From contig PPXM03000002.1 of NCBI GenBank assembly GCA_003707065.3, forward strand, positions 1,612,001 through 1,676,000: a DNA stretch of 64,000 bases. Direction: 5' to 3'. The notes below the pieces were generated by a model. The model ran no database searches and was not told the DNA's origin. It saw only the letters and a list, made by a program, of their open reading frames with translations. The stretch is from Trigonopsis variabilis (Eukaryota > Ascomycota > Trigonopsidomycetes > Trigonopsidales > Trigonopsidaceae). Of the stretch, positions 1 to 64,000 are shown piece by piece. The translations under genes were made by a program, and so were the position numbers. Positions within the stretch are counted from its first letter, which is position 1. Each line of letters starts with the position of its first letter.

Positions 1-1140
1 AACACCACGTCCTTCTCGAATTTCCATAGTCATAGCGCGAGCAACGACATCACGAGAAGCCAAATCCTTTGCGTGAGGGGCGTAACGTTCCATAAATCGC
101 TCACCTTCAGAGTTGATAAGGAATCCACCTTCACCACGGCAGCCTTCAGTAATCAAGCAACCGGCACCATAGATACCGGTGGGATGGAATTGGACAAACT
201 CCAAGTCTTGAAGGGGCAGGCCGGCACGAGTCACCATGGCCTGACCATCACCAGTACATGTGTGCGCAGAAGTACAAGAGAAGTAGGCACGACCGAAACC
301 ACCAGTAGCCAAGATGGTATGATGAGCACGGAAACGGTGGAGTGTACCGTCTTCCTCATTGTAAGCAATGACACCGACGCAGCGTCCATCTTCCATGAGT
401 AAATCTAAGGCGAAGAATTCAATGAAGAAATTAGTGTTATGTTTAAGAGATTGTCCATAAAGAGTATGAAGAAGGGCGTGTCCAGTTCGGTCGGCCACAG
501 CACAAGTTCGGTAGGCTTGGCCATCTTTACCATAGTTTCGGGATTGACCACCAAAGGCACGTTGGTAGATGCGGCCATTTTCGGTTCGAGAGAAAGGTAC
601 ACCAAAATGCTCCAATTCGATAATGGCAGGAGGAGCTTCTCGAGTCATATAATGAATCGCATCTTGATCTCCCAACCAATCTGATCCCTTAACTGTATCA
701 TACATATGCCAATGCCAGTCATCGGGATGCATATTACCTAGAGCAGCGTTAATACCACCTTGGGCAGCACTAAGATGTTAACTAAAGGCCTGAATCAAAA
801 GCTTCTTACACTGTGTGGGATCTGGTGGGAAATAGCTTAGAAATACAAGCAGTGTTAAAGCCTGCCTCGGAAAGACCAAGAGTTGCTCGTAGACCAGCTC
901 CTCCAGCTCCAATAACGATGGCATCATATTCATGATCCTGTCGTTAGAACCCCACTCATTTCTAGGTCTCTTACAATCACAGCATATTTCTTGGAAACAT
1001 GGGGAGAGGCTTCCTTGCCTTTCACGGGCTGTCTATTAGCAAACTTCATCTTTCTCAGGATCGGCTCACCTCGGACGCGATGATCTTGAAGTTGGTTCGG
1101 GAATGATGGAAGCTTCGCTTGCTAATAGCCTTAAAGGCAT
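1..1140 (-). CDS. SDH1: Succinate dehydrogenase flavoprotein subunit (partial, 3' end outside window)
   Basis: FAD-binding catalytic subunit of mitochondrial complex II; it oxidises succinate to fumarate and passes electrons to ubiquinone. Exons read on the minus strand: 1070-1140, 975-1032, 810-937 and 1-769, with introns of 37, 37 and 40 nt that all have GT-AG ends and CTAAC/CTAAT-like branch sites. The N-terminus ([16 protein letters not shown]) is basic and serine-rich, as expected of a mitochondrial presequence. It is followed by the dinucleotide-binding motif GAGGAGLR, then FPTRSHT before the third intron and [12 protein letters not shown] after it. The family motifs [27 protein letters not shown] and [11 protein letters not shown] follow. 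The ATG at 1140 gives the only start that puts a presequence in frame. The window ends in the middle of the catalytic domain (near ...REGRGV), so the C-terminal third is not seen. Family assignment is secure; the exact start is inferred. Confidence 0.95.
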
Positions 1141-1526
1141 TCTATCCGTTAATACCTGGAGAATCTGATTGAAATTTACCCTTTGCGCCAGGAATCTCTG
1201 CATTGCAGTAGTGGAGAAAGAAACAACCTGGGGATGGCGGTAATTGGCCTGTCGGTCTCAACCAATCAGCGAAAGCCTAATTCCCAATACGGCTCCTCCC
1301 GGCGCGAGGCCGTTTATGTCCGCCCGCGTTATCCTTTGCCGATGGGGATGGTCTGGTGACCGTTCGCATGACTCCTCTATGACAGAAGAAGCAAAACAGC
1401 TAATATACTCAATGTTCAGCCCAAACGTGACAAGCTCGCTGTGCCTGAACCCACTGAATGACATACGGTGACAACGAGAAGTGATCGATCGCTACACATT
1501 ACAGTCAACATTGCAAATCTCATTCA
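1141..1526. other. Intergenic, SDH1 5' flank / RPT1 3' flank
   Basis: Tandem minus-strand spacing of 386 bp. It should hold the RPT1 3' end and the SDH1 promoter. The short open frames here overlap on both strands and have no family resemblance. No RNA gene or repeat was seen. Confidence 0.5.
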
Positions 1527-2871
1527 TTAATTATATTGCATGTACTGAGAAGTACTGCTGAACTTGAGATTACCCTTGATAACCTTTTCAACAGCTGCAA
1601 GGAAATCTTTCTCGGTTGCGACTTTCCGTCTGGCTCGAATTGCAAACATACCAGCCTCAGTGCATACTGATCGTAGTTCTGCACCCGTGCTATTTGGGCA
1701 AAGACGAGATATGAGTTCCCATCGGATGTCGCGATCGCATGACATACTCTTTGAATGAATCCGGAAAATGTTGGCTCTTCCTTCGAGATCGGGAAGACTG
1801 AATTCGACATTTCGATCAATTCTTCCTGGTCGAAGAAGAGCGGGATCAAGAGTGTTGGGACGATTCGTAGCAAACATGACTTTAATATTTCCTCTAGGAT
1901 CAAAGCCATCAAGCTGAGTAATTAACTCCAACATAGTTCGCTGAACTTCATTGTCACCTCCGGCGCCATCATCAAACCGAGCTCCTCCAATTGCATCGAC
2001 TTCATCAAAGAAAATAATACATGCTTTCTTGGTCCGTGCCATTTCAAATAATTCCCGAACCATCCTCGCACCCTCGCCAACGTATTTCTGAACCAACTCG
2101 GATCCAATGACTCGAATGAATGTGGCATCAGTCCGATTAGCAACGGCACGAGCACACAGAGTTTTACCGGTTCCAGGGGGTCCGTAAAGAAGAATACCTT
2201 TAGGTGGATCAATGCCAAGATTGACAAATCGCTCTGGAGATAAGAGCGGTAGTTCGACGACTTCTCGAAGTTTTTCAATTTGCTCCTTGCAGCCACCAAC
2301 ATCTCCATAAGTTACATCTGGTTTTTCTTCGACGGTCATCATAGTGACTGATGGATCGATTCTAGGAGGTAAAGGTAATTGGATTTGGTACTTATTTCGA
2401 TCAACACCGACCCTCATGCCCTCCTCGATATCGGTAGGACTCACTCGGTCTCCCAGATTTACCACAAACTTGGCAATCTGTTTAATATTGATAACATATT
2501 TCGCCTTATCGGGATCATCGGCTGATTGAATGATTTTCGTACATCTTGCCACTTGTAAAGGTTGTTCCTCCGACATCCGCTGTTTATCTGCCATCACATC
2601 CCATAAATGAGGCAATGCTAATCCTGTGTCCGATTCTTTTATTCCTATTTTATCATTGATTTTACCCTGGAGATCTTTGATATCCTTTTCTATCGTCTTC
2701 AACTCGGCCGCATACGGTGCTGCTCCCTAATCTATTAGCGGCGCCACCATCCTTTCAACTTACATAGGTCTTCAACACTTTAATATCGGTCTCTGACAAT
2801 GGCACTATTTTCGAATCGTCGATTTCTTCATCCGCCGGTGCAGTATACTTTTCCCAGTCCTCCTTTACCAT
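1527..2871 (-). CDS. RPT1: 26S proteasome regulatory ATPase Rpt1 (PSMC2/S7)
   Basis: One of six AAA ATPases in the base ring of the 19S particle; it unfolds ubiquitinated substrates and threads them into the 20S core. Exons 2764-2871 and 1527-2726 with one 37-nt intron (2727-2763, branch GCTAAT) give 435 aa, against 433 for human PSMC2. The ATG at 2869-2871 gives the expected acidic N-terminus. Visible features are a coiled-coil N-terminal region, an OB-fold region, Walker A GPPGTGKT (about residues 218-225), Walker [12 protein letters not shown] and the arginine-finger segment [20 protein letters not shown]. The C-terminus YMQYN matches Rpt1 orthologues and lacks the HbYX gate-opening motif, as expected for Rpt1. 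It lies head-to-head with CCT4, 403 bp apart. Confidence 0.97.
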
Positions 2872-3274
2872 GGTGGCTAAGGTTCGAGATGCTGATGGTA
2901 ACGAGGACGACGGGCAGAAGGTATATCAATCAGCGGCATGGGTAACATAAATGTTAAGACCTACACGGGAAGTAGTTTGCAGAACATTGCTATGTTGAAT
3001 AAAAAATAGATCTAGAATGCCAATTGAATATTTTAGTCTAAATTTGAAGGTTCTATCTACTATGACTTAAGTGCTCTAGCAACTTCTCAGCTTGCTTAGA
3101 ATTGAGCGTAAATATGCCTACATCCTTTCCTCAAAAGGGTTCTCCACTACATATAGTCTGTCTCTTTTCATCGCTATGGTAGAACGATATGTTATTAGTA
3201 GGGCTCTCCCCTTTCGAGGGTACCTTGCCGTTGCCAGGCTACATCGAACTTCTCGGAACTTTTGCTTGAGAACC
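2872..3274. promoter_or_regulatory. Divergent promoter region between RPT1 and CCT4
   Basis: 403 bp separate two divergently transcribed proteostasis genes, so both promoters must lie here. An in-frame ATG at 3176 precedes the chosen CCT4 start and would add a non-homologous leader. I see no convincing proteasome-element (GGTGGCAAA) match; GGTGGCTAA occurs at about 2872 beside the RPT1 start but differs at one base and lies on the plus strand. Confidence 0.4.
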
Positions 3275-4985
3275 ATGTCGACAACTGCAGGCCCTCAAGC
3301 TCCTCAAGGGACTTTTAAAGACAAAGAAAAGCCTCAAGAGGTGCGAAGAGCAAATATTCAAGCAGCTAGAGGTACGGATCGGGCATAATCGTTAGCGCTA
3401 ACTGGAAAAGCCGTGGCTGATGTGATTCGAACTTCTCTTGGTCCGAGGGGAATGGATAAAATGGTACGAGCTGGATGGAAAGTTTAATTCTAAGACAAGA
3501 TTCAAACTTCAAAAGGTCAAGTTATTATCACCAATGATGGCCATACTATTCTCAAGCACATGTCAGTGATGCATCCCGCGGCAAAGATGGTGAGTGAAGC
3601 TCTCATCTTCATAGATCCACTAACTCCAGCTTGTCGATGTCGCAGCTGCTCAAGATGTTGAAGCTGGAGATGGCACGACATCAGTTGTGGTCATCACGGG
3701 CGCCTTGTTGGGTGCAGCGGATAGATTATTGTCTAAAGGGATCCATCCCACTATTATTGCCGAAGCCTTCCAACGAGCTGCCAACTCTTCAGTCAAAATT
3801 CTATTAGATATGTCTACAGAGATTTCTCTAAACGATAAGAAGGCTTTAACTGAAGCTGCTTCTACATCTTTGAACTCCAAAATTGTTTCTCAATATTCGT
3901 CCTTCTTGGCTCCTCTAGCAGTTGATTCCGTGTTGCACATAATTGATCCTGTGACAGCCACAAATGCTGATCTCAATGATATTCGAATCGTCAAGAAATT
4001 AGGTGGTACTATCGAAGATACTGAAATGGTCAACGGAGTGGCTTTGACTCAGAACGTCATTAAAAGTGGCGGGGGACCTACACGAATAGAGAAGGCAAGG
4101 ATTGGATTGATTCAGTTCCAATTAAGCCCTCCAAAGCCTGATATGGATAACAGTGTCGTTGTCAGCGATTACCGTCAAATGGATAAAATTCTTAAGGAGG
4201 AACGAGCCTATTTGCTGAACCTTTGCAAGAAGATCAAGAAAGCTAAATGCAATGTTCTATTGATCCAAAAATCTATTTTACGAGACGCCGTCACCGATTT
4301 GGCGCTTCACTTTTTGGCTAAGTTAAATATCTTGGCTATCAAAGATATTGAAAGAGACGAAGTCGAGTTTCTTGCAAAGAGCCTTGGCTGTCGACCCATC
4401 GCTGACAGCGACTCGTTCACCGAGGATAAACTTGGATCCGCTGATCTAGTCGAAGAAGTCGAGTCAAGTGGCTCTCGCGTGGTTAAGATCACCGGCATTA
4501 AGAATGCTGGCCGTACGGTATCCATCCTTTGTCGAGGCTCGAACCAAATGGTCTTGGATGAAGCTGAACGCTCAATTCATGACGCTCTTTGTGTTGTGCG
4601 ATGTCTTGTCAAACAGAAGGCTTTGATTGCTGGTGGTGGTGCTCCCGAAATCGAGGTTTCAAGAACACTGATGAGGGAGGCCTTGGCTCTTCCTGGCACT
4701 GAGGCTTTCTGCTGGAGGGAGTTTGCAGAAGCATTGGAAGTGATTCCTATAACATTGGCGGAGAATGCCGGGTTGAATAGTATCGACGTGGTAACTGAGC
4801 TGCGAAACCGTCATGAAAAAGGAGAACGCAATGCCGGCGTCAGTGCTCGACGACACGCTGCAACAACAAATGTGCTCGAGGAGCATATTCTCCAGCCTGT
4901 TCTGGTCAATACCAGCGCGTTTGAACTTGCTGCAGAATGTGTCAAGTCATTGCTACGAATCGATGATATTGCGTTGGCGCGATAG
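3275..4985 (+). CDS. CCT4: T-complex protein 1 subunit delta (CCT4)
   Basis: Subunit of the cytosolic TRiC/CCT chaperonin, which folds actin and tubulin with ATP. Exons 3275-3371, 3411-3463, 3500-3589 and 3630-4985, with introns of 39, 36 and 40 nt, give 531 aa (yeast 528, human 539). Chaperonin motifs are in order: [16 protein letters not shown] at the N-terminus, [12 protein letters not shown], then [10 protein letters not shown] (the family usually has Ala where His is here), [15 protein letters not shown], the ATP-site [12 protein letters not shown] and the C-terminal [10 protein letters not shown]. The second intron was placed to restore [14 protein letters not shown], which aligns with the family; the alternative acceptor 16 nt downstream breaks the frame. 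The ATG at 3275 was chosen over upstream in-frame ATGs because it starts exactly where orthologues do. Confidence 0.96.
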
Positions 4986-5269
4986 ATTAATGTATTATCT
5001 GACCTTGTAAGAATCTCTGGTTGTTTGTCTCCTGATCTTCAGCATTTTTGAGATCCGTATTTGCACATCGCTTCACTTCGACCCCGCTTGGCTATGGTGG
5101 GACTTTGGTGCGGTAGCTTTGTTTTGCCATTCGATCAGACTGTTTACTGATCCTTTCTCCACGTAGTACCGAACCTAACGACAGGCCCTCGCTAAAGTGG
5201 CAACCGTGTACTGACTGATCCCAACTGATCGATTTCCTGGCAAAACACGATTCAAGCTTGTATGAGGTC

Positions 5270-6437
5270 ATGTCCTCTCGTAAGGACGAACCTTCATTAG
5301 GTCAAAAAATGGTGGCTGCCTGCTATGGATCGTTTCTGACGTCTTTGGTTGGTAAGTGGGAGCTTTTTTGTTCTCGGCAAGACTCGACCGAGAACAAGAT
5401 CTTGGGTCTTATAACTAACAAATCAAGTCACTCCCTTGGATGTTGTTCGTGTTCGTCTACAGACTCAGTCATCTCCTCCTTCTTCTTTCCTTTCATCTCC
5501 TCTTGTCCGGCCATTTTCAAGGCCCGATGTCCGCGTTGCCGACGTCGGAGTATCTTCTTGCTGCCGTGATGTATTCTGGATGCCTAATGAAGTCAATTAT
5601 TGTGTTGCATCTCCAGAGATTGACGATTGTTTACGAGAGAATACCCGTCGCCGTCACTATAAAGGTACTCTTGATGGTCTAGCCAAGATCGCCAAAAATG
5701 AGGGCTTTCTTACTTTATGGAGAGGTCTCTCGCTTACTCTTATAATGGCTGTGCCTTCTAACGTCATTTATTTCGTCTCTTATGACCATCTTCGGGAAAA
5801 ATTTGCCCCTAGCCTCGCTCAATCCGCTCCTTTGGCAGCGGGTGGCCTAGCTAGAGCTCTGGCGTCTACTATAGTGTCTCCTTTGGAGCTTTTTAAAACT
5901 CGACTCCAAGCTTATTCCCAATCTCATGCCAACTCTACCTCTTCAGCTTTTCAGTTTACTTACTCAGGAGTCCGCACTATGGTCCAAACCCATGGGCTCC
6001 TTACTCTCTTCAGAGGCCTAAATATGACTCTTTTCCGTGATGTACCATTTAGTGCCCTTTACTGGCTAGGCTACGAATCGATCAAAACCCATCTGAGCTC
6101 TTATACATCCTCGACTTTTACTATCGCCTTCTGTGCCGGAGGGGTCTCTGGCTCGGTTGCCGCCTTCCTAACAACTCCTTTCGATGTCTTAAAAACCGCT
6201 CATCAAGTCGCTCAGAACCAGGCTCATATCAACCTCTCACTGTCGGACCTCGCTAAGTCGATTTTTGCTCGAGAGGGTATTCCTGGGTTTTTCAGGGGTG
6301 TCGTACCCCGTGTCTTGAAGGTCTCTCCTGCTTGTGCCATCATGATATCCTCCTATGAAGTCGGCAAGAAGTTCGCTTCCCATCATCTCAACCAGACCGA
6401 CTTCGAGGCTCTTGAAGAATTCACATCCTCCGACTGA
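5270..6437 (+). CDS. MTM1: Mitochondrial carrier, Mtm1 / SLC25A39-40 type
   Basis: Inner-membrane carrier of the SLC25 family. The Mtm1/SLC25A39/40 branch is linked to manganese-SOD activation, iron-sulfur/haem metabolism and, in animals, glutathione import. Exons 5270-5351 and 5428-6437 with a 76-nt intron give 363 aa. Three carrier repeats are visible from their signatures: TPLDVVRVRLQ (repeat 1, split by the intron just upstream of its Thr), SPLELFKTRLQ (repeat 2) and TPFDVLKTAHQ (repeat 3). Between the first signature and its partner helix there is a long Ser/Pro-rich, Cys-containing insertion, typical of this branch and not of ADP/ATP carriers. The upstream frame is open for a few codons but the first ATG is at 5270. 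The assignment to this branch rests on the insertion and repeat signatures; the transported substrate is inferred from the family. Confidence 0.85.
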
Positions 6438-6525
6438 TAAAATTAATGACTCGCTGTATATACAAGATGAAGGGATATTCCCGTCTATGTTCTATATATC
6501 ATGCAAATGTAGCTATATAACAATT

Positions 6526-7974
6526 CTAATTCCATATATCCTGAAACTCGTGCTCTATCTCAGTAGTGGGTTCTGGCCGGAAAGTGGTATCAGCGCTGCC
6601 GGTGTTGGTTACGGAAGTATGACCGCCATTGATAGAAGGTAATATATCGAAGGTTTTACTTGTCTTTTCCCTCTCAGCTCCGGTTGCTGCCAAGCGAGCT
6701 GGCATTAGATTCGAAGCCAGTTCAGCTGACACAAGCTCGTTCACATCAGAGCAGTAATTACGTAGACGGGTCTCCAGGTCAATCATTACTTGATCAGTGG
6801 CTTCTTTCATGTCCTCGTTAGGCCGATGAGGATCACCAGGGATACGCGGGGTATCGTCAAGCATTTCGGTCAGTTTCAGACCGGCAGATGCAATCAGCAG
6901 CTCTCTCTCACATCTTTCGGAGAGTGCCCTAAAGAAATAATAATAGGACTCCCGAATGCTTTTCCTCGTGACATTGAATAATTGTGCCTCGCCAACCAAA
7001 AGCATAGCATCATAACGAATTAATTCCTGTTCAAGAGAAGCAAGTTTGGTACATCCAGGGTCACGGATCTTGAGTTTCTGGATATCCTGCCGAATCTTCT
7101 TAGCCTTTGATGACGGAGACTCCAGGCAAACAGCAGTGTTCCTGATATTCTTAAGCTCCAACCGCGCATGATCACACCTAGAAGCGAAACCAGACTCCTC
7201 ATGGCCAAATTCTATAAAGTAAGGCAGATACAAAGAGCTGGTGCCTACCATTTAACAAGACGCTCATCTTATCAGTGATATCTCCAATAGCATCGTCAGA
7301 AGATGAAAGGCCCCATTCGGAAATTAATTGACTCTCGTAAACACACAAGGCGGCAGCGTTATGGTAATGCTGTGCTTTCCTGCCCGACGTCTTGATAAGG
7401 TCATAAAGAGTCTTTGTTTTACCGCTCATCCTTGCAGTACGCAGGGAATCAAGAAGAAATGATTTCGGGTGACGTAAAGGCGATGGGAGTTTGCCAGGCA
7501 TATAAGTGAAATAATCGGGAAACATTTTATGGCCGTGAATAAAGGACATGCTAGAAGATGACGAGGACTGCTGGAGATTCGGGTCAAAGATATCAGGGTC
7601 ATCAGACTGAGAGTCTAGAAGTTAGATATATTAGGTATGTCTCGCTGTCATGTATCTCGTCTGAATTTGGTATCATCTATGCAATTTTGTACAGATGGGT
7701 CATTGGTAGAGATGAAGAACAAAGGTATGCATATGGGCGATATAATCAACGGGGGAATAGTTGATAGGCTATTAACGAGTCAAGTTTGTCATTCTTTGGG
7801 ATAAAGATCCAAAGAAAGCTGGTGAACAAAGCCTACCGAACGTGTCCAGGCATAGAAGAGCTCTCGTTAACGTACCAGCAAAAGAATCGCGGATGACATG
7901 ATCATCCTCATAAGAGTGAGGTAGAGCCGGAGCACTCAGGTTAGAATCAGAAGTGGGGATACATACATAGCCAT
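6526..7974 (-). CDS. Eisosome core component, Pil1/Lsp1-like (BAR-domain)
   Basis: Eisosomes are plasma-membrane furrows scaffolded by Pil1/Lsp1 BAR proteins that bind PI(4,5)P2. The core is exon 7249 to at least 7549 plus exon 6526-7211, joined across a 37-nt intron (7212-7248). It carries the family hallmarks RARKAQ-like GRKAQHYHNAA, DPGCTKLASLEQELIRYDA, LVGEAQLFNVTR and LDDTPRIPGDPHRP. From the ATG at 7549 this makes 328 aa (yeast Pil1 339). However, the frame stays open upstream to a good acceptor (CTAACTTCTAG, exon from 7614). A phase-matched chain of two upstream exons (7967-7974 and 7876-7934; introns of 32 and 261 nt) adds an acidic leader containing SYEDDHVIRDSFA and SDDPDIFDPN and gives 372 aa. 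I report the longer model, but its 5' part is tentative. Sequence divergence from Pil1 suggests a paralogue, possibly sporulation-specific like fission-yeast Meu14. Confidence 0.8.
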
Positions 7975-8117
7975 AGCGATAGAAAGGTATGATCCAAGTC
8001 GAGATCAGCTGTAAAGACGAAGGGCCGGGTAAACACACCGCAGGTCTCGACCGGCGAATCGTCAAAGCTACGACGAGAGAGAAGATGGATTCAGAGATGG
8101 ATATTGTATTAATACAT

Positions 8118-8902
8118 TCAGGATTTCGAAGGGTCCGGTAGCTGAAGGCCAGTGGCTTTGACAAGAGCTTGTCTTGACTTGGAGACTGCTGAGTCAAGCT
8201 CAGAGCGGGCTTCCGATGCAGCACTTTTAGTCTTATTGACGGCATCCTTGACACTTTCGTAAGCAGCCAATTGGCCGTCGGTGACCGAAGCCGGGACATA
8301 TTTCTTTTCAGTTTGCCAAAGGAGATCGGCAGTGTTATTGAAAGTCCCAGGTAAGGCAAGACGGAAGGTCAATCCACCTACGAGTAAAGGGGTAGCAAAT
8401 CGGATAGGAAAGGCTCTTCCACGAGCCACAATGGTGCCGAACAACGTACCAACCATGACATATAATGAACCGGGGACTAAGATCGACTTTTCCTGTTCGG
8501 CTGGTAGAGCTCGAATCGATTCAGAGACTGACTTCTCTGTTTTCAAGTAGCGGGAGGTCAGGCCAGACACTTTGTCTTCGCTGAACTTGAGCTTGTCGGC
8601 GACGAAAAGACGAGCTGATTTCATTGCATTGGTTATGGCTGTTGGCTGTTTCGGAACAACCTGCTCGGGAGCATAGGAGGCCAATTCTCGGATTGAAGAA
8701 GTAGCAGCCTCACTGGGATCAGTAAAGGAAGACGTAGACTCGACCAGGACGGGGGCTGGCGGCTCGTCGTCATAGATTGGTTTTTTCTGGATGTCAGCAC
8801 TAATCTCGGTCTCAGATCAGATTGCGAGCAGGGTTTGTATCATTTGGGATACAATCAAACCCTTGCTCTGCCTGACTGACGTTTTCTTACAGAGTGAACC
8901 AT
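8118..8902 (-). CDS. MICOS subunit Mic26/Mic27 (apolipoprotein O family)
   Basis: Inner-membrane MICOS component that shapes crista junctions and, in the Mic26/27 branch, regulates Mic10 oligomers with cardiolipin. The large exon, 8118-8810, is open throughout and encodes the family landmark KKPIYDDEP near the start, a central amphipathic region, two hydrophobic segments around GSLYVMVGTLFGTIVARGR and PIRFATPLLVGGLTFRLALPG, and a helical C-terminus with AASEARSELDSAVSKSRQAL. The 5' end is uncertain. The best splice join is an 80-nt intron (8811-8890) to a tiny exon ATG GTT CAC TCT at 8891-8902. This is in frame but supplies no mitochondrial presequence, which this family normally has, so a different upstream exon may exist. 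The domain assignment is strong; the start is not. Confidence 0.8.
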
Positions 8903-9201
8903 AATGACTATGTTTTCAATCAAAGTAGGCTGACCGATTGGTTGCTGGCGGGTAGCAACGACCGGAGGGCAAAGGAGAATGGGGAATTCGCTGCAGTCTT
9001 ATCGGCCAAATAAGGCCGAATTGCGAATATAGATAAATATGTGGGATTACTACGTGATCGCATTGAACAGCTCACCATGAAAATAACCAATTTACAGTAA
9101 CTAGCCGTTTATAATGTCTCATTCTCGTTCATCAGTTAAAGCGCGCCCCAAAAGTTTTCCAAACAAATATCAATACACGTAGCTACCATCTAAGGCTGTA
9201 A
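8903..9201. other. Intergenic between MIC26/27 and the RCR gene
   Basis: About 300 bp in tandem minus orientation. Any missing first exon of the MIC gene would lie here; I found no ATG in frame with a good donor. Nothing else was recognised. Confidence 0.4.
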
Positions 9202-9846
9202 TCAATGATGGTATGCCTGAGTAGGATGAGTAGCCACTTCAGGGTCCTTCTCATAAGAAGGAGCTGGAGGTCTAGAATATTCGGTCGAAGACCCTTGGCC
9301 ATACGGCGGTAGGTTGTAATACTGTCCTTGATTGACACTTGGACCTGTGTTCTGAGTTGGTGGTGGCGCTCCGGGCGGTGGAGCACCTGGCGCGCCTGGA
9401 GGTCCACTAGGACCAGGATAAGGCGGTACTGGTTCATTTGCTGCCTGCTGTTGGGATTCCCTATAGGTTGGAGGCAACATCCACTGAGTATATGCTATTG
9501 CATGGCTAGTAATGTCAGTTCGGCGCTCAATCTACCCAAAAGAAAACTAACCCTTGACGAGCTCGACGTAAAGCGAGATATCTTGATCATCAGTTACTTG
9601 CTGAGACTCCACCTTACCTAAACGACAAGAAACAGATTAAAAAGACTGCTACAATGACAGCTAAAAACACCCAGCGACCCCTCGATTGTCAGCAACACTC
9701 GCTCGATATTCCTACCATGAGTCCCTAAAGCGTTAGCACGAGCGTCTGCCTCCGCTACTCACCATGCAGAGTTACAGTCTCCGTAGTAATAACCTGCGGC
9801 GATTAGTTCAACTCTTATAATCTGCCTTACAGTCGTTATACCACAT
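9202..9846 (-). CDS. RCR-family membrane protein (chitin-synthesis regulation / Congo red resistance)
   Basis: RCR1/RCR2 relatives are single-pass endosomal/vacuolar or ER proteins with PY motifs that recruit Rsp5-type ubiquitin ligases and affect cell-wall chitin and transporter sorting. Six exons (9831-9846, 9763-9793, 9716-9724, 9618-9680, 9552-9581, 9202-9505) total 453 nt, or 150 aa; introns are 37, 38, 35, 36 and 46 nt. Spliced, the protein reads MWYNDCYYYGDCNSAWDSWG and continues RWVFLAVIVAVFLICFLSFR, the RCR pattern of a Cys/Tyr-rich lumenal end, W-x-x-WGRW and then a transmembrane helix. A basic stop-transfer (RRARQG), TQWMLPPTY and a Pro/Gly/Gln-rich cytosolic tail with PPTY and PPYG motifs follow. 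The third exon is only 9 nt; it supplies the DS of WDSW. Every junction has GT-AG ends and the total length is a multiple of three. Confidence 0.88.
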
Positions 9847-11020
9847 TGACGCTAACCTCGAAGTTGTGGACGAAAGTCTTTTGGGAGCCCTGATCTTGGC
9901 AGTAGTCCTGCGGGTACGGCGTTCAAGTTTGGCCCAAGCAATCATCACTACGGTGGGTGCACTGCGACCACGTAAATATATTCCCAGAGCGCCGCTAAAG
10001 ACTTGCGACAGATTCTTAATGTTGTGTCCATCAGATTTACATTGTGCCTGCAGCACGAGCTGTTTGTTACCGAGGCTTATAGGGCACAGTGGTCTGTCAA
10101 CGATGGCTGCCAACGTCAGTTTTGACTTCACCTTCCCCATGACGCGCGTTCTAACTACCCAAGTATCTCCCAATGAGCGCAACAAGAAAAAGCGCTGCTA
10201 ATCCTCAAACCGCTACATACTAAGCTCTCCTCTACACATAGCTTGTCTTTGGCGGTGATTTTCAGAAAACCTTTGCTCTTGCTTTTGCGAGTCTCAGGTT
10301 TCTCTTCTCGACCTCCCGTGGACCTCTTGGCCTGCTTAAGTCCGCACCCTTCCCCGACAACGCTCAGCTTGGGTCATAGACTATTGGCAAGAGGCGCAGT
10401 GGGAGAACCAACCAAGCATTGACCAGATTTGAAGAGTAATTATGGTTCCTGAGAGAGCCTAGGTGTATGGTCCCAATTATGACAGAGAGATTGCTATTCT
10501 AACTAAACCCAGTAAAGTCGTGGTGACAAAAACGGCATATACATGGGAATGATGGGTATGTGTTGGCATATTTTTCTGCCTCATTGTCTGTCAAAGGATA
10601 CCTTAACTTTTTCTCGTAATTGAGGACGTCTGTGGCGACGATTGATAGCGTAACTAGTTGTAATTGCCATCAAACCTCTTACAGTGTGAGAACCTAATGG
10701 CTTTCATGGAATTCCCCGCGAATAATGTTCATATATTGTACAGAGGGACCTTACATTGACCGAGTTACTAATAGAAGAAAGAAATTCAAGAAAGGCGGCA
10801 TAGAGAAATGACCAATTATTGTGTAATCAAATAATTTTGATCAAGTCTAGTGCTGATCCGTTTGATGCTTCGACTCCTTGCCGCTACATACACCTGCAAT
10901 AAAAAGAAACTGTCAAATTGGTAAGAAAGCGACTTATAATCCAGTGACGTTGGGATGGGACGTTGTTGCTTTGTGGCGTTATTGGCTGTAACACTGTCAT
11001 CTCATCAGACTTCCCCACAG
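9847..11020. other. Long gap with a GC-richer, doubly open segment
   Basis: About 1.17 kb between the RCR start and the next gene. The part nearest RCR (9847-10200) is visibly richer in G/C than other gaps here and has long open frames on both strands (plus 9866-10201, minus 9808-10185). Neither frame resembles a known family and neither has fungal-type introns with matching phase, so I do not call a protein. From 10200 to 11020 the sequence is ordinary AT-rich gap; it must contain the promoter of the small gene at 11021. No tRNA or rRNA was recognised. Confidence 0.4.
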
Positions 11021-11329
11021 ATGCTTCGACAGTCAAGAATCTTCTTAAGACCTTTGATTCATCGACGATTGGCCACTACGGCTACTGCTGCTACTCCTCC
11101 TCCTCCGTTGAACCGCGGCCCTCGCCCCATTGGAGGTTTTAGGGGTGCCTTTGTCGGCTTCCTGTTTGGCTCTTCTTTGACCGGATTTGTTCTCTATGAT
11201 TACCTGCTGGGCAATTACGAGCGCGCCAACGAATCCTTGGTGGCTGATTTGGTCTCTTTACAAAAGAATGTTCGCAATCTTGACACCTACGTGCGAACGT
11301 TGGAGGCCCAATTGGCTAACAAATCCTAA
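11021..11329 (+). CDS. Small mitochondrial protein with one membrane segment, function unknown
   Basis: A 102-aa single-exon frame. The N-terminus MLRQSRIFLRPLIHRRLATT is basic, lacks acidic residues and looks like a matrix-targeting presequence. A Pro-rich linker (ATPPPPLNRGPRP) and a Gly-rich hydrophobic segment (GGFRGAFVGFLFGSSLTGFV) follow. The C-terminus is predicted helical with heptad-like spacing (VADLVSLQKNVRNLDTYVRTL). An in-frame ATG at 10955 would add 22 residues and bury the presequence, so 11021 is preferred. I recall similar short fungal proteins of unknown function but cannot name the family. The composition points to an inner-membrane protein with a short coiled coil. Confidence 0.65.
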   Translation: MLRQSRIFLRPLIHRRLATTATAATPPPPLNRGPRPIGGFRGAFVGFLFGSSLTGFVLYDYLLGNYERANESLVADLVSLQKNVRNLDTYVRTLEAQLANKS

Positions 11330-11679
11330 ACTCTACAAATCCATCTAAGGAAGCCCTGACTTCTTATGAATTTGAAAAATCATCCACATTATTCCAATTG
11401 CTAAGAAACTGGAGAAACATGACATTGTATGGATAGTTCGAATGCAACATTTTTGAACTACATGTAAATAACAAGCCTTAGTTTATTATGTATAATGCAC
11501 CCGTCTTGAAAATTGATGATAACTCAAGCATCAATACGCCTTCAGTGATATGAACTCTAGGTTCTGTTCATGAAGATATTTCTCCTGGTCCTAGCCGTTT
11601 TCATCACTGTAACGATACAGTCATGGTAGCAGGTTTCTGAATTGTCGCCATTTAAGAGGAAATTTGTTCTGGCCATCAG

Positions 11680-12733
11680 ATGTCCACAGGTAAGCAAAGC
11701 TTCCGTTTTTCTTGTGACTGATCTGCTAGATACCTCTCCAGCATCGTCCAATGGACCACCTGTTCTTGCGCTGCGGTTTTTGGTTCCATCGTCTGCGGCA
11801 GCCCTGCTTGAATCTCGACCAGATCTCGTCGTTTCCTCGGGCAAGTCGGAAGAAATCAATATCAACTTTCCAGCGTATTCTTCAGGATGCATCGAGAGGT
11901 TGTTAGTGATAACAGCGCCGCTTAAAGTTCTTGCATCAGTCACTAGCCTCTTAGCCGGAGTATTGTCACTGGATCTCGACCCTACCGATATCGAGCCTGA
12001 TCAAGTCGAGTTGCAATTAAGCAAAGGTAAGCCGTACGGAGTTAGAGTAATTATCCCAAGCCTGACAATACGATCACTGGGTGCGAGAGATATAGCCAAG
12101 ATCGCTGAGGACGCCGGAGCCCAAATTCATGTGGCTGCAACAGATCTTCCTTTAAGCAGCGAGCGTGTGGTACAAATTTTTGGACTGCCCGATGGTATAC
12201 ATCGAGCAGCTTTCGCTTTGGGGGATATCTTGGCCAGCGGTCGTCACTCTCCCTCTGCTCCGGTAGTCTACTATAATCCTAAACCAGCATACGGAGTATT
12301 TGGCTTGCCAGAGTCATTTTCTGCTCGTCTAGATAACGATCTAATGACACCTGCTAATCCTTATGGGATCAATGTCACTGCGAACGCAGGTACTCCGATC
12401 GACATGGGATCTCAGTTAGGCATGCCGCCGAGAAGACGTCGGGAACATAGGTCAAATGGGCGCCTTGTTACGAGAAGAATGATGATACCAAAAGAAGTTG
12501 TGGGCGCCGCGATAGGGAAAGGTGGCCACAATATCAACGAGGTTAGACGCTTATCCGGCTGCGACGTGCAGATAGACGATCGTGATGGAAAAGCAGAGCG
12601 CCAGGTCACATTTACTGGCCTTCCTGAAGAGGTGGAGAATGCGATGTATATGATCCAAGCCAAAATCGACGGTGAACGAGATAGAAACCATCCTCATTTA
12701 TATGATTTAGGGAGAGTGGCACCGAGAGATTGA
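11680..12733 (+). CDS. Triple-KH RNA-binding protein, hnRNP K / Hek2 type
   Basis: Poly(C)/hnRNP-K-like proteins bind mRNA through three KH domains and control its stability, localisation or translation (yeast Hek2/Khd1, fission-yeast Rnc1). A 10-nt first exon (ATG TCC ACA G, 11680-11689) joins by a 52-nt intron to exon 11742-12733, giving 333 aa. KH-like folds lie at about residues 10-80, 105-180 and 255-320. Only the third keeps the RNA-gripping GxxG loop (IGKGGHNINEVRRLSGCDVQI). In the first two it is absent (VPSSAAALLES; IRSLGARDIAKIAEDAGAQIHV). A Arg-rich patch (PPRRRREHRS) precedes KH3. The first two domains are therefore probably structural or protein-binding. The longer open frame that starts upstream uses no ATG and ignores a good donor, so the spliced start is preferred. 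Confidence 0.8.
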
Positions 12734-13170
12734 GTTATAGGATATTGTGACTCATTAGACAGCTGGCAAATCCTATAATCAAATACGAACTTGTCACCTC
12801 GACAAGAACTGAAGAAAAAACACGGTTGACGCTTACCTAATAAAGCGGAACACGGATCTCAAGACTGACATTCACCTGAAGAGGAGGATTTCTTCGATGG
12901 AGGTCATCTGTGCGCTTGGTTTAACTGCGATGAATGCTCATTTTACATTTAAATCTCGCAATCTCTCATGAAAATATATATGCATGAATCACGTATATCA
13001 TAACGTACAAGTAGGCTACACCAATGTTTTCACAAAGGACCTAAGGGCATCCACAAAGGAGTCGACGCAATATAGGACAGATCAAAGACGGCATCAGTAT
13101 ACTGAGGCCAGCAGATATGCATCGAAACGTGTCAATTCATAGTCTATGAGAATCCTCAATGACTGCCAAC
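12734..13170. other. Convergent gap between the KH gene and POL5
   Basis: 437 bp between two convergent 3' ends. It should hold both 3' UTRs and polyadenylation signals. No frame, RNA gene or repeat was recognised. Confidence 0.4.
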
Positions 13171-16105
13171 TCATTTTCCTCTCACGCTACCAAGCCAATT
13201 GATCAAATCCAGAAAAAACCCAGCTTTCATTTTGAGCGCTTTGCGAGTTGTCCATTCGGATAATGTTTCAGCGTATAGTTTGCATATTTGCTGTATCCAA
13301 GCAGCTTTATCAACCTCAAGGAGGACCTTTGACAAGAAAATCCCACATTGACTACAAGCAAGTGCGTGCGCACCTCCTTTATTGAGCCTCAAAGCCTGTT
13401 GATGAACTGTCTGTAGAGTCTTAAAGACGTCTTCAGGATCTTGGACAACAGGTAAAGGCTTTGCGCGACAAACCTTAGTTTTGAGTAAGTCATGGGCCCT
13501 AGAGGCTAAGGCTTGATCGGTGGTCGTCCCGATGAGGGAGAGAAGGGGACAAACAATATAGACTAGAAGGGGACTCGACGGCTCATTTCGGACGAAGATG
13601 TCCAATAAACTGAGCACACGGTGCTTGAATTGTACGATGTTTTCTCGAGCCCGACGGGGGTTGACAGCTCTCTCCTCTTCTGCCTTTCGTTGCTTGAAGA
13701 TCTCTGTAATCTGGGCATCCAAAGCAAACATCTGCTCATCATCCATTACGTCTGAACTGTCGTCGCTATCACGCTCGTCTGTGGTTCCTAATGCCCGAGC
13801 AAGAGCGGCGTTGAGAGCTTGATCACGTTCGGAAAGACCATCAGTGGCCTCGTTATCATCGTCATCGTCATCTTCATCTTCATCTTCACCCTCCTCGTCG
13901 TCTTCATCGTCATCATCATCTTCTTCTTCATCCTGACTTTCTCCGCTAGAAAGATTATCTATATCTATTTCCTCCTCTATCATATCTTCGTTGATGTCGG
14001 CTTCTTCGTCTTCAGGCTCAAACAGGTCCTCCTGTCCTTTTGCACTTTCCTTGGTCATCAAAACATCCAATAAAACTTGCAATGTCTCAGCATCCACATA
14101 GCTGGTATAGGCCCCCCACACAGTCTCCGCTAATTTTCTCAGTGCAGCTGAGGGTCTAGAAACAAGACCTAACAATATTTCAGCCAAAGCGATCGTCTCG
14201 GCATTTTGGTCTTGTTCGCCTAACTCTCCATATACATTGAGAACTTCATCCAAAACACCAGCGGCAGAAGGTTCACCTCCATACAGCTCCAGTAGTGCAT
14301 AACTTAATAACAGCTCAAGCGCCTGCAGTTGAGGAGTATCCGCATGGCGACTCGTCCGTGAGGCATGGATTCGCTCCGCTGATTTGATGGCTCTAGTCTT
14401 TATCCTCCGAATATTCGAATCGGTATTGTGAACAAGAGGCAATCCAGCTTTCTCCGCCTTGGATACAAATTTGACCAATCGGAAAGGCCATCCTGTCACA
14501 TCAGTCAGAAAAAGACCGAGAATGGAGAAAAGACGAGTATTAGCTACCGCTCTGTCAGAGTCTGACAGTGGAGGTGACGGCGTCTCCACCTTAGCTAACG
14601 AATCCAGAGAAGACGAGGACGCAGACGTGGGAATAGTGAAAAAGGAATAGACTGCAAGCTGAAACAAGAGCAATTCTAAGGACGAGACTGTTTTGGAAAG
14701 CTCATCCTTCTTAGCCTTAAAGAAGATCATTAGAAGATCGGAAACAATCTTGCGGCTTGTGGGTGAATAATTAGGTGGAGATGCGAATAAATGCTGAAGA
14801 TAAGCAGACACATTGTCGATGTCTAGTGCAGCACAATTAACAAGGATCTCTTCAACCAAATGAGATTTTGTCAATCTATCAAAATTAATATTTCCGTGTG
14901 TCCCAAGCAATGCCTCAATGATAACAAGGCAGGATCCAGGCCGTGACGCGAGAGATTCTAAACATGATGACGTGGACTTTGCTGCTTTATGAAGCAAGCG
15001 TTCGGACTGAGACAGTTGATTAATAAAGCACCTTAAGAAATTCTTCGATAAGATCACTGACAACGATTCTGAAGGCATTTCATCTCCAAACAATCGAACA
15101 AGAGCAAACCCCCAACATTTCCTCTCAGGAGACGAAGAAGATGAAAACAAGCCTTCATCAACAATGGTATTCCAAAAGTCTTTCAAAGTCATCGGGTTGC
15201 TTTTATTCTGAGTCTTAGATCTCTTTCTAGGCCGGGGTTGATCATTAAACTCAGATGAGAATCGTTTGGCGAATAAACTCCACACAAAATGTAGTTTCGG
15301 GTTCCAATTCGATGAAGATTCGTTTGAAGATTGCCTCATGATTTTTGAAAGATTATGTATGCCCGAAGTAGACAGATATTCATCCAGTATACTTCTAGCT
15401 TGATTGGAGCACTCATTAGGGTCAACATTCAGTAGTATCCCGACAAAATCAGGTGTCTGGGTCAAGCCATTGACTTTGTATTGGTCCAAAGTTATATCAA
15501 TTGCTTTAACATATGAGAGTGAAGGGTCGGAATTGGACTGTAGGATCTCAGGCAATATGCTTATGACTTGACAAGCGACCACCCCACACGGTTCATGAAG
15601 CCAGGCCTTCTGACATGCTAATGAACAAAGACATGTGATAAATTTTGAAAAGGAATCTAGAGACATAGAAGGTCCAAGTAGTAGTGATGAGGCCACTAAA
15701 GCTTGGAGCCCAAACAATAGCCCAAATTGAACCTCTCGTTGTTCCTAATTTTAGCGTCTTTATTTGATTTAGCACTTACAGCACCGCTCATGCTTCCCGA
15801 TTTCTTACATGCCTTCTCTAACCGGTCCACATAGTCCGAAATGGAGACTTTATCAGCTCGAGCGTCAAGTAACTAGAGTTAGGGTATATTGTTAGATAAG
15901 TTTGAAATACCTGAGACAGTGCCAAAGAGAAGCCTAATCGACTGCTGGCTCGAGATGAAGTCAATCCCCGGATCAAGCGATTCAATGCGTAATCCCAGTC
16001 TTCCGAGATGTCTTTTGAAATGAGCTCCTGGACTAGATCTCGTGCTGCGTTCGCCCGTGCTGTCGCATCCTCCTCTGCCAGGGAATAATAATAATCAAGT
16101 GACAT
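13171..16105 (-). CDS. POL5: Pol5 / MYBBP1A-like nucleolar protein
   Basis: Despite its B-type polymerase name, Pol5 is a HEAT-repeat nucleolar protein needed for rRNA synthesis and ribosome-subunit assembly. Exons 15911-16105, 15780-15872 and 13171-15744, with introns of 38 and 35 nt, give 953 aa (yeast Pol5 about 1020). Family landmarks are SSRASSRLGFSLALSQ in exon 1, EREVQFGLLFGLQALV-like EQREVQFGLLFGLQAL at the start of exon 3, long alpha-helical repeats, and a very acidic Asp/Glu tract at about residues 670-735 (genomic 13830-14010), encoded by a GAT/GAC/GAA-rich low-complexity stretch. A basic cluster (RPRKRSKTQNK) near residue 260 could act in nuclear or nucleolar targeting. The start MSLDYYYSL was chosen because it begins the conserved region. 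In-frame ATGs farther upstream would add an unrelated leader. Confidence 0.92.
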
Positions 16106-16512
16106 GCGAGCTTTTTTTACTGAAAAAATTCCCAATGTATTTGTTCCCGTTGGCACGTGATCATTACATCCTGCTACACCGCAGCCTCGTATGGTTATCA
16201 GCTTAGGCTTCATTATGAGAACTTGATAAAAAAAAGAATGGTGCCTGGGAAAAGCGTCCAAATGCACTAGCATTACTAGATTTAAGAAGTTGAAAACCTA
16301 CACTTATTCATTTCCCTCGCCATTGTCTTGAAATGCTAATCCAGTTGAATCTACAGTAGAATTGAGACTTGATCTCGATTAAAAGAATATAGTCTATGAC
16401 CGACCGAGTTTCTAATTGAATCGGCGAACGATACATTAATGATGCAGAAATGAGAAAGCGCAAGGTCTTCTCGTGTAAGGCCGAGGTCTTCCATTTATCC
16501 AATTATTGAGAA
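16106..16512. other. Gap between POL5 and the Fig1-like gene
   Basis: 407 bp in tandem minus orientation, presumably the POL5 promoter and the Fig1-like 3' UTR. A 64-codon minus-strand frame (16308-16502) has no family resemblance and is treated as chance. Confidence 0.4.
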
Positions 16513-17687
16513 CTATTTATGAATAGGGTAAGAAGAAGCCCGAGCACTACGGTTATGAACAGGCATGGGATTTCGTGGCTCCTCTAATGAATGAGTGTCT
16601 ATGCTAGACAAGCTTGAGGGAGCACTTATCGACGATGCGCCTGAAGTTGTTGGCAATCCACGATTAGAAATAGATATCATAGGGTGAAGATGAATCGCGC
16701 GTCTGTGAGATCTTCGAGGAGCCGTCGGGGATCCTGAGGATCGTCGGGAGCTAGAAGAAGGGGGTATCTGTAGTACATCCCGAAATTCCCACCAAAGAAG
16801 CTGGCGCCGCTGGGTATGAGTAATAACGACGAGTAAAACAGCCACGAAGAAGCTCAAGATAATGGACTCGAGATAAATTCCTTTGAACTTCGAGCTAAAT
16901 CTCATCTCCACGACGTGCCAAAACGAGGCGCTTGGAATAACTTGGTAAGCATCAAAGGCAGACTTAGTTCTGTAGAATGCAGCCAGCATAATAAGGCATA
17001 GAGAGAAATTAGCTACGAAGGCAGCTCGGTGTATCACATAGGCGATAAAGGATGTATTAACAAATGTACCCCAGAAAATCAAAACGGCAGACGTACCAGC
17101 AAGTGAAATAGCCATAGTAGGATAGAAGGGGTCAGCGATCTGCTCAGCTATCATAATGACAGCATCAAATATGTTGGAAGGGCCAGTGATATCGACTGTA
17201 CTTAACTCTGGTTGTTTATAAAGCATAGCTGAAGTAATTTCTTCTGTTAAAGATACTTTTGGAGGCGCTTCTACGCCAAAAGCTTCGGAAAGCGATGCCT
17301 TATCGTACCGCGAGATACACAGATGAGGACGATCTTCAGTGAAAACACACATTCCAATTGGACCCACACGGATTTCAATGGTGGATGATGGAGGAACAGT
17401 GATAGACTTGGCTAACGACAAAGACCTGTTAGAAGAGCTAACTGGTCGAGAGGCATTATCCAATTGATATGAAATAGACATTGAATACAAATCAATCAAT
17501 GCTGGAGATCCATTTGAACATGCGACAAGGATCATCACTGGAGAGTCAGCGCTAGCATCTAGAAAAAAAGGTCACCTTGACTGAGTAAGATCACAACTAT
17601 AAATATGCCAGTGACGATCCGTAGGATATACATTCGGCTGAACCGGGGATCCTCGTTCAACAAGAGATCAGCGATATCTGAATTCAT
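16513..17687 (-). CDS. Fig1-domain four-transmembrane protein (mating, Ca2+ influx)
   Basis: Fig1 proteins are claudin-like, four-pass membrane proteins induced during mating; they support low-affinity calcium influx and membrane fusion. Exons 17576-17687 and 16513-17537, with a 38-nt intron whose branch is GCTGAC, give 378 aa. Hydrophobic segments are YILRIVTGIFIVVILLS (TM1), AISLAGTSAVLIFWGTFV (TM2), a segment around VIHRAAFVANFSLCLIMLAA (TM3) and YLESIILSFFVAVLLVVITH (TM4). The large loop between TM1 and TM2 holds EIRVGPIGMCVF followed by a second Cys (HLC), the loop signature I associate with the family. A Ser/Arg-rich cytosolic tail follows TM4. The frame is open upstream of the ATG at 17687 to a plausible acceptor (TTACAG at about 17750), so a further 5' exon cannot be excluded. 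Confidence 0.72.
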
Positions 17688-18198
17688 GAGAGCTAATTCC
17701 CTTGTGGATGTATGCAAAGGCAACAAGTCAGATCCACGTCTAGTCAACTGTAAGACTAATTGTGAGAATGGTAGAAATCTTTCAAGTGCAGTAAATAGTA
17801 AAGAAATCTAAATCTTTGTATAAGAAAGCGGTTGTCTAACCGGATACTGGAGGTCACTCCAAATGGATTGATCAACTAGAGTTGCACTCCAACAATAAAA
17901 CTTAAGCAGCAAATCTAAAAGGAAGTCACCATTCCAAGAAAAAAAAGCCCGAAGGTATCTCAATATCACTGGGTACAGACTATCTGATGAATCAGAAACA
18001 ATACGACAGCTTCAATCACTTCACAATCACTGAAAAGGTGTGATTAGACCACAGGTATTACATAGATGGTATATAAATGCTATCGTGAATAACATGAGTG
18101 GTATCAAAGTTGTAAATAAGGTGACTTGATTTGCAGATGAGACTCTTCTAAAAACGTGACACTACGAGTGAACCCAACGAACAACTTAAACTTGTTAA
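17688..18198. promoter_or_regulatory. Divergent promoter region, Fig1-like gene / GRH1
   Basis: 511 bp between two divergently transcribed genes, AT-rich, with no convincing coding frame. I could not identify a specific pheromone-response or other regulatory element by eye. Confidence 0.35.
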
Positions 18199-19266
18199 AT
18201 GGGGGCAGAACAATCACAACTGCAAGGAGACCAACCTGGACTAGTTGTGGATCCAAGGACAGCTCAAGGATTCAGGGTGATATATACTCGGCCTGATTCT
18301 CTGGCTCGGACATACGGTTTAGAATCGTACTATGACTTTATAGTTGGAGTCAATGGGCGGATCCTTTCTGATAGTCAATCGACTCCCATTTCCCATGAGC
18401 AGTCGAATGTTGAACTACAAATTGAACTGTTCAAGCAGGAAGTGAAGAACTGTAGAGGCCGAGTAATCTATTTTACGCTGTGGTCATCTAAAGGATCTAC
18501 TGTTCGCCAAGTTGCAATCCCCCTGACGTCTATAACTGAGGATTCTGATGTTTCATCAATGATAGGACTCTTTTTACAGTGGACTCCCTTGTCTATTGGA
18601 GACTTTGTTTGGCATATCTTGGATATTCAACCAAATTCTCCTGCTGAGATCGCAGGCCTGCTGCCTTATTCGGACTACATAATAGGAGTTGCAGATGCTA
18701 ACTGGAAGCCAGATACTGAGTATGAAGAGCAGGTTGATATAGAATCGGATGACGACGAAGGATACACACGGTCGGGCCGGAAAATCAAGCTCAACTATCT
18801 CATTGGTGAAGGCGCTTTGGCAAAGGTCATTGAAAGCTCGGTTAACCGTACGTTACCGCTACTTGTATACAATCATGAAGCAGATACAACTCGAGTAGTA
18901 TCGATTGTTCCCCATCACGGCTGGGGTGGAGAAGGACTGTTAGGTTGTGGTGTCGGATACGGTTATCTTCATCGGATCCCCGAGCCAGCTACATCTGAAG
19001 CGCCCCCAATGCCAGGAGAGATTGTTTTTGAGCAAGAACAGGAATCTCACGATGCGACAGATGAACTTTTCACACCGGCAGAGAGTGAACTCCTGACCCC
19101 GGCCGAGGCTGTCCCTACAGAATCTCCAAAACGTACCAAGACGAAGAAGTCAAGACCCAGGGCTGATCTGGATGCTTATTTTGCAGAACAGGAGAAAGAA
19201 TCCCATGCCAGAGATGTACTTAGCGCTAATAGTCCTGGCAGTGGCCCACCTCCGCCTCCTCATTAG
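18199..19266 (+). CDS. GRH1: GRASP-family Golgi/ER-exit-site tethering protein
   Basis: GRASP65/55 homologue that acts at ER exit sites and cis-Golgi membranes and in unconventional secretion. It is a single exon of 355 aa. Two PDZ-like domains occupy about residues 15-100 and 105-205, with GFRVIYTRPDSLARTYGLESYYDFIVGVNG-type phasing in PDZ1 and HILDIQPNSPAEIAGLLPY in PDZ2. The hallmark after PDZ2 is GWGGEGLLGCGVGYGYLHRI, nearly invariant in the family. A low-complexity acidic, Ser/Pro-rich tail follows. The protein starts MGAEQS, a classical N-myristoylation context as in animal GRASPs, whereas S. cerevisiae Grh1 uses an acetylated amphipathic helix. The start is therefore well fixed by the glycine at position 2. 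Confidence 0.95.
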   Translation: MGAEQSQLQGDQPGLVVDPRTAQGFRVIYTRPDSLARTYGLESYYDFIVGVNGRILSDSQSTPISHEQSNVELQIELFKQEVKNCRGRVIYFTLWSSKGSTVRQVAIPLTSITEDSDVSSMIGLFLQWTPLSIGDFVWHILDIQPNSPAEIAGLLPYSDYIIGVADANWKPDTEYEEQVDIESDDDEGYTRSGRKIKLNYLIGEGALAKVIESSVNRTLPLLVYNHEADTTRVVSIVPHHGWGGEGLLGCGVGYGYLHRIPEPATSEAPPMPGEIVFEQEQESHDATDELFTPAESELLTPAEAVPTESPKRTKTKKSRPRADLDAYFAEQEKESHARDVLSANSPGSGPPPPPH

Positions 19267-19337
19267 AATACAATTATAATGAATATGATGCATGAATCCT
19301 TAAAGACGCTATCGTACAACAATTATCCGCCAAGCTT

Positions 19338-20510
19338 TTATTGTAATAATTCGTCGCGGAAATGCTTCTGGTTATTTATATTCTTACCTTCTCTCCTCAT
19401 TCGAATATTTTCTGCACGCTGTATATCCTTCTGGGCCCCACGTACAGATTTAGTGAGGGAGATATCATGAGATTGAACTAATCCACGGCCATCGGCAGCC
19501 ACGACGGTTCCTTCAGCTTCAGATACCGTCTGAGGACGCAGGGACTGTCGGTAATACCGCGCAAGTGACCGATGACCGACTCTTAAACCAGAAGGCAGCG
19601 CCAATTCATAACCAGTGTCACTCAAAATTTGAGTGTTGTCCCCAACCTCGGTATCGTCAGAAGCGGCATCATCGTCGTCATCCTCTGGAACTTCAGCCTC
19701 GACGTCCTCCCATTCGTCATTTTGATCTGGATAAGATGACGTAAAATCATAGAAATCAGATATCTCTAACTGTTGTTCTTGGGTCTCATAGGGAATCCTG
19801 CAATGCTGCTTGGCCAACATGTGGTTAATAGTAGCTTCAGTGGATCGACCTTCAAATGGGCAAGCAAGACATAGATTACCGATTGAGATCTTTTCCCATA
19901 AGTAGTCCAATAAACCATTCAAGTCAACAAGATAGGCACGTTCAGGGATAAACATGCCATGGAACTTCCACATATGAAGAGCATTTTCCTCGGCATCTTT
20001 AGCGGGGTGTTTACAGAAGAAACACTTATCCACAGATGATCTAAATGGATAAGCGCCATCAGGCACTTCTCCATCATGAACCGAAGAAAGTATCTCTCCT
20101 GGTTGTATCTCGCTATTGGCATCGCCAAAATCCGAAGAATTGACAGTTGAAGCTAAGGAAGACTCTCTGAGGGATATATGATCCCTATTAAAAGAACGGG
20201 ATTGCCTGTCTTCGAAAAGCTTGACATTTTTCTTATGTTTAGCGGAAGCCACATGGTTATCATAGGCTCCTTGACTAATGAACCTCTTATTTCCACAAGC
20301 AGCACAAGACTTTTCAAATAGAAGCCTTTCTCTCCCTGCATTTGCGATATCTGTTTGTTGACGAACCTTTTCATCAAAATACTCTGAAGATATTGGTGGT
20401 AAGGAAGCGACTTTCCGTTTGAGATTGTACCGATGCCAGTCAGTCTTCATATGAGACCTCTGGATATCTGCAGCATCGAATGATAAATTACACGTGGTGC
20501 ACGTCAGCAT
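19338..20510 (-). CDS. REI1: Rei1-type zinc-finger 60S ribosome maturation factor
   Basis: Cytoplasmic factor that releases Arx1/Alb1 from pre-60S subunits and checks the exit tunnel with its C-terminal tail. It is a single exon of 390 aa. Four C2H2-type fingers are visible in the family order: CTTCNLSFDAADIQRSHMKT (with a second His), CAACGNKRFISQGAYDNHVA, CFFCKHPAKDAEENALHMWK and CLACPFEGRSTEATINHMLA. An acidic stretch (EDDDDDAASDDTE) and the conserved C-terminal SGLRVGHRSLARYYRQSLRP follow, the latter being the tunnel-inserting basic tail region. The ATG at 20510 places the first finger at residue 3, as in orthologues; the frame upstream has no ATG. The 3' end lies 72 bp from the convergent GRH1 stop. 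Confidence 0.95.
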   Translation of the reverse strand: MLTCTTCNLSFDAADIQRSHMKTDWHRYNLKRKVASLPPISSEYFDEKVRQQTDIANAGRERLLFEKSCAACGNKRFISQGAYDNHVASAKHKKNVKLFEDRQSRSFNRDHISLRESSLASTVNSSDFGDANSEIQPGEILSSVHDGEVPDGAYPFRSSVDKCFFCKHPAKDAEENALHMWKFHGMFIPERAYLVDLNGLLDYLWEKISIGNLCLACPFEGRSTEATINHMLAKQHCRIPYETQEQQLEISDFYDFTSSYPDQNDEWEDVEAEVPEDDDDDAASDDTEVGDNTQILSDTGYELALPSGLRVGHRSLARYYRQSLRPQTVSEAEGTVVAADGRGLVQSHDISLTKSVRGAQKDIQRAENIRMRREGKNINNQKHFRDELLQ

Positions 20511-22110
20511 TTCTCGTAGAATGAAGTTAAGATCAACTTTGATTCTGTGGCCAGAAACTAGGCTGAATTTTTCTCCCAACTGTAGCGGTCACGTTACCCG
20601 AATACTGGGATGGCAACAGAGAACCTAGAACCTAGAACCTGAACAGAGAGAGGGAGTGCGTCTAATATGATTTGGAATCTTATCTAAGAGTTAGAAAGGG
20701 CTATAGCATTATGCGTGCTGGTGCACTGTGGCTGTCTATGGATAACAGTTTTTTCCGAAACTCATCGTATAGCAGATGGCGCAAGAGAGAGGCGCTGTGT
20801 ATATTGAGTGGTTTGAGTAGTTTGGTAATTTTATCTCTAATAAATAATGTTTTATGATGAAACATAATAGAATGTCTATTCAATTATATAAACTTTAGTG
20901 AGCATCAGCGATAAAGGCTTAAGAAAATCGAGAGAAGCTAGTGAATAGAGAAAAGCCTATTCTTATGGAGTCTTCAAAGGCTAAAAGGATAAATGATTTA
21001 TGCGATGCTTCTGATTGGAACTTTCTCCAGATGATTCGTTAGTCTTACACACAATTATAGCCAAGCAAGTGATGTGATTATTGATGCCGATCAATCAATC
21101 CATTGAGACAGAAGAAGAATTGTCAGGTGAGATTGATAAAAAAGTATGACGTCTTTATTCTCGCATTCTTGGCGACAGTACAGAAAGGTCTCATTTAGCA
21201 TTACGAGAAAGGTAGGCTCTAGACCGATAGCTTGGCTCATGACGCCACTGTTGCGCCTCTTTATGGCTCAAGAGGATTTGACATGACATGAGTCATCAAT
21301 AAGCAATGTATTGTACTCAAAGAATGCCTACAATGAGAGTTTATTTTGTGCATGGGTTGGCATTCTATCCAGAATGAGAATAGAAGAAAATCATATCCCT
21401 TTGTTGCCGTACACGGCGCCACACCGGAGAAAGGGCGGAGAGAGGGTTACCATTTTGTGTGATAGAGTTGCGAGCGTAAAAGAAGATGATAATTCTTTTG
21501 CGACACATTTAGATTCCAAAAAAAAAACTCAATATTTCTGAAAGATAAGTGTGTATTTTCAATCCGAATCTAGTTGCTGTTTAGTAGTTTGAGTGGACGA
21601 TAACTTTGGGCATACAACGACAAGACGGCGTTGACACCCTTAGGATGGCTAATATGGAATGAGGGGCGAAAACCTATTTAAATTAGACACTAGAGCTCAG
21701 CCCACCTAGAAATTTTAATCTTATGATTAACTGAACTTTTTACTTCAATAGGCTATTGAGGATGAAGGTTTCAAAGTGCAGGAAAACATCACGTTGCTAG
21801 GGAAAAGTATTAAACGAGTTGACCGGTAAAGCTCCGCAATTAGGCTGAGTTTGGTAATAGTAAGAGTACCAAGAGGTTGCCAACGGCGAAAAATCGGGAT
21901 AAGCGGAAAGCGGCATCACCCAACACAAAGTGTTTATAAATGGGCGAGATGGCAGAGATGAAGGAATCTTATTTGGTCTTCGTTCTCGCTCTTGATAAGG
22001 AAAGAGAAATCAACCTCGAAATTTACTGCTCTTGCCGATCAAGCCTTATACCCTACTGTTTATAATCCGACTCGACTGTTTATACTTTGTTATTAGGACA
22101 TAACCCTATC
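20511..22110. promoter_or_regulatory. Long (1.6 kb) divergent gap upstream of the first DHA1 transporter
   Basis: Unusually long for this window and without a supported gene. It contains a short direct repeat of GAACCTA units near 20622-20645, just upstream of REI1. A TATAAA match at 21935-21940 lies 171 bp before the transporter ATG and is followed by an AT-rich leader. The size suggests a large regulated promoter; no named activator site is certain by eye. Confidence 0.45.
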
Positions 22111-23802
22111 ATGTCAACAGAATATAATTCCGACAAGGTAGCTGATTCTTCTGATGACTCTGAGGAACAGCTTCGTCCTTTTCGATCGACCAATCCTAAT
22201 TCCCATCAACCTATGCTCCATAATGCGTCCGAGCCTGTTGAATCTATAGACGCGGCTAACTTCCCTCTAACTGTTGACGATTCCCAGGCAGATTTAGCAG
22301 AATACGTGGCTACGCGTGAGAGCGGCTATATTACTAATGCCGATGGTGTCAAATTAGTGGTCTTCAAACCAAATGATCCGGATAATCCTAAAAATTGGTC
22401 CAAGAAATATAAGTGGTATGTCACCATGATGGTTGCTTTAGTATGTTTCTCAGTAGCTTTTGCGTCGGCTGCCGTCACCGGTTATTTGACTGGTGTGTGC
22501 AACACCTTCCACGTCTCTATGGAGGTTGCGATTCTTACAGTTACTCTTTTCGTCATTGGCTTTGGTGTTGGCCCTTTAGTCTTTGCTCCTCTATCTGAAA
22601 TTATTGGGAGGCAGCTCGTCTATGGAGGAACTTTAGTGATCGCGGTCGTTTTCATTATTCCTTGTGCTGTTGCAAAAAATATTGGCACTCTGTTAGTGTG
22701 TCGTATGATTGATGGTATTGCTTTCTCAGCTCCAATGACCTTGGTTGGTGGTACCTTAGCTGATATCTGGAATAACGAGGAACGTGGTCCTGCGATGGCG
22801 TTCTTCTCTGCTGCCCCATTTATTGGCCCTGCGGTCGGTCCCATTGTCGGTGGTTTTGTTGGTGAGACTGTTGGCTGGAGATGGATTTACTGGGTCATGC
22901 TTATTTTCATTGGCTGTGTCTGTGCTGTCATGGTATTAACTGTTCCTGAGACCTATGCTCCTATCATTCTTGCCCGGCGAGCCAAGAAACTTCGAAAGGA
23001 TACTGGTGATAATTCCTATAAGACCGAGACTGAAATTCACAAGCGCAGTACTAAAGAGCTTGTAAGAATCTCGCTCGTCCGTCCCTTGGAATTACTCTGT
23101 CGAGAGCTCATTGTTTTTCTAATCACCATCTACATGTCGGTCATTTACGGTCTTCTTTATATGTTCTTCTTTGCATATCCTGTTATTTATTCCGAAGGAA
23201 AAGGTTACTCAGATGGTATTGTGGGTCTTATGTTCATTCCTATTTTAATCGGCGTTATCACTTCTGCTGTTGTTGCCCCTTGGATTAATGGACACTATAA
23301 AAAACTTGCGGCGAAATATAATGGACATCCACCTCCAGAAATCCGACTTATACCAATGATGGTTAGCTGCTGGTTTGTGCCAATTGGCCTCTTCATTTTT
23401 GCATGGACATCCTATCCTCATGTTCATTGGATTGGTCCTTGTATTGCTGGCTTCCCTTGCGGGTTGGGCTTCTGCGTTCTCTACAATGCAGCCAATAACT
23501 ATATTGTCGATTCTTACCAGCATTATGCGGCTTCAGCTCTCGCGGCCAAGACCTTCCTTCGATCCCTTTGGGGCGCTGCAGTTCCTCTATTCACTATCCA
23601 AATGTACCACAGGTTAGGTTATGAATGGGCCGGTTCTCTCTTGGCATTCATCTCGTTGGGCTGCTGCGCAATTCCTTATGCTTTCTACATCTGGGGTGCC
23701 AGAATTCGTGCTCGCTCTCACTTTGCCTACTCTCCCGAGGATGAGAAAGAGGAGGAGCTTCACAGAGTCGCTACAGTCAGATCTAAAGTCAGTGCTGCTT
23801 AA
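22111..23802 (+). CDS. DHA1-type MFS drug/polyamine transporter, copy 1
   Basis: Twelve-span proton antiporter of the DHA1 family (relatives of yeast Tpo1 and Flr1), expected at the plasma membrane and exporting polyamines or xenobiotics. It is a single exon of 563 aa. An acidic cytosolic N-terminus of about 105 residues is followed by the family block [17 protein letters not shown], and TM1 starts there. Further signatures are [17 protein letters not shown] between TM2 and TM3, [20 protein letters not shown] with the TM5 motif [15 protein letters not shown], and [13 protein letters not shown] in TM6. The C-terminal half contains [14 protein letters not shown] and [24 protein letters not shown]-type helices. 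The ATG at 22111 is the first in frame. Copy 2 lies 1.4 kb downstream in the same orientation and is clearly a duplicate. Long flanks suggest inducible control; the substrate is unknown. Confidence 0.92.
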
Positions 23803-25180
23803 CTGATAAAAAAAACATTATAATATTTACAAGACAAAAGGAAGGCCTTGCTTCCGTCTTAAGTACGTTATGAGCCATATCACATGCGCATTATCTGGTC
23901 GATTAAGGGTTTCTATACGTTACGAATTGCTTTGAATGGTTATGTACAAAATATATTGGGAAAAGAATTATTCAAGATGAGACGTATGACATGAATGAAG
24001 CTCAAACGTTCTGTAAACAGAAGGCAAGTCAAAAATCCCCAGTTCTCGGACATTGACCACTGCTGCTGAAACACTTATCCAATATAGCTAAAAGAGCGTC
24101 GTTCTACGAGGTTGCTTGTCCCCCCAAAAGAAGCCTCAGCAGAAGTTTTTTTGACGTGCAGCGGTAATACTCTAGCAGAGATCTGCGGCGAGCAGCGCGA
24201 GAAAGGAGAACTATGTTGAACATTTCTTCAGTTACTGAAGAAAACTACTTAAGAACGGCCGGAATTTCCAAAGAAGCACCACGGAAGATTAGCTGATCAC
24301 TCTCGCTGCTCACAGACCGGAAATAAAGGTATTTCAAAATTTTTGAAGTAGGGGAAAAGTTCTTAGGTCTAACAATTACCAAGAACAACCAAAGATGAAA
24401 GTGAATTTAATGCTTGTGAACTCACTAATTTTATGACAAGAGAAAGCTTATCCGACGATGATTAGAATATCAGCACACTCGGGCTTGCTCTTGCAACCTT
24501 TAACGGAATTGAACCCCACCAAGAATGAAATTACGTTTTGGCCTATCTTGCCGCACGGCTGGGTTGCGGAACATGCACGGATTAGGTGGTTTGATAGAGA
24601 TATGAGCTTTTACTGGGACTGAGTCACTCATGTATAACTAGGAAATGTGTCTGATGAAAAAAGGGTAGAAAAAGGTCAATGCTAAGCCGAGAATCATTCC
24701 TGACAAGGTCAACGATAACAGACAGTTTTGCAAAGAAGGACAAAAATGACCAGTAGAATATCGATTCTCACACAATGACGCTTAATAAAAAGATGTAAAT
24801 AGGAAGATTTTGATGATAAAAGATGCCATTAAAGACTGAATAAGTAAAGATCATAACGAAAATCACATGAGCTCTTTTTTCACTATCAATTGGATTGTAG
24901 TGGAGGCAGATATGTCTCCACAGTGAATAAGGAGATACCTTAGTCTACCTGAGATTGGTAATCGCAAACAATACCTAATCAAACTGATGGCGTAGATTAG
25001 GGGCAGAACGGAAATTCGGCATTAGAAAGTGCGATGAGCTTATATAAGAGTCGAATGCAAGCCTAGTGTACGCAGCATAATCTTAGAAATCGATCATCGC
25101 AAACTTTCTCAACCTTCACAGCAATAGCATATAGTCCCTGTTTGCAATTGTCTGAATATCCAGTCCATTTCATTGGTATT
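23803..25180. promoter_or_regulatory. Long (1.4 kb) gap between the tandem transporters
   Basis: AT-rich, with no supported frame. It must contain the 3' UTR of copy 1 and the promoter of copy 2, including TATATAAG at 25041-25048, 133 bp before the ATG. I found no obvious long repeat shared with the flank of copy 1, so the duplication is not recent over its whole length. Confidence 0.45.
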
Positions 25181-26881
25181 ATGCCGCCTGATAGTACTGC
25201 AAGTGATGAGGAAGGACTCTCTTCAACAAGTGGTATACTAGGACAGCTTTCTAAGCCACTAATATCAGGAGCCCATCAGCCTATGCTCCATCTAGCTTCT
25301 GAACCAGTGGAAGCTATGGATGCAGCCAACTATCCCCTCAATGTGGATGACACGAAGGCCGACCTTGCAGAATATATAACCAGTCGAGAAGCAGGTTATA
25401 TTCTTCAAAGTAATGGCGCGAAACTGGTTGTATTCAAGCCAGGCGATCCTGGGAATCCTAAGAACTGGTCCAATAAATACAAATGGTATGTCACCATGAT
25501 GGTAGCCATCATCTGCTTTGCCGTTGCGTTTGCTTCGGCGGCCGTGACGGGATACATTCAAGGCGTCACCGAGACATTTCATGTCTCTGAGGAGGTTGCG
25601 ATTCTTACGGTCACTTTATTCGTTATTGGTTTTGGCGTTGGCCCCTTAGTATTTGCTCCTTTATCTGAAATAATAGGCAGGCAACTCGTCTATGGGGGAA
25701 CGTTAACTATTGCTGTAATCTTCATCTTGCCGTGTGCACTTGCCAAAAACATTGGCACCTTACTTGTGGGGAGGTTCATAGATGGCATTGCGTTCTCTGC
25801 TCCTATCACCCTAGTCGGGGGTACTTTGGCTGACATTTGGAACAATGAAGAACGAGGCCCTGCAATGGCGTTCTTCTCGGCCGCTCCCTTTGTAGGTCCT
25901 GCCATTGGTCCAATTGTGGGTGGTTTTGTCGGCGAAAATATCGGATGGAGATGGATCTATTGGGTGATGCTGATCTTCATTGGTGCCGTATGCGTCGTGG
26001 TCGTTCTGACTGTCCCTGAGACTTACGCTCCCGTTATTCTTGCTCGGCGAGCTAAGAAGTTGAGAAAGAAAACAGGAGATCCTTTGTATGTGACTGAAAC
26101 TGATATCCACAAACGAAGCTTCAAAGAGCTCACCCGGATCTCTCTTGTGCGACCATTAGAGCTCTTGTTTAGGGAACTCATTGTCTTCTTGATCACAATC
26201 TACATGTCTGTTATCTACGGTCTTCTTTATATGTTCTTTTTCGCTTATCCTATTGTCTTCGGCGAAGGGAAAGGCTATTCTGATGGTATTGTTGGTCTTA
26301 TGTTTATACCCATCATTATTGGCGTCATGCTCGCTGCTTTTCTAGCTCCATTTATAAACAGACACTACATCCGTCTCTCTGAGAGATACGGTGGTCACCC
26401 GCCTCCTGAAGTCAGACTCATTCCCATGATGGCTAGCTGCTGGCTCGTTCCGATAGGTCTCTTCATCTTCGCTTGGACATCGTATCCCCGTGTTCATTGG
26501 ATCGGTCCCTGCATTGCTGGATTTCCTTGTGGCTTGGGCTTTTGCATCTTATACAATGCGGCTAATAACTATATAGTAGATTCATATCAGCACTATGCAG
26601 CCTCGGCTCTGGCTGCTAAAACTTTTCTTCGGTCCCTCTGGGGAGCAGCAGTGCCCTTATTCACTATCCAAATGTACCACAGGTTAGGCTATGAATGGGC
26701 CGGTTCTCTCTTGGCATTTATCTCGCTGGGCTGCTGCGCAATTCCTTATGCTTTCTACATCTGGGGTGCCAAAATTCGTGCTCGTTCCCACTTTGCCTAC
26801 TCTCCTGAGGACGAGAAGGAGGAGGAGCTCCATAGAGTGGCGAGTATGACATCTAAAGCTAGCGTGCACGAAGTCATCTAG
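25181..26881 (+). CDS. DHA1-type MFS drug/polyamine transporter, copy 2
   Basis: Paralogue of the transporter at 22111-23802, single exon, 566 aa, with the same block order: [20 protein letters not shown] before TM1, [49 protein letters not shown] in TM5 and [13 protein letters not shown] in TM6. The N-terminal tails differ most (here [12 protein letters not shown]), while the membrane domain is highly conserved and most changes between the copies are at third codon positions. Near the 3' end the two genes become almost identical at the DNA level over about 114 bp (26658-26771 here), then diverge again. No frame damage is seen, so both copies look functional. The substrate is unknown; differing tails could mean different regulation or sorting. 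Confidence 0.92.
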
Positions 26882-27088
26882 TTGAACAAATGAACGACTC
26901 TATCGGTCTTTGATTATTAGCAACCCTAAGTTAAGACAAATACAATAAGGGATAGTCTTGTAGGAAATTTTCATTATTCACTCTGCTCCTCCGTTTAGAC
27001 AGTCTACCAAATGTAAAGATTAAAAGTAGTTCTACGTTCGATGATAACGATGACTACAGATCACTGTAAATCCATGCCATTAGCTAGT

Positions 27089-28130
27089 CTAATTGAACTC
27101 ATTTGTTAACTTTCGAAAGTCATCCGGGTAAAAGATCAATCTCTCGGGCTCATTCTCAGTTAGAACGGCCATCCGGATAACACCTCCGGAGCTACCATCC
27201 CATTTAATTGCCTGAGATAAAGCTATTGTCAGTCTGATACTGATTCGATGCCCTTACAAGCTTTAACGAATTCAACTGCTTCATCCTTCGTCATTCCCGG
27301 TCGAAAATTGGCATTACAGAAACCGTAGATGTACTTTAGTGTTAGTAACGACATAATAAGAAGAACATACTGATGAGCCACTCCCAGCAATTGCAAATGG
27401 TTGTTTATGGACGCTTCCTCCTAAAGGAACGCTATAAACCTCTCCTCCACGACGTTTATCATAACCTGCAACAATTATTCCAGCTCTTTTTTGGTCAGTC
27501 AAGAAGTAAATCGTCCCACTTACGTTAAGTGGTCCTTTTGCTGATAGCAGACTTCTTGGAAGACAGCCGCCGCGATTTTCGCAGAAGGAGGTTCCCCATT
27601 TTGTATACTACTGCATTAATATCCGAAAATGATCTAAACTGCATACCTTAATGCGTCTAGATGGTATCTGACAAAATCAGCCACAGCTTGAGTATCCGCT
27701 GCAGAGCCCGACCTAAATATAAGAAAAGTCATATAAGTTGTAAATACCGGCCTAGATGGTTAGCTCAGAAATATGCGCTACACGTACAGCACCAGATTTT
27801 ATCATGGACTTGAGTCAATTTATCAGTTACTCTGAGTATGGTTAGTATGGTTAGCTGCGGCATTCGTACCGATTCGCTATAAAAGCTCCCGTAGTTGTCC
27901 GACTAAACACATTAGCAGATACTCATACTAGTATTAATATTACCTATCTGCACCTAAGACAACACCGCCATCAAAAGTGACAGCCATACTTAAGAGTTAA
28001 CAAGGCTCGACGGGAATATCATACATTGACGTGCCCAAGCTGAAGATTAGAAAACAGATACAGTCAATTCAGATACGTACTTCACCTCCCCTGCTTTGAG
28101 ACGATTGACGTCCACTAGAACGGAATCCAT
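27089..28130 (-). CDS. PRE3: 20S proteasome subunit beta1 (caspase-like site)
   Basis: Catalytic beta1 subunit; it cleaves after acidic residues. Eleven exons: 28081-28130, 28025-28039, 27944-27988, 27870-27902, 27788-27831, 27748-27751, 27647-27712, 27524-27610, 27371-27485, 27258-27333 and 27089-27222. They total 669 nt, or 222 aa (yeast 215). All ten introns are 35-41 nt with GT-AG ends. The propeptide MDSVLVDVNRLKAGEVNLG precedes catalytic Thr1. In mature numbering Asp17 (GADSRTTT), Lys33 (VTDKLT) and the S1-pocket Arg45 (WCCRSGSAAD) all fall in register. The conserved Cys-Cys-Arg-Ser is restored only by splicing in a 4-nt exon (GCCG). The rest follows family blocks AGIIVAGYD, GGSVHKQPFAIAGSGSS and AIKWDGSSGGVIRM. 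It lies head-to-head with BEM46. Confidence 0.95.
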
Positions 28131-28724
28131 GATTAATAGTGATGTTCTTGAGAAAGTGTGGCGGACGTTGCTACGCTCCAACGTTTCTCTTTTACCTCTG
28201 AGAGCAAGGACCACAGGCGACTACGAGTCCAAGAGAAAAATCTCCTCCATATCACCGAAGTAATCATGACAGCTCAATTCGGATAGGAATGATGTGTTTT
28301 ACATGTATGATATGAGATGAGTAATGTATGCTGCTCTTTTCAAAGCGCAGCTTGCCATTCTTTAGACTTCTGCCACGGAGAATTCCAGGCTTAGTGGGAA
28401 CATTAATAATAGTCGCGGAATTGTTGGACTCCAACGATTGATAAAAGACTGGAAGGGGAGACAAAACTCTCTCTTCCTGTCTCAAGTTCAGCAGTCACGA
28501 ATATATTAACCATGGGGGGAGGCAGTCGACCGTAAAAATAGCACATAAATTGCAAGCCATGAGCCTCATTGCCATCTGAAGAAAGTGATATGCTTTTCCT
28601 TTGTCCTTTTAAACAAAGATGAGCTGTTCTACATCGACGGCCCGCCCTTCCCAAAGACTTTCCTAGTTGGGACTTGTTAGCCTCGAACGACCCAACTACT
28701 TTCTGACCAGACACTGGCTGAATC
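28131..28724. promoter_or_regulatory. Divergent promoter region, PRE3 / BEM46
   Basis: 594 bp between divergent genes. The short minus-strand frames (28264-28485, 28403-28726) overlap each other and have no family resemblance. No exact proteasome-type GGTGGCAAA element is visible. Confidence 0.35.
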
Positions 28725-29948
28725 ATGGATTATTTGTTCAGGACAGTTAAATTCCTGGGAGCAGGGGGATTAGTTTTGACAATTTCGGGGTTCTCTTTAT
28801 TATATTTCTTCCAAAGACGACTCGAATATCCTAGCGATCTCCCACCAGGAAGCAGGGAGCACGTAAATACGCCAGATATGGTAGGATTACCTTATGAGAA
28901 CTGCTTTATTCCTACTCGTGACGGAGAGACGCTGAATTTGTTCTTTATCAAGGTGACGGTCTAGAAAATGATGGACTGACGTGCTAGCCAGATTCATATA
29001 CTGATAAGTCCGGAAACAAGTATAAGAGTACAGTCATTGTATTCAATGGAAACGGAGGAAATATGGTATCTCCATAGAAGGAAGAGTTAACTGACTAATC
29101 TAGGGTGATCGGTTAGATCTAGCTGCAGAATTCTTCATAAGACTCAATTGCCAGGTGTAAGTAGGGCCATTCAGTGAGTATGTTCTTACTTTTAGAATTC
29201 TATTTTCCTATAGGGGGTAAGTCGATTATGGGATGAATGTTTTAACTATCAAGGTACGGTCACAGTACAGTAAGGAACCGAAAAGACCTGATCATATATA
29301 ACTTCTTTTAGGGCAGCCCTAGTGAGAAAGGGCTGAAAATGGATGTGGAGGCCTTGATGGACTTCGTCCTGGAAAATCCTGATATAAAAGAGAAAGATCT
29401 GATATTATATGGACAAAGTCTAGGAGGTGCAGTCGCTATTTACTTGGCGTCAAAATATCCATCAAGGGTAAGTAGCTAAGTTTTCTGAATTCTAATCCTC
29501 TAGTTTAAGGGCATGATACTGGAGAATACTTTCACTTCAATGCCAGAGGTCGCAGAGACGTATGATTTCCCAAAGCTTCTTCTAACTAAAAAAGCTTGTT
29601 TCCATTTTTAGGACCTCTTAAAAAACTTTTGAATTGGTTTTGTTCGGAAAAATGGTGTTCGAAAGATATCCTACCTTCAATTGGAATACCGATGCTTCTT
29701 CTGAGCGGGAGACGGGATGAGATCGTACCCCCTTCTCATATGGATGAGCTTGCAATGTTAGCTCACCATCAATTTCTGGAATTTGTCGCATTTCCCTCCG
29801 GGTAAGCACTTCTACTGCTCTTGTGCCGACTGACTCTAGATACCATAATTCAACATGTTTATGTCCTGGCTATTGGGAAGCCATTAAGACTTTCTATCAT
29901 GAGCGCATTCAAGGTATTAAAGAGAAAGAAAAGGTTTGGTTTGATTAA
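28725..29948 (+). CDS. BEM46: Bem46-type alpha/beta hydrolase (ABHD13 family)
   Basis: Membrane-anchored serine hydrolase related to fission-yeast Bem46 and human ABHD13; implicated in polarity in fungi, substrate unknown. Nine exons: 28725-28952, 28988-29065, 29104-29156, 29196-29216, 29254-29269, 29312-29467, 29504-29559, 29595-29801 and 29840-29948, totalling 924 nt, or 307 aa (S. pombe 299). Exons 4 and 5 are only 21 and 16 nt. An N-terminal anchor (GAGGLVLTISGFSLLYFF) precedes the fold. Motifs are in order: VIVFNGNGGNM, SYRGYGHSTGSPSEKGL, nucleophile elbow GQSLGGA, ENTFTSMP, the acid in SGRRDEIVPP and the catalytic His in YHNST. The splice model was built to restore these blocks, and each junction is GT-AG with a CTAAC/CTGAC-like branch. 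Confidence 0.92.
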
Positions 29949-30193
29949 TCTTCGCTTTTTCTCTAGCTATCAATTTTCACCGCAAGATCGTTCTTATCAT
30001 CTACGCTGCGACCGGCTCTCTTTGGTTCACTTTATGTAAAGATTGTCTCATCTTAGTCAGATAGGAGTTATCTTAGACTTTTAACATTTTCCGGTTCCCT
30101 CATCTACTTACCGTTACAACGTTACGCAGATTTCATTTATCCCAGCGCTCGCCAACATTGCCCAACTCCAAGTTTTCCATTTGGTCGATTCTT

Positions 30194-32941
30194 ATGCCAT
30201 CTACACATAAATTCTCGACTGCCCTTTCTATAGACACTCCTCAAGAATTAAAATCTACCACTTTCTCTCTCGATGCTGAATCACATTTCGCCTTTTCACC
30301 AGATAGTCTGGCGGCAATCATGATTCGGCAGATCCAGGCCCGGGAATATGAATGCCTCGTCTGTCTCGGCCCGGTCACAAAAAAAGATCCTGTATGGTCC
30401 TGCTCCACCTGTTTTAGAGCGCTGCATCTTCCCTGCATTCGAGATTGGGCCATAAACGCTCTCAGTGCGCAAGACGGCGGCTCAGCAAAGAAGTTCTGGA
30501 TATGCCCTGGATGCCAAGCTCGACAATATGATGTTCCAGATCAGTACGCATGCTGGTGTGGTAAAGTTATTAATCCCAAACCGGAAGATTGTGTGATACC
30601 TCATAGTTGTGGCAAACCTTGCCAGGCTGACTATCCTTCTTGTCCTCATTCATGCACTTTAATTTGTCATCCAGGTCTGCACCCCCAGTGTGCCTCTCAG
30701 GGTCCCCGTCTTTTTTGCAAGTGTGGGAAGTCGTCGAGGCAAGATTCGTGTCAGGATACGCGCTATGACGGTTGGTCCTGCTACAAACCATGTGGCGAGA
30801 TCCTTCCATGCGGTATTCATACATGTAACCGTTCATGTCATGATGGACTCTGTGGACCTTGTCCTGAACCTATTGATAGTACGTGTTTTTGCGGTCGTGT
30901 TGTTAAAGATAAACCTTGTTGCGAATTGTCACCTCCTCTCCAAAGCATCACAGAGAAAGATTCAGAAATCATCGTATGGACAGGGTCCTTTTCTTGTGAT
31001 AAGCCTTGTGGCAGACTTCTTGCTTGTGGGATACATATTTGCCAACGTGCATGTCATCCACAAAGTCTTGAGCCGGCTATCTGTCCTTTTGATCCAAGCC
31101 TCATAAAAACATGCTTTTGTGGTAAACATACCGTTGAGGACGTTCTTAATCGGCGAAGACTGTCATGTGAAGAACCTCAGCCCTCCTGTGGAGAACAATG
31201 TGGAAAATTATTGCCTTGCGGTCACTCTTGTGAAAAACTGTGCCATCCTGGTCCATGTGATCCCTGCTCTCGTGAAGTATCTCGAAGATGTCGCTGTGGA
31301 AGAACGGAACTTATTACCGTTTGTAGTGACAAGGAACCTCTTTGTGACAAAGTCTGCAGAATGTCATTGAGCTGTGGTAAACATTCGTGCGATGTCATGT
31401 GCTGTCCTAGCTATCCATTAGCGAAAGACCGCCTGGCTGCCAAAAAGAAGCGCGGAGTGAAGCAGACTTGGATCGAACCTGGCCATCTTTGTATTCGCGT
31501 CTGTGACCGCTTGTTATCCTGTGGTAACCACCGTTGCTCTCAGCAATGTCATTCCGGTGCTTGTCCCAGATGCCTGGAAGCTTCCTTTGAGGAGCTAACT
31601 TGTAGATGCGGACGAACCATACGACAGCCTCCAATTCCCTGTGGAGCCAGACCTCCTCAGTGCCAGTTTCAATGTCCCCTCGAGCCGCCATGTGGCCATC
31701 GAGCTGTGAGACATCCTTGTCACTGGGAAGGAGATTGTCCAAAATGCCCAGTGTTAGTAGAAAAGTGGTGCATATGTGGCCGAACTCTTCTGAAGAACCA
31801 GCAATGTGGACGAAACTCATCAGGATGTGGAAAGAGATGTGAGAATATTCTTCCTTGTGGCCACAAATGTCTTAAGAAATGTCATCCACCCGGAGAATGC
31901 GAAACTAAATGTATTCAACCTTGTAGTAAGCTAAGGTTATGTGGCCATCCAGATACCGCTCATTGCCATTTAGGATCTCCCTGCAATGAAGAAAAGCCTT
32001 GCTCTAGTACAGTCAAAGCAAGCTGCGAATGTGGCCATATCTTTATAGACGTCACTTGCGGTGCTACTAAGACTGCAAAATCATCCCATACGATTCCTTG
32101 CACTGACGCTTGTGCTAAAGCGAAACGAGAGAAAAGATTAGCATCCGCATTCAATATAGATTTAGAAGTGAAACGAGAGAAAGACCGTCAAGAGGCTGCC
32201 GAATCTGCTTACAGTGATTACATTTTGAGCCACTATTCGAAAAATAGAATATGGTGTGATAGGATAGAGTCCCAACTAAGAACCGCGTTTTTCTCGTTTT
32301 CTCCAAAGCCTTTCCTGGCTTTCCCTGCGATGAAATCTGCTGACAGGAAATTCATTCACGAACTGGCCGGAAAATATGGCCTTGAAAGTATTGCCTATGA
32401 CAATGAACCGAATAGAAGCGTCACCGTCTATAACAGAGGAACCGCGATCAACAGTATTCCTGTCACTATAGCCCAATGTTTCAGTCTTCGACGTGCTCGC
32501 GGTGATCCTATTCATTCTTCTGACATCGGGAGTACCGAAGAACTAAGCGAGACAAATGAAAAATCTTTGATGGATGAAGTAGACCCTAGTGGACCGAAAA
32601 ATAATGGAGCGAAGAATAATTTCAATGGGTATTTCCTTCTTGGAGTTACGAATGTCAAAGTTATCGATGAATTTCGGGTAAATCTTGCTAAAGCGGTTGG
32701 ATTGAGTGAATCCTGTCTGAAGGTCGAACTCACGCTAGCAGGTCAAGAGCTAGGGTTGGTTGTACAATTAGCATTCGACAATCCAGAAGAAGATCACGAT
32801 CTGAAAGTTAGAGAATTATACGACATTGTGAAGTACCAGTCCGCGTCAATCACTGACGAGGAAGTCTTCATGAGCAGGATTGGCGATAACATGGAGATAT
32901 TGGCAATAGGGGATGGAAATGAATTTTTCTCTGTACAGTAG
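30194..32941 (+). CDS. FAP1: NFX1/FAP1-type RING zinc-finger protein with R3H domain
   Basis: Relative of human NFX1 and yeast Fap1 (an FKBP12-binding protein), a nuclear or nucleic-acid-binding regulator that may also be a ubiquitin ligase. It is a single exon of 915 aa. A RING-like domain at about residues 55-115 (CLVCLGPV ... CSTCFRALHLPCI ... CPGCQ) is followed by a long run of NFX1-type fingers with the pattern CGxHxCxxxCHxGxCxxC, for example CGIHTCNRSCHDGLCGPCPE and CGHSCEKLCHPGPCDPCSRE. Near the C-terminus is an R3H-like domain (FPAMKSADRKFIHELAGKYG and the following NRSVTVYN). The ATG at 30194 is the first in frame with the start of conservation; orthologues are about 950-1100 aa. Confidence 0.93.
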   Translation: MPSTHKFSTALSIDTPQELKSTTFSLDAESHFAFSPDSLAAIMIRQIQAREYECLVCLGPVTKKDPVWSCSTCFRALHLPCIRDWAINALSAQDGGSAKKFWICPGCQARQYDVPDQYACWCGKVINPKPEDCVIPHSCGKPCQADYPSCPHSCTLICHPGLHPQCASQGPRLFCKCGKSSRQDSCQDTRYDGWSCYKPCGEILPCGIHTCNRSCHDGLCGPCPEPIDSTCFCGRVVKDKPCCELSPPLQSITEKDSEIIVWTGSFSCDKPCGRLLACGIHICQRACHPQSLEPAICPFDPSLIKTCFCGKHTVEDVLNRRRLSCEEPQPSCGEQCGKLLPCGHSCEKLCHPGPCDPCSREVSRRCRCGRTELITVCSDKEPLCDKVCRMSLSCGKHSCDVMCCPSYPLAKDRLAAKKKRGVKQTWIEPGHLCIRVCDRLLSCGNHRCSQQCHSGACPRCLEASFEELTCRCGRTIRQPPIPCGARPPQCQFQCPLEPPCGHRAVRHPCHWEGDCPKCPVLVEKWCICGRTLLKNQQCGRNSSGCGKRCENILPCGHKCLKKCHPPGECETKCIQPCSKLRLCGHPDTAHCHLGSPCNEEKPCSSTVKASCECGHIFIDVTCGATKTAKSSHTIPCTDACAKAKREKRLASAFNIDLEVKREKDRQEAAESAYSDYILSHYSKNRIWCDRIESQLRTAFFSFSPKPFLAFPAMKSADRKFIHELAGKYGLESIAYDNEPNRSVTVYNRGTAINSIPVTIAQCFSLRRARGDPIHSSDIGSTEELSETNEKSLMDEVDPSGPKNNGAKNNFNGYFLLGVTNVKVIDEFRVNLAKAVGLSESCLKVELTLAGQELGLVVQLAFDNPEEDHDLKVRELYDIVKYQSASITDEEVFMSRIGDNMEILAIGDGNEFFSVQ

Positions 32942-33092
32942 TTTTGGTCTGTAATAATGGGATTTTTCTTTGAAGTAGAATAGAAATATTCACATATCAT
33001 AGATTTCAAATGGGAGGAAGAATTGCTTTAATGGCCTGGCGGGTCATAAAACATAATAAATAAATTAACTTTGAATAAAAAAGAAAAAAAAC

Positions 33093-33196
33093 TGCTCGAT
33101 GTGAGGTTCGAACTCACGACCTTCAGATTCCCCACAGTTCACTATGGGTCACATATTATATGAGACTGACGCGATAACCAGCTACGCCAATCGAGC
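33093..33196 (-). tRNA. Elongator tRNA-Met (CAT) with a 30-nt intron
   Basis: Read on the minus strand, the gene starts with acceptor arm GCTCGAT (33190-33196) paired with ATCGAGC (33094-33100) and discriminator A at 33093. The D arm GCG/CGC encloses TAGCTGGTTAT, and the T arm is GTGAG-TTCGAAC-CTCAC. The anticodon arm reads TCAGT-CTCATA / A-TCTGA, the conserved elongator-Met form, with anticodon CAT. A 30-nt intron interrupts it one base 3' of the anticodon, the canonical position. A T-rich run (33080-33092, A-rich on the plus strand) follows as a Pol III terminator. Initiator tRNA is excluded by the TTCGAAC loop and the TCAGT anticodon stem. CCA is not encoded. Confidence 0.95.
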
Positions 33197-33644
33197 GCTT
33201 ACTGTGTCAGACTTCCCTTCTTGCGTACGAGAGATGCAACGATTACATAAGCACAATTGCTATTCAATTTTTAGAACGTTAAATAGTCTAAAATGCAAAA
33301 CAATAGGGGACAATGTTTTGAGCTATCCCTTTCTCAAACGTGCAATAGAAATTCGGAGTGAAAGTAGCCAGAGCGACATCGGATTGACCAATAAGAAGCT
33401 CTCATTAAGTAAGAATCTGAACACCCCAGAGACGACTTGCACCTGCCAGGTGTAAATTTACGTAGTGGCATAATGATTTGCTCAAGCTCGTTCAGCATCA
33501 GCGTAGCGATATAGCGGAAATCCACGTGCGAGGGCGGATAGGTTGTGGAGGCTAACTGTGTTTCGCCCTTTTTCGAGTAGAGCGTAGACACGCACTTACG
33601 CGGAACCGCGTGGAAGGTTACCCTGCCGGTTCCGAGTGGCGACC
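33197..33644. other. Gap upstream of MIX17, opposite the tRNA-Met
   Basis: Forms the 5' flank of both the tRNA (minus) and MIX17 (plus). The short frames on both strands have no family resemblance. Nothing else was recognised before the TATA element. Confidence 0.4.
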
Positions 33645-33652
33645 TATATAAG
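33645..33652 (+). promoter_or_regulatory. TATA box of MIX17
   Basis: TATATAAG in a GC-rich surround, ending 30 bases before the ATG at 33683. This implies a very short 5' leader. Confidence 0.6.
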
Positions 33653-33682
33653 GGGCGAGCGGAATCATAACTACAAAAAATA

Positions 33683-34147
33683 ATGCCTCGAAGATCTTCT
33701 GCTGCTCCTAGACGTCCTACTGCTTCATCCGCCCCTCGTGCTCCTGAGCACCGACGGGAAGCCTCTACTGCTGCTTATCCTCATCCGCCTGCAGCAGCTC
33801 ATCCACCTGCAGCAGCTCACCCTCCTCAGGCCTCTCAATCTCCAGGTCTCTTTGGCCAAATGGCTAGCACCGCTGCCGGTGTTGCCGTCGGATCAGCTGT
33901 TGGTCACACCATTGCTGGCGCTGTAGGATCTATTTTCGGAGGATCTTCAGCTCCTGCTGCCTCTGAAGCAGCAGAACCAGTTGCTACCACGAACTATGCT
34001 CAACAGGACCAATACGGTGCTCGACCTTGTGATATGGACGCTCGAAATTTCACCAAGTGCCTTGATGAGAACAATGGAAATATGGAAATCTGTGGCTGGT
34101 ATCTTCAGCAACTGAAGGCCTGTCAGGAAGCCTCCAAGTCTTACTAG
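33683..34147 (+). CDS. MIX17: Twin CX9C mitochondrial protein Mix17 (CHCHD2/CHCHD10 family)
   Basis: Intermembrane-space CHCH protein imported and oxidised by Mia40; its animal relatives CHCHD2/10 affect MICOS and respiration. It is a single exon of 154 aa. The basic N-terminus MPRRSSAAPRRPTASSAPRA is presequence-like. A Pro/Ala/His-rich stretch is built from tandem DNA repeats (HPPAAA units, about 33781-33830), and a Gly/Ala-rich hydrophobic segment (VAVGSAVGHTIAGAVGSIFG) follows. The CHCH domain has both CX9C motifs: C-DMDARNFTK-C and C-GWYLQQLKA-C. All four cysteines are present. It is convergent with RHO3, 236 bp away. Confidence 0.95.
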   Translation: MPRRSSAAPRRPTASSAPRAPEHRREASTAAYPHPPAAAHPPAAAHPPQASQSPGLFGQMASTAAGVAVGSAVGHTIAGAVGSIFGGSSAPAASEAAEPVATTNYAQQDQYGARPCDMDARNFTKCLDENNGNMEICGWYLQQLKACQEASKSY

Positions 34148-34383
34148 GATATTTTATAATGCATACAGCAAGACTAGAGGTATATAATTGTGCATAGTGA
34201 TAAAGCGGCTCTTTGAGTTAACACCACCGTTATAATTGTTTTTTGTATCAATAAAGAAGCTAAAAACATGAGAAAAAGCATTTAATGTAGTCTACAAGAA
34301 AGCAATCAACTCCGCTATTACTAACTGTGGAATTTGGTAACTGCTCCCGAGACATGCCTCCCTCACACCTATAATACACTCAT

Positions 34384-35063
34384 TCACATGATAACACAAC
34401 TTGAAGATTCTTTCTCTTCTGCTCCCTTAGGTTTGGCGCTCAGAGCACACCGAGCAGCTTCAGTGAAGCATTCATTCACGCCGCGATTACGCTTGGCCGA
34501 ACATTCCAGATAGCGCTGAGCTCCAATACGTTTAGCCATTGCTACCCCCTCGTCGAACGTAATGAACTTTGGGGTCTCTGAAGCAATACCCGAGGCCTTT
34601 TCAGCTGCAGTTGGAGCGGCAGAATCTTCCGCCTGGGAGCGCAAGTCGCATTTTAACGCGACCAAAACAATCTTGACACCCGGGCAATGTTCTTGAATCT
34701 CTCCGATCCATTTGGACGCAACATTCTCTAATGAATCGCGTGAGTCAACTGAAAAGCAAAGGATGATTGCATGTGTGTCAGAATAAGACAGTGAACGTAA
34801 GCGATCAAATTCTTCCTGGCCGGCGGTATCCCAGAGAGATACTTGCATGCTTACTCCGTCGACAAAAATATCATGCACATAAGTTTCAAATACTGTGGGC
34901 TCATAAACTTGAGGAAAGTATCCTCGGGTAAACACATTCAACAAGGAGGTCTTGCCACAAGCACCATCGCCTAAAATAACAATTTTACGCTCGACTATTA
35001 TTAGTATGACACAGAGTCTTGATCTAACGTACTCGGTTTTTCATCGCCCCCGCAGAAGCCCAT
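34384..35063 (-). CDS. RHO3: Rho-family GTPase, Rho3 type
   Basis: Small GTPase for polarised exocytosis and actin cables. Exons 35033-35063 and 34384-34994, with a 38-nt intron, give 213 aa. Motifs: P-loop GDGACGKT (residues 19-26), effector loop YEPTVFETYVHDI, switch II WDTAGQEEFDRLRSLSYSDT, base-recognition ALKCDLR and ECSAK. The insert after CDLR and the overall match favour Rho3 over Rho1 or Cdc42. The N-terminus begins MGFCGGDEKP. Cys near the N-terminus could be palmitoylated, as known for Rho3. The C-terminal CaaX box is CVIM; Met at the last position normally directs farnesylation rather than the geranylgeranylation usual for Rho proteins. Confidence 0.93.
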
Positions 35064-35950
35064 GATAGTCGGAGTGAAGGCTTCTCGTCACGTAGCAACA
35101 ATCGCTTTCATATGACACAGCGCCTTAACTATTTTTGGTTTTACTCATATTGTATCATTTTAATTATTGAATTACTTGTATAGTCAGCGTTTATTCTCTG
35201 GACCACGAGCGTAATCATTTAGTTATTTTGTTTGCGGTTCTAAATGATGCCTCTGACATAGCGAGTCCTGACATAAAAGATTGATAGGCTACGTCTAAAA
35301 TATTAATGATATTAGAATACAGTTAGTATATTGTTTAAATGTTTTAGCTATGCGGAAGAATCTTTTAGGTTCACTCTGTCTTCTTTCATAATAAAAAACT
35401 CCCTAAGCATTCCACTGAGCGAGATTAGTTTCAGAAGAAGGACATTATCACTTGTGAAAACGCTAGTGGGCTTGCCGAAAGCATGTTAATATGCTAGTGT
35501 CTGACTTTATACAAAGATAGTTGACGATAACTATCAGATGGGTCGCTTTGAGGAAACTTACACGTGAACTAGTACCTCTTTCATAGCAGAAAGCGAGCTT
35601 AGACCACTATGTACTGATCATAAGAATAATCTGATAGCTTGTGAATTCTCTTTTAAAGTTGAGATTGTTCACCAGGCAAATTCAAGATACTATCAAGGAA
35701 TGAAAGTCGGACAACTGGAATCTTGACATTGAAGGAGAAATAAAATAGCTGAACAGAAAATGACATCACAAAGTCTAAAGTAAAAAAAACTGACATGTGG
35801 TGTTTCCAATCATCAGATATAAACAAACAATAACTGTTGCCTCGGCAGCAAGCCGCCCCTTTCCAAAGAGTCCACCATAATAGGTTACCCCTTTCCACTC
35901 GACTCTCAAGCTGTCATTCTTTCGTTTCTATCAACTACAGTCATTCCTTA
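35064..35950. promoter_or_regulatory. Long divergent promoter region, RHO3 / polarity kinase
   Basis: 887 bp, AT-rich, between two divergently transcribed cell-polarity genes. No frame, RNA gene or repeat was recognised. Shared regulation is possible but not shown. Confidence 0.4.
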
Positions 35951-38900
35951 ATGCCTCCTCGTGCTCCTCCGTCGGGGTTTGCAAAAGCTGCTGCTCAAGT
36001 CGCATTAAATAATGATATGAACTCGCGTCAGAAAGGTCGTCCCACGACGAACTCGACGACTCGAGTCTCTAAGACTAGGCAGCCTGTTAAGGGAACCGAC
36101 ATGAATGGCAAGACTACATCAACGGTGGAACAAGACAGCCAAACGCAGAAAAGGATCTCTACCATTTCTTCCTCGTCTTCGCGAAAGCATACGACTCATA
36201 TTGGACCATGGCGACTCGGAAGAACCCTCGGTCGAGGCTCAAGTGGCAGAGTCCGATTAGCTCGACATTCTGGCACCGGTCAATTGGCCGCGGTAAAGAT
36301 CTTACCTAAGGTTCATGTGCACGGTGATGGCATTCAAACAGGGCATTCTGGGAATGTCTTACCCCCGGGAATCGAAAAAGAGGTTATCATCATGAAGTTG
36401 ATCCGTCATCCTAATGTCATGGGTCTATATGATGTATGGGAAAACCGCGGTGAACTGTAAGTCTCGGTTCCCTTGAAGCACGTCGTCGACGCGTCAAAGT
36501 GATCGACGAGGAAAATTAACTTGCCGTGATTCACGCGTTTTTTTCTTTGATATCTCTTTAATTTACTTTAATATTATTCATGATTTTATATTATTCACGC
36601 TAACATTTCTAGATATCTTGTCTTGGAGTATGTTGAAGGTGGTGAACTTTTTGACTATCTTATTAGTCGAGGCCGACTTAATGAGTCAGAGGCAGTGAGA
36701 TTTTTTTCTCAGATTATCGCTGGAGTTGATTACTGCCACAAGTTCAACATCTGCCATCGAGATCTCAAACCAGAAAACCTTCTTTTGGACAAACATGGAA
36801 ATATCAAAATTGCGGACTTTGGAATGGCCGCTCTAGAGACAGCAGGAAGGCTGCTGGAAACCAGTTGTGGATCTCCTCATTATGCATCACCCGAAATCGT
36901 ATCTGGAAGACCTTATCATGGTGCACCATCAGATATTTGGTCCTGTGGAATTATTCTTTTCGCTCTGTTAACAGGACATTTACCTTTTGATGACGATAGA
37001 ATCCGTGCTTTATTGTTAAAAGTCCAGAGTGGAAGATATACCATGCCAAGGGATCTTTCTCTGGAGGCCAAGGATCTCATCTCTCGAATCCTGGTAGTTG
37101 ATCCTAAAGAAAGGATAAGCATGCGGGAAATCTATGCTCATCCTTTACTTCAAAAATACTCTGTTCGTGATCCTGCCCTCTCCCCTCGCATTGCAAAGTT
37201 GCCTTCTATCCTTTGTCCCGTGAGAACAAAACAAGATATCGATCCTGAGATTCTTCGTAACTTGCAAATCCTATGGCATGGTGCTCCTCGATCTACCATT
37301 TCAGATGCTCTTTTAGCACCAGGAGCAAACCCTGAAAAGACATTCTATTGTCTCCTCCTCCAATATCGCAGTGAACATCGTGATGACCCTGAAGATGTCA
37401 TTTCCAAGGTTGAAAGACCCTCATCGATGGTGCAACCTATTAAGTCCGTTCATGCAGCCGAACAAATATCTGAACAGCCCCGCATACCCAATGAAGAGAC
37501 ACGCTCATTAGTAGTGGAAGTCCAAGAGAACCAAAGACCCGTTGAATCCTCCGAGACAGATATGGTGCCAGGATCGCTTGCTAACGAGAACGCTATTACT
37601 CCTTCGCCCTCTATTCATATTCCGTCTCTCCCTACACCACCCTCTCGCAAAGATACGAGACATATCACGAGTCCTACAAGATCTCTGCGTCGGGGACGAC
37701 AGTCACAAATTTCTGTCAGTTCGTTGGCATCCCATCACTCTCGCCATAGTGTCTTATTCCGTCATCGTTCCAAAAATAGATCGACTGCTTCTCTTGGTCA
37801 CCACCGACAAGCGAGTCGCAACCTAAGCCAAATCGCGCTTGACCCAACTTTGGACGATACTCTGGTCTTACCATCCTCTCGTGATAGCTATCGCTCGGCA
37901 CTGGGTCGAATTCCGCTTACCCTCCGCGAAGAACATGTCAATACAAAAGACTTTGAAGCTATTTGTGAACAAGCATTTTTTCATGAGCCCCGAAAAGTCC
38001 GCCGCCGTCCGGTTGGAAGTCGGTTGTTGGATGATATTATTGCTGATTTATCTTACTTGCGCGTGAATGACCTAGTATCTGCAAAAGAGAATGTCACGCC
38101 GGAAAAGGAGAAAGAGGAATTTGAGATAACTGAGAAACCGATGGAATCGGAGGTTGCTGAGAAAGGTGATCCTTCTGGAGAGTCTGATCAATTGAAGGGC
38201 CAGAAAATTCAACCACTCCTATTGGATGCCGGTGTGATCAAATCCAGTGCGCCTAAACCCATATCTCCTAGAAGACGATGTCGAAACATCCTTTCAGCGT
38301 CATTTCTTCCTTCCGTCTTGGAAGACGACGAGGACTTTGCTTTTGCCATCGAAGAAGAACTGGGGAGGCTGCGGGGAGATCGTACTCCTCGACGTCGCTC
38401 TGTTCGAAACTCTCGGCAAAAGCTTAACACAAGTTATGCCAATTTGAGTCTTGCTTTGAGTCATGGATCTGTTCGAGCATCCCGAATGGTGGAGCCTGAG
38501 CCTGAAATAATGCCAGTTAATACTAAAGATGAATGGGACTGGGATGAGCATAATGAGCCAAATAAGGAAACTATAGAATCGAGTGCAGAGGAGAAGAATA
38601 TTGAAATTTTGTCGGAACGGGACAAGGCCATTGCAGAGCAGCCGAAAGAAAAAGTAAATCCAATGCCTGGACCGACTGCGAATAATAGAAATTCAGAGAT
38701 GGAGGTAAAGACTGTAAGGCAAGGTGAACCTGTGGCACGGAAACCCGTTGGATCACTTCTAGTGGAGGAGACGGATAATCATTTGCGGATTCCAAAAAGA
38801 GGAGAAGGTCTTGTTCGGCCGGCGCTCTCCAACAAACCACGAGCCGTTAATGCTCCTGTTCGTAACCAAGGTTCATCCAATCGCAAGCCTTCATTATTTT

Positions 38901-39448
38901 CAAAATTAGGACGCCGACTCAAAGGAGAACTGCAAGTTGGACTTGGAGATGGAGAATTCGTTTCGCCAGAGACTGAAGACACACCTCCAATATTCAATAT
39001 CCCCCCTCCATCTCAGCAAAGGAATGCCTCGGGAAATAGTACTGCAAGTGGACGTTCATTTGATGGTGCAAGGAGCTGGATCTCCAAGATTCTGAATGGC
39101 TCGTCGTCGAGTGAGACCATATTCTCTTCCTTATCAACCTCGGAACTTGAATCAAGAATATATAGCATTCTCAATGATTGGAAAAGATATGGTATTGCTG
39201 GTCTAGACACTGACGGACGGGGGACAATACGGGCGAAGGTCCTGAGTAAAAATGCTTTAGACGTGAAACCAGTACGGATTCGGATAGAGATTGCAAAGGG
39301 ACAAGGCGGATCGGTTGCAGTTTTTATTCAAGAGCGAGGCTCACCTGCATCATTTGCTCGGTTGATAAGCGAGGTGGATAAGGTACTCGGGGAGATGGCC
39401 AATAATCATCAGGCAAGAGGACAAGCGCGCGCGAGGGTGAATGTCTGA
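35951..39448 (+). CDS. Gin4/Hsl1/Cdr2-type morphogenesis protein kinase
   Basis: Nim1-related Ser/Thr kinase that links septins or cortical nodes to Wee1 and mitotic entry. Exons 35951-36456 and 36613-39448 with a 156-nt intron give 1113 aa. The kinase domain starts at about residue 87 with the glycine loop GRGSSGRV, Lys116 in AVKILPK, HRDLKPEN (about 217-224), DFG in KIADFGMA (about 237) and activation segment SCGSPHYASPEI, then a C-lobe. A UBA-like segment after the kinase domain is followed by a long disordered, Ser/Arg-rich middle with basic clusters. At the extreme C-terminus (about residues 1010-1105) is a KA1-like membrane-binding domain containing RIRIEIAKGQGGSVAVFIQE. I cannot decide between Gin4/Kcc4, Hsl1 and fission-yeast Cdr2 orthology from sequence alone. 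Confidence 0.9.
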
Positions 39449-39600
39449 TAGACGTGTTTTGTAAATTACAAGTAGGGATTTTGTAGTTTTACTCCTGATT
39501 TAAAAGAATTGCTAGAAAGAATATCATTCTCTATTTCACCTGCAGTCTACGGGCAAATTTTATCCTGCAGATGATTAATCATTCCCAGCACTTGCTCTAT

Positions 39601-40759
39601 CTAGTCCGACTCGCTCTCGTTGTCTGTAAGTGCGTCCGGAGAATCTTTCACGACATTATTTAAGTAAGTGATAAAAGGGAATAATTCCTTCCATAGGTCT
39701 AAGACCTTATCGAGAGCATCTGATGTCGTAAATAAAGACCTGGGAAATTTCCTAGAGATGACGAAACTTCTAATCTTCATTAACTGCTCAATACGAGGGT
39801 CGGTGGATGGGTCATTAAGGAGATCAAGGAAAGATTGATCTTGGGCGTAGTCCCTCGGAAGCCTTTTCAAAGCATCGGAATTACCATTTCGGATTATTAT
39901 GTCAACTGCATCGTTATCCTCCGGCTCGAGAAATGGTGCCATAGGTAGCTTTGATCGGGGAGTGCCGGGGTCGCCTTTGAGAACTCGAAACAGACCTTTG
40001 GCTCCTCGTGCGATTCTTGTTCGGAGCAGGCCAAGAACCTCATGCTCCTGACTTAACTGCCAAAGACCTCCTCCAACTTTACACCCTTCGAAATCTGTCT
40101 GCTCATTATCGAGCAGACGTTCATGGAGTTCATTAACTCGCGCGCCAATTCTTATGAAATATTTTGCATACGTTCCTTTCCGACCAGTCCTCGATAACGA
40201 GCAGGCAAAGTAAGGTTTATAGGGTAGTGCGTTGCTAGCAAAACGGATATCTTTACTAGATGGTCAGAACAGGTCTTTTCTCTACATACGGTACACGATA
40301 GGTCAAGTCTTTGGCCGGAAATGTTGGAATCGTATCATCCACTTCATTGATTCTTTCGTTGAGTCCTTGCTCAATGAACTTATTGAAATTATCCTTGCAT
40401 TTAAGATAGACTTTATGGTATTTATGGAACCAGTCTCTGTTATTATTAAATGAGAGCCCATCCATATATCTGAATGTTGCTTCAATTATTCTCAAGTCTT
40501 TTCCGCTGTCAAGATCTGTGCCGAAATCTGCAAATTCATCTTTGTCGGCCACGAATACCTCGCCAGCTTTCAATCTGACCGATTTCTTGCACCTTTTCCG
40601 ATTGCTATCCTTATAATTTTTCCTTTCTTCATCCATAAGATCTAGTTTCTGAGATTCAGGGAGGCTCTTATTTCCGGAGGACTCCAATAAGTCATCATCG
40701 GACTCTTCCGACTCAGATAAGATCCTCTTCTTTTGGCGACTTGCGGAGTATATGGGCAT
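39601..40759 (-). CDS. DUF2461 (TIGR02453) family protein
   Basis: Conserved family of unknown biochemical function found in fungi and bacteria. Exons 40290-40759 and 39601-40255, with a 34-nt intron (branch TCTGACC), give 374 aa. Family landmarks are the start block LSFNNNRDWFHKYHKVYLKC, DIRFASNALPYKPYFACSLS after the intron, then RTGRKGTYAKYF and VGGGLW, and LPRDYAQDQSF near the C-terminus. The N-terminus is acidic and Ser-rich (SESEESDDD) followed by a basic run (RKRCKK) that could be a nuclear signal. An in-frame 39-nt segment beginning GTTAATGAAC (40102-40140) and ending in AG interrupts the conserved block between ARI-like and GGGLW. It could be an intron and would leave the frame intact either way. 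Confidence 0.82.
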
Positions 40760-41039
40760 TTATAGAAGCTAAAGGAACGCTTTAATTATTTCAACTTGAT
40801 AGTTTGATTTTATTCCCTCAGGTAACGTTCATTCTATGAGAGGGTAGGAGTGAGTAGCTTGCTACCGAAGTACCCCCAGTATATGTATGTGTAACCACAT
40901 TCGGAGATTTATACAGAGTGATCTTGAGGGATTATATGAAAATACTCTATTGAACTTTTACATCGTATAAAAGAAAACGTGGGGCGGAAATAAAAAATGG
41001 TGTACATAAAGGCATCTTTGCTTAACTATTCACACGATC
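40760..41039. other. Gap between the DUF2461 gene and COA1
   Basis: 280 bp in tandem minus orientation, AT-rich. Only promoter and terminator functions are expected; nothing specific was recognised. Confidence 0.35.
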
Positions 41040-41735
41040 TTACCAATATCCATTTTTTTGGGGTTCTTCTTCAGGTATTTCGGGACCTAAAGTCTCTTCA
41101 GTCATGTCATAAATCTTACCGTCGGACAACAGTTCAAAGCCCCAATCAATCATCTCGAACTTACGAGTAAAAGGGTTTCTGTCGGCTTTAAAGAATACTC
41201 GAGCCTTATCTTTGGACCCTTTGACAACATAAGATATATCAATATGTCCCTTTACGAGACTGAGGTCTCCCGATATCCACGGGAATGCCGAATTGAAGAC
41301 AATCCCTTCTCCCAAGAGTTCCCTGGCCGAAGGTGACTGACGTAAAGCAAACAAAGTAGATGACACAATCGGATTGGCCATCCTTTCATAATTGAAGGCA
41401 ACTCCTCCAATAGCTATCATCACAACCACATAAACAGCGAAATAGATCCGCCTTCGTTGTCGTCGTCCCAGAACATCTGGTAAGTCAACGTCAACCGTCA
41501 TCGGAGACTCTTTTTTCTTGAAGCTTTTATTTGAAATCTTATCTGGAATCTCATTAGAATATGACCTCGATCCTTTCCACCCGGTCATCATTGCGTGTCT
41601 CTTCAGCAGACCATTTCTCTCTGCCATGGAACTAAAACAAGTTTGTCGCTCTATCATAATTATCCTTTGCAAAGGTTTCCCTCGAACAATGATTCGACTC
41701 CATGGCTTTAGACCCAGTTCTCGCCAAATCATCAT
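41040..41735 (-). CDS. COA1: Cytochrome c oxidase assembly factor Coa1
   Basis: Inner-membrane factor that binds newly made Cox1 with Mss51 and Shy1 during complex IV assembly. It is a single exon of 231 aa. A basic, presequence-like N-terminus (RELGLKPWSRIIVRGKPLQR) and a further basic region precede one membrane segment (IYFAVYVVVMIAIGGVAFNY). The intermembrane-space part carries the family block SPSARELLGEGIVFNSAFPW, ISGDLSLVKGHIDISYVVKG and ARVFFKADRNPFTRKFEMID. Two adjacent ATGs lie at 41735 and 41732; the first is used. The family match rests on the block around ARELLG to the C-terminus and is good. Confidence 0.88.
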   Translation of the reverse strand: MMIWRELGLKPWSRIIVRGKPLQRIIMIERQTCFSSMAERNGLLKRHAMMTGWKGSRSYSNEIPDKISNKSFKKKESPMTVDVDLPDVLGRRQRRRIYFAVYVVVMIAIGGVAFNYERMANPIVSSTLFALRQSPSARELLGEGIVFNSAFPWISGDLSLVKGHIDISYVVKGSKDKARVFFKADRNPFTRKFEMIDWGFELLSDGKIYDMTEETLGPEIPEEEPQKNGYW

Positions 41736-42284
41736 GGTGGTAGGTTAGTATGGGGATCAATCCCGTCTGGCAAAGTCTAGCGTTGCAGCAACCGCCAAAA
41801 ATGCGAGCTCACAAAGGCAATAGCACAATTAGACAGAACATTACTATACGGCTGACATGTGGAGCTAATAAAGACCAGTTATGTATCTGAAACATTTATT
41901 AAGAACACCCCTGTCTCTTAGATATCGTCGAGGAGAAGTGTCCTTAGGATTATTCATTCATAGATTTTCCATCATGAGAGTCAGCTGCCAAAGTAGTAGA
42001 TTGTGAAATTATTTAGTTATGATTTTGTGATAGAAATACGTATGACGTCTGACTTCTCAGCGCAAAAAGACAAAGATTTACTGCTTCATCACGCTGTTTA
42101 TCTTCAGAGCGGCCGTCGTCCTCAGTAAGAAAGCCGGGCCTCTCTAATTTACTCTCTATGCTTAAAGAGAGTTTTTGTTGCAACAACCATTTAGCGAAAA
42201 ACAAACACTCGTTGCACTCACTGCAGCTGGATCGGATCCGTTGTCGTTGCCGGGCACGTCTTTTTTTCTTCCTCCCACCGCCAA
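41736..42284. promoter_or_regulatory. Divergent promoter region, COA1 / MRPL9
   Basis: 549 bp between two divergent nuclear genes for mitochondrial proteins. Short open frames here (for example 42013-42204 minus, 42175-42462 plus) are in conflict and lack family resemblance. No specific element was identified. Confidence 0.4.
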
Positions 42285-43166
42285 ATGCTGCGCTCTTATC
42301 GCTTCTCTTGTAGAAGTTTTACTACTTATTCGCGTCTACTGCGGCCAGTTTTGTTCAAAGATGGGTCCAATCCAGAAGTTGCTGTTGAGATCGACTCTAA
42401 GAATGGAGCCCCTCCGGCTTCGAAAGTCATTTTTGAGGATAGCCCACAACAAGCTCATCTGAGACGAATGATCTTACCTAGAACTGGATTGCTATGTAAG
42501 AAAAGGGGGATGCTGCCTTGGTTTGAAGCATCAGGTGAGCGAGTCGCTGCTACGCTATTGCAGGTAGACCGAGTCCAGGTTCTCTACATCAAGACGGTCG
42601 AAAAAGAAGGATACTCGGCTGTACAACTTGGAGCTGGGACAAGAAGTCTCAACAAGTTGACAAAGAAGATGGCTGGTCACTATTCACGAGCAGAAGTCTT
42701 TCCTAAAGAGCAGATTGCTGAATTCCAAATCGATAGCAGGTTTCAAGATAAGGTACCTGCTGTCGGAAGTGTTCTTGAGGCTGATCATTTCGAAGCCGGC
42801 CAATTCATTGATGTCATTGGTACAACTAAGGGAAAAGGTTTTGCAGGTGTCATGAAACGCCATGGCTTTAAAGGTCTCCCTGCGTCGCATGGACATTCCC
42901 TTTCTCATAGATCAGCCGGTTCGACTGGTAATTGTCAAGATCCCGGACGGGTGCTTCCAGGAAAGAAAATGGCCGGCCGAATGGGAGGCATTCAGCATAC
43001 CGTTCATAACTTGGAAGTGCTTCATGTCGATAAGGAGCATGGCGCAATTATCGTCAAAGGAGCTGTTCCCGGAGCTAAAAACAGTTTCGTGAAAGTACGA
43101 GACGCCATCTATCCACATTTCTATGACATCCATCGACAACGCAAGGCCGATTTTTGGTCTCAATAA
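42285..43166 (+). CDS. MRPL9: Mitochondrial large-subunit ribosomal protein uL3m
   Basis: Mitoribosomal protein L3 near the peptidyl-transferase centre. It is a single exon of 293 aa. The presequence MLRSYRFSCRSFTTYSRLLR is Arg/Ser-rich. The L3 fold carries TGLLCKKRGMLPWFEASGER, DVIGTTKGKGFAGVMKRHGF (family hallmark GxTKGKGFxGxxKRH), GSTGNCQDPGRVLPGKKMAG and KGAVPGAKNSFVKVRDA, all in the expected order. The ATG at 42285 is the first that gives the presequence. It is convergent with CRM1, 194 bp apart. Confidence 0.96.
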   Translation: MLRSYRFSCRSFTTYSRLLRPVLFKDGSNPEVAVEIDSKNGAPPASKVIFEDSPQQAHLRRMILPRTGLLCKKRGMLPWFEASGERVAATLLQVDRVQVLYIKTVEKEGYSAVQLGAGTRSLNKLTKKMAGHYSRAEVFPKEQIAEFQIDSRFQDKVPAVGSVLEADHFEAGQFIDVIGTTKGKGFAGVMKRHGFKGLPASHGHSLSHRSAGSTGNCQDPGRVLPGKKMAGRMGGIQHTVHNLEVLHVDKEHGAIIVKGAVPGAKNSFVKVRDAIYPHFYDIHRQRKADFWSQ

Positions 43167-43360
43167 TTGTAAATATGATAATCAGGTTCATCGTCATTCC
43201 AAGCTACGTAATATGTATACTCATTCTATAGAAGCCTTTTTTCAATGTACAGTTACAGCCATCCCCAGTCCTCCAATGATTCGGAGCTCTGTACACGTCT
43301 CTTTCCTTTCGCACTTGAAGGAGCTATTATAGAACCATGCTCATTAATCTCGATTTCCAG

Positions 43361-46300
43361 TCATGGCTCATCGCTCATATCAGCCGGTCGAATTAGACCT
43401 CCCACCTTCATAGCACGCTCGCGTTCCTCTTGTGCCTTACGCTGGCGTTCACTCTCAACCTCATCTGCGTACAGGTATTCGGTTGATTCACCACCATACT
43501 GTCGAATTTGCACAAGGAAGTCTCGCAAGTTAAGCTTGAACTTAGTCTGGTCATCTGTCAGATCGAATAAGCCCCGTACAAATTGTTCAACCTGGATGCG
43601 CTGGAGATGAGGATAGGCACTCATAAGCATGTTACAAGAATACTCCCGTAAGAAATCCACATTTGAAGTTCCTTCAGGAGCTTCGTCTTGATATAACGGA
43701 ACATTGATGCGCCCGCTCTTGACAAGATCAAATAGTTGAGTCAGCAAGAAAGACTGTAACTTGAATCCAGCCTTATGATCAGTATCAGTAAGCACAAAGA
43801 ACGTATCCTTGAGAATAACAATGAAGTAGTTTTGGAAGAAAGCATCAGAGAACCCATTTTCAGTACCCAAGGTAGATATATTCCGAACAAGCTCTATCAA
43901 AAAGTTCAAACCAGTATTCTCGACATCACGATTATCATGCTTGATAGCCCACAACCCAGCATCCACTACTAGGCGGAAATCGTTACCTTGAAGAGATAAG
44001 AGTGCTTTGAAATTGCTCAAATTGATCTCTCGGAGGAGGTGGTAGAACTCCACGCGATGCTCCGGATATTCGGTAAAATCTTTGTTTATCATATCCAACG
44101 TGCATTGAAAGACGTTTTCGAGAATAAGAATGATTCCTTGAGGTATCGTATCGGTGACACGCCTGACGAGTGTGGTCATACATTTAAGAACTTCGGCGTC
44201 CCGAGCAGCTGGTACATTATCACGATAATCAGTGAGAACAGCGCTCATCAAGGGCTCAGCAAGATTATTCACAATAGTATCCACTGAATCAGCCTTAGAT
44301 AAGTACGTTTCAACCAATTTAAGGATCTCTTTTTTGACGGTTCTCAAGCCACGTACCCGAGGAGTATTGGTAGCAATTAAACCCTGAGATGCAACTGACT
44401 GTGAAATCATTTCACTCACTGCACGATATAGACCTAACATATCCATGTAAATACGGGCTAGCTGAGGGTAAAAAGTGGAGCCCATCGAAGTACAAGTAGC
44501 AACATTCGTCTTCATGATATTAGCAACTAGCTTAATCGTTTGGCTGTTACTGAGAATTTCTGGGTTTTGGTGAGCCTCCTTAATAAGAGTGTCCCAGGCA
44601 AGGTTCGGTAAGCGCATTAACTCCTGTAAAAGCCTTTCTTGGTTGGCCTTCACTGCTTGGGCAGAGACAATATAGCCACATGCTTCATAGAATGTATGCA
44701 CCTGCTGCGGTTCAAGGTCAGAAGTGATTTTATCAAAATCTTCCAGTATCTCTTCTATGAAAGGCTTCGTCTCGTCCTGTTGAAGAGTCACAAATTGTCT
44801 TCGACATTTTTGAGCAATTTTGATGAAAGTATCACATGCCATATCTTGCACGCCTTCATGTGGTTCATGCATAAATGTATCAAATAGTTTCTTGACCACA
44901 GTTTTCAGAAACTTCCAGTGAGCCTTGAGAAACCGAGGGTATTGACCAACGACATACATGATATTAGAAGCAACGACAGCTTTATTGCTCTTTCCTCGCT
45001 TCATCCCAGTCAGCCCCAGCAGTTCCTTTATAACATGTACTAGGAATTTCTTCTCCACTTCCTCACTCATTGCTCCCGAGATCGAGCCGATTGCCCAACA
45101 TAAACAGTTAATGTTAGCCCATGACCATTCTGAACCGTCGACTTGGCGCATAAGTTTCTGAGTCATGATCTTCTCCGTATTGACATAATCCAAATGCGTA
45201 AGATACACAAGCACTTCTCGCATACTCTTGTAAAGTGTACTCGTATCTGTATCCTTTACAAACGTGCGAACAATTTCTCCTTCATCATTTTCCACAATCA
45301 ACACCTCTTCAGGTCGAACCATCTTTTCAATCATAACCAGTCTTAGGTCTGCCATGACCTCGTTGTAGAGATGCTTTCGCAAAGGATATTTGGCAAGAAT
45401 TGCAGGATCTAAGGCACCACCATGAGAAAGCTGAGGAGAAAATGATACAGACGCTAAAGGGTTGAGTTCAGTGACAGGGATTTGTTGGATTTCATCGTAA
45501 AGACTAGCGACCAGGCCGTTCCAATAATCCAGACAGATCTTAAACACTTCTCTCTCATCGACCAAGCAGATTTTAATTAAATAAAGATGAGAATTAATCA
45601 ACAAAGGTTTGTTCTCCTCGCTTTCTACGATTGAAAGATGATTCGAGAGGAACGTCGTGAGATAAATTGCCAAGTTCTGGATATATTCTTCGTCTCGAGA
45701 TCCTCCAGTTTCGTAAACTTTCTTGAAATCAGTTGCAAGAGGCATAGTTTTGTTGATGGCTTCCATTGAACCAACAAACATCACATAGAATTGAGGATCG
45801 CAGTTAGTGGGAGTGAGTGAGGCAAATTCGGTTAAACATTTCAGGGCCAAGTTTGCAGTTTCTCTTGGCATCAGATATTTCTCAATAAGCAAAGTAATAA
45901 TATTAGTGTCGAAAATATATTCCAAAGGGATCCAACTTAAATAACGAAGTAATGATTGGAGAGTAGCAATGATTAAGGATGGTCGATCAGCTTTGGTAAG
46001 GACATCGTGACAAAGCTGGAAGATCTGAGAGAACTCGGCACACATCTGCTGCTTGAGATTGCGCGCCTTTATATGAGTCATTTGCTCACCGGAATAATCA
46101 AAAACCTCCTCAGATAGAAGACTAAGGATCTCCATATTGTTCTCACAGACATTCAGGCTGATTTGACTGGACGAAACTAACTGAGGAATGAAATCTGGCC
46201 AGTTCGAAGGCCATTCTTGTTTAAGGATTTGAACCAAAGTAAGGTCACATTTCGTAATCAAGGCCTTTTCAGATCGAAAAGTAGCCTCATCTTGACAAAG

Positions 46301-46933
46301 ACTCAGGCACATTCCAGCAATAAAGTTACGTATTGCCATTCGCTCTTCCGTAGGTAAGGCCTTCCACTTGGTATTGACAATTTTATCTAGAATTGATAAC
46401 GCTAAGAATTTAGCTTGAGGATCTTTAGACTGCGTCAATATTTTGTCAGCTCTTTGCCATGAATCAGGATGTTCTTGGAACTAGATATTGGTCAGCAAAA
46501 TCTCTCAAGACACGAATATCGAATAGGACTTACCCGACTAAGAACTTCTTGAGCAATATCACGCTAGCATGGTTAGAATATTATTTATACCTCTCAGCTT
46601 ATGATAAAATAGACATTTGTTAATCAAATACTAACATCATACGTGATTTGGAAAAAATTATGCCATTCTTGAAGAGAGCATTGACGAAAGGCGAAATCAC
46701 GCAAAAAAAGAATTTTTCGTCGATGGAAGTAGGCAAAAACTTTCTCTGTAAAGAACCACTTCCATGCTTCAAAGAAGTCAAATAAATGGATCGATTGAGT
46801 TGATCCGGAAAACAAACTGAGATGCACGGGAATAATCACATACCTCAGGTCCTGATCCAGAATAGAATGCATTAACGACTCTATCGAATAACGCGACATC
46901 AAATTCGGACGAGAAGTCCAAGATTCCTTCCAT
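43361..46933 (-). CDS. CRM1: Exportin-1 / Crm1 nuclear export receptor
   Basis: Karyopherin that exports leucine-rich NES cargoes with Ran-GTP. Exons 46844-46933, 46534-46563 and 43361-46480 give 1079 aa (yeast 1084). The first intron is 280 nt and the second 53 nt; exon 2 is only 30 nt. [20 protein letters not shown] opens the protein, and the HEAT repeats contain [40 protein letters not shown] and the NES-groove helix [20 protein letters not shown]. At the position of the leptomycin-B-reactive cysteine (human Cys528, S. pombe Cys529) the sequence is [11 protein letters not shown], with Thr at about residue 531, as in the naturally resistant S. cerevisiae protein (Thr539). The C-terminal acidic tail ends with RPADMSDEP. 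Confidence 0.96.
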
Positions 46934-47124
46934 AGTTGTGAAGCCTGCTTCGGGAAGTCAAAGGGGCGGTTGAAGTAACGGCAGCCTTGACAGCTTGTTG
47001 AGACTGTAGTATGGGGTAATTATGTGCTGTTAAAACTTAAGACTCTGCACAACGCGAATACCTCTATTTATACATCTATAAACAATCCCATTTTTAATTG
47101 GTGAGAAAACTTTTCCATTTGTTT

Positions 47125-48731
47125 CTAGCCTGTTTTAGCTTTATGACCTTTCCAATACACAAGTACCAGAATGATGGATAAAACTGTAGTACCAATTTGT
47201 AGTCCAAAAAATGCTTTCATCCCCACAACTACTCCAGAAGATCCCCAGATAGCTCCAGAGACTCTACCGGAATACATGCTCCATTGGACGAGTAGGCTGG
47301 TTCGTCCATTCCAGGAATCTGGCAACTGCTTACTTAAGAGACTCACAATCACAGATGAAGTCACGTTAAATCCAAGAACAACTAACCACCAACAGATGAA
47401 GTAAGAAGGCCAAACAAGTGTATCAGAAGAAAGGCAAATAATTGCAATCACAATACCGACAAGACCAACTGCTGTTCCAGAAAGAAGAATGATTCGATCC
47501 TGTACTTTTTTAGCAAAGGCTAAATTTAAGAAAAGAAAAGGAAAAGCTGCGAGACCTCCTGCAGCAATAAAGTTTCCGCTGGCTACCGAGGACCATTGAA
47601 ACTGAGGTGCTTGTGCGGCATAGACTGGAATATTCGCTTCCCATCCTCCTAGAACAATAAATGATAGACAGGCCGCATAGCAAATAGAAAGAATCACTGC
47701 TTGCTGACGCTTTGGAAGACTAAAGAATGAGAGGTCATCGTGGCTCGGTGAAGAACGAGGGAGATCAATAGAGTCGCGGCTTTCACCATCTTGCTGTTCC
47801 AAAATCGTCATTTCGATGGGAGTTGGTTGGCTGTCGGGTACATCTTTAAAAAAGAGACCTATAGCCAGCCAAAGTAATCCCGTTAATATAACCACCACCC
47901 AACCTGATGCTGTGAACCCATTCCAATAGTCATTATAGAACTTGACTTTATATAGGTATCCTCCTACAAAAGGACCAATTGTCATTCCTAAGATCTGCCC
48001 GGACACGAGAAACACAGCCAGAGTAGTCCTCCTCCTGACTCCAACAATCCGCCCATCAGAACAGTATTTCTTCACATACATATATGCTATAAGTCCAATA
48101 CCCATTATGCATCTGCCTGCTAAGAGCATCCCAATAGATCTTGCCTTATAAGCGAAACTATAAACTATTTGTCCTGCAATCTGGGCAGCACACGAGATAT
48201 GCAAGGGAATTGAGTACTTCGATTTATCAATCTTCATGACAAAGGGTATTACAATTGCCGCTATTCCCGGGGGAAGACCGATAATTAAACCTGAGTAAGT
48301 GTCTATACCTCCAAGCGTTCGGACGTAGTCAGCAGAAGATGGAACAATGATGAAGAACGAAATCATAGAGTCAGTTTAGATTATACTTGGCTTACTTGAA
48401 ATATCAAGTTCATCAGGACGATGAGCGAAAAGTCTAATATCCTAGGGAGCTTGTACTCGTCTGTAGTCGTGCCGTCTCCGCGGGGTTGATTCTCGTCCTG
48501 TAAAATACTTTGAGACACATCATTATACGACCTTATCGAACTTCTTTCACTCTGTAGTTGCACTTCCTGTCTTTGAATAGATACTCTTGGTTTCCCATTG
48601 AATCGGTTAACGAACTGGTAAGATGACGAGGAACTCTGCCTATCGCCGTCCATGTTTCTGGAACTTTCAAGCTTCGCATTGTCATGGATGACTTTGCCAG
48701 CAAGAAGCTGACTAGCCAAATTGATTCTCAT
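47125..48731 (-). CDS. MFS transporter with a non-AG splice junction
   Basis: Major facilitator of uncertain substrate. Reading 48396-48731 as exon 1 and 47125-48363 as exon 2 gives 524 aa with a disordered N-terminus, TM1 spanning the junction (ILDFSLIVLMNLIFQ / ISFFIIVPSSADYV), GGIDTYSGLIIGLPPGIAAIV, AGRCIMGIGLIAY, a central acidic loop and a second bundle including GGWEANIPVYAA and SVASGNFIAAGGLAAFPFLF. The 32-nt intron (48364-48395) has a good donor (GTAAGC) and branch (ACTGAC) but ends in TG, not AG; no AG exists at a place that keeps the frame. The alternative start at 48366 would remove TM1. The protein otherwise looks intact. Resemblance to the CLN7/MFSD8-like or SPX-type MFS branches is weak, so I give no substrate. 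Confidence 0.75.
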
Positions 48732-49082
48732 TCTGATAAGAGTTTATATCAGAGGGCCGAGGAAGAGGGAGGTGCAAAGGTATGACTGATACTCATAGGC
48801 CTAGTCACTTGTCGAATAAATCTGTCTACGCGCTACATTATTCCTATCAATCATATGTATTCCAATAGAGCAAGTATTTACTCCCATTCGTCCCACAGCC
48901 AGAAATGCAAAGTCCATTCATGCCGGCTTGCTGTTGCTTGATAACGATAAACCCCCTCCACTCCTGAATAAGCCTCCATGCCACACTAGCGTGTTATATG
49001 CAAGTTTAGTAGTTTGAATGTTCCACCATAAAGAGCCCATATCCTAAAGACCTATTTTTTGAATTTTATCAAGTCCTGACTT
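48732..49082. other. Gap between the MFS gene and the SKG6-like gene
   Basis: 351 bp in tandem minus orientation. It holds the SKG6-like 3' UTR and the MFS promoter; nothing specific was recognised. Confidence 0.35.
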
Positions 49083-52000
49083 CTATGTATGTGTGTTCCT
49101 CATGTCCCATTGAGGACGCAAGCTTTCCTGAGCGCCTACCTTGCCCATAGGAACCATCTCCCGGTTTACGCCGTCTTGGACAGGTGTGCCCACTCTCATG
49201 AACGGGCTTGATCGTCCTCCAGCTGGCGAACCTATAAACGGACTAGAAGAGCCATCTGGTGTTCCCATACGACTTGCACTGCGGCTGCCATTGCCAAAAG
49301 TACCAGCTCGCTTCCTAGGAGTGAATTCCATTCCTGTGAGAGTCGCTGTATCCACAGTAAGAGCACTAGGAGATGGTAACGGCCGCTGGTCGACGTAGCC
49401 CGTCAGAGGATTAAAAGTAGCCATACTTGGAGAAGAACTCAAAGTAGGTGATTTCAAGGAGCCACTGTCACCATATTTCGAAGGGGCGCAGAAGCTAACA
49501 GGAGATGCAAATGGATCCAGTTTGCTCGGAGGAGGTAGAGCATTCACATTTACCCGAAGTGCTGTCGAAGTAAAACCCCTTTTAAGACCTTGTCCTGGAT
49601 AAAATGACTGATTGTATCCCATATCATAACCTCCACCATACATATAGGGGTCATGATAGAGAAAATCTGGTCCATGACTCCCATCATACTGACCTGGAGG
49701 TGGAAGACCCTGTCTGTACGCCATATGTAATTCGCCAGAAGAGTGAGATCTTTGGATTGGGTAAGAAGGTGACACTAAGCGTTGCGACCCCGTGTGCGCA
49801 TCAGGCTGGACATAGCTCTGCACTGTCGGATCCCAGACCATACCAGTATCGTCTTGAACCTGACTCGCATGAGGAATTTCCGTCTGTACATGATCATCAA
49901 AATAGACTTTATAGAACGATCGAACCCTTGATGCCCTCTCCTCAGCCTCTTTGTCGAAACTACTGCTCTCATCGGTAGTATTAGCGTGAACTGGAAGCTC
50001 CGGCACTTCAGGTACTTGAACATGAAGATTACGCGGTCTAGACTTCCTTGATAATGATGATTTCCTTCGAGGTTTCGGAACTTTTGTTCCGTCAAGATAT
50101 TCCCCATACTCGGCGCCAGTCTTGGAGCCAGTTTCTTCCTCGCTATTGTCGCCATTCACTGTCCCGGTATTATAATTCTGAAATTTGTCAGGGAATTGTT
50201 TGTTATAAATAGGATTCGTTAAAGGTTCTATATCAGATGTTCTCGTTGATGTCTTTGAGACATCGTCATCGTCTCTATACCTCGAATCGGAGCTGTTACT
50301 CCTGGCATGAGTAGATGAGGGCGACTGGTTCAACTTCCTGTCGTCCAAGCAATATTTCTCTGATGATTTAACTTGATCTGGAAATTTATATTTAGTCGTC
50401 TGATAAGGGTTACCAGCATCTCGTCCCGGAGAAATGGAGCGAGGGTCAATCTGATTAGAAGATCCGGTGACATTAGAAAGATGATGAGAATTACCAGGGT
50501 CAGCTCCATTGATAGAGATATCTCCGGTATGATTGGATCGCGTTTCGGAAAGCTGACTGGCGGCATCACTCGAGACTTCAGTAGGAGTCCTCATTGAAGT
50601 CATTTGAGAGAACGGCTCACGCGTTCCCACGGGTGTAGTAGTCCCTGAAGTCGAAGTTGAGGCAATAGAACTACCAAAAGGGTTGCGAGGTGCACTCATG
50701 ACCGAGTTGGAAACGGTGCTTCGACGCGAGAACGAGGCAATCCGGCTAGCGCCAGAATAGACACTACCTGGTCTCGAAGCTCGATAAGGATCATCGGCAT
50801 CTTGTAGGTTGAATGGGTTTTTCAATTCATCCAGTGAGATCTGAGATCCTTGAGCATCGGAATTGAGTAAATACGGCGAATCAAAATAGTGGTCGCCGTC
50901 ATAGATCTCGGGGTTTGGAACATTTTTCTCTGCATCGCCCTCGTATCCTTTAGATCCGGGCAAAGGATAATCGGATACATCAATTCCAGCGGTCTTTTCA
51001 TCTTCTTTCTTAATGCGCCTCCGCCAACGAAAAAACATGATTCCTAGAACCATAATGGTAAAGAAAACAGGGATACTAAGAAAGAAAACGAGAGCTGAGA
51101 GCTGTTATCCCTGTTCCTCCAGATCGAGCCCAATAAGGAGGAAGAGTAGAAGGTATTTGACGCGAGATTTCGCGACTAAATGGAATAACTGGAACAACCA
51201 CCAATTGGGAAATTTGTAAACGACCTAAACCAATGACATCCTTCGTTGACAGAATTGTACGTTGACGCGACAAACCACAGTAACAGTAGTAGAAGCATCC
51301 AATTCCTTCGAAAAAGTCAGATTTGGCCTTCAGCCTTCAAAAATGATAAAGAAAAAAGAAAACAATAATAAGGCAAAATAGTCTCACATCTACCCTCTCT
51401 TCTTTCCTCGGCTAGCGATCGGAAGAACAGGCGCCAAGGCTCCCATTGCCGCGTCATTGCTTGTGTTAGAAAGGGGAAACAGCATGATAGCCTGATCTGT
51501 CAGTCATCTTAACTTTTTCTTGGCCAATATCAAGAAGACGTTGAAACTAGAATAAAAAATTGAACCAAAAACAATACTAATAAAAGAATCTAGCCTGTTT
51601 TAAATCTGCTTTCTCACTTTCTGCCTATATGGGGGCTGTTTGGCTCAGTGGGGCTGACCGCCGCATTGCCGTCCATTCTCGACCAGCCTTGAGAAGGCTA
51701 TGTCGGGAAGACACAGGGGCATTAAGCCGGCAAAGTATAGAGAACAGATTGAAATAGCCGAGAATAATCAGGCCCGACACAGACACAGACACAGAAAAGT
51801 CAGCATCAATAGTCTTTTGTGACCCTTAAAGATATTAGGGAAAAGTCGACTTATTTATGCTCTAGATCATGTAGCGCCCAAAAAGTACCGAGGAACCAAA
51901 AAGAAAACAAATCCAATCATTGGGTCGGCATAGTAAAGCAATATGGAAAAGTCGTATGATATAGGTAGAAAGAGCAAAAATTATTGAGCATGACAAGACA

Positions 52001-52202
52001 GAGAGAGCACCTAGATATAAAGGCAAGATGACTGTGACTGCAGATCGGATAAAGCATGCACATACCTGACTCCAAGAGCGACCGGCAGGTCTGATGTTCT
52101 GTTAGATTCTCCAGAACAATTGCCATCCTCTTTGGCGCAGTTTGCCCGCTTTGCAAGATACAGAAGGGTCCTAAAAGGGTTCAGATCGGTTCCAGGAGCC
52201 AT
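49083..52202 (-). CDS. Skg6/Tos2-type single-pass cell-polarity membrane protein
   Basis: Fungal plasma-membrane proteins of this type mark polarised growth sites and cytokinesis. Exon 1 (52066-52202) and exon 2 (49083-51075) give 709 aa. Exon 1 encodes MAPGTDLNPFRTLLYLAKRA, two cysteines (NCAKEDGNC) and DLPVALGV; exon 2 continues SIPVFFTIMVLGIMFFRWRR and IKKEDEKT, completing the transmembrane helix and its basic stop. This LGV-x-IP hydrophobic run followed by an RR-x-KKED motif is typical of the family. The long cytosolic tail is Ser/Pro/Asn-rich, with the conserved block EERASRVRSFYKVYFDDHVQ. The intron (51076-52065) is 990 nt with GTATGT and TTCTTAG ends, about 27 times the local norm. The phase and total length are consistent (710 codons with stop). 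Confidence 0.85.
51076..52065 (-). other. 990-nt intron of the SKG6-like gene
   Basis: Exceptional in size for this window. The 3' part contains an open frame (51076-51273 and slightly beyond) and a 7-bp tandem duplication (AGCTCTC, 51090-51103), neither of which is needed by the gene. No snoRNA or other RNA was recognised, but none could be searched for properly by eye. It may hold an alternative first exon, an embedded RNA or regulatory sequence. Confidence 0.6.
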
Positions 52203-53196
52203 TAGACAACGAACAGACAATTGAAGTGAAAAAGAAAAAGAAAGTCCGACCAAAAAGAAAAAAGAACTATTCAAAAAGAGAAAGAAAGAGACAACAAAAA
52301 AGAAGAGCCTTGGAGGCTGATACTGAATAGACTCAAGGCTGCTGTTCTAACAAGGGGCCGGTAAGCCAGCTGCAAAAGTCAGGGACGGTATTGAAGAGAA
52401 CGAAAAGGGCAAGAAAAAGAACGAAAGATGTCGTGCACAAAGTTAAGGAGTGTAGGAAGAGCGAGAGTATGCAAAGCTCCGATAAGCTCCTTAAATAAAT
52501 TGCTTAGTCGTTGGTCAACAGCTTTGGCCGGAGTGGGTGCTACAAACTCAAAGCTTGCCTTCCTGTTTTGGAATGGTGTCTAGCCCAATACAGAGTCCGC
52601 CGAGTGGCCTGTATACAACAGCATTCGATGGTTACGCAAACTATTCTCAACCTTAATTGGTTAAGCCGAAGTCATGAACTAATTTTATTAAGGAGTACAC
52701 ACATCAGTCTCGAAACTGCTAATAGTTTGCGGATGGATTGAAGCTGATAACATCTGAATATAGCGTGCTGTCTGCTTTCTCTGTTTCTTAATTAAGTATC
52801 AAGTAAATACAGGATAACTGAAGTTCAAGTTCCTCATAACTCTCTGCTAGAGTAAATAATAAAGAAAACAGAGCACAGAAATCAGTCTTCTTAGTCAATT
52901 TCACTAGATAAAGCTTAATTTTAATATGAAGTAAAGAAGTAGCTTGGTTGTTTTTGTTACAACTTGGCAACGTTCAGCGGCAGGCAAGTGGAAGGCAGTT
53001 TGAGTAGAGCGATAAAAAGAGTTGTAGAGACCTTAAATTTACCTTAGTGCACAAGTCTATTTATGAGAATTCACACTGTCACACTAACGTGACCTGTAAC
53101 AATTTCATGTTCTCGCAGCTTTGACGGTTGGGAGAAACAGAAGCCGCTGTAAAAGAGAAACAGAGGCGTCGGGGCAACCAAGTACCTTGATAACCG
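52203..53196. promoter_or_regulatory. Divergent 1-kb region, SKG6-like / CUE5, with purine-rich tract
   Basis: The part nearest SKG6 (about 52222-52311) is strongly A/G-rich on the plus strand, so the SKG6 mRNA leader would be a long pyrimidine tract (C/T) immediately upstream of its ATG. The rest is AT-rich with no supported gene. Confidence 0.45.
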
Positions 53197-54428
53197 ATGA
53201 ACGCACCACTTGCACAAGTGGACCCCGAGCCGCTCGAAGATCGTGAGCCATCGCAATCACCTAATTACAAAGTGCATAAAGAGGAATCAACAATTGGCCA
53301 ATCTGATCAGAAAGAGCCTCCTAGTGAAGATGCTCCCCCCCCTCGACCTCCCAGACCGATAAGCCAGTTTGAGAAAAATAAGCAGGTTCTCCATGAGGCT
53401 TTCCCAAATGTTGAAGCAAAAATCATAAAAGCGGTTCTTGTCGCTTCTGGAGCAAAACTCGATCCAGCATTCCATGGTCTTTTGTGTAAGATTCTTGATA
53501 GTGTGATCTAATTATAGGCCTCTCTGACCCTGAATACATTCCCGATGAAAGCGCATTTACTGAGCCTGAGCCCACGTCACAGATAGCAGCTGATGAGGCG
53601 TATGCTCGTCAATTGGCTCAGCAAGAGCAGAAGCGCTATGCTCGGAAACAGCCGGCTTCCAATTTAGGGCCTACTTCTTCTCAGCAAAGCGAAGAGCGCT
53701 CCTTTTTTGATGAGGATCTTCCAGTCATCAAAGAACAGGTCACTCGCTCTCTGATTGACACTAGAGATAAGGTTAATTCTTGGGTGTCTAATTGGAAGAA
53801 GAGAATGGACGGTGACCCACCTCGTCCACTCTTCTCAGGATTTTTCAACAATGAAGAGGGATATGATGATCGTACATACCCTGATAGGCCTCGCTATAGA
53901 GGAGATGGTTGGGAGAGACCTGAACAGCGTACCACACAAGGTCGATTCGAGCGCCCCAGTGGTCGTCGGTTCGATAGTGATCAGCAACTTCTTAATGACA
54001 ATTTTATCGATATTCAGTATAATAACGAAGATGGCCCTCCTCCACCTAAACCTCCGCGTCCAAGTAAGGTTGAGTCTGCGAGCCCAGGTCCCCGCTTTTC
54101 AGCATTCGGACCAGGTCCTCAGAGTACGAGCGGTGTATCAGGAGTTGTTGCATCAGGAAAGAAATGGGAGCCTCTTGGCAATGATGCTCAAAAGGGCACC
54201 GATGAAAATAATCAAAAGAGTGGCCCTGACCCTTTCTTTGTTGATGACAGCGATGAGGAGGAATCTGAGGAAAATAAAAAAGCGTCAGCTCCTCCTCAAT
54301 CCAAGAAAGATAGTGAGATGCAAAGTGAAACTACAGAGCAAACTTCTAAACTCGAAAAAACTGACGAAGGCCATGAGAAACCGGCTCATGATGGGGAAAA
54401 CGCTGATAAGACTGAGACCTCAAGCTAA
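53197..54428 (+). CDS. CUE5: Cue5-type CUE-domain ubiquitin-binding adaptor
   Basis: Binds ubiquitin through its CUE domain and, in yeast Cue5, links ubiquitinated aggregates to Atg8 in autophagy (Tollip-like). Exons 53197-53485 and 53518-54428 with a 32-nt intron give 399 aa. The CUE domain is at about residues 65-105 (LHEAFPNVEAKIIKAVLVAS, with the FP motif, then DPAFHGLLCLSDPEY across the splice site). Pro-rich stretches (DAPPPRPPRP; GPPPPKPPRP) flank it. A WxxL motif (KKWEPLG) lies in the C-terminal third at the place where Cue5 carries its Atg8-binding motif. The tail is acidic and lysine-rich, consistent with disorder. The protein is clearly intact. Confidence 0.88.
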
Positions 54429-54764
54429 TGAACAACTACTATATATTTCTTATTGCGATAATTAAGGTGTAGTTCAAGAATCTATCGTACAAACATGCAT
54501 TGTATAAGCAAGCCAAACGGTTCTATTACCGACTGCCAATGTCTGAACGAGCGTCTACATATGGCATTTGTTTTTCTTTGTTTGCTTAGCCCTTTGTTTG
54601 AGAGTCTATAAAGCAGGCTCAGTAGTACTAGTAAACCTTTGAGTCCAATATTCTGATTTGAAGCTCATGCCCCTTTCAGTCTCAAGGAGTACCGACGTCT
54701 TGCCGGATACAACAAAACAGCGGTAATCGTGTCCAGTTTATGAATCATTAATATCACTATTCTT
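54429..54764. other. Convergent gap CUE5 / RMI1-like
   Basis: 3' flanks of two convergent genes, AT-rich, leading into the tandem repeat at 54765. Nothing else was recognised. Confidence 0.35.
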
Positions 54765-54794
54765 CACTATTCACCACTATTCACCACTATTCAC
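54765..54794. repeat. Three perfect 10-bp tandem copies of CACTATTCAC
   Basis: Three head-to-tail units at 54765-54774, 54775-54784 and 54785-54794, with a partial unit before them at 54755. The stop codon and last residues of the RMI1-like gene lie within the last unit, so repeat-number change would alter the 3' end of that gene. Confidence 0.9.
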
Positions 54795-55476
54795 CATTTT
54801 TAGAAGCTTCACTTATCTCTCTGGAGAGGTAGTCCTTAAGAATACGCCACTTCTTTAAAGGATCGTTAGGTGATTCATTCCATTCTTTGATGGAACCTCC
54901 TAAGACCGTCACTGTCGAGGAAGAAAGCATTATTATTCCTCGGTGAGAGGTTGCATTGTTCAGAACAACCTTTGTCCCCAATTTTGTCAGGAGACTTAGA
55001 CCCGGTATATTGTTCAGACATAATGCCTCCAGCTGGACGCCGCGACAGTCTTGGAGAGTAATCTTCAACATAGATGGCCGATCAAGATGTTTAATAGCCT
55101 TTGAACGGCTTTCCCTAGATAATATCGAAGCCAGAGACTCTTCAGCTGTGCGTTCTTGTAATTGCTCTTCTTCAGCCTCTTGAATCTCGCGTAGATCCAC
55201 AAGGTGTTGTCTTTGTATTCCATGTTTCCGACGATAGATTTCATTATCGATATACTCAGATATTTCTTCGATTAGACGGAGTCTAGATACGCCAATATCA
55301 TCTAACCATGTAATCTGTGCCAAAATCATCCCAGGCAGAGGCCTGTCGGCTTGGGGAATCTCGGTCTTATTCAGGTCTTTCGTTAGATCGCCGACGGTTG
55401 GGAAAGATTCATATAAGTCAGAGATTCTAAGTTGTGTTATGTCGTACTCTAAAATCTCATCTTCTGATAATGTCAT
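54787..55476 (-). CDS. RMI1-like OB-fold protein (RecQ-helicase/topoisomerase III partner)
   Basis: Rmi1 binds Sgs1/BLM and Top3 to dissolve double Holliday junctions. It is a single exon of 229 aa. An N-terminal helical part (DITQLRISDLYESFPTVGDL) is followed by the OB-fold region: PLPGMILAQITWLDDIGVSR, then after an insertion SMLKITLQDCRGVQLEALCL, GLSLLTKLGTKVVLNNATSH and RGIIMLSSSTVTVLGGSIKE. These pieces match the Rmi1 N-terminal core (IPxGxxxLQIxxxxDxxxS ... MLxLxLxDGxxxxxAxE ... LxxGxKxxLxN) in order. The three-helix bundle that opens full-length Rmi1 is missing from this ATG. The frame is open upstream to about 55590 with no ATG, so a 5' exon may be unrecognised. Alternatives are other OB-fold proteins such as Tdrd3-like. 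Confidence 0.65.
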   Translation of the reverse strand: MTLSEDEILEYDITQLRISDLYESFPTVGDLTKDLNKTEIPQADRPLPGMILAQITWLDDIGVSRLRLIEEISEYIDNEIYRRKHGIQRQHLVDLREIQEAEEEQLQERTAEESLASILSRESRSKAIKHLDRPSMLKITLQDCRGVQLEALCLNNIPGLSLLTKLGTKVVLNNATSHRGIIMLSSSTVTVLGGSIKEWNESPNDPLKKWRILKDYLSREISEASKNGE

Positions 55477-55863
55477 ATCATCGGTTGTAATGGACGGGAT
55501 CTTCAGATAGATAGATACTGTAAACGTATCAGCGTGGATACCTCCGGGGGCAGGCTGCGGAACGTATGCAGCTCCTTGTCTTTCTATTCAGACTAGCCTC
55601 AATTCAGAGGAGAATTTCACTAGTGGTTGTTGTACTCAGAGATACAACTCTCAAGTCTTATCTAGGTGCCTTGTTTTGGCGTGAAGATAACGGCAGGGGT
55701 AACGATTAGAATTACCAATTTCTCTCATAAGAGAAAATAGCTGTACGTAATGCAAATATATATGTCAATTTAGGTGATCTATGGTCTGACTGGGTTGAGA
55801 TGATCGCTCGTGAGACCTTATTAGTCATGCGTGATGTTGCTACTCTAGTATCTAGACATCTAG
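55477..55863. promoter_or_regulatory. Divergent region RMI1-like / NMNAT
   Basis: 387 bp. The minus strand is open for about 38 codons next to the RMI1-like ATG (55477 to about 55590) without a start codon and with an acceptor-like CTGAATAG. It may be part of an upstream exon of that gene. No other element was recognised. Confidence 0.4.
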
Positions 55864-57053
55864 ATGGACCCCACTCTCGACCCAGACTTTGTACCTCCTT
55901 CAGAGTTGCCGCCAACTCGTCTACAGCAGGCAGTTACTAGATCTCCTTACTTGCATCCTTACTATCTCGATAATACAGATAGACCACTAGAGGACATGGA
56001 TGAAGTACTCAATCTCTCGGAGTCGTCTTCTCCGTCAGACGAAACCAACTCTCCAGAACAGGAATCAGGTCCCATTGTCCCTCGGGAAGATTCCAATCCC
56101 CCTGATGTTAGCCAGAGTTCGACCAGACCTTCTTTCCACACAAGGCGATCCTCGTCTCGGCGTCATGAGAGAAGAGGAGTAGATCCCCGACAAATTCACT
56201 CCGCTGATCTAGAAGAAGTCCCTAGAGGTATTCTAAGGCAGGCTAAAACTCTAGAAAATTATCAATTTCCTTCTCATCGGCTGTCGCATGTCATGCAAGA
56301 TTCAACTCGATTTCCTCTTGTCATTGTAGCTTGTGGATCTTTTTCTCCTATCACCTATTTACATCTTCGGATGTTCGAGATGGCCATGGATGCTATTGCC
56401 GAAAATACGAAGTTTGAAGTCATAGGCGGATATTACTCTCCCGTCAGTGATCGATACAAAAAACCTGGTCTTGCACCTTCCCATCATCGTGTGCGCATGT
56501 GTGAGTTGGCCTGTGAAAGGACTAGTACGTGGCTTATGGTGGACGCATGGGAAAGTCTTCAACCAACCTATCAGCGTACGGCCGTGGTCCTGGACCATTT
56601 TGACGATGAAATAAATAAAAAAATGAAAGGAATAGCTACAGCTACAGGCGAACGACGAAAAGTCCGCATTATGTTACTTGCTGGGGGTGATTTAATTGAA
56701 TCTATGGGCGAACCAAACGTGTGGGCAGATGCTGATCTACATCATATCCTAGGCAATTATGGCTGCCTTATTGTTGAACGCACCGGTAGTGATGTGCGGA
56801 GCTTCTTGTTGTCCCATGATATAATGTATGAGCATAGAGTAAGTTTCGACCGCTGCCTCAAGACTAACTAAAGAAAAACATTCTCGTCATTAAACAACTT
56901 ATTTACAATGACATTAGCTCTACAAAAGTGCGCCTTTTTATCAGGCGCGGAATGAGCGTCCAGTACTTGCTTCCCAACAGCGTCATTAGATACATTCATG
57001 AGTATGGACTTTATCGGGAATCAGAACCAGTCTCCCAGGTTCTTGAATTCTAG
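55864..57053 (+). CDS. NMA1: Nicotinamide/nicotinate mononucleotide adenylyltransferase
   Basis: Makes NAD+ (or deamido-NAD) from NMN (or NaMN) and ATP, the last common step of NAD synthesis. Exons 55864-56838 and 56874-57053, with a 35-nt intron, give 384 aa. A disordered N-terminal extension of about 150 residues precedes the catalytic core. Motifs: GSFSPITYLHLRMFE at about residue 158 (ATP-binding, variant of GSFNPIT), GGYYSPVSDRYKKPGLAPSH, WESLQPTYQRTAVVLDHF, LLAGGDLIESMGEPNVWADA, and in exon 2 NDISSTKVRLFIRRGMSVQY, the second nucleotide-binding motif (SSTxxR), followed by LLPNSVIRYIHEYGLY. The splice site was needed to reach that motif; without it the frame would end early. Confidence 0.95.
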
Positions 57054-57234
57054 TGTGGAAATCATTTGGAGATTATCATGATTAACGATCTATGTTTTAA
57101 TGAATATATAGAAATGCCCATGTATTTTACAGCTCTTTTTTTTCTGGGTTGCCTTCGTAATAGCGAAAAAGCTTCCTCGACTTATATAACACCATATCAA
57201 GACGCAGTAGTTTTTAGTTTCTTCATGCCAATTC

Positions 57235-57713
57235 TTATGCTAACTCATCCAGTTGCGATTGAATGAGCCTCCTGACCCGACGAGGCGACAATAGTGGCTC
57301 TGGAAAAATTGGTCCCGCATAGATATCTGCCGTCTCACTTAAAAGTGATAATGTTTTCTGGATATTCTTAAATTGATTTGGAAGGGCATCAGCTATGTTG
57401 CCGAGCTTTCTTTTCGGCCAAGCTGATCTGTCGTTAGTTAGACATACAATGAAACTCGAAACCTTTTATAATTGCTTTGTAGATCTATTATTGCTAAGAA
57501 AAGTCGTCTTTCATTACCCATATATGTTCCCGCAGCTTCTAAAAGTTGTAGAGTTCTTTCAACACGGCTTTCCGAATAGGCCACCACATTATCAGTGAAA
57601 AACCGCCGGAGCATTACTTTAAATGTCCAGCTGTACTCTTTGTGGCCTCTCAGAGCATACATTCCTCGCCTATAAAAAAGCCTGTACAGAGATCTCGCCT
57701 CATGATCTTTCAT
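57235..57713 (-). CDS. Small helical protein, DUF1763-like, probably mitochondrial
   Basis: Exons 57463-57713 and 57235-57427 give 147 aa (444 nt). The N-terminal part has an LYR-like start (RSLYRLFYRRGMYALRGHKE), YSWTFKVMLRRFFTDN and VERTLQLLEAAGTYMGNERR; the second exon encodes SAWPKRKLGNIADALPNQFK and RRVRRLIQSQLDELA. The 35-nt intron (57428-57462) has a weak donor (GTTTCG) but a strong CTAACTAACGACAG end and makes the only phase-correct join; a 20-nt alternative (GTATGT donor) is rejected as too short. The layout resembles a fungal family of unknown function that I recall as DUF1763, but this is from memory of its pattern. LYR-like sequences often act in mitochondrial assembly. Confidence 0.65.
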
Positions 57714-58324
57714 GTAGCCAGCTCTTTTCTCAACACCGTTGTGTACAGAGGAGGAGATTGATCAGATTAAAGTACATGGCTGGGGTGCGTGATTGAGAAA
57801 AGTATTTTCACAGATCCACCATATGAGGTAGCAAAGATCATTATCCATGAGGTTATATTAAGAAAAGACTCATAGGTAATATTGTAGGTCACGAGATAGA
57901 TAAGCTTGTTTGCTTTTCTTTCCAGAATTTCTCAATTCGACTGTATGGATAATGCCATTGTAATTAAAAATATTTAGAGCTACAGCAGTCCTTCTTTGAG
58001 GTAGGTCTCAAATATATATTACATAGATGCCTATACCCTCGAAAGCCCCGCAAGATTCACAAAGTGACGCTAATACCACGAACTCTCAATTATAGAGGGT
58101 AATTTATCGTTGATAGTATTACAGAGGGTAAACAGTGAGCTGCGACAGTCCAATATCAAAGATGTGATGACGAAGTGAAACTTCAATGAGGCAGGTTAGT
58201 AGGTCGACTCCTCAGTTACCCGGCGGACATTTGGCGTCACTACAGGATCACCTTCTCGCCATCTCTCCCCTCATAGTCATACGAGCGATCGCATTTGATA
58301 GTTTTAGTCCTGACTGCTAATCAC
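57714..58324. promoter_or_regulatory. Divergent promoter region, DUF1763-like / CHY-RING gene
   Basis: 611 bp with no supported frame, AT-rich except near 58150-58260. No RNA gene or repeat was recognised. Confidence 0.35.
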
Positions 58325-60049
58325 ATGGATTATTTTTCTCGATTCCAAATCCCAAATTGGGTTGCATCCGCAGGAAGATCAGTCCTTGGGGATACTGAAG
58401 ATGTCGACACTGGATCAACGACTGTAGTTCAGTCTCCCGTGGAACCAGTGCATGCTCCTCCCATAGGGCCTGTTAGAATATCGCCTTCAAGTACTCCAAG
58501 GTCGAGATCGCTGGCTGAAGAAACTTATGGTCAGATTGCGGGAGATTTCTATAGTCGGTGGGCTGCTCTGCGTGGCTACGCATCTTCACGTCTGGGATAT
58601 GGACAGGATGAGTCCGATGGTAATGATGAAGACACAGATGAAAGTGAGCGCGAAGAAAGGTTTCCATCCGGAATGAACGGATCCAGCGATCATGAATCGA
58701 GCATCGTACACCATGGCATCGTCGACTTGCATGTTACACAATATACTAATGAAAATCAGAATGATAATAACGAAAATGGAATTCAGGGACTTCATCTGGA
58801 GAGGCGATACTCGGATGCGACATTACGAAAGAAAATTAATGATATAAGAAACATGCCGAGCTTGAACGAGAGAGAGAAAAGTCTCAAAATGCAGCAACTG
58901 ATGACCGAAACATACTATACTTTAGTCGCTGCCCACAACCGCAAGGAACTCGATCCAGACCTAGAGCTTCACGAGTTACAGCCGACTTTTCACTCTGAAG
59001 GAGTACTCGGATGTTCACACTATCAGCGATCTGTGAAATCACAGTGTTCACAATGTGATCGGTTTTTCACCTGCCGTTTCTGCCATGACGCTGTAGTAAA
59101 AGATCACGCTATGATCCGTGCTGAAACCAAAAGAATGCTATGCATGCATTGTGGTACTACTCAGGCTGCTGCTGCGGAATGCATTCACTGCGGTATCCGT
59201 TCCGCGCGATACTATTGCGAAAAATGCAAATTATGGGATGATGATGCGACAAAATCAATCTACCATTGTGCAGATTGTGGAATATGCCGGATTGGTGAAG
59301 GTCTGGGTAAAGATTTTTTCCATTGCAAAACTTGCAACGTCTGTATGGCCATGTCGTTGAAGAATTCACATCGGTGCATCGAACATTCAACTGAGTGCAA
59401 CTGTCCAATTTGCGGTGAATATATGTTTACGTCGACCTTGACCGTTGTTTTTCTTCCCTGCGGCCACAGCATCCATCAGAAATGCTACTACGAACACACA
59501 AAAGTATCCTACAAATGCCCAACTTGTGCTCGTTCTATTGTGAATATGGAGTCTCAGTTTAGGCTCCTTGATAATGAGATTCAGCGCCAGGTCCTTCCAG
59601 AGCCTTATAACCATTGGAGATGCATAATCACGTGCAACGATTGCTCAGCCAAGAGCAATGTTCCCTTCCATTTTCTTGGCCTGAAGTGCGATAATTGCCG
59701 GTCTTATAACACCGCTCAACTCAAGCTGTTGAAGCCGGAAGATCTTACTGAGCCAGGAACACCTTTGGAAGCTCCGGTGCGCCGGTCTAGCGTCTCCGGC
59801 GTTCGTCCTGAGGTATCTCGAAGGTCTAGTGCCGCCGTTTCTCGCCGGATGAGTATGTCGTTGGATGATATTCCCGGACAAGAAAATGAAGGTCGTCCCA
59901 TAGAGTCGCCGTTAGAGCAGAATGGGGAGAATGATGATATTGCTGACGAAGGGCTCGAAGATGAACTGGTGACATGGTCAAGACCCGCGTTACGATTCAA
60001 TGCTGCTGGCCGGTTACGATTGGACTCATTAGGATTGAATATATTGTAA
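58325..60049 (+). CDS. CHY-type/CTCHY/RING E3 ubiquitin ligase (Pirh2/RCHY1 family)
   Basis: Zinc-binding ubiquitin ligase related to human RCHY1 and fungal homologues. It is a single exon of 574 aa. Three zinc modules in order: the CHY finger (GCSHYQRSVKSQCSQCDRFF, with TCRFCHD and CMHCGTTQ and CIHCGIR), the CTCHY finger (YYCEKCKLWDDDATKSIYHC, ADCGICRIGE, FHCKTCNVCM) and a C-terminal RING-H2 (CPICGEYMFTSTLTVVFLPC, GHSIHQKCY, YKCPTC). A further zinc-ribbon-like segment (CNDCSAKSNVPFHFLGLKC, CRSY) follows. An N-terminal acidic, Ser-rich region and a C-terminal Ser/Arg-rich region flank them. The first ATG in frame with the conserved start is 58325. Confidence 0.95.
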   Translation: MDYFSRFQIPNWVASAGRSVLGDTEDVDTGSTTVVQSPVEPVHAPPIGPVRISPSSTPRSRSLAEETYGQIAGDFYSRWAALRGYASSRLGYGQDESDGNDEDTDESEREERFPSGMNGSSDHESSIVHHGIVDLHVTQYTNENQNDNNENGIQGLHLERRYSDATLRKKINDIRNMPSLNEREKSLKMQQLMTETYYTLVAAHNRKELDPDLELHELQPTFHSEGVLGCSHYQRSVKSQCSQCDRFFTCRFCHDAVVKDHAMIRAETKRMLCMHCGTTQAAAAECIHCGIRSARYYCEKCKLWDDDATKSIYHCADCGICRIGEGLGKDFFHCKTCNVCMAMSLKNSHRCIEHSTECNCPICGEYMFTSTLTVVFLPCGHSIHQKCYYEHTKVSYKCPTCARSIVNMESQFRLLDNEIQRQVLPEPYNHWRCIITCNDCSAKSNVPFHFLGLKCDNCRSYNTAQLKLLKPEDLTEPGTPLEAPVRRSSVSGVRPEVSRRSSAAVSRRMSMSLDDIPGQENEGRPIESPLEQNGENDDIADEGLEDELVTWSRPALRFNAAGRLRLDSLGLNIL

Positions 60050-60202
60050 AACAAAGAGGAGCATATATGGAGTGGATGGACTGCAACTTGGTTGCCTGGT
60101 TATGTGGAGTACGCTTGGTTGTCGTGTAAATGGTTCACGTTTGATTGGTTGCCTTCTACAGCGTAAGACTTCCCACTCTCATCATCTTGCAAAGCATCCA
60201 CA

Positions 60203-60781
60203 ATGCCTCTTCCTGGGTCGGCGGTTCCAATCACTAAAGTATGTAGATATGGACGACTAGTCTCCTAACAGCAGAAATACACGACTGAGCCCAAAGGGTT
60301 TTGGAAAAAGCTTCAACAGTTGTTGACTTTGGCTCCCAACAGGTCTAGCGGTAATCCTTTGGTACCTTATTACCGTGTTCCTTCTCCTTTTAGCCGCCCT
60401 GAGCATTATCATGAGCCCATGACTATGCCTCGTGGCGATATTGCCGACAACAGATACTGGAAGCGAGATTTCCGACGGAATTATCCGCGATTGACGATCG
60501 TTGATCAAAAGACTGTTGGAGGATTGTTAACATATGGGTCGGAATCCAATCCTCGCATAGCGGACGGAGATGCTGGTATCAAGGCTCTCACTGAATTAAA
60601 AGCTAGCCCGGGCTCCGAGACACTTTTAAAGGCCTTGGCTGTAAAGGATTCAAGTGCTGCTATCCTTGACGGTGGTCTTCCTCCTCTACCTCCTTCAGCT
60701 AAGAGACAACAGTGGCGTTTGTTGACCGAAGAAACCGGTGCTGAATATTCTGATGCCTATCCTTGTCGAACTTTTACTTAA
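60203..60781 (+). CDS. Mitochondrial complex I accessory subunit, 21.3-kDa (Neurospora nuo-21.3a) type
   Basis: Accessory subunit of NADH:ubiquinone oxidoreductase. Exons 60203-60238 and 60275-60781 with a 36-nt intron (branch CCTAAC) give 180 aa. The spliced start reads MPLPGSAVPITKKYTTEPKG, then LLTLAPNRSSGNPLVPYYR, and the strongly conserved block MPRGDIADNRYWKRDFRRNY followed by PRLTIVDQ and LLTYGS. The C-terminus has LDGGLPPLPPS. Without the short first exon the protein would lack its N-terminus. The match to the nuo-21.3a-type subunit is by pattern (GDIADNxYWKRDxRRNYPRL) and is good. Its presence shows that this fungus has a canonical complex I. Confidence 0.88.
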
Positions 60782-60998
60782 TGCATGGTGTAACTATAAA
60801 GGAACCTCAAACAGACGTCTGCGTAGTACTATTTTTATATCAGCTTACGGTTGTGGACTAGGTGAGAACGCTGAAATTGGTCAACCTCGTTAAAATTAAC
60901 GCTTAACTCTACTAAATACCAAAACACCAAATAATGTTAAAACCAAATACGAGAACAGCATCATAAAAAACATAAACAAGATAGTATATTGCGATGTC

Positions 60999-61811
60999 CT
61001 ACAACTTCGAAGTCAACCGTTGTCCTCCATCTATAGGCACCACTGTCCCTGTTATATAAGAACCAGCCGGAGAGAGCAGAAATACCACAGCCCCAACCAG
61101 GTCTTCAGTCTCACCCAGTCTACCTCTGGGATTTGCTTCTTCAAGATTTGATTGACCAACTAGTTTGATTACACCATTAGACATTTTTGTTGGGAAGAAT
61201 CCGGGGGCGATAGCATTAATGGTGACATTTCTTCCCGCAAGTTCGACAGCCATTCCTTGTACCAAATGGTTCACGGCTGCCTTCGAAATAGCATAGCCAT
61301 ATGTGCCCCCACCAATCTGTGTAATTAATCCTGCAATAGATGAGGTGACGAGTACCCGTGCGGGGTCTTTCTTTGTCCCGCTGCGTTCTAACGCAGGAAG
61401 AAATTCTTGTATACAAGAGAAAACACTTTTCACATTCAAATCGAGCACTTTCTGAATCTTATCTGCAGGATGATCACCGAGAGCTGCTCCCCATGTTGCT
61501 CCAGCATTGGCAATCAAGATATCTAGCTTATTATCGGTCTCTTCTAGCACTCTCTTCACAAAACCCGTCAGTTCTTTATCAATGGACATGTCAGCGGGAA
61601 ATGATATTGCTTTCCCTCGCAGACCATTTGTCTTTGCATAATCATTTAAGTACCTGACAGCTTTGTCACATGCATCGGCTTTCCGAGAAGTAATGATAAT
61701 AAGCTTTGCACCATAAGTCAGAAGACCGCCGGCAATTTGAAGACCTAGACCCCGACTTCCTCCTGTAATTACTGCTGTCTTATCTCGCACATTAAACAAT
61801 TGATCTGGCAT
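60999..61811 (-). CDS. Short-chain dehydrogenase/reductase with peroxisomal SKL signal
   Basis: NAD(P)-dependent oxidoreductase of the classical SDR type, related to 3-oxoacyl-reductases (RhlG-like annotation in fungi). It is a single exon of 270 aa. Cofactor motif TGGSRGLG (residues 16-23), an Arg/Lys after the second strand favouring NADPH (TSRKA), NAGATWG, catalytic Ser in VTSSIAGL and the YxxxK pair in YGYAISKAA are all present, then the C-terminal NAIAPGFFPTKM and GTVVPIDGGQRL. The last three residues are SKL, a perfect PTS1 peroxisomal import signal. The ATG at 61811 is the first; the open frame extends upstream without one. Substrate unknown; peroxisomal fatty-acid or lipid metabolism is likely. 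Confidence 0.9.
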   Translation of the reverse strand: MPDQLFNVRDKTAVITGGSRGLGLQIAGGLLTYGAKLIIITSRKADACDKAVRYLNDYAKTNGLRGKAISFPADMSIDKELTGFVKRVLEETDNKLDILIANAGATWGAALGDHPADKIQKVLDLNVKSVFSCIQEFLPALERSGTKKDPARVLVTSSIAGLITQIGGGTYGYAISKAAVNHLVQGMAVELAGRNVTINAIAPGFFPTKMSNGVIKLVGQSNLEEANPRGRLGETEDLVGAVVFLLSPAGSYITGTVVPIDGGQRLTSKL

Positions 61812-61973
61812 TTCGAAAATTGTGGGGTAGAAGGAAACGTTACGCACATGCTGGGACAAACCCACGGCTACGAACGTTGATTAACGCCCTGAAACTCCGC
61901 ATTTTATAAGTACAAACACATACAAAAGAAAAATCCAATCTTAGTAAGCAATCTTGCTGGTATCATGTTCAAA

Positions 61974-64000
61974 CTAACCATGAGATGTAGCCGCGCCATT
62001 CGTCCTCGGAGGAGTCGACATGCCCCTCTCACGATTCTTTTTCTTCTTGCTAGATATACCCTCAAACCATCTGGTAATCTTGCGCTTTTGCGGAGCCCCA
62101 GCACACGAAGCGATCATATCATCACTCAAAATTACTGGACCCTGGGGCATCAGAACAGCTCGATCCAGATTGTATGGAAGACCACGGTGACGTCCACGTA
62201 TCATCATAGCAATAATAATCAGCTTTCCAATCACAGAAAACTGGGCAGATAGAGAAGTATCAGTATCCTCATACCCTAGGCTCAGTCCGACAGTACCGTA
62301 TGCACTGACAATTTCAAACAATAGTCCAAAGATCGTAAAATTGGCTGGTTCTCTGACAATCTTACCTCCTTCAGAGATCGCCAACAGAAAGAGACCTCCA
62401 AAAATATACCACAAATCGAAAGACAGTTGCCGACGAAGATGGGCTGCAATGTACGATCTCTTTTTTAGATTACCACCATCCTGCATCTCCTCATCCTCGT
62501 CGGCCGAATAAACTCCTAGCGATCGCTCTTCATAGACGTTTGTTCGCCGGACACTGATAGCGATGGGCATAACAGAAATGTACATCATGATAAGGTAACT
62601 GACTTGGATTCCTGGATGTAAAGCTGAAATATTGACAACAGTGAACCCCGCAGTACGCGTGCTGAATGCTTGGAACATGCCAGCAAGGACTCTGATTCCT
62701 CTTGACATATATGCAATCGATTTATTGCCAAAATCAAGAATGATAAAAAAAATGAGGTCACTCCCGTTGAGAGCAACAAGCACGAAGAAGAGCCACCAGG
62801 TAGCCCCAGATGGGAAGAGTAGAGTGAAACACCGTCGCGGATGATCCAATAAAAACCCCAGACTTTCCTTTCGACCACTATCTTCTCGAGCAATCTTGAA
62901 AAATATCCAAAGGACAAATCTTAAAAAAACTGGAAATCCTGTGTTTCCTCCAACAATAAAGAAAGACATGGTAAGGAGAATAAATATGGCACTGTAAAAC
63001 GAATTCATTGAATCCGGAGTCAATGTGAATCCTAAATCATTGAAAGATGATGCAGCAGTAAAGATACCCCACCACGTGCTATTTACCCCAACCTGGTTGA
63101 CTATGCCTTTATAATGCGGTCGTGGAATAATCCAAAGAGTCAAACACAACAATGCGATAATATGCAGTCCCACAAAATAACACACAAGAACCTTCGCCAG
63201 CAGCCTCACAGCACTATATTCGACACCACCTAATTCAGATTTCTGCTCGTCCGTCAGGCCGACAAATGCAGAATTTCGACCAAGTTTTGGAGTATAAGAC
63301 AGATAAGCAGCACTAGGACGTCTCCCCAAGCTATTTTGTGTAGCAAAAGAACCTTCAGATACAGTAGACAAAGTCCTGTAGAGTCTGTCGGAAAGCTGTC
63401 GGCTCATATTCCGCCCGATAGATGGAAGTCGGTTGCTCAAATTACTCGGCATTCTCGGAAACTTCGAGTTCCGGCCTACTCTATGTTCCGTTGGCACATC
63501 GAAACTTAATGTTCGCGGTGGCGGCTCACTTTGCGGGTTGGAGCTTGGCGGCCGCACATCAGAGTTCCAATTAATTCGTCTAAATGTTCTGCCAGATATT
63601 GATTCGGCGTCTTCATCATCGTCCTCTCCTATTTCACTGTCTTCTTTCCCGCTGCTAGAAGATTCTGACTCGTCATCGTTGACCTCGCTATCATTATCTT
63701 CTTCCAATGAGTGGTTGTTATCGACCTTAATGCCGTGGTGGTCGTTGTCATGATCGTTGTCTTTGTTGTCGTGAGCAGTCGATGGGTGATTCTCTGAGTT
63801 TGTTCTAGTTTCACTAGTACTCTGAGATAGCAAGTCATCGATAGAGTAGTAATTGTCTGGATCTCTCGGGCCAAACTGATTATCAGGCGTTATCACTTTC
63901 TTCTTTCTTCTTTTCCACGGCATTTTGGACTTTTTCCTGCCACTTCTTTCATTTTCCAGCTCTCGCGGACCTTTAATGACAAGGGCAGGTCCTTCGGATA
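61974..64000 (-). CDS. TRK1: TRK-type potassium transporter (partial, 5' end outside window)
   Basis: High-affinity K+ uptake system of the fungal plasma membrane. The frame is open from the window edge (64000) to the stop at 61974 (the codons before the ATG at 63923 encode SEGPALVIKGPRELENER, a block known upstream of the second TRK half). The gene therefore continues past the edge and its first MPM unit is not seen. Visible are a long acidic, Ser-rich cytosolic loop, then membrane-pore-membrane units with pore loops SSFNDLGFTLTPDSM, FSTRTAGFTVVN and SAYGTVGLSLGYED. Each keeps the Gly that sets K+ selectivity. A basic tail follows (RKITRWFEGISSKKKK). No intron is seen. The symbol is generic; TRK1 and TRK2 cannot be separated here. 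Confidence 0.93.
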   Translation of the reverse strand, partial: SEGPALVIKGPRELENERSGRKKSKMPWKRRKKKVITPDNQFGPRDPDNYYSIDDLLSQSTSETRTNSENHPSTAHDNKDNDHDNDHHGIKVDNNHSLEEDNDSEVNDDESESSSSGKEDSEIGEDDDEDAESISGRTFRRINWNSDVRPPSSNPQSEPPPRTLSFDVPTEHRVGRNSKFPRMPSNLSNRLPSIGRNMSRQLSDRLYRTLSTVSEGSFATQNSLGRRPSAAYLSYTPKLGRNSAFVGLTDEQKSELGGVEYSAVRLLAKVLVCYFVGLHIIALLCLTLWIIPRPHYKGIVNQVGVNSTWWGIFTAASSFNDLGFTLTPDSMNSFYSAIFILLTMSFFIVGGNTGFPVFLRFVLWIFFKIAREDSGRKESLGFLLDHPRRCFTLLFPSGATWWLFFVLVALNGSDLIFFIILDFGNKSIAYMSRGIRVLAGMFQAFSTRTAGFTVVNISALHPGIQVSYLIMMYISVMPIAISVRRTNVYEERSLGVYSADEDEEMQDGGNLKKRSYIAAHLRRQLSFDLWYIFGGLFLLAISEGGKIVREPANFTIFGLLFEIVSAYGTVGLSLGYEDTDTSLSAQFSVIGKLIIIAMMIRGRHRGLPYNLDRAVLMPQGPVILSDDMIASCAGAPQKRKITRWFEGISSKKKKNRERGMSTPPRTNGAATSHG

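Follow-up and report, generated by a model that had tools for sequence, protein, structure and literature searches.

A four-nucleotide exon is predicted to supply Arg45 of the proteasome beta1 subunit in Trigonopsis variabilis

The stretch of Trigonopsis variabilis DNA that we analysed, hereafter the window, comprises 64,000 nucleotides of contig PPXM03000002.1 and carries on its minus strand a PRE3 gene, encoding the proteasome beta1 subunit, at positions 27089..28130 from start codon to stop codon. The gene was modelled with 11 exons (50, 15, 45, 33, 44, 4, 66, 87, 115, 76 and 134 nt, from first to last) that encode 222 amino acids and are separated by ten GT-AG introns of 41, 36, 41, 38, 36, 35, 36, 38, 37 and 35 nt. 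Of the nine internal exons, four (2, 4, 5 and 6) measure less than 45 nt. The proteasome is a core protease and is essential in yeast. A reading made from the sequence alone had named this gene PRE3/beta1, an identity that homology searches bore out. Residues 16-198 of the 222-residue product matched Pfam entry PF00227 (E=3.4e-49), placing it in the proteasome family, and among the best 60 of 272 PDB matches the top one was yeast Pre3 (E=5.2e-103, 346.7 bits), whereas the best chain named beta2 reached 95.3 bits. Identity to yeast Pre3 extended to 155 of 215 aligned residues. A search of viral contigs for relatives of the PRE3 protein returned three pattern matches, none of them a relative. 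The divergent neighbour of PRE3, an alpha/beta hydrolase gene at 28878-29948 on the plus strand, was modelled with eight introns of 35-42 nt, and the part of it that matches Pfam includes two short exons, of 21 and 16 nt; 26 of the 29 other modelled genes in the window have between zero and three introns.

Exon 6 of PRE3 (27748..27751; this and all further PRE3 features lie on the minus strand) consists of the four bases GCCG, of which the first two would complete the codon for Cys63 and the other two would begin that for Arg64, i.e., Arg45 of the mature subunit. It is preceded by intron 5 (27752..27787, 36 nt, score 7.4), which reads GTACGT...CTAAC(27763-27759)...ATCTAG, and followed by intron 6 (27713..27747, 35 nt, score 3.9), which reads GTATTT...ATTTAG; its donor, carrying T at +5, is weak, and a strong branch-point match is lacking. 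Both flanking introns are canonical GT-AG introns of normal size, the median being 38 nt for the 62 other introns modelled in the window. The 44-nt exon 5 (27788..27831) ends TGG TGC T and the 66-nt exon 7 (27647..27712) begins G TCG GGC TCT, and the spliced junction reads TGC TGC CGG TCG, i.e., Cys-Cys-Arg-Ser, within a WCCRSGSAAD motif that is split over three exons. The exon ends, the two intron lengths, the GCCG and the Cys-Cys-Arg-Ser product given in the sequence-only reading are all present in the minus-strand sequence.

At the same place yeast Pre3 has WCCRSGSAADTQA, with an alignment that is gap-free through the junction, and mammalian beta1 (PDB 1iru chain H) has FCCRSGSAADTQA; common to these two proteins at the WCCRSGSAAD site is CCRSGSAADTQA. 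Yeast Pre3 and mammalian PSMB6 thus belong to the same family as the PRE3 product and carry the CCRSG motif with Arg45, the particularity here being the spread of the motif over three exons. In the PRE3 product, Gly(-1)-Thr1, Asp17, Lys33 and Arg45 are in register, with Thr1 at residue 20 and Arg45 at residue 64, and this residue numbering agrees with the earlier assignment of the arginine to mature position 45. Arg45 was obtained solely when the 4-nt exon was included. The presence of a 4-nt exon with this coding potential is accordingly confirmed as an observation, and the interpretation that it would supply Arg45 is supported. This residue is thought to set what the proteasome cuts, and it presumably has the same function in T. 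variabilis. In mammalian beta1i, the paired replacements Thr21Val and Arg45Leu are described as altering the S1 pocket and lowering caspase-like activity (PMC8700164), and Arg45 is also named in an account of the Trichomonas beta1 pocket (PMC11452676).

To place these introns among others, we used a gene finder that started from long open reading frames and the eight undisputed introns of the manual PRE3 model and was then self-trained on the window; the two disputed introns, 5 and 6, were left out of the training. It returned 31 genes, 64 introns (the 62 undisputed ones with a median length of 38 nt) and an 11-exon PRE3 identical to the manual model. The Pfam scan covered seven of the 31 predicted proteins, so that most of the other gene models stand as unverified predictions. 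The same holds for the majority of the 62 introns used for comparison, which are ab initio calls and of which at least three, in the gene for CRM1 (exportin-1), are wrong. That gene has an intron of 280 nt (46564-46843, minus strand), more than seven times the median intron size. This intron is supported by the joined N-terminus, which aligns without gaps with yeast exportin-1, and no Rfam match was found in it up to E=1. The gap-free direct join over the 280 nt refutes the 7-nt and 14-nt CRM1 exons that had been predicted ab initio (46534-46597, minus strand). Three internal exons shorter than 10 nt were predicted in the window; besides that of PRE3 these are the refuted 7-nt CRM1 exon and a 9-nt exon (9716-9724, minus strand) upstream of an RCR domain (9202-10140), which lies outside the Pfam match and is without homology support. 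The false CRM1 exons indicate that a tiny exon proposed by the gene finder alone is not to be trusted.

We enumerated the possible splice parses between the first base of exon 5 and the last of exon 7, allowing up to two introns, each no longer than 140 nt and, for the GT-AG set, no shorter than 20 nt. This gave 53 open in-frame GT-AG products, among which the 4-nt model ranked first against yeast Pre3, with a score of 801. Second was a single 71-nt intron (27713..27783, donor GTGTAG), which yields threonine at position 45 and scored 795, a gap of only six points, and third was a parse with introns of 30 and 35 nt that adds two residues (789). The same three led, in the same order, when GC-AG introns were included (182 products) and when AT and AC ends were added (2,424 products). 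The family-standard Cys-Cys-Arg45-Ser arose, among the enumerated parses, from inclusion of the 4-nt exon alone. By reading, removal of a single interval with non-canonical ends could also give Arg45, at the price of AC...TT, CG...TA or TA...TT ends; such removals were rejected.

The nearest competitor, namely removal of the 71-nt intron from 27783 to 27713 to give a subunit with Thr45, has in its favour an open, in-frame product that comes second in the enumeration, and longer-than-usual introns do occur in the window, as in CRM1. We nevertheless regard it as improbable. Its donor, with a score of -1.1, ranks last behind the 62 other modelled donors and brings the intron to a total of -2.2; of all GTs in the window, 70% equal or exceed this GTGTAG in score. 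Moreover, it alters a residue that is common to yeast and mammalian beta1. The sequence-only reading had already pointed out this intron and its Thr45 product, both of which exist; the term "skipping" that was applied to it does not hold, since the event would in truth be a shift of the donor. It had further argued that the intron is twice the normal size, which is weak evidence by itself given the homology-supported 280-nt intron of CRM1. The stronger case against the 71-nt intron is its poor donor, rather than its length.

In splice score, the two-intron model exceeded the 71-nt intron by 13.4 bits. When PRE3 was left out of the training, the difference was 12.5 or 18.9 bits in two training sets (one of 54 introns, the other of 45 introns no longer than 60 nt), a procedure that is not fully independent because eight PRE3 introns of the manual model had seeded the gene finder. 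In each of these sets the 4-nt exon was retained at four of five intron-cost settings; at the harshest cost (1/1000), the front half of PRE3, microexon included, was lost. The second set (45 introns) also displaced the acceptor of intron 7 by 3 nt. Intron 6 is the weaker of the two introns in the favoured model. Among the 62 other donors, only one scores lower than its CCG/GTATTT, and that one belongs to the CRM1 parse refuted by homology; the G at +5 is absent here and present in 52 of 62, and the best branch match in intron 6 scores only 2.6.

Chance expectation was estimated from 60,000 shuffles of the 75-nt interval, in which six bases at each end were pinned and the remainder was shuffled with dinucleotides preserved. 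A two-intron parse giving WCCRSG, its middle exon being 30 nt or shorter, arose in 22 of the 60,000. Both introns reached a score of at least 3 in two of these, and at least 3.9 in none (the observed values being 7.4 and 3.9). With the looser pattern WCC-x-SG and the middle exon limited to 12 nt, 175 of the 60,000 shuffles offered a two-intron parse. Single-intron parses behaved differently according to the pattern: none of the 60,000 shuffles gave WCCRSG in this way, whereas all 60,000, the pinned donor GTACGT being retained, gave WCC-x-SG. The latter is due to the pinned GTACGT, which holds a second GT at +5/+6, the very GT that the Thr45 intron uses. The in-frame fit of that intron is thus automatic and weightless as evidence, whereas the fit of the microexon does carry weight. 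Homology, splice enumeration, splice-site scores and shuffles all bear out the earlier proposal of a 4-nt exon with Arg45, and it is on homology, frame and splice signals together that the case for this predicted exon rests.

Exon 6 is required both for the reading frame and for the conserved motif. Plain skipping of the exon removes 75 nt and shifts the frame, with a stop at amino acid 81, and retention of either intron 5 or intron 6 leads to a stop at amino acid 70. Besides the 4-nt model, 52 open GT-AG products exist, of which the Thr45 form made with the shifted donor is the closest to yeast. It might also be that both products are made, the overlapping donors GTACGT and GTGTAG acting as a switch between Arg45, with caspase-like specificity, and Thr45, with an uncharged pocket. 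Both products are open and in frame, and the Arg45Leu replacement of mammalian beta1i (accompanied by Thr21Val, PMC8700164) offers a case in which a changed S1 pocket goes with lowered caspase-like activity. If such a switch were true, the fungus could adjust the specificity of its proteasome by splicing, much as mammals swap beta1 for beta1i. However, the Thr45 donor is very poor and exists as a by-product of the donor consensus, and we consider the switch very unlikely.

A second microexon of the gene is exon 2 (28025..28039, 15 nt). It encodes Leu-Gly(-1)-Thr1-Ser-Ile, which comprises the autoprocessing site and the catalytic nucleophile and is identical to LGTSI in yeast. Skipping of exon 2 keeps the frame and gives a 217-residue product with the stop at codon 218; if ever used, it would yield a beta1 without its nucleophile. 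A scheme in which the donor shift (GCCG and Arg45 versus Thr45 and an uncharged pocket) and the skipping of exon 2 (a dead beta1) jointly tune the proteasome by splicing is, in our estimation, just as doubtful as the switch taken by itself.

Two further explanations were weighed. In a twin intron (stwintron), one intron sits within a splice site of another, with no exon between the two; such arrangements are known in fungi and likewise put two introns side by side. We enumerated 764 nested pairs (inner GT-AG, outer GT-AG or GC-AG), which gave 23 distinct open products, none of them the Arg45 product, and the best nested parse was again the Thr45 product, reached through the poor outer donors GTCTAA or GTGCCG. 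A stwintron is therefore a far-fetched reading of the locus. The same low standing applies to an assembly error or a pseudogene: the remaining eight introns fit an intact 222-residue beta1 that is free of frameshifts, and the locus is explained without invoking any error. An introner-like origin of the two introns was also considered and rejected. Introns 5 and 6 are unlike each other (local score 6), the best match of intron 6 (12) falls inside the shuffled null (mean 12.5), and that of intron 5 to another intron (13, against a 95% null value of 12) is in excess by an amount that we do not regard as meaningful. Folding of the RNA over 27693-27807 was not unusual (z=+1.1, with 174 of 200 shuffles folding at least as well) and thus gave no sign of a hairpin that might bring the splice sites together.

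Very probably, then, the locus holds a normal PRE3 gene of a short-intron fungus, in which exon 6 is real and constitutively included, likely through two rounds of intron-defined splicing. Introns 5 and 6 would each be recognised across themselves and removed in separate rounds; once either is gone, GCCG would form part of an ordinary exon end, from which the other intron could be spliced next. Intron 5 would probably be removed before intron 6, since it has the stronger donor and a consensus CTAAC branch site. The sequence-only reading had held that an exon of 4 nt is far below what exon definition can handle, which is too strong a statement: for the splicing of a constitutive 4-bp exon, the human MPC1 gene is reported to rely on definition elements in the introns to either side, with a core stretch that reaches 67 bp upstream of the exon, and an MPC1 minigene is described as still splicing when the exon is cut to 2, 1 or 0 bp (PMC9929638). 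Intron definition nevertheless appears the likelier mode at exon 6, because the flanking introns are only 35-36 nt long and an upstream stretch of the MPC1 type would be too long for them.

Although rare, exons of this size have been described before in fungi, plants and humans, and smaller fungal ones exist. The exon of MPC1 resembles that of PRE3 in having four bases, a number that is not a multiple of three, and in being constitutive, as we infer for exon 6; unlike in PRE3, its core element, at 67 bp upstream, exceeds any whole intron of the gene described here (PMC9929638). In fungi, CYP621A of Fusarium is reported to have a 1-nt exon in 20 Fusarium orthologs, confirmed by SRA reads in two species (PMC12940212). 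This ultra-small exon is likewise forced by the frame and a conserved motif and flanked by GT-AG introns; in contrast to that read-supported 1-nt exon, the PRE3 exon has 4 nt and is known from one locus and from its sequence. The lipS genes of Dactylellina haptotyla, mentioned in passing as having two 3-nt exons, are different fungal genes with more than ten introns and, like PRE3, with exons of a few nucleotides (PMC5639578). Xlr2 of Trichoderma, a transcription factor, provides another fungal microexon, in this case in a filamentous species and with inclusion reported to be regulated by glucose (PMC11121469). The plant gene APC11 of Arabidopsis is, like PRE3, a housekeeping gene with an ultra-small exon, namely a constitutive exon of 1 nt that was tested with reporter constructs (PMC4674806). 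Among the matches listed from open-licence PMC papers, none reported a microexon in a proteasome beta1 gene. If confirmed, exon 6 would place the residue that gives a core protease its specificity in a very small exon, the plain skipping of which truncates the protein. It would also offer a clean natural test of the use of splice sites that lie 4 nt apart, between introns too short to hold long definition elements. Exon 6 would probably escape annotation pipelines, which would report either Thr45 or a broken gene.

Elsewhere in the window, a tRNA gene at 33093-33196 on the minus strand was detected by Rfam (52 bits) and was not reported by ARAGORN within 32900-33400. At 104 nt in length, this tRNA gene probably contains an intron.
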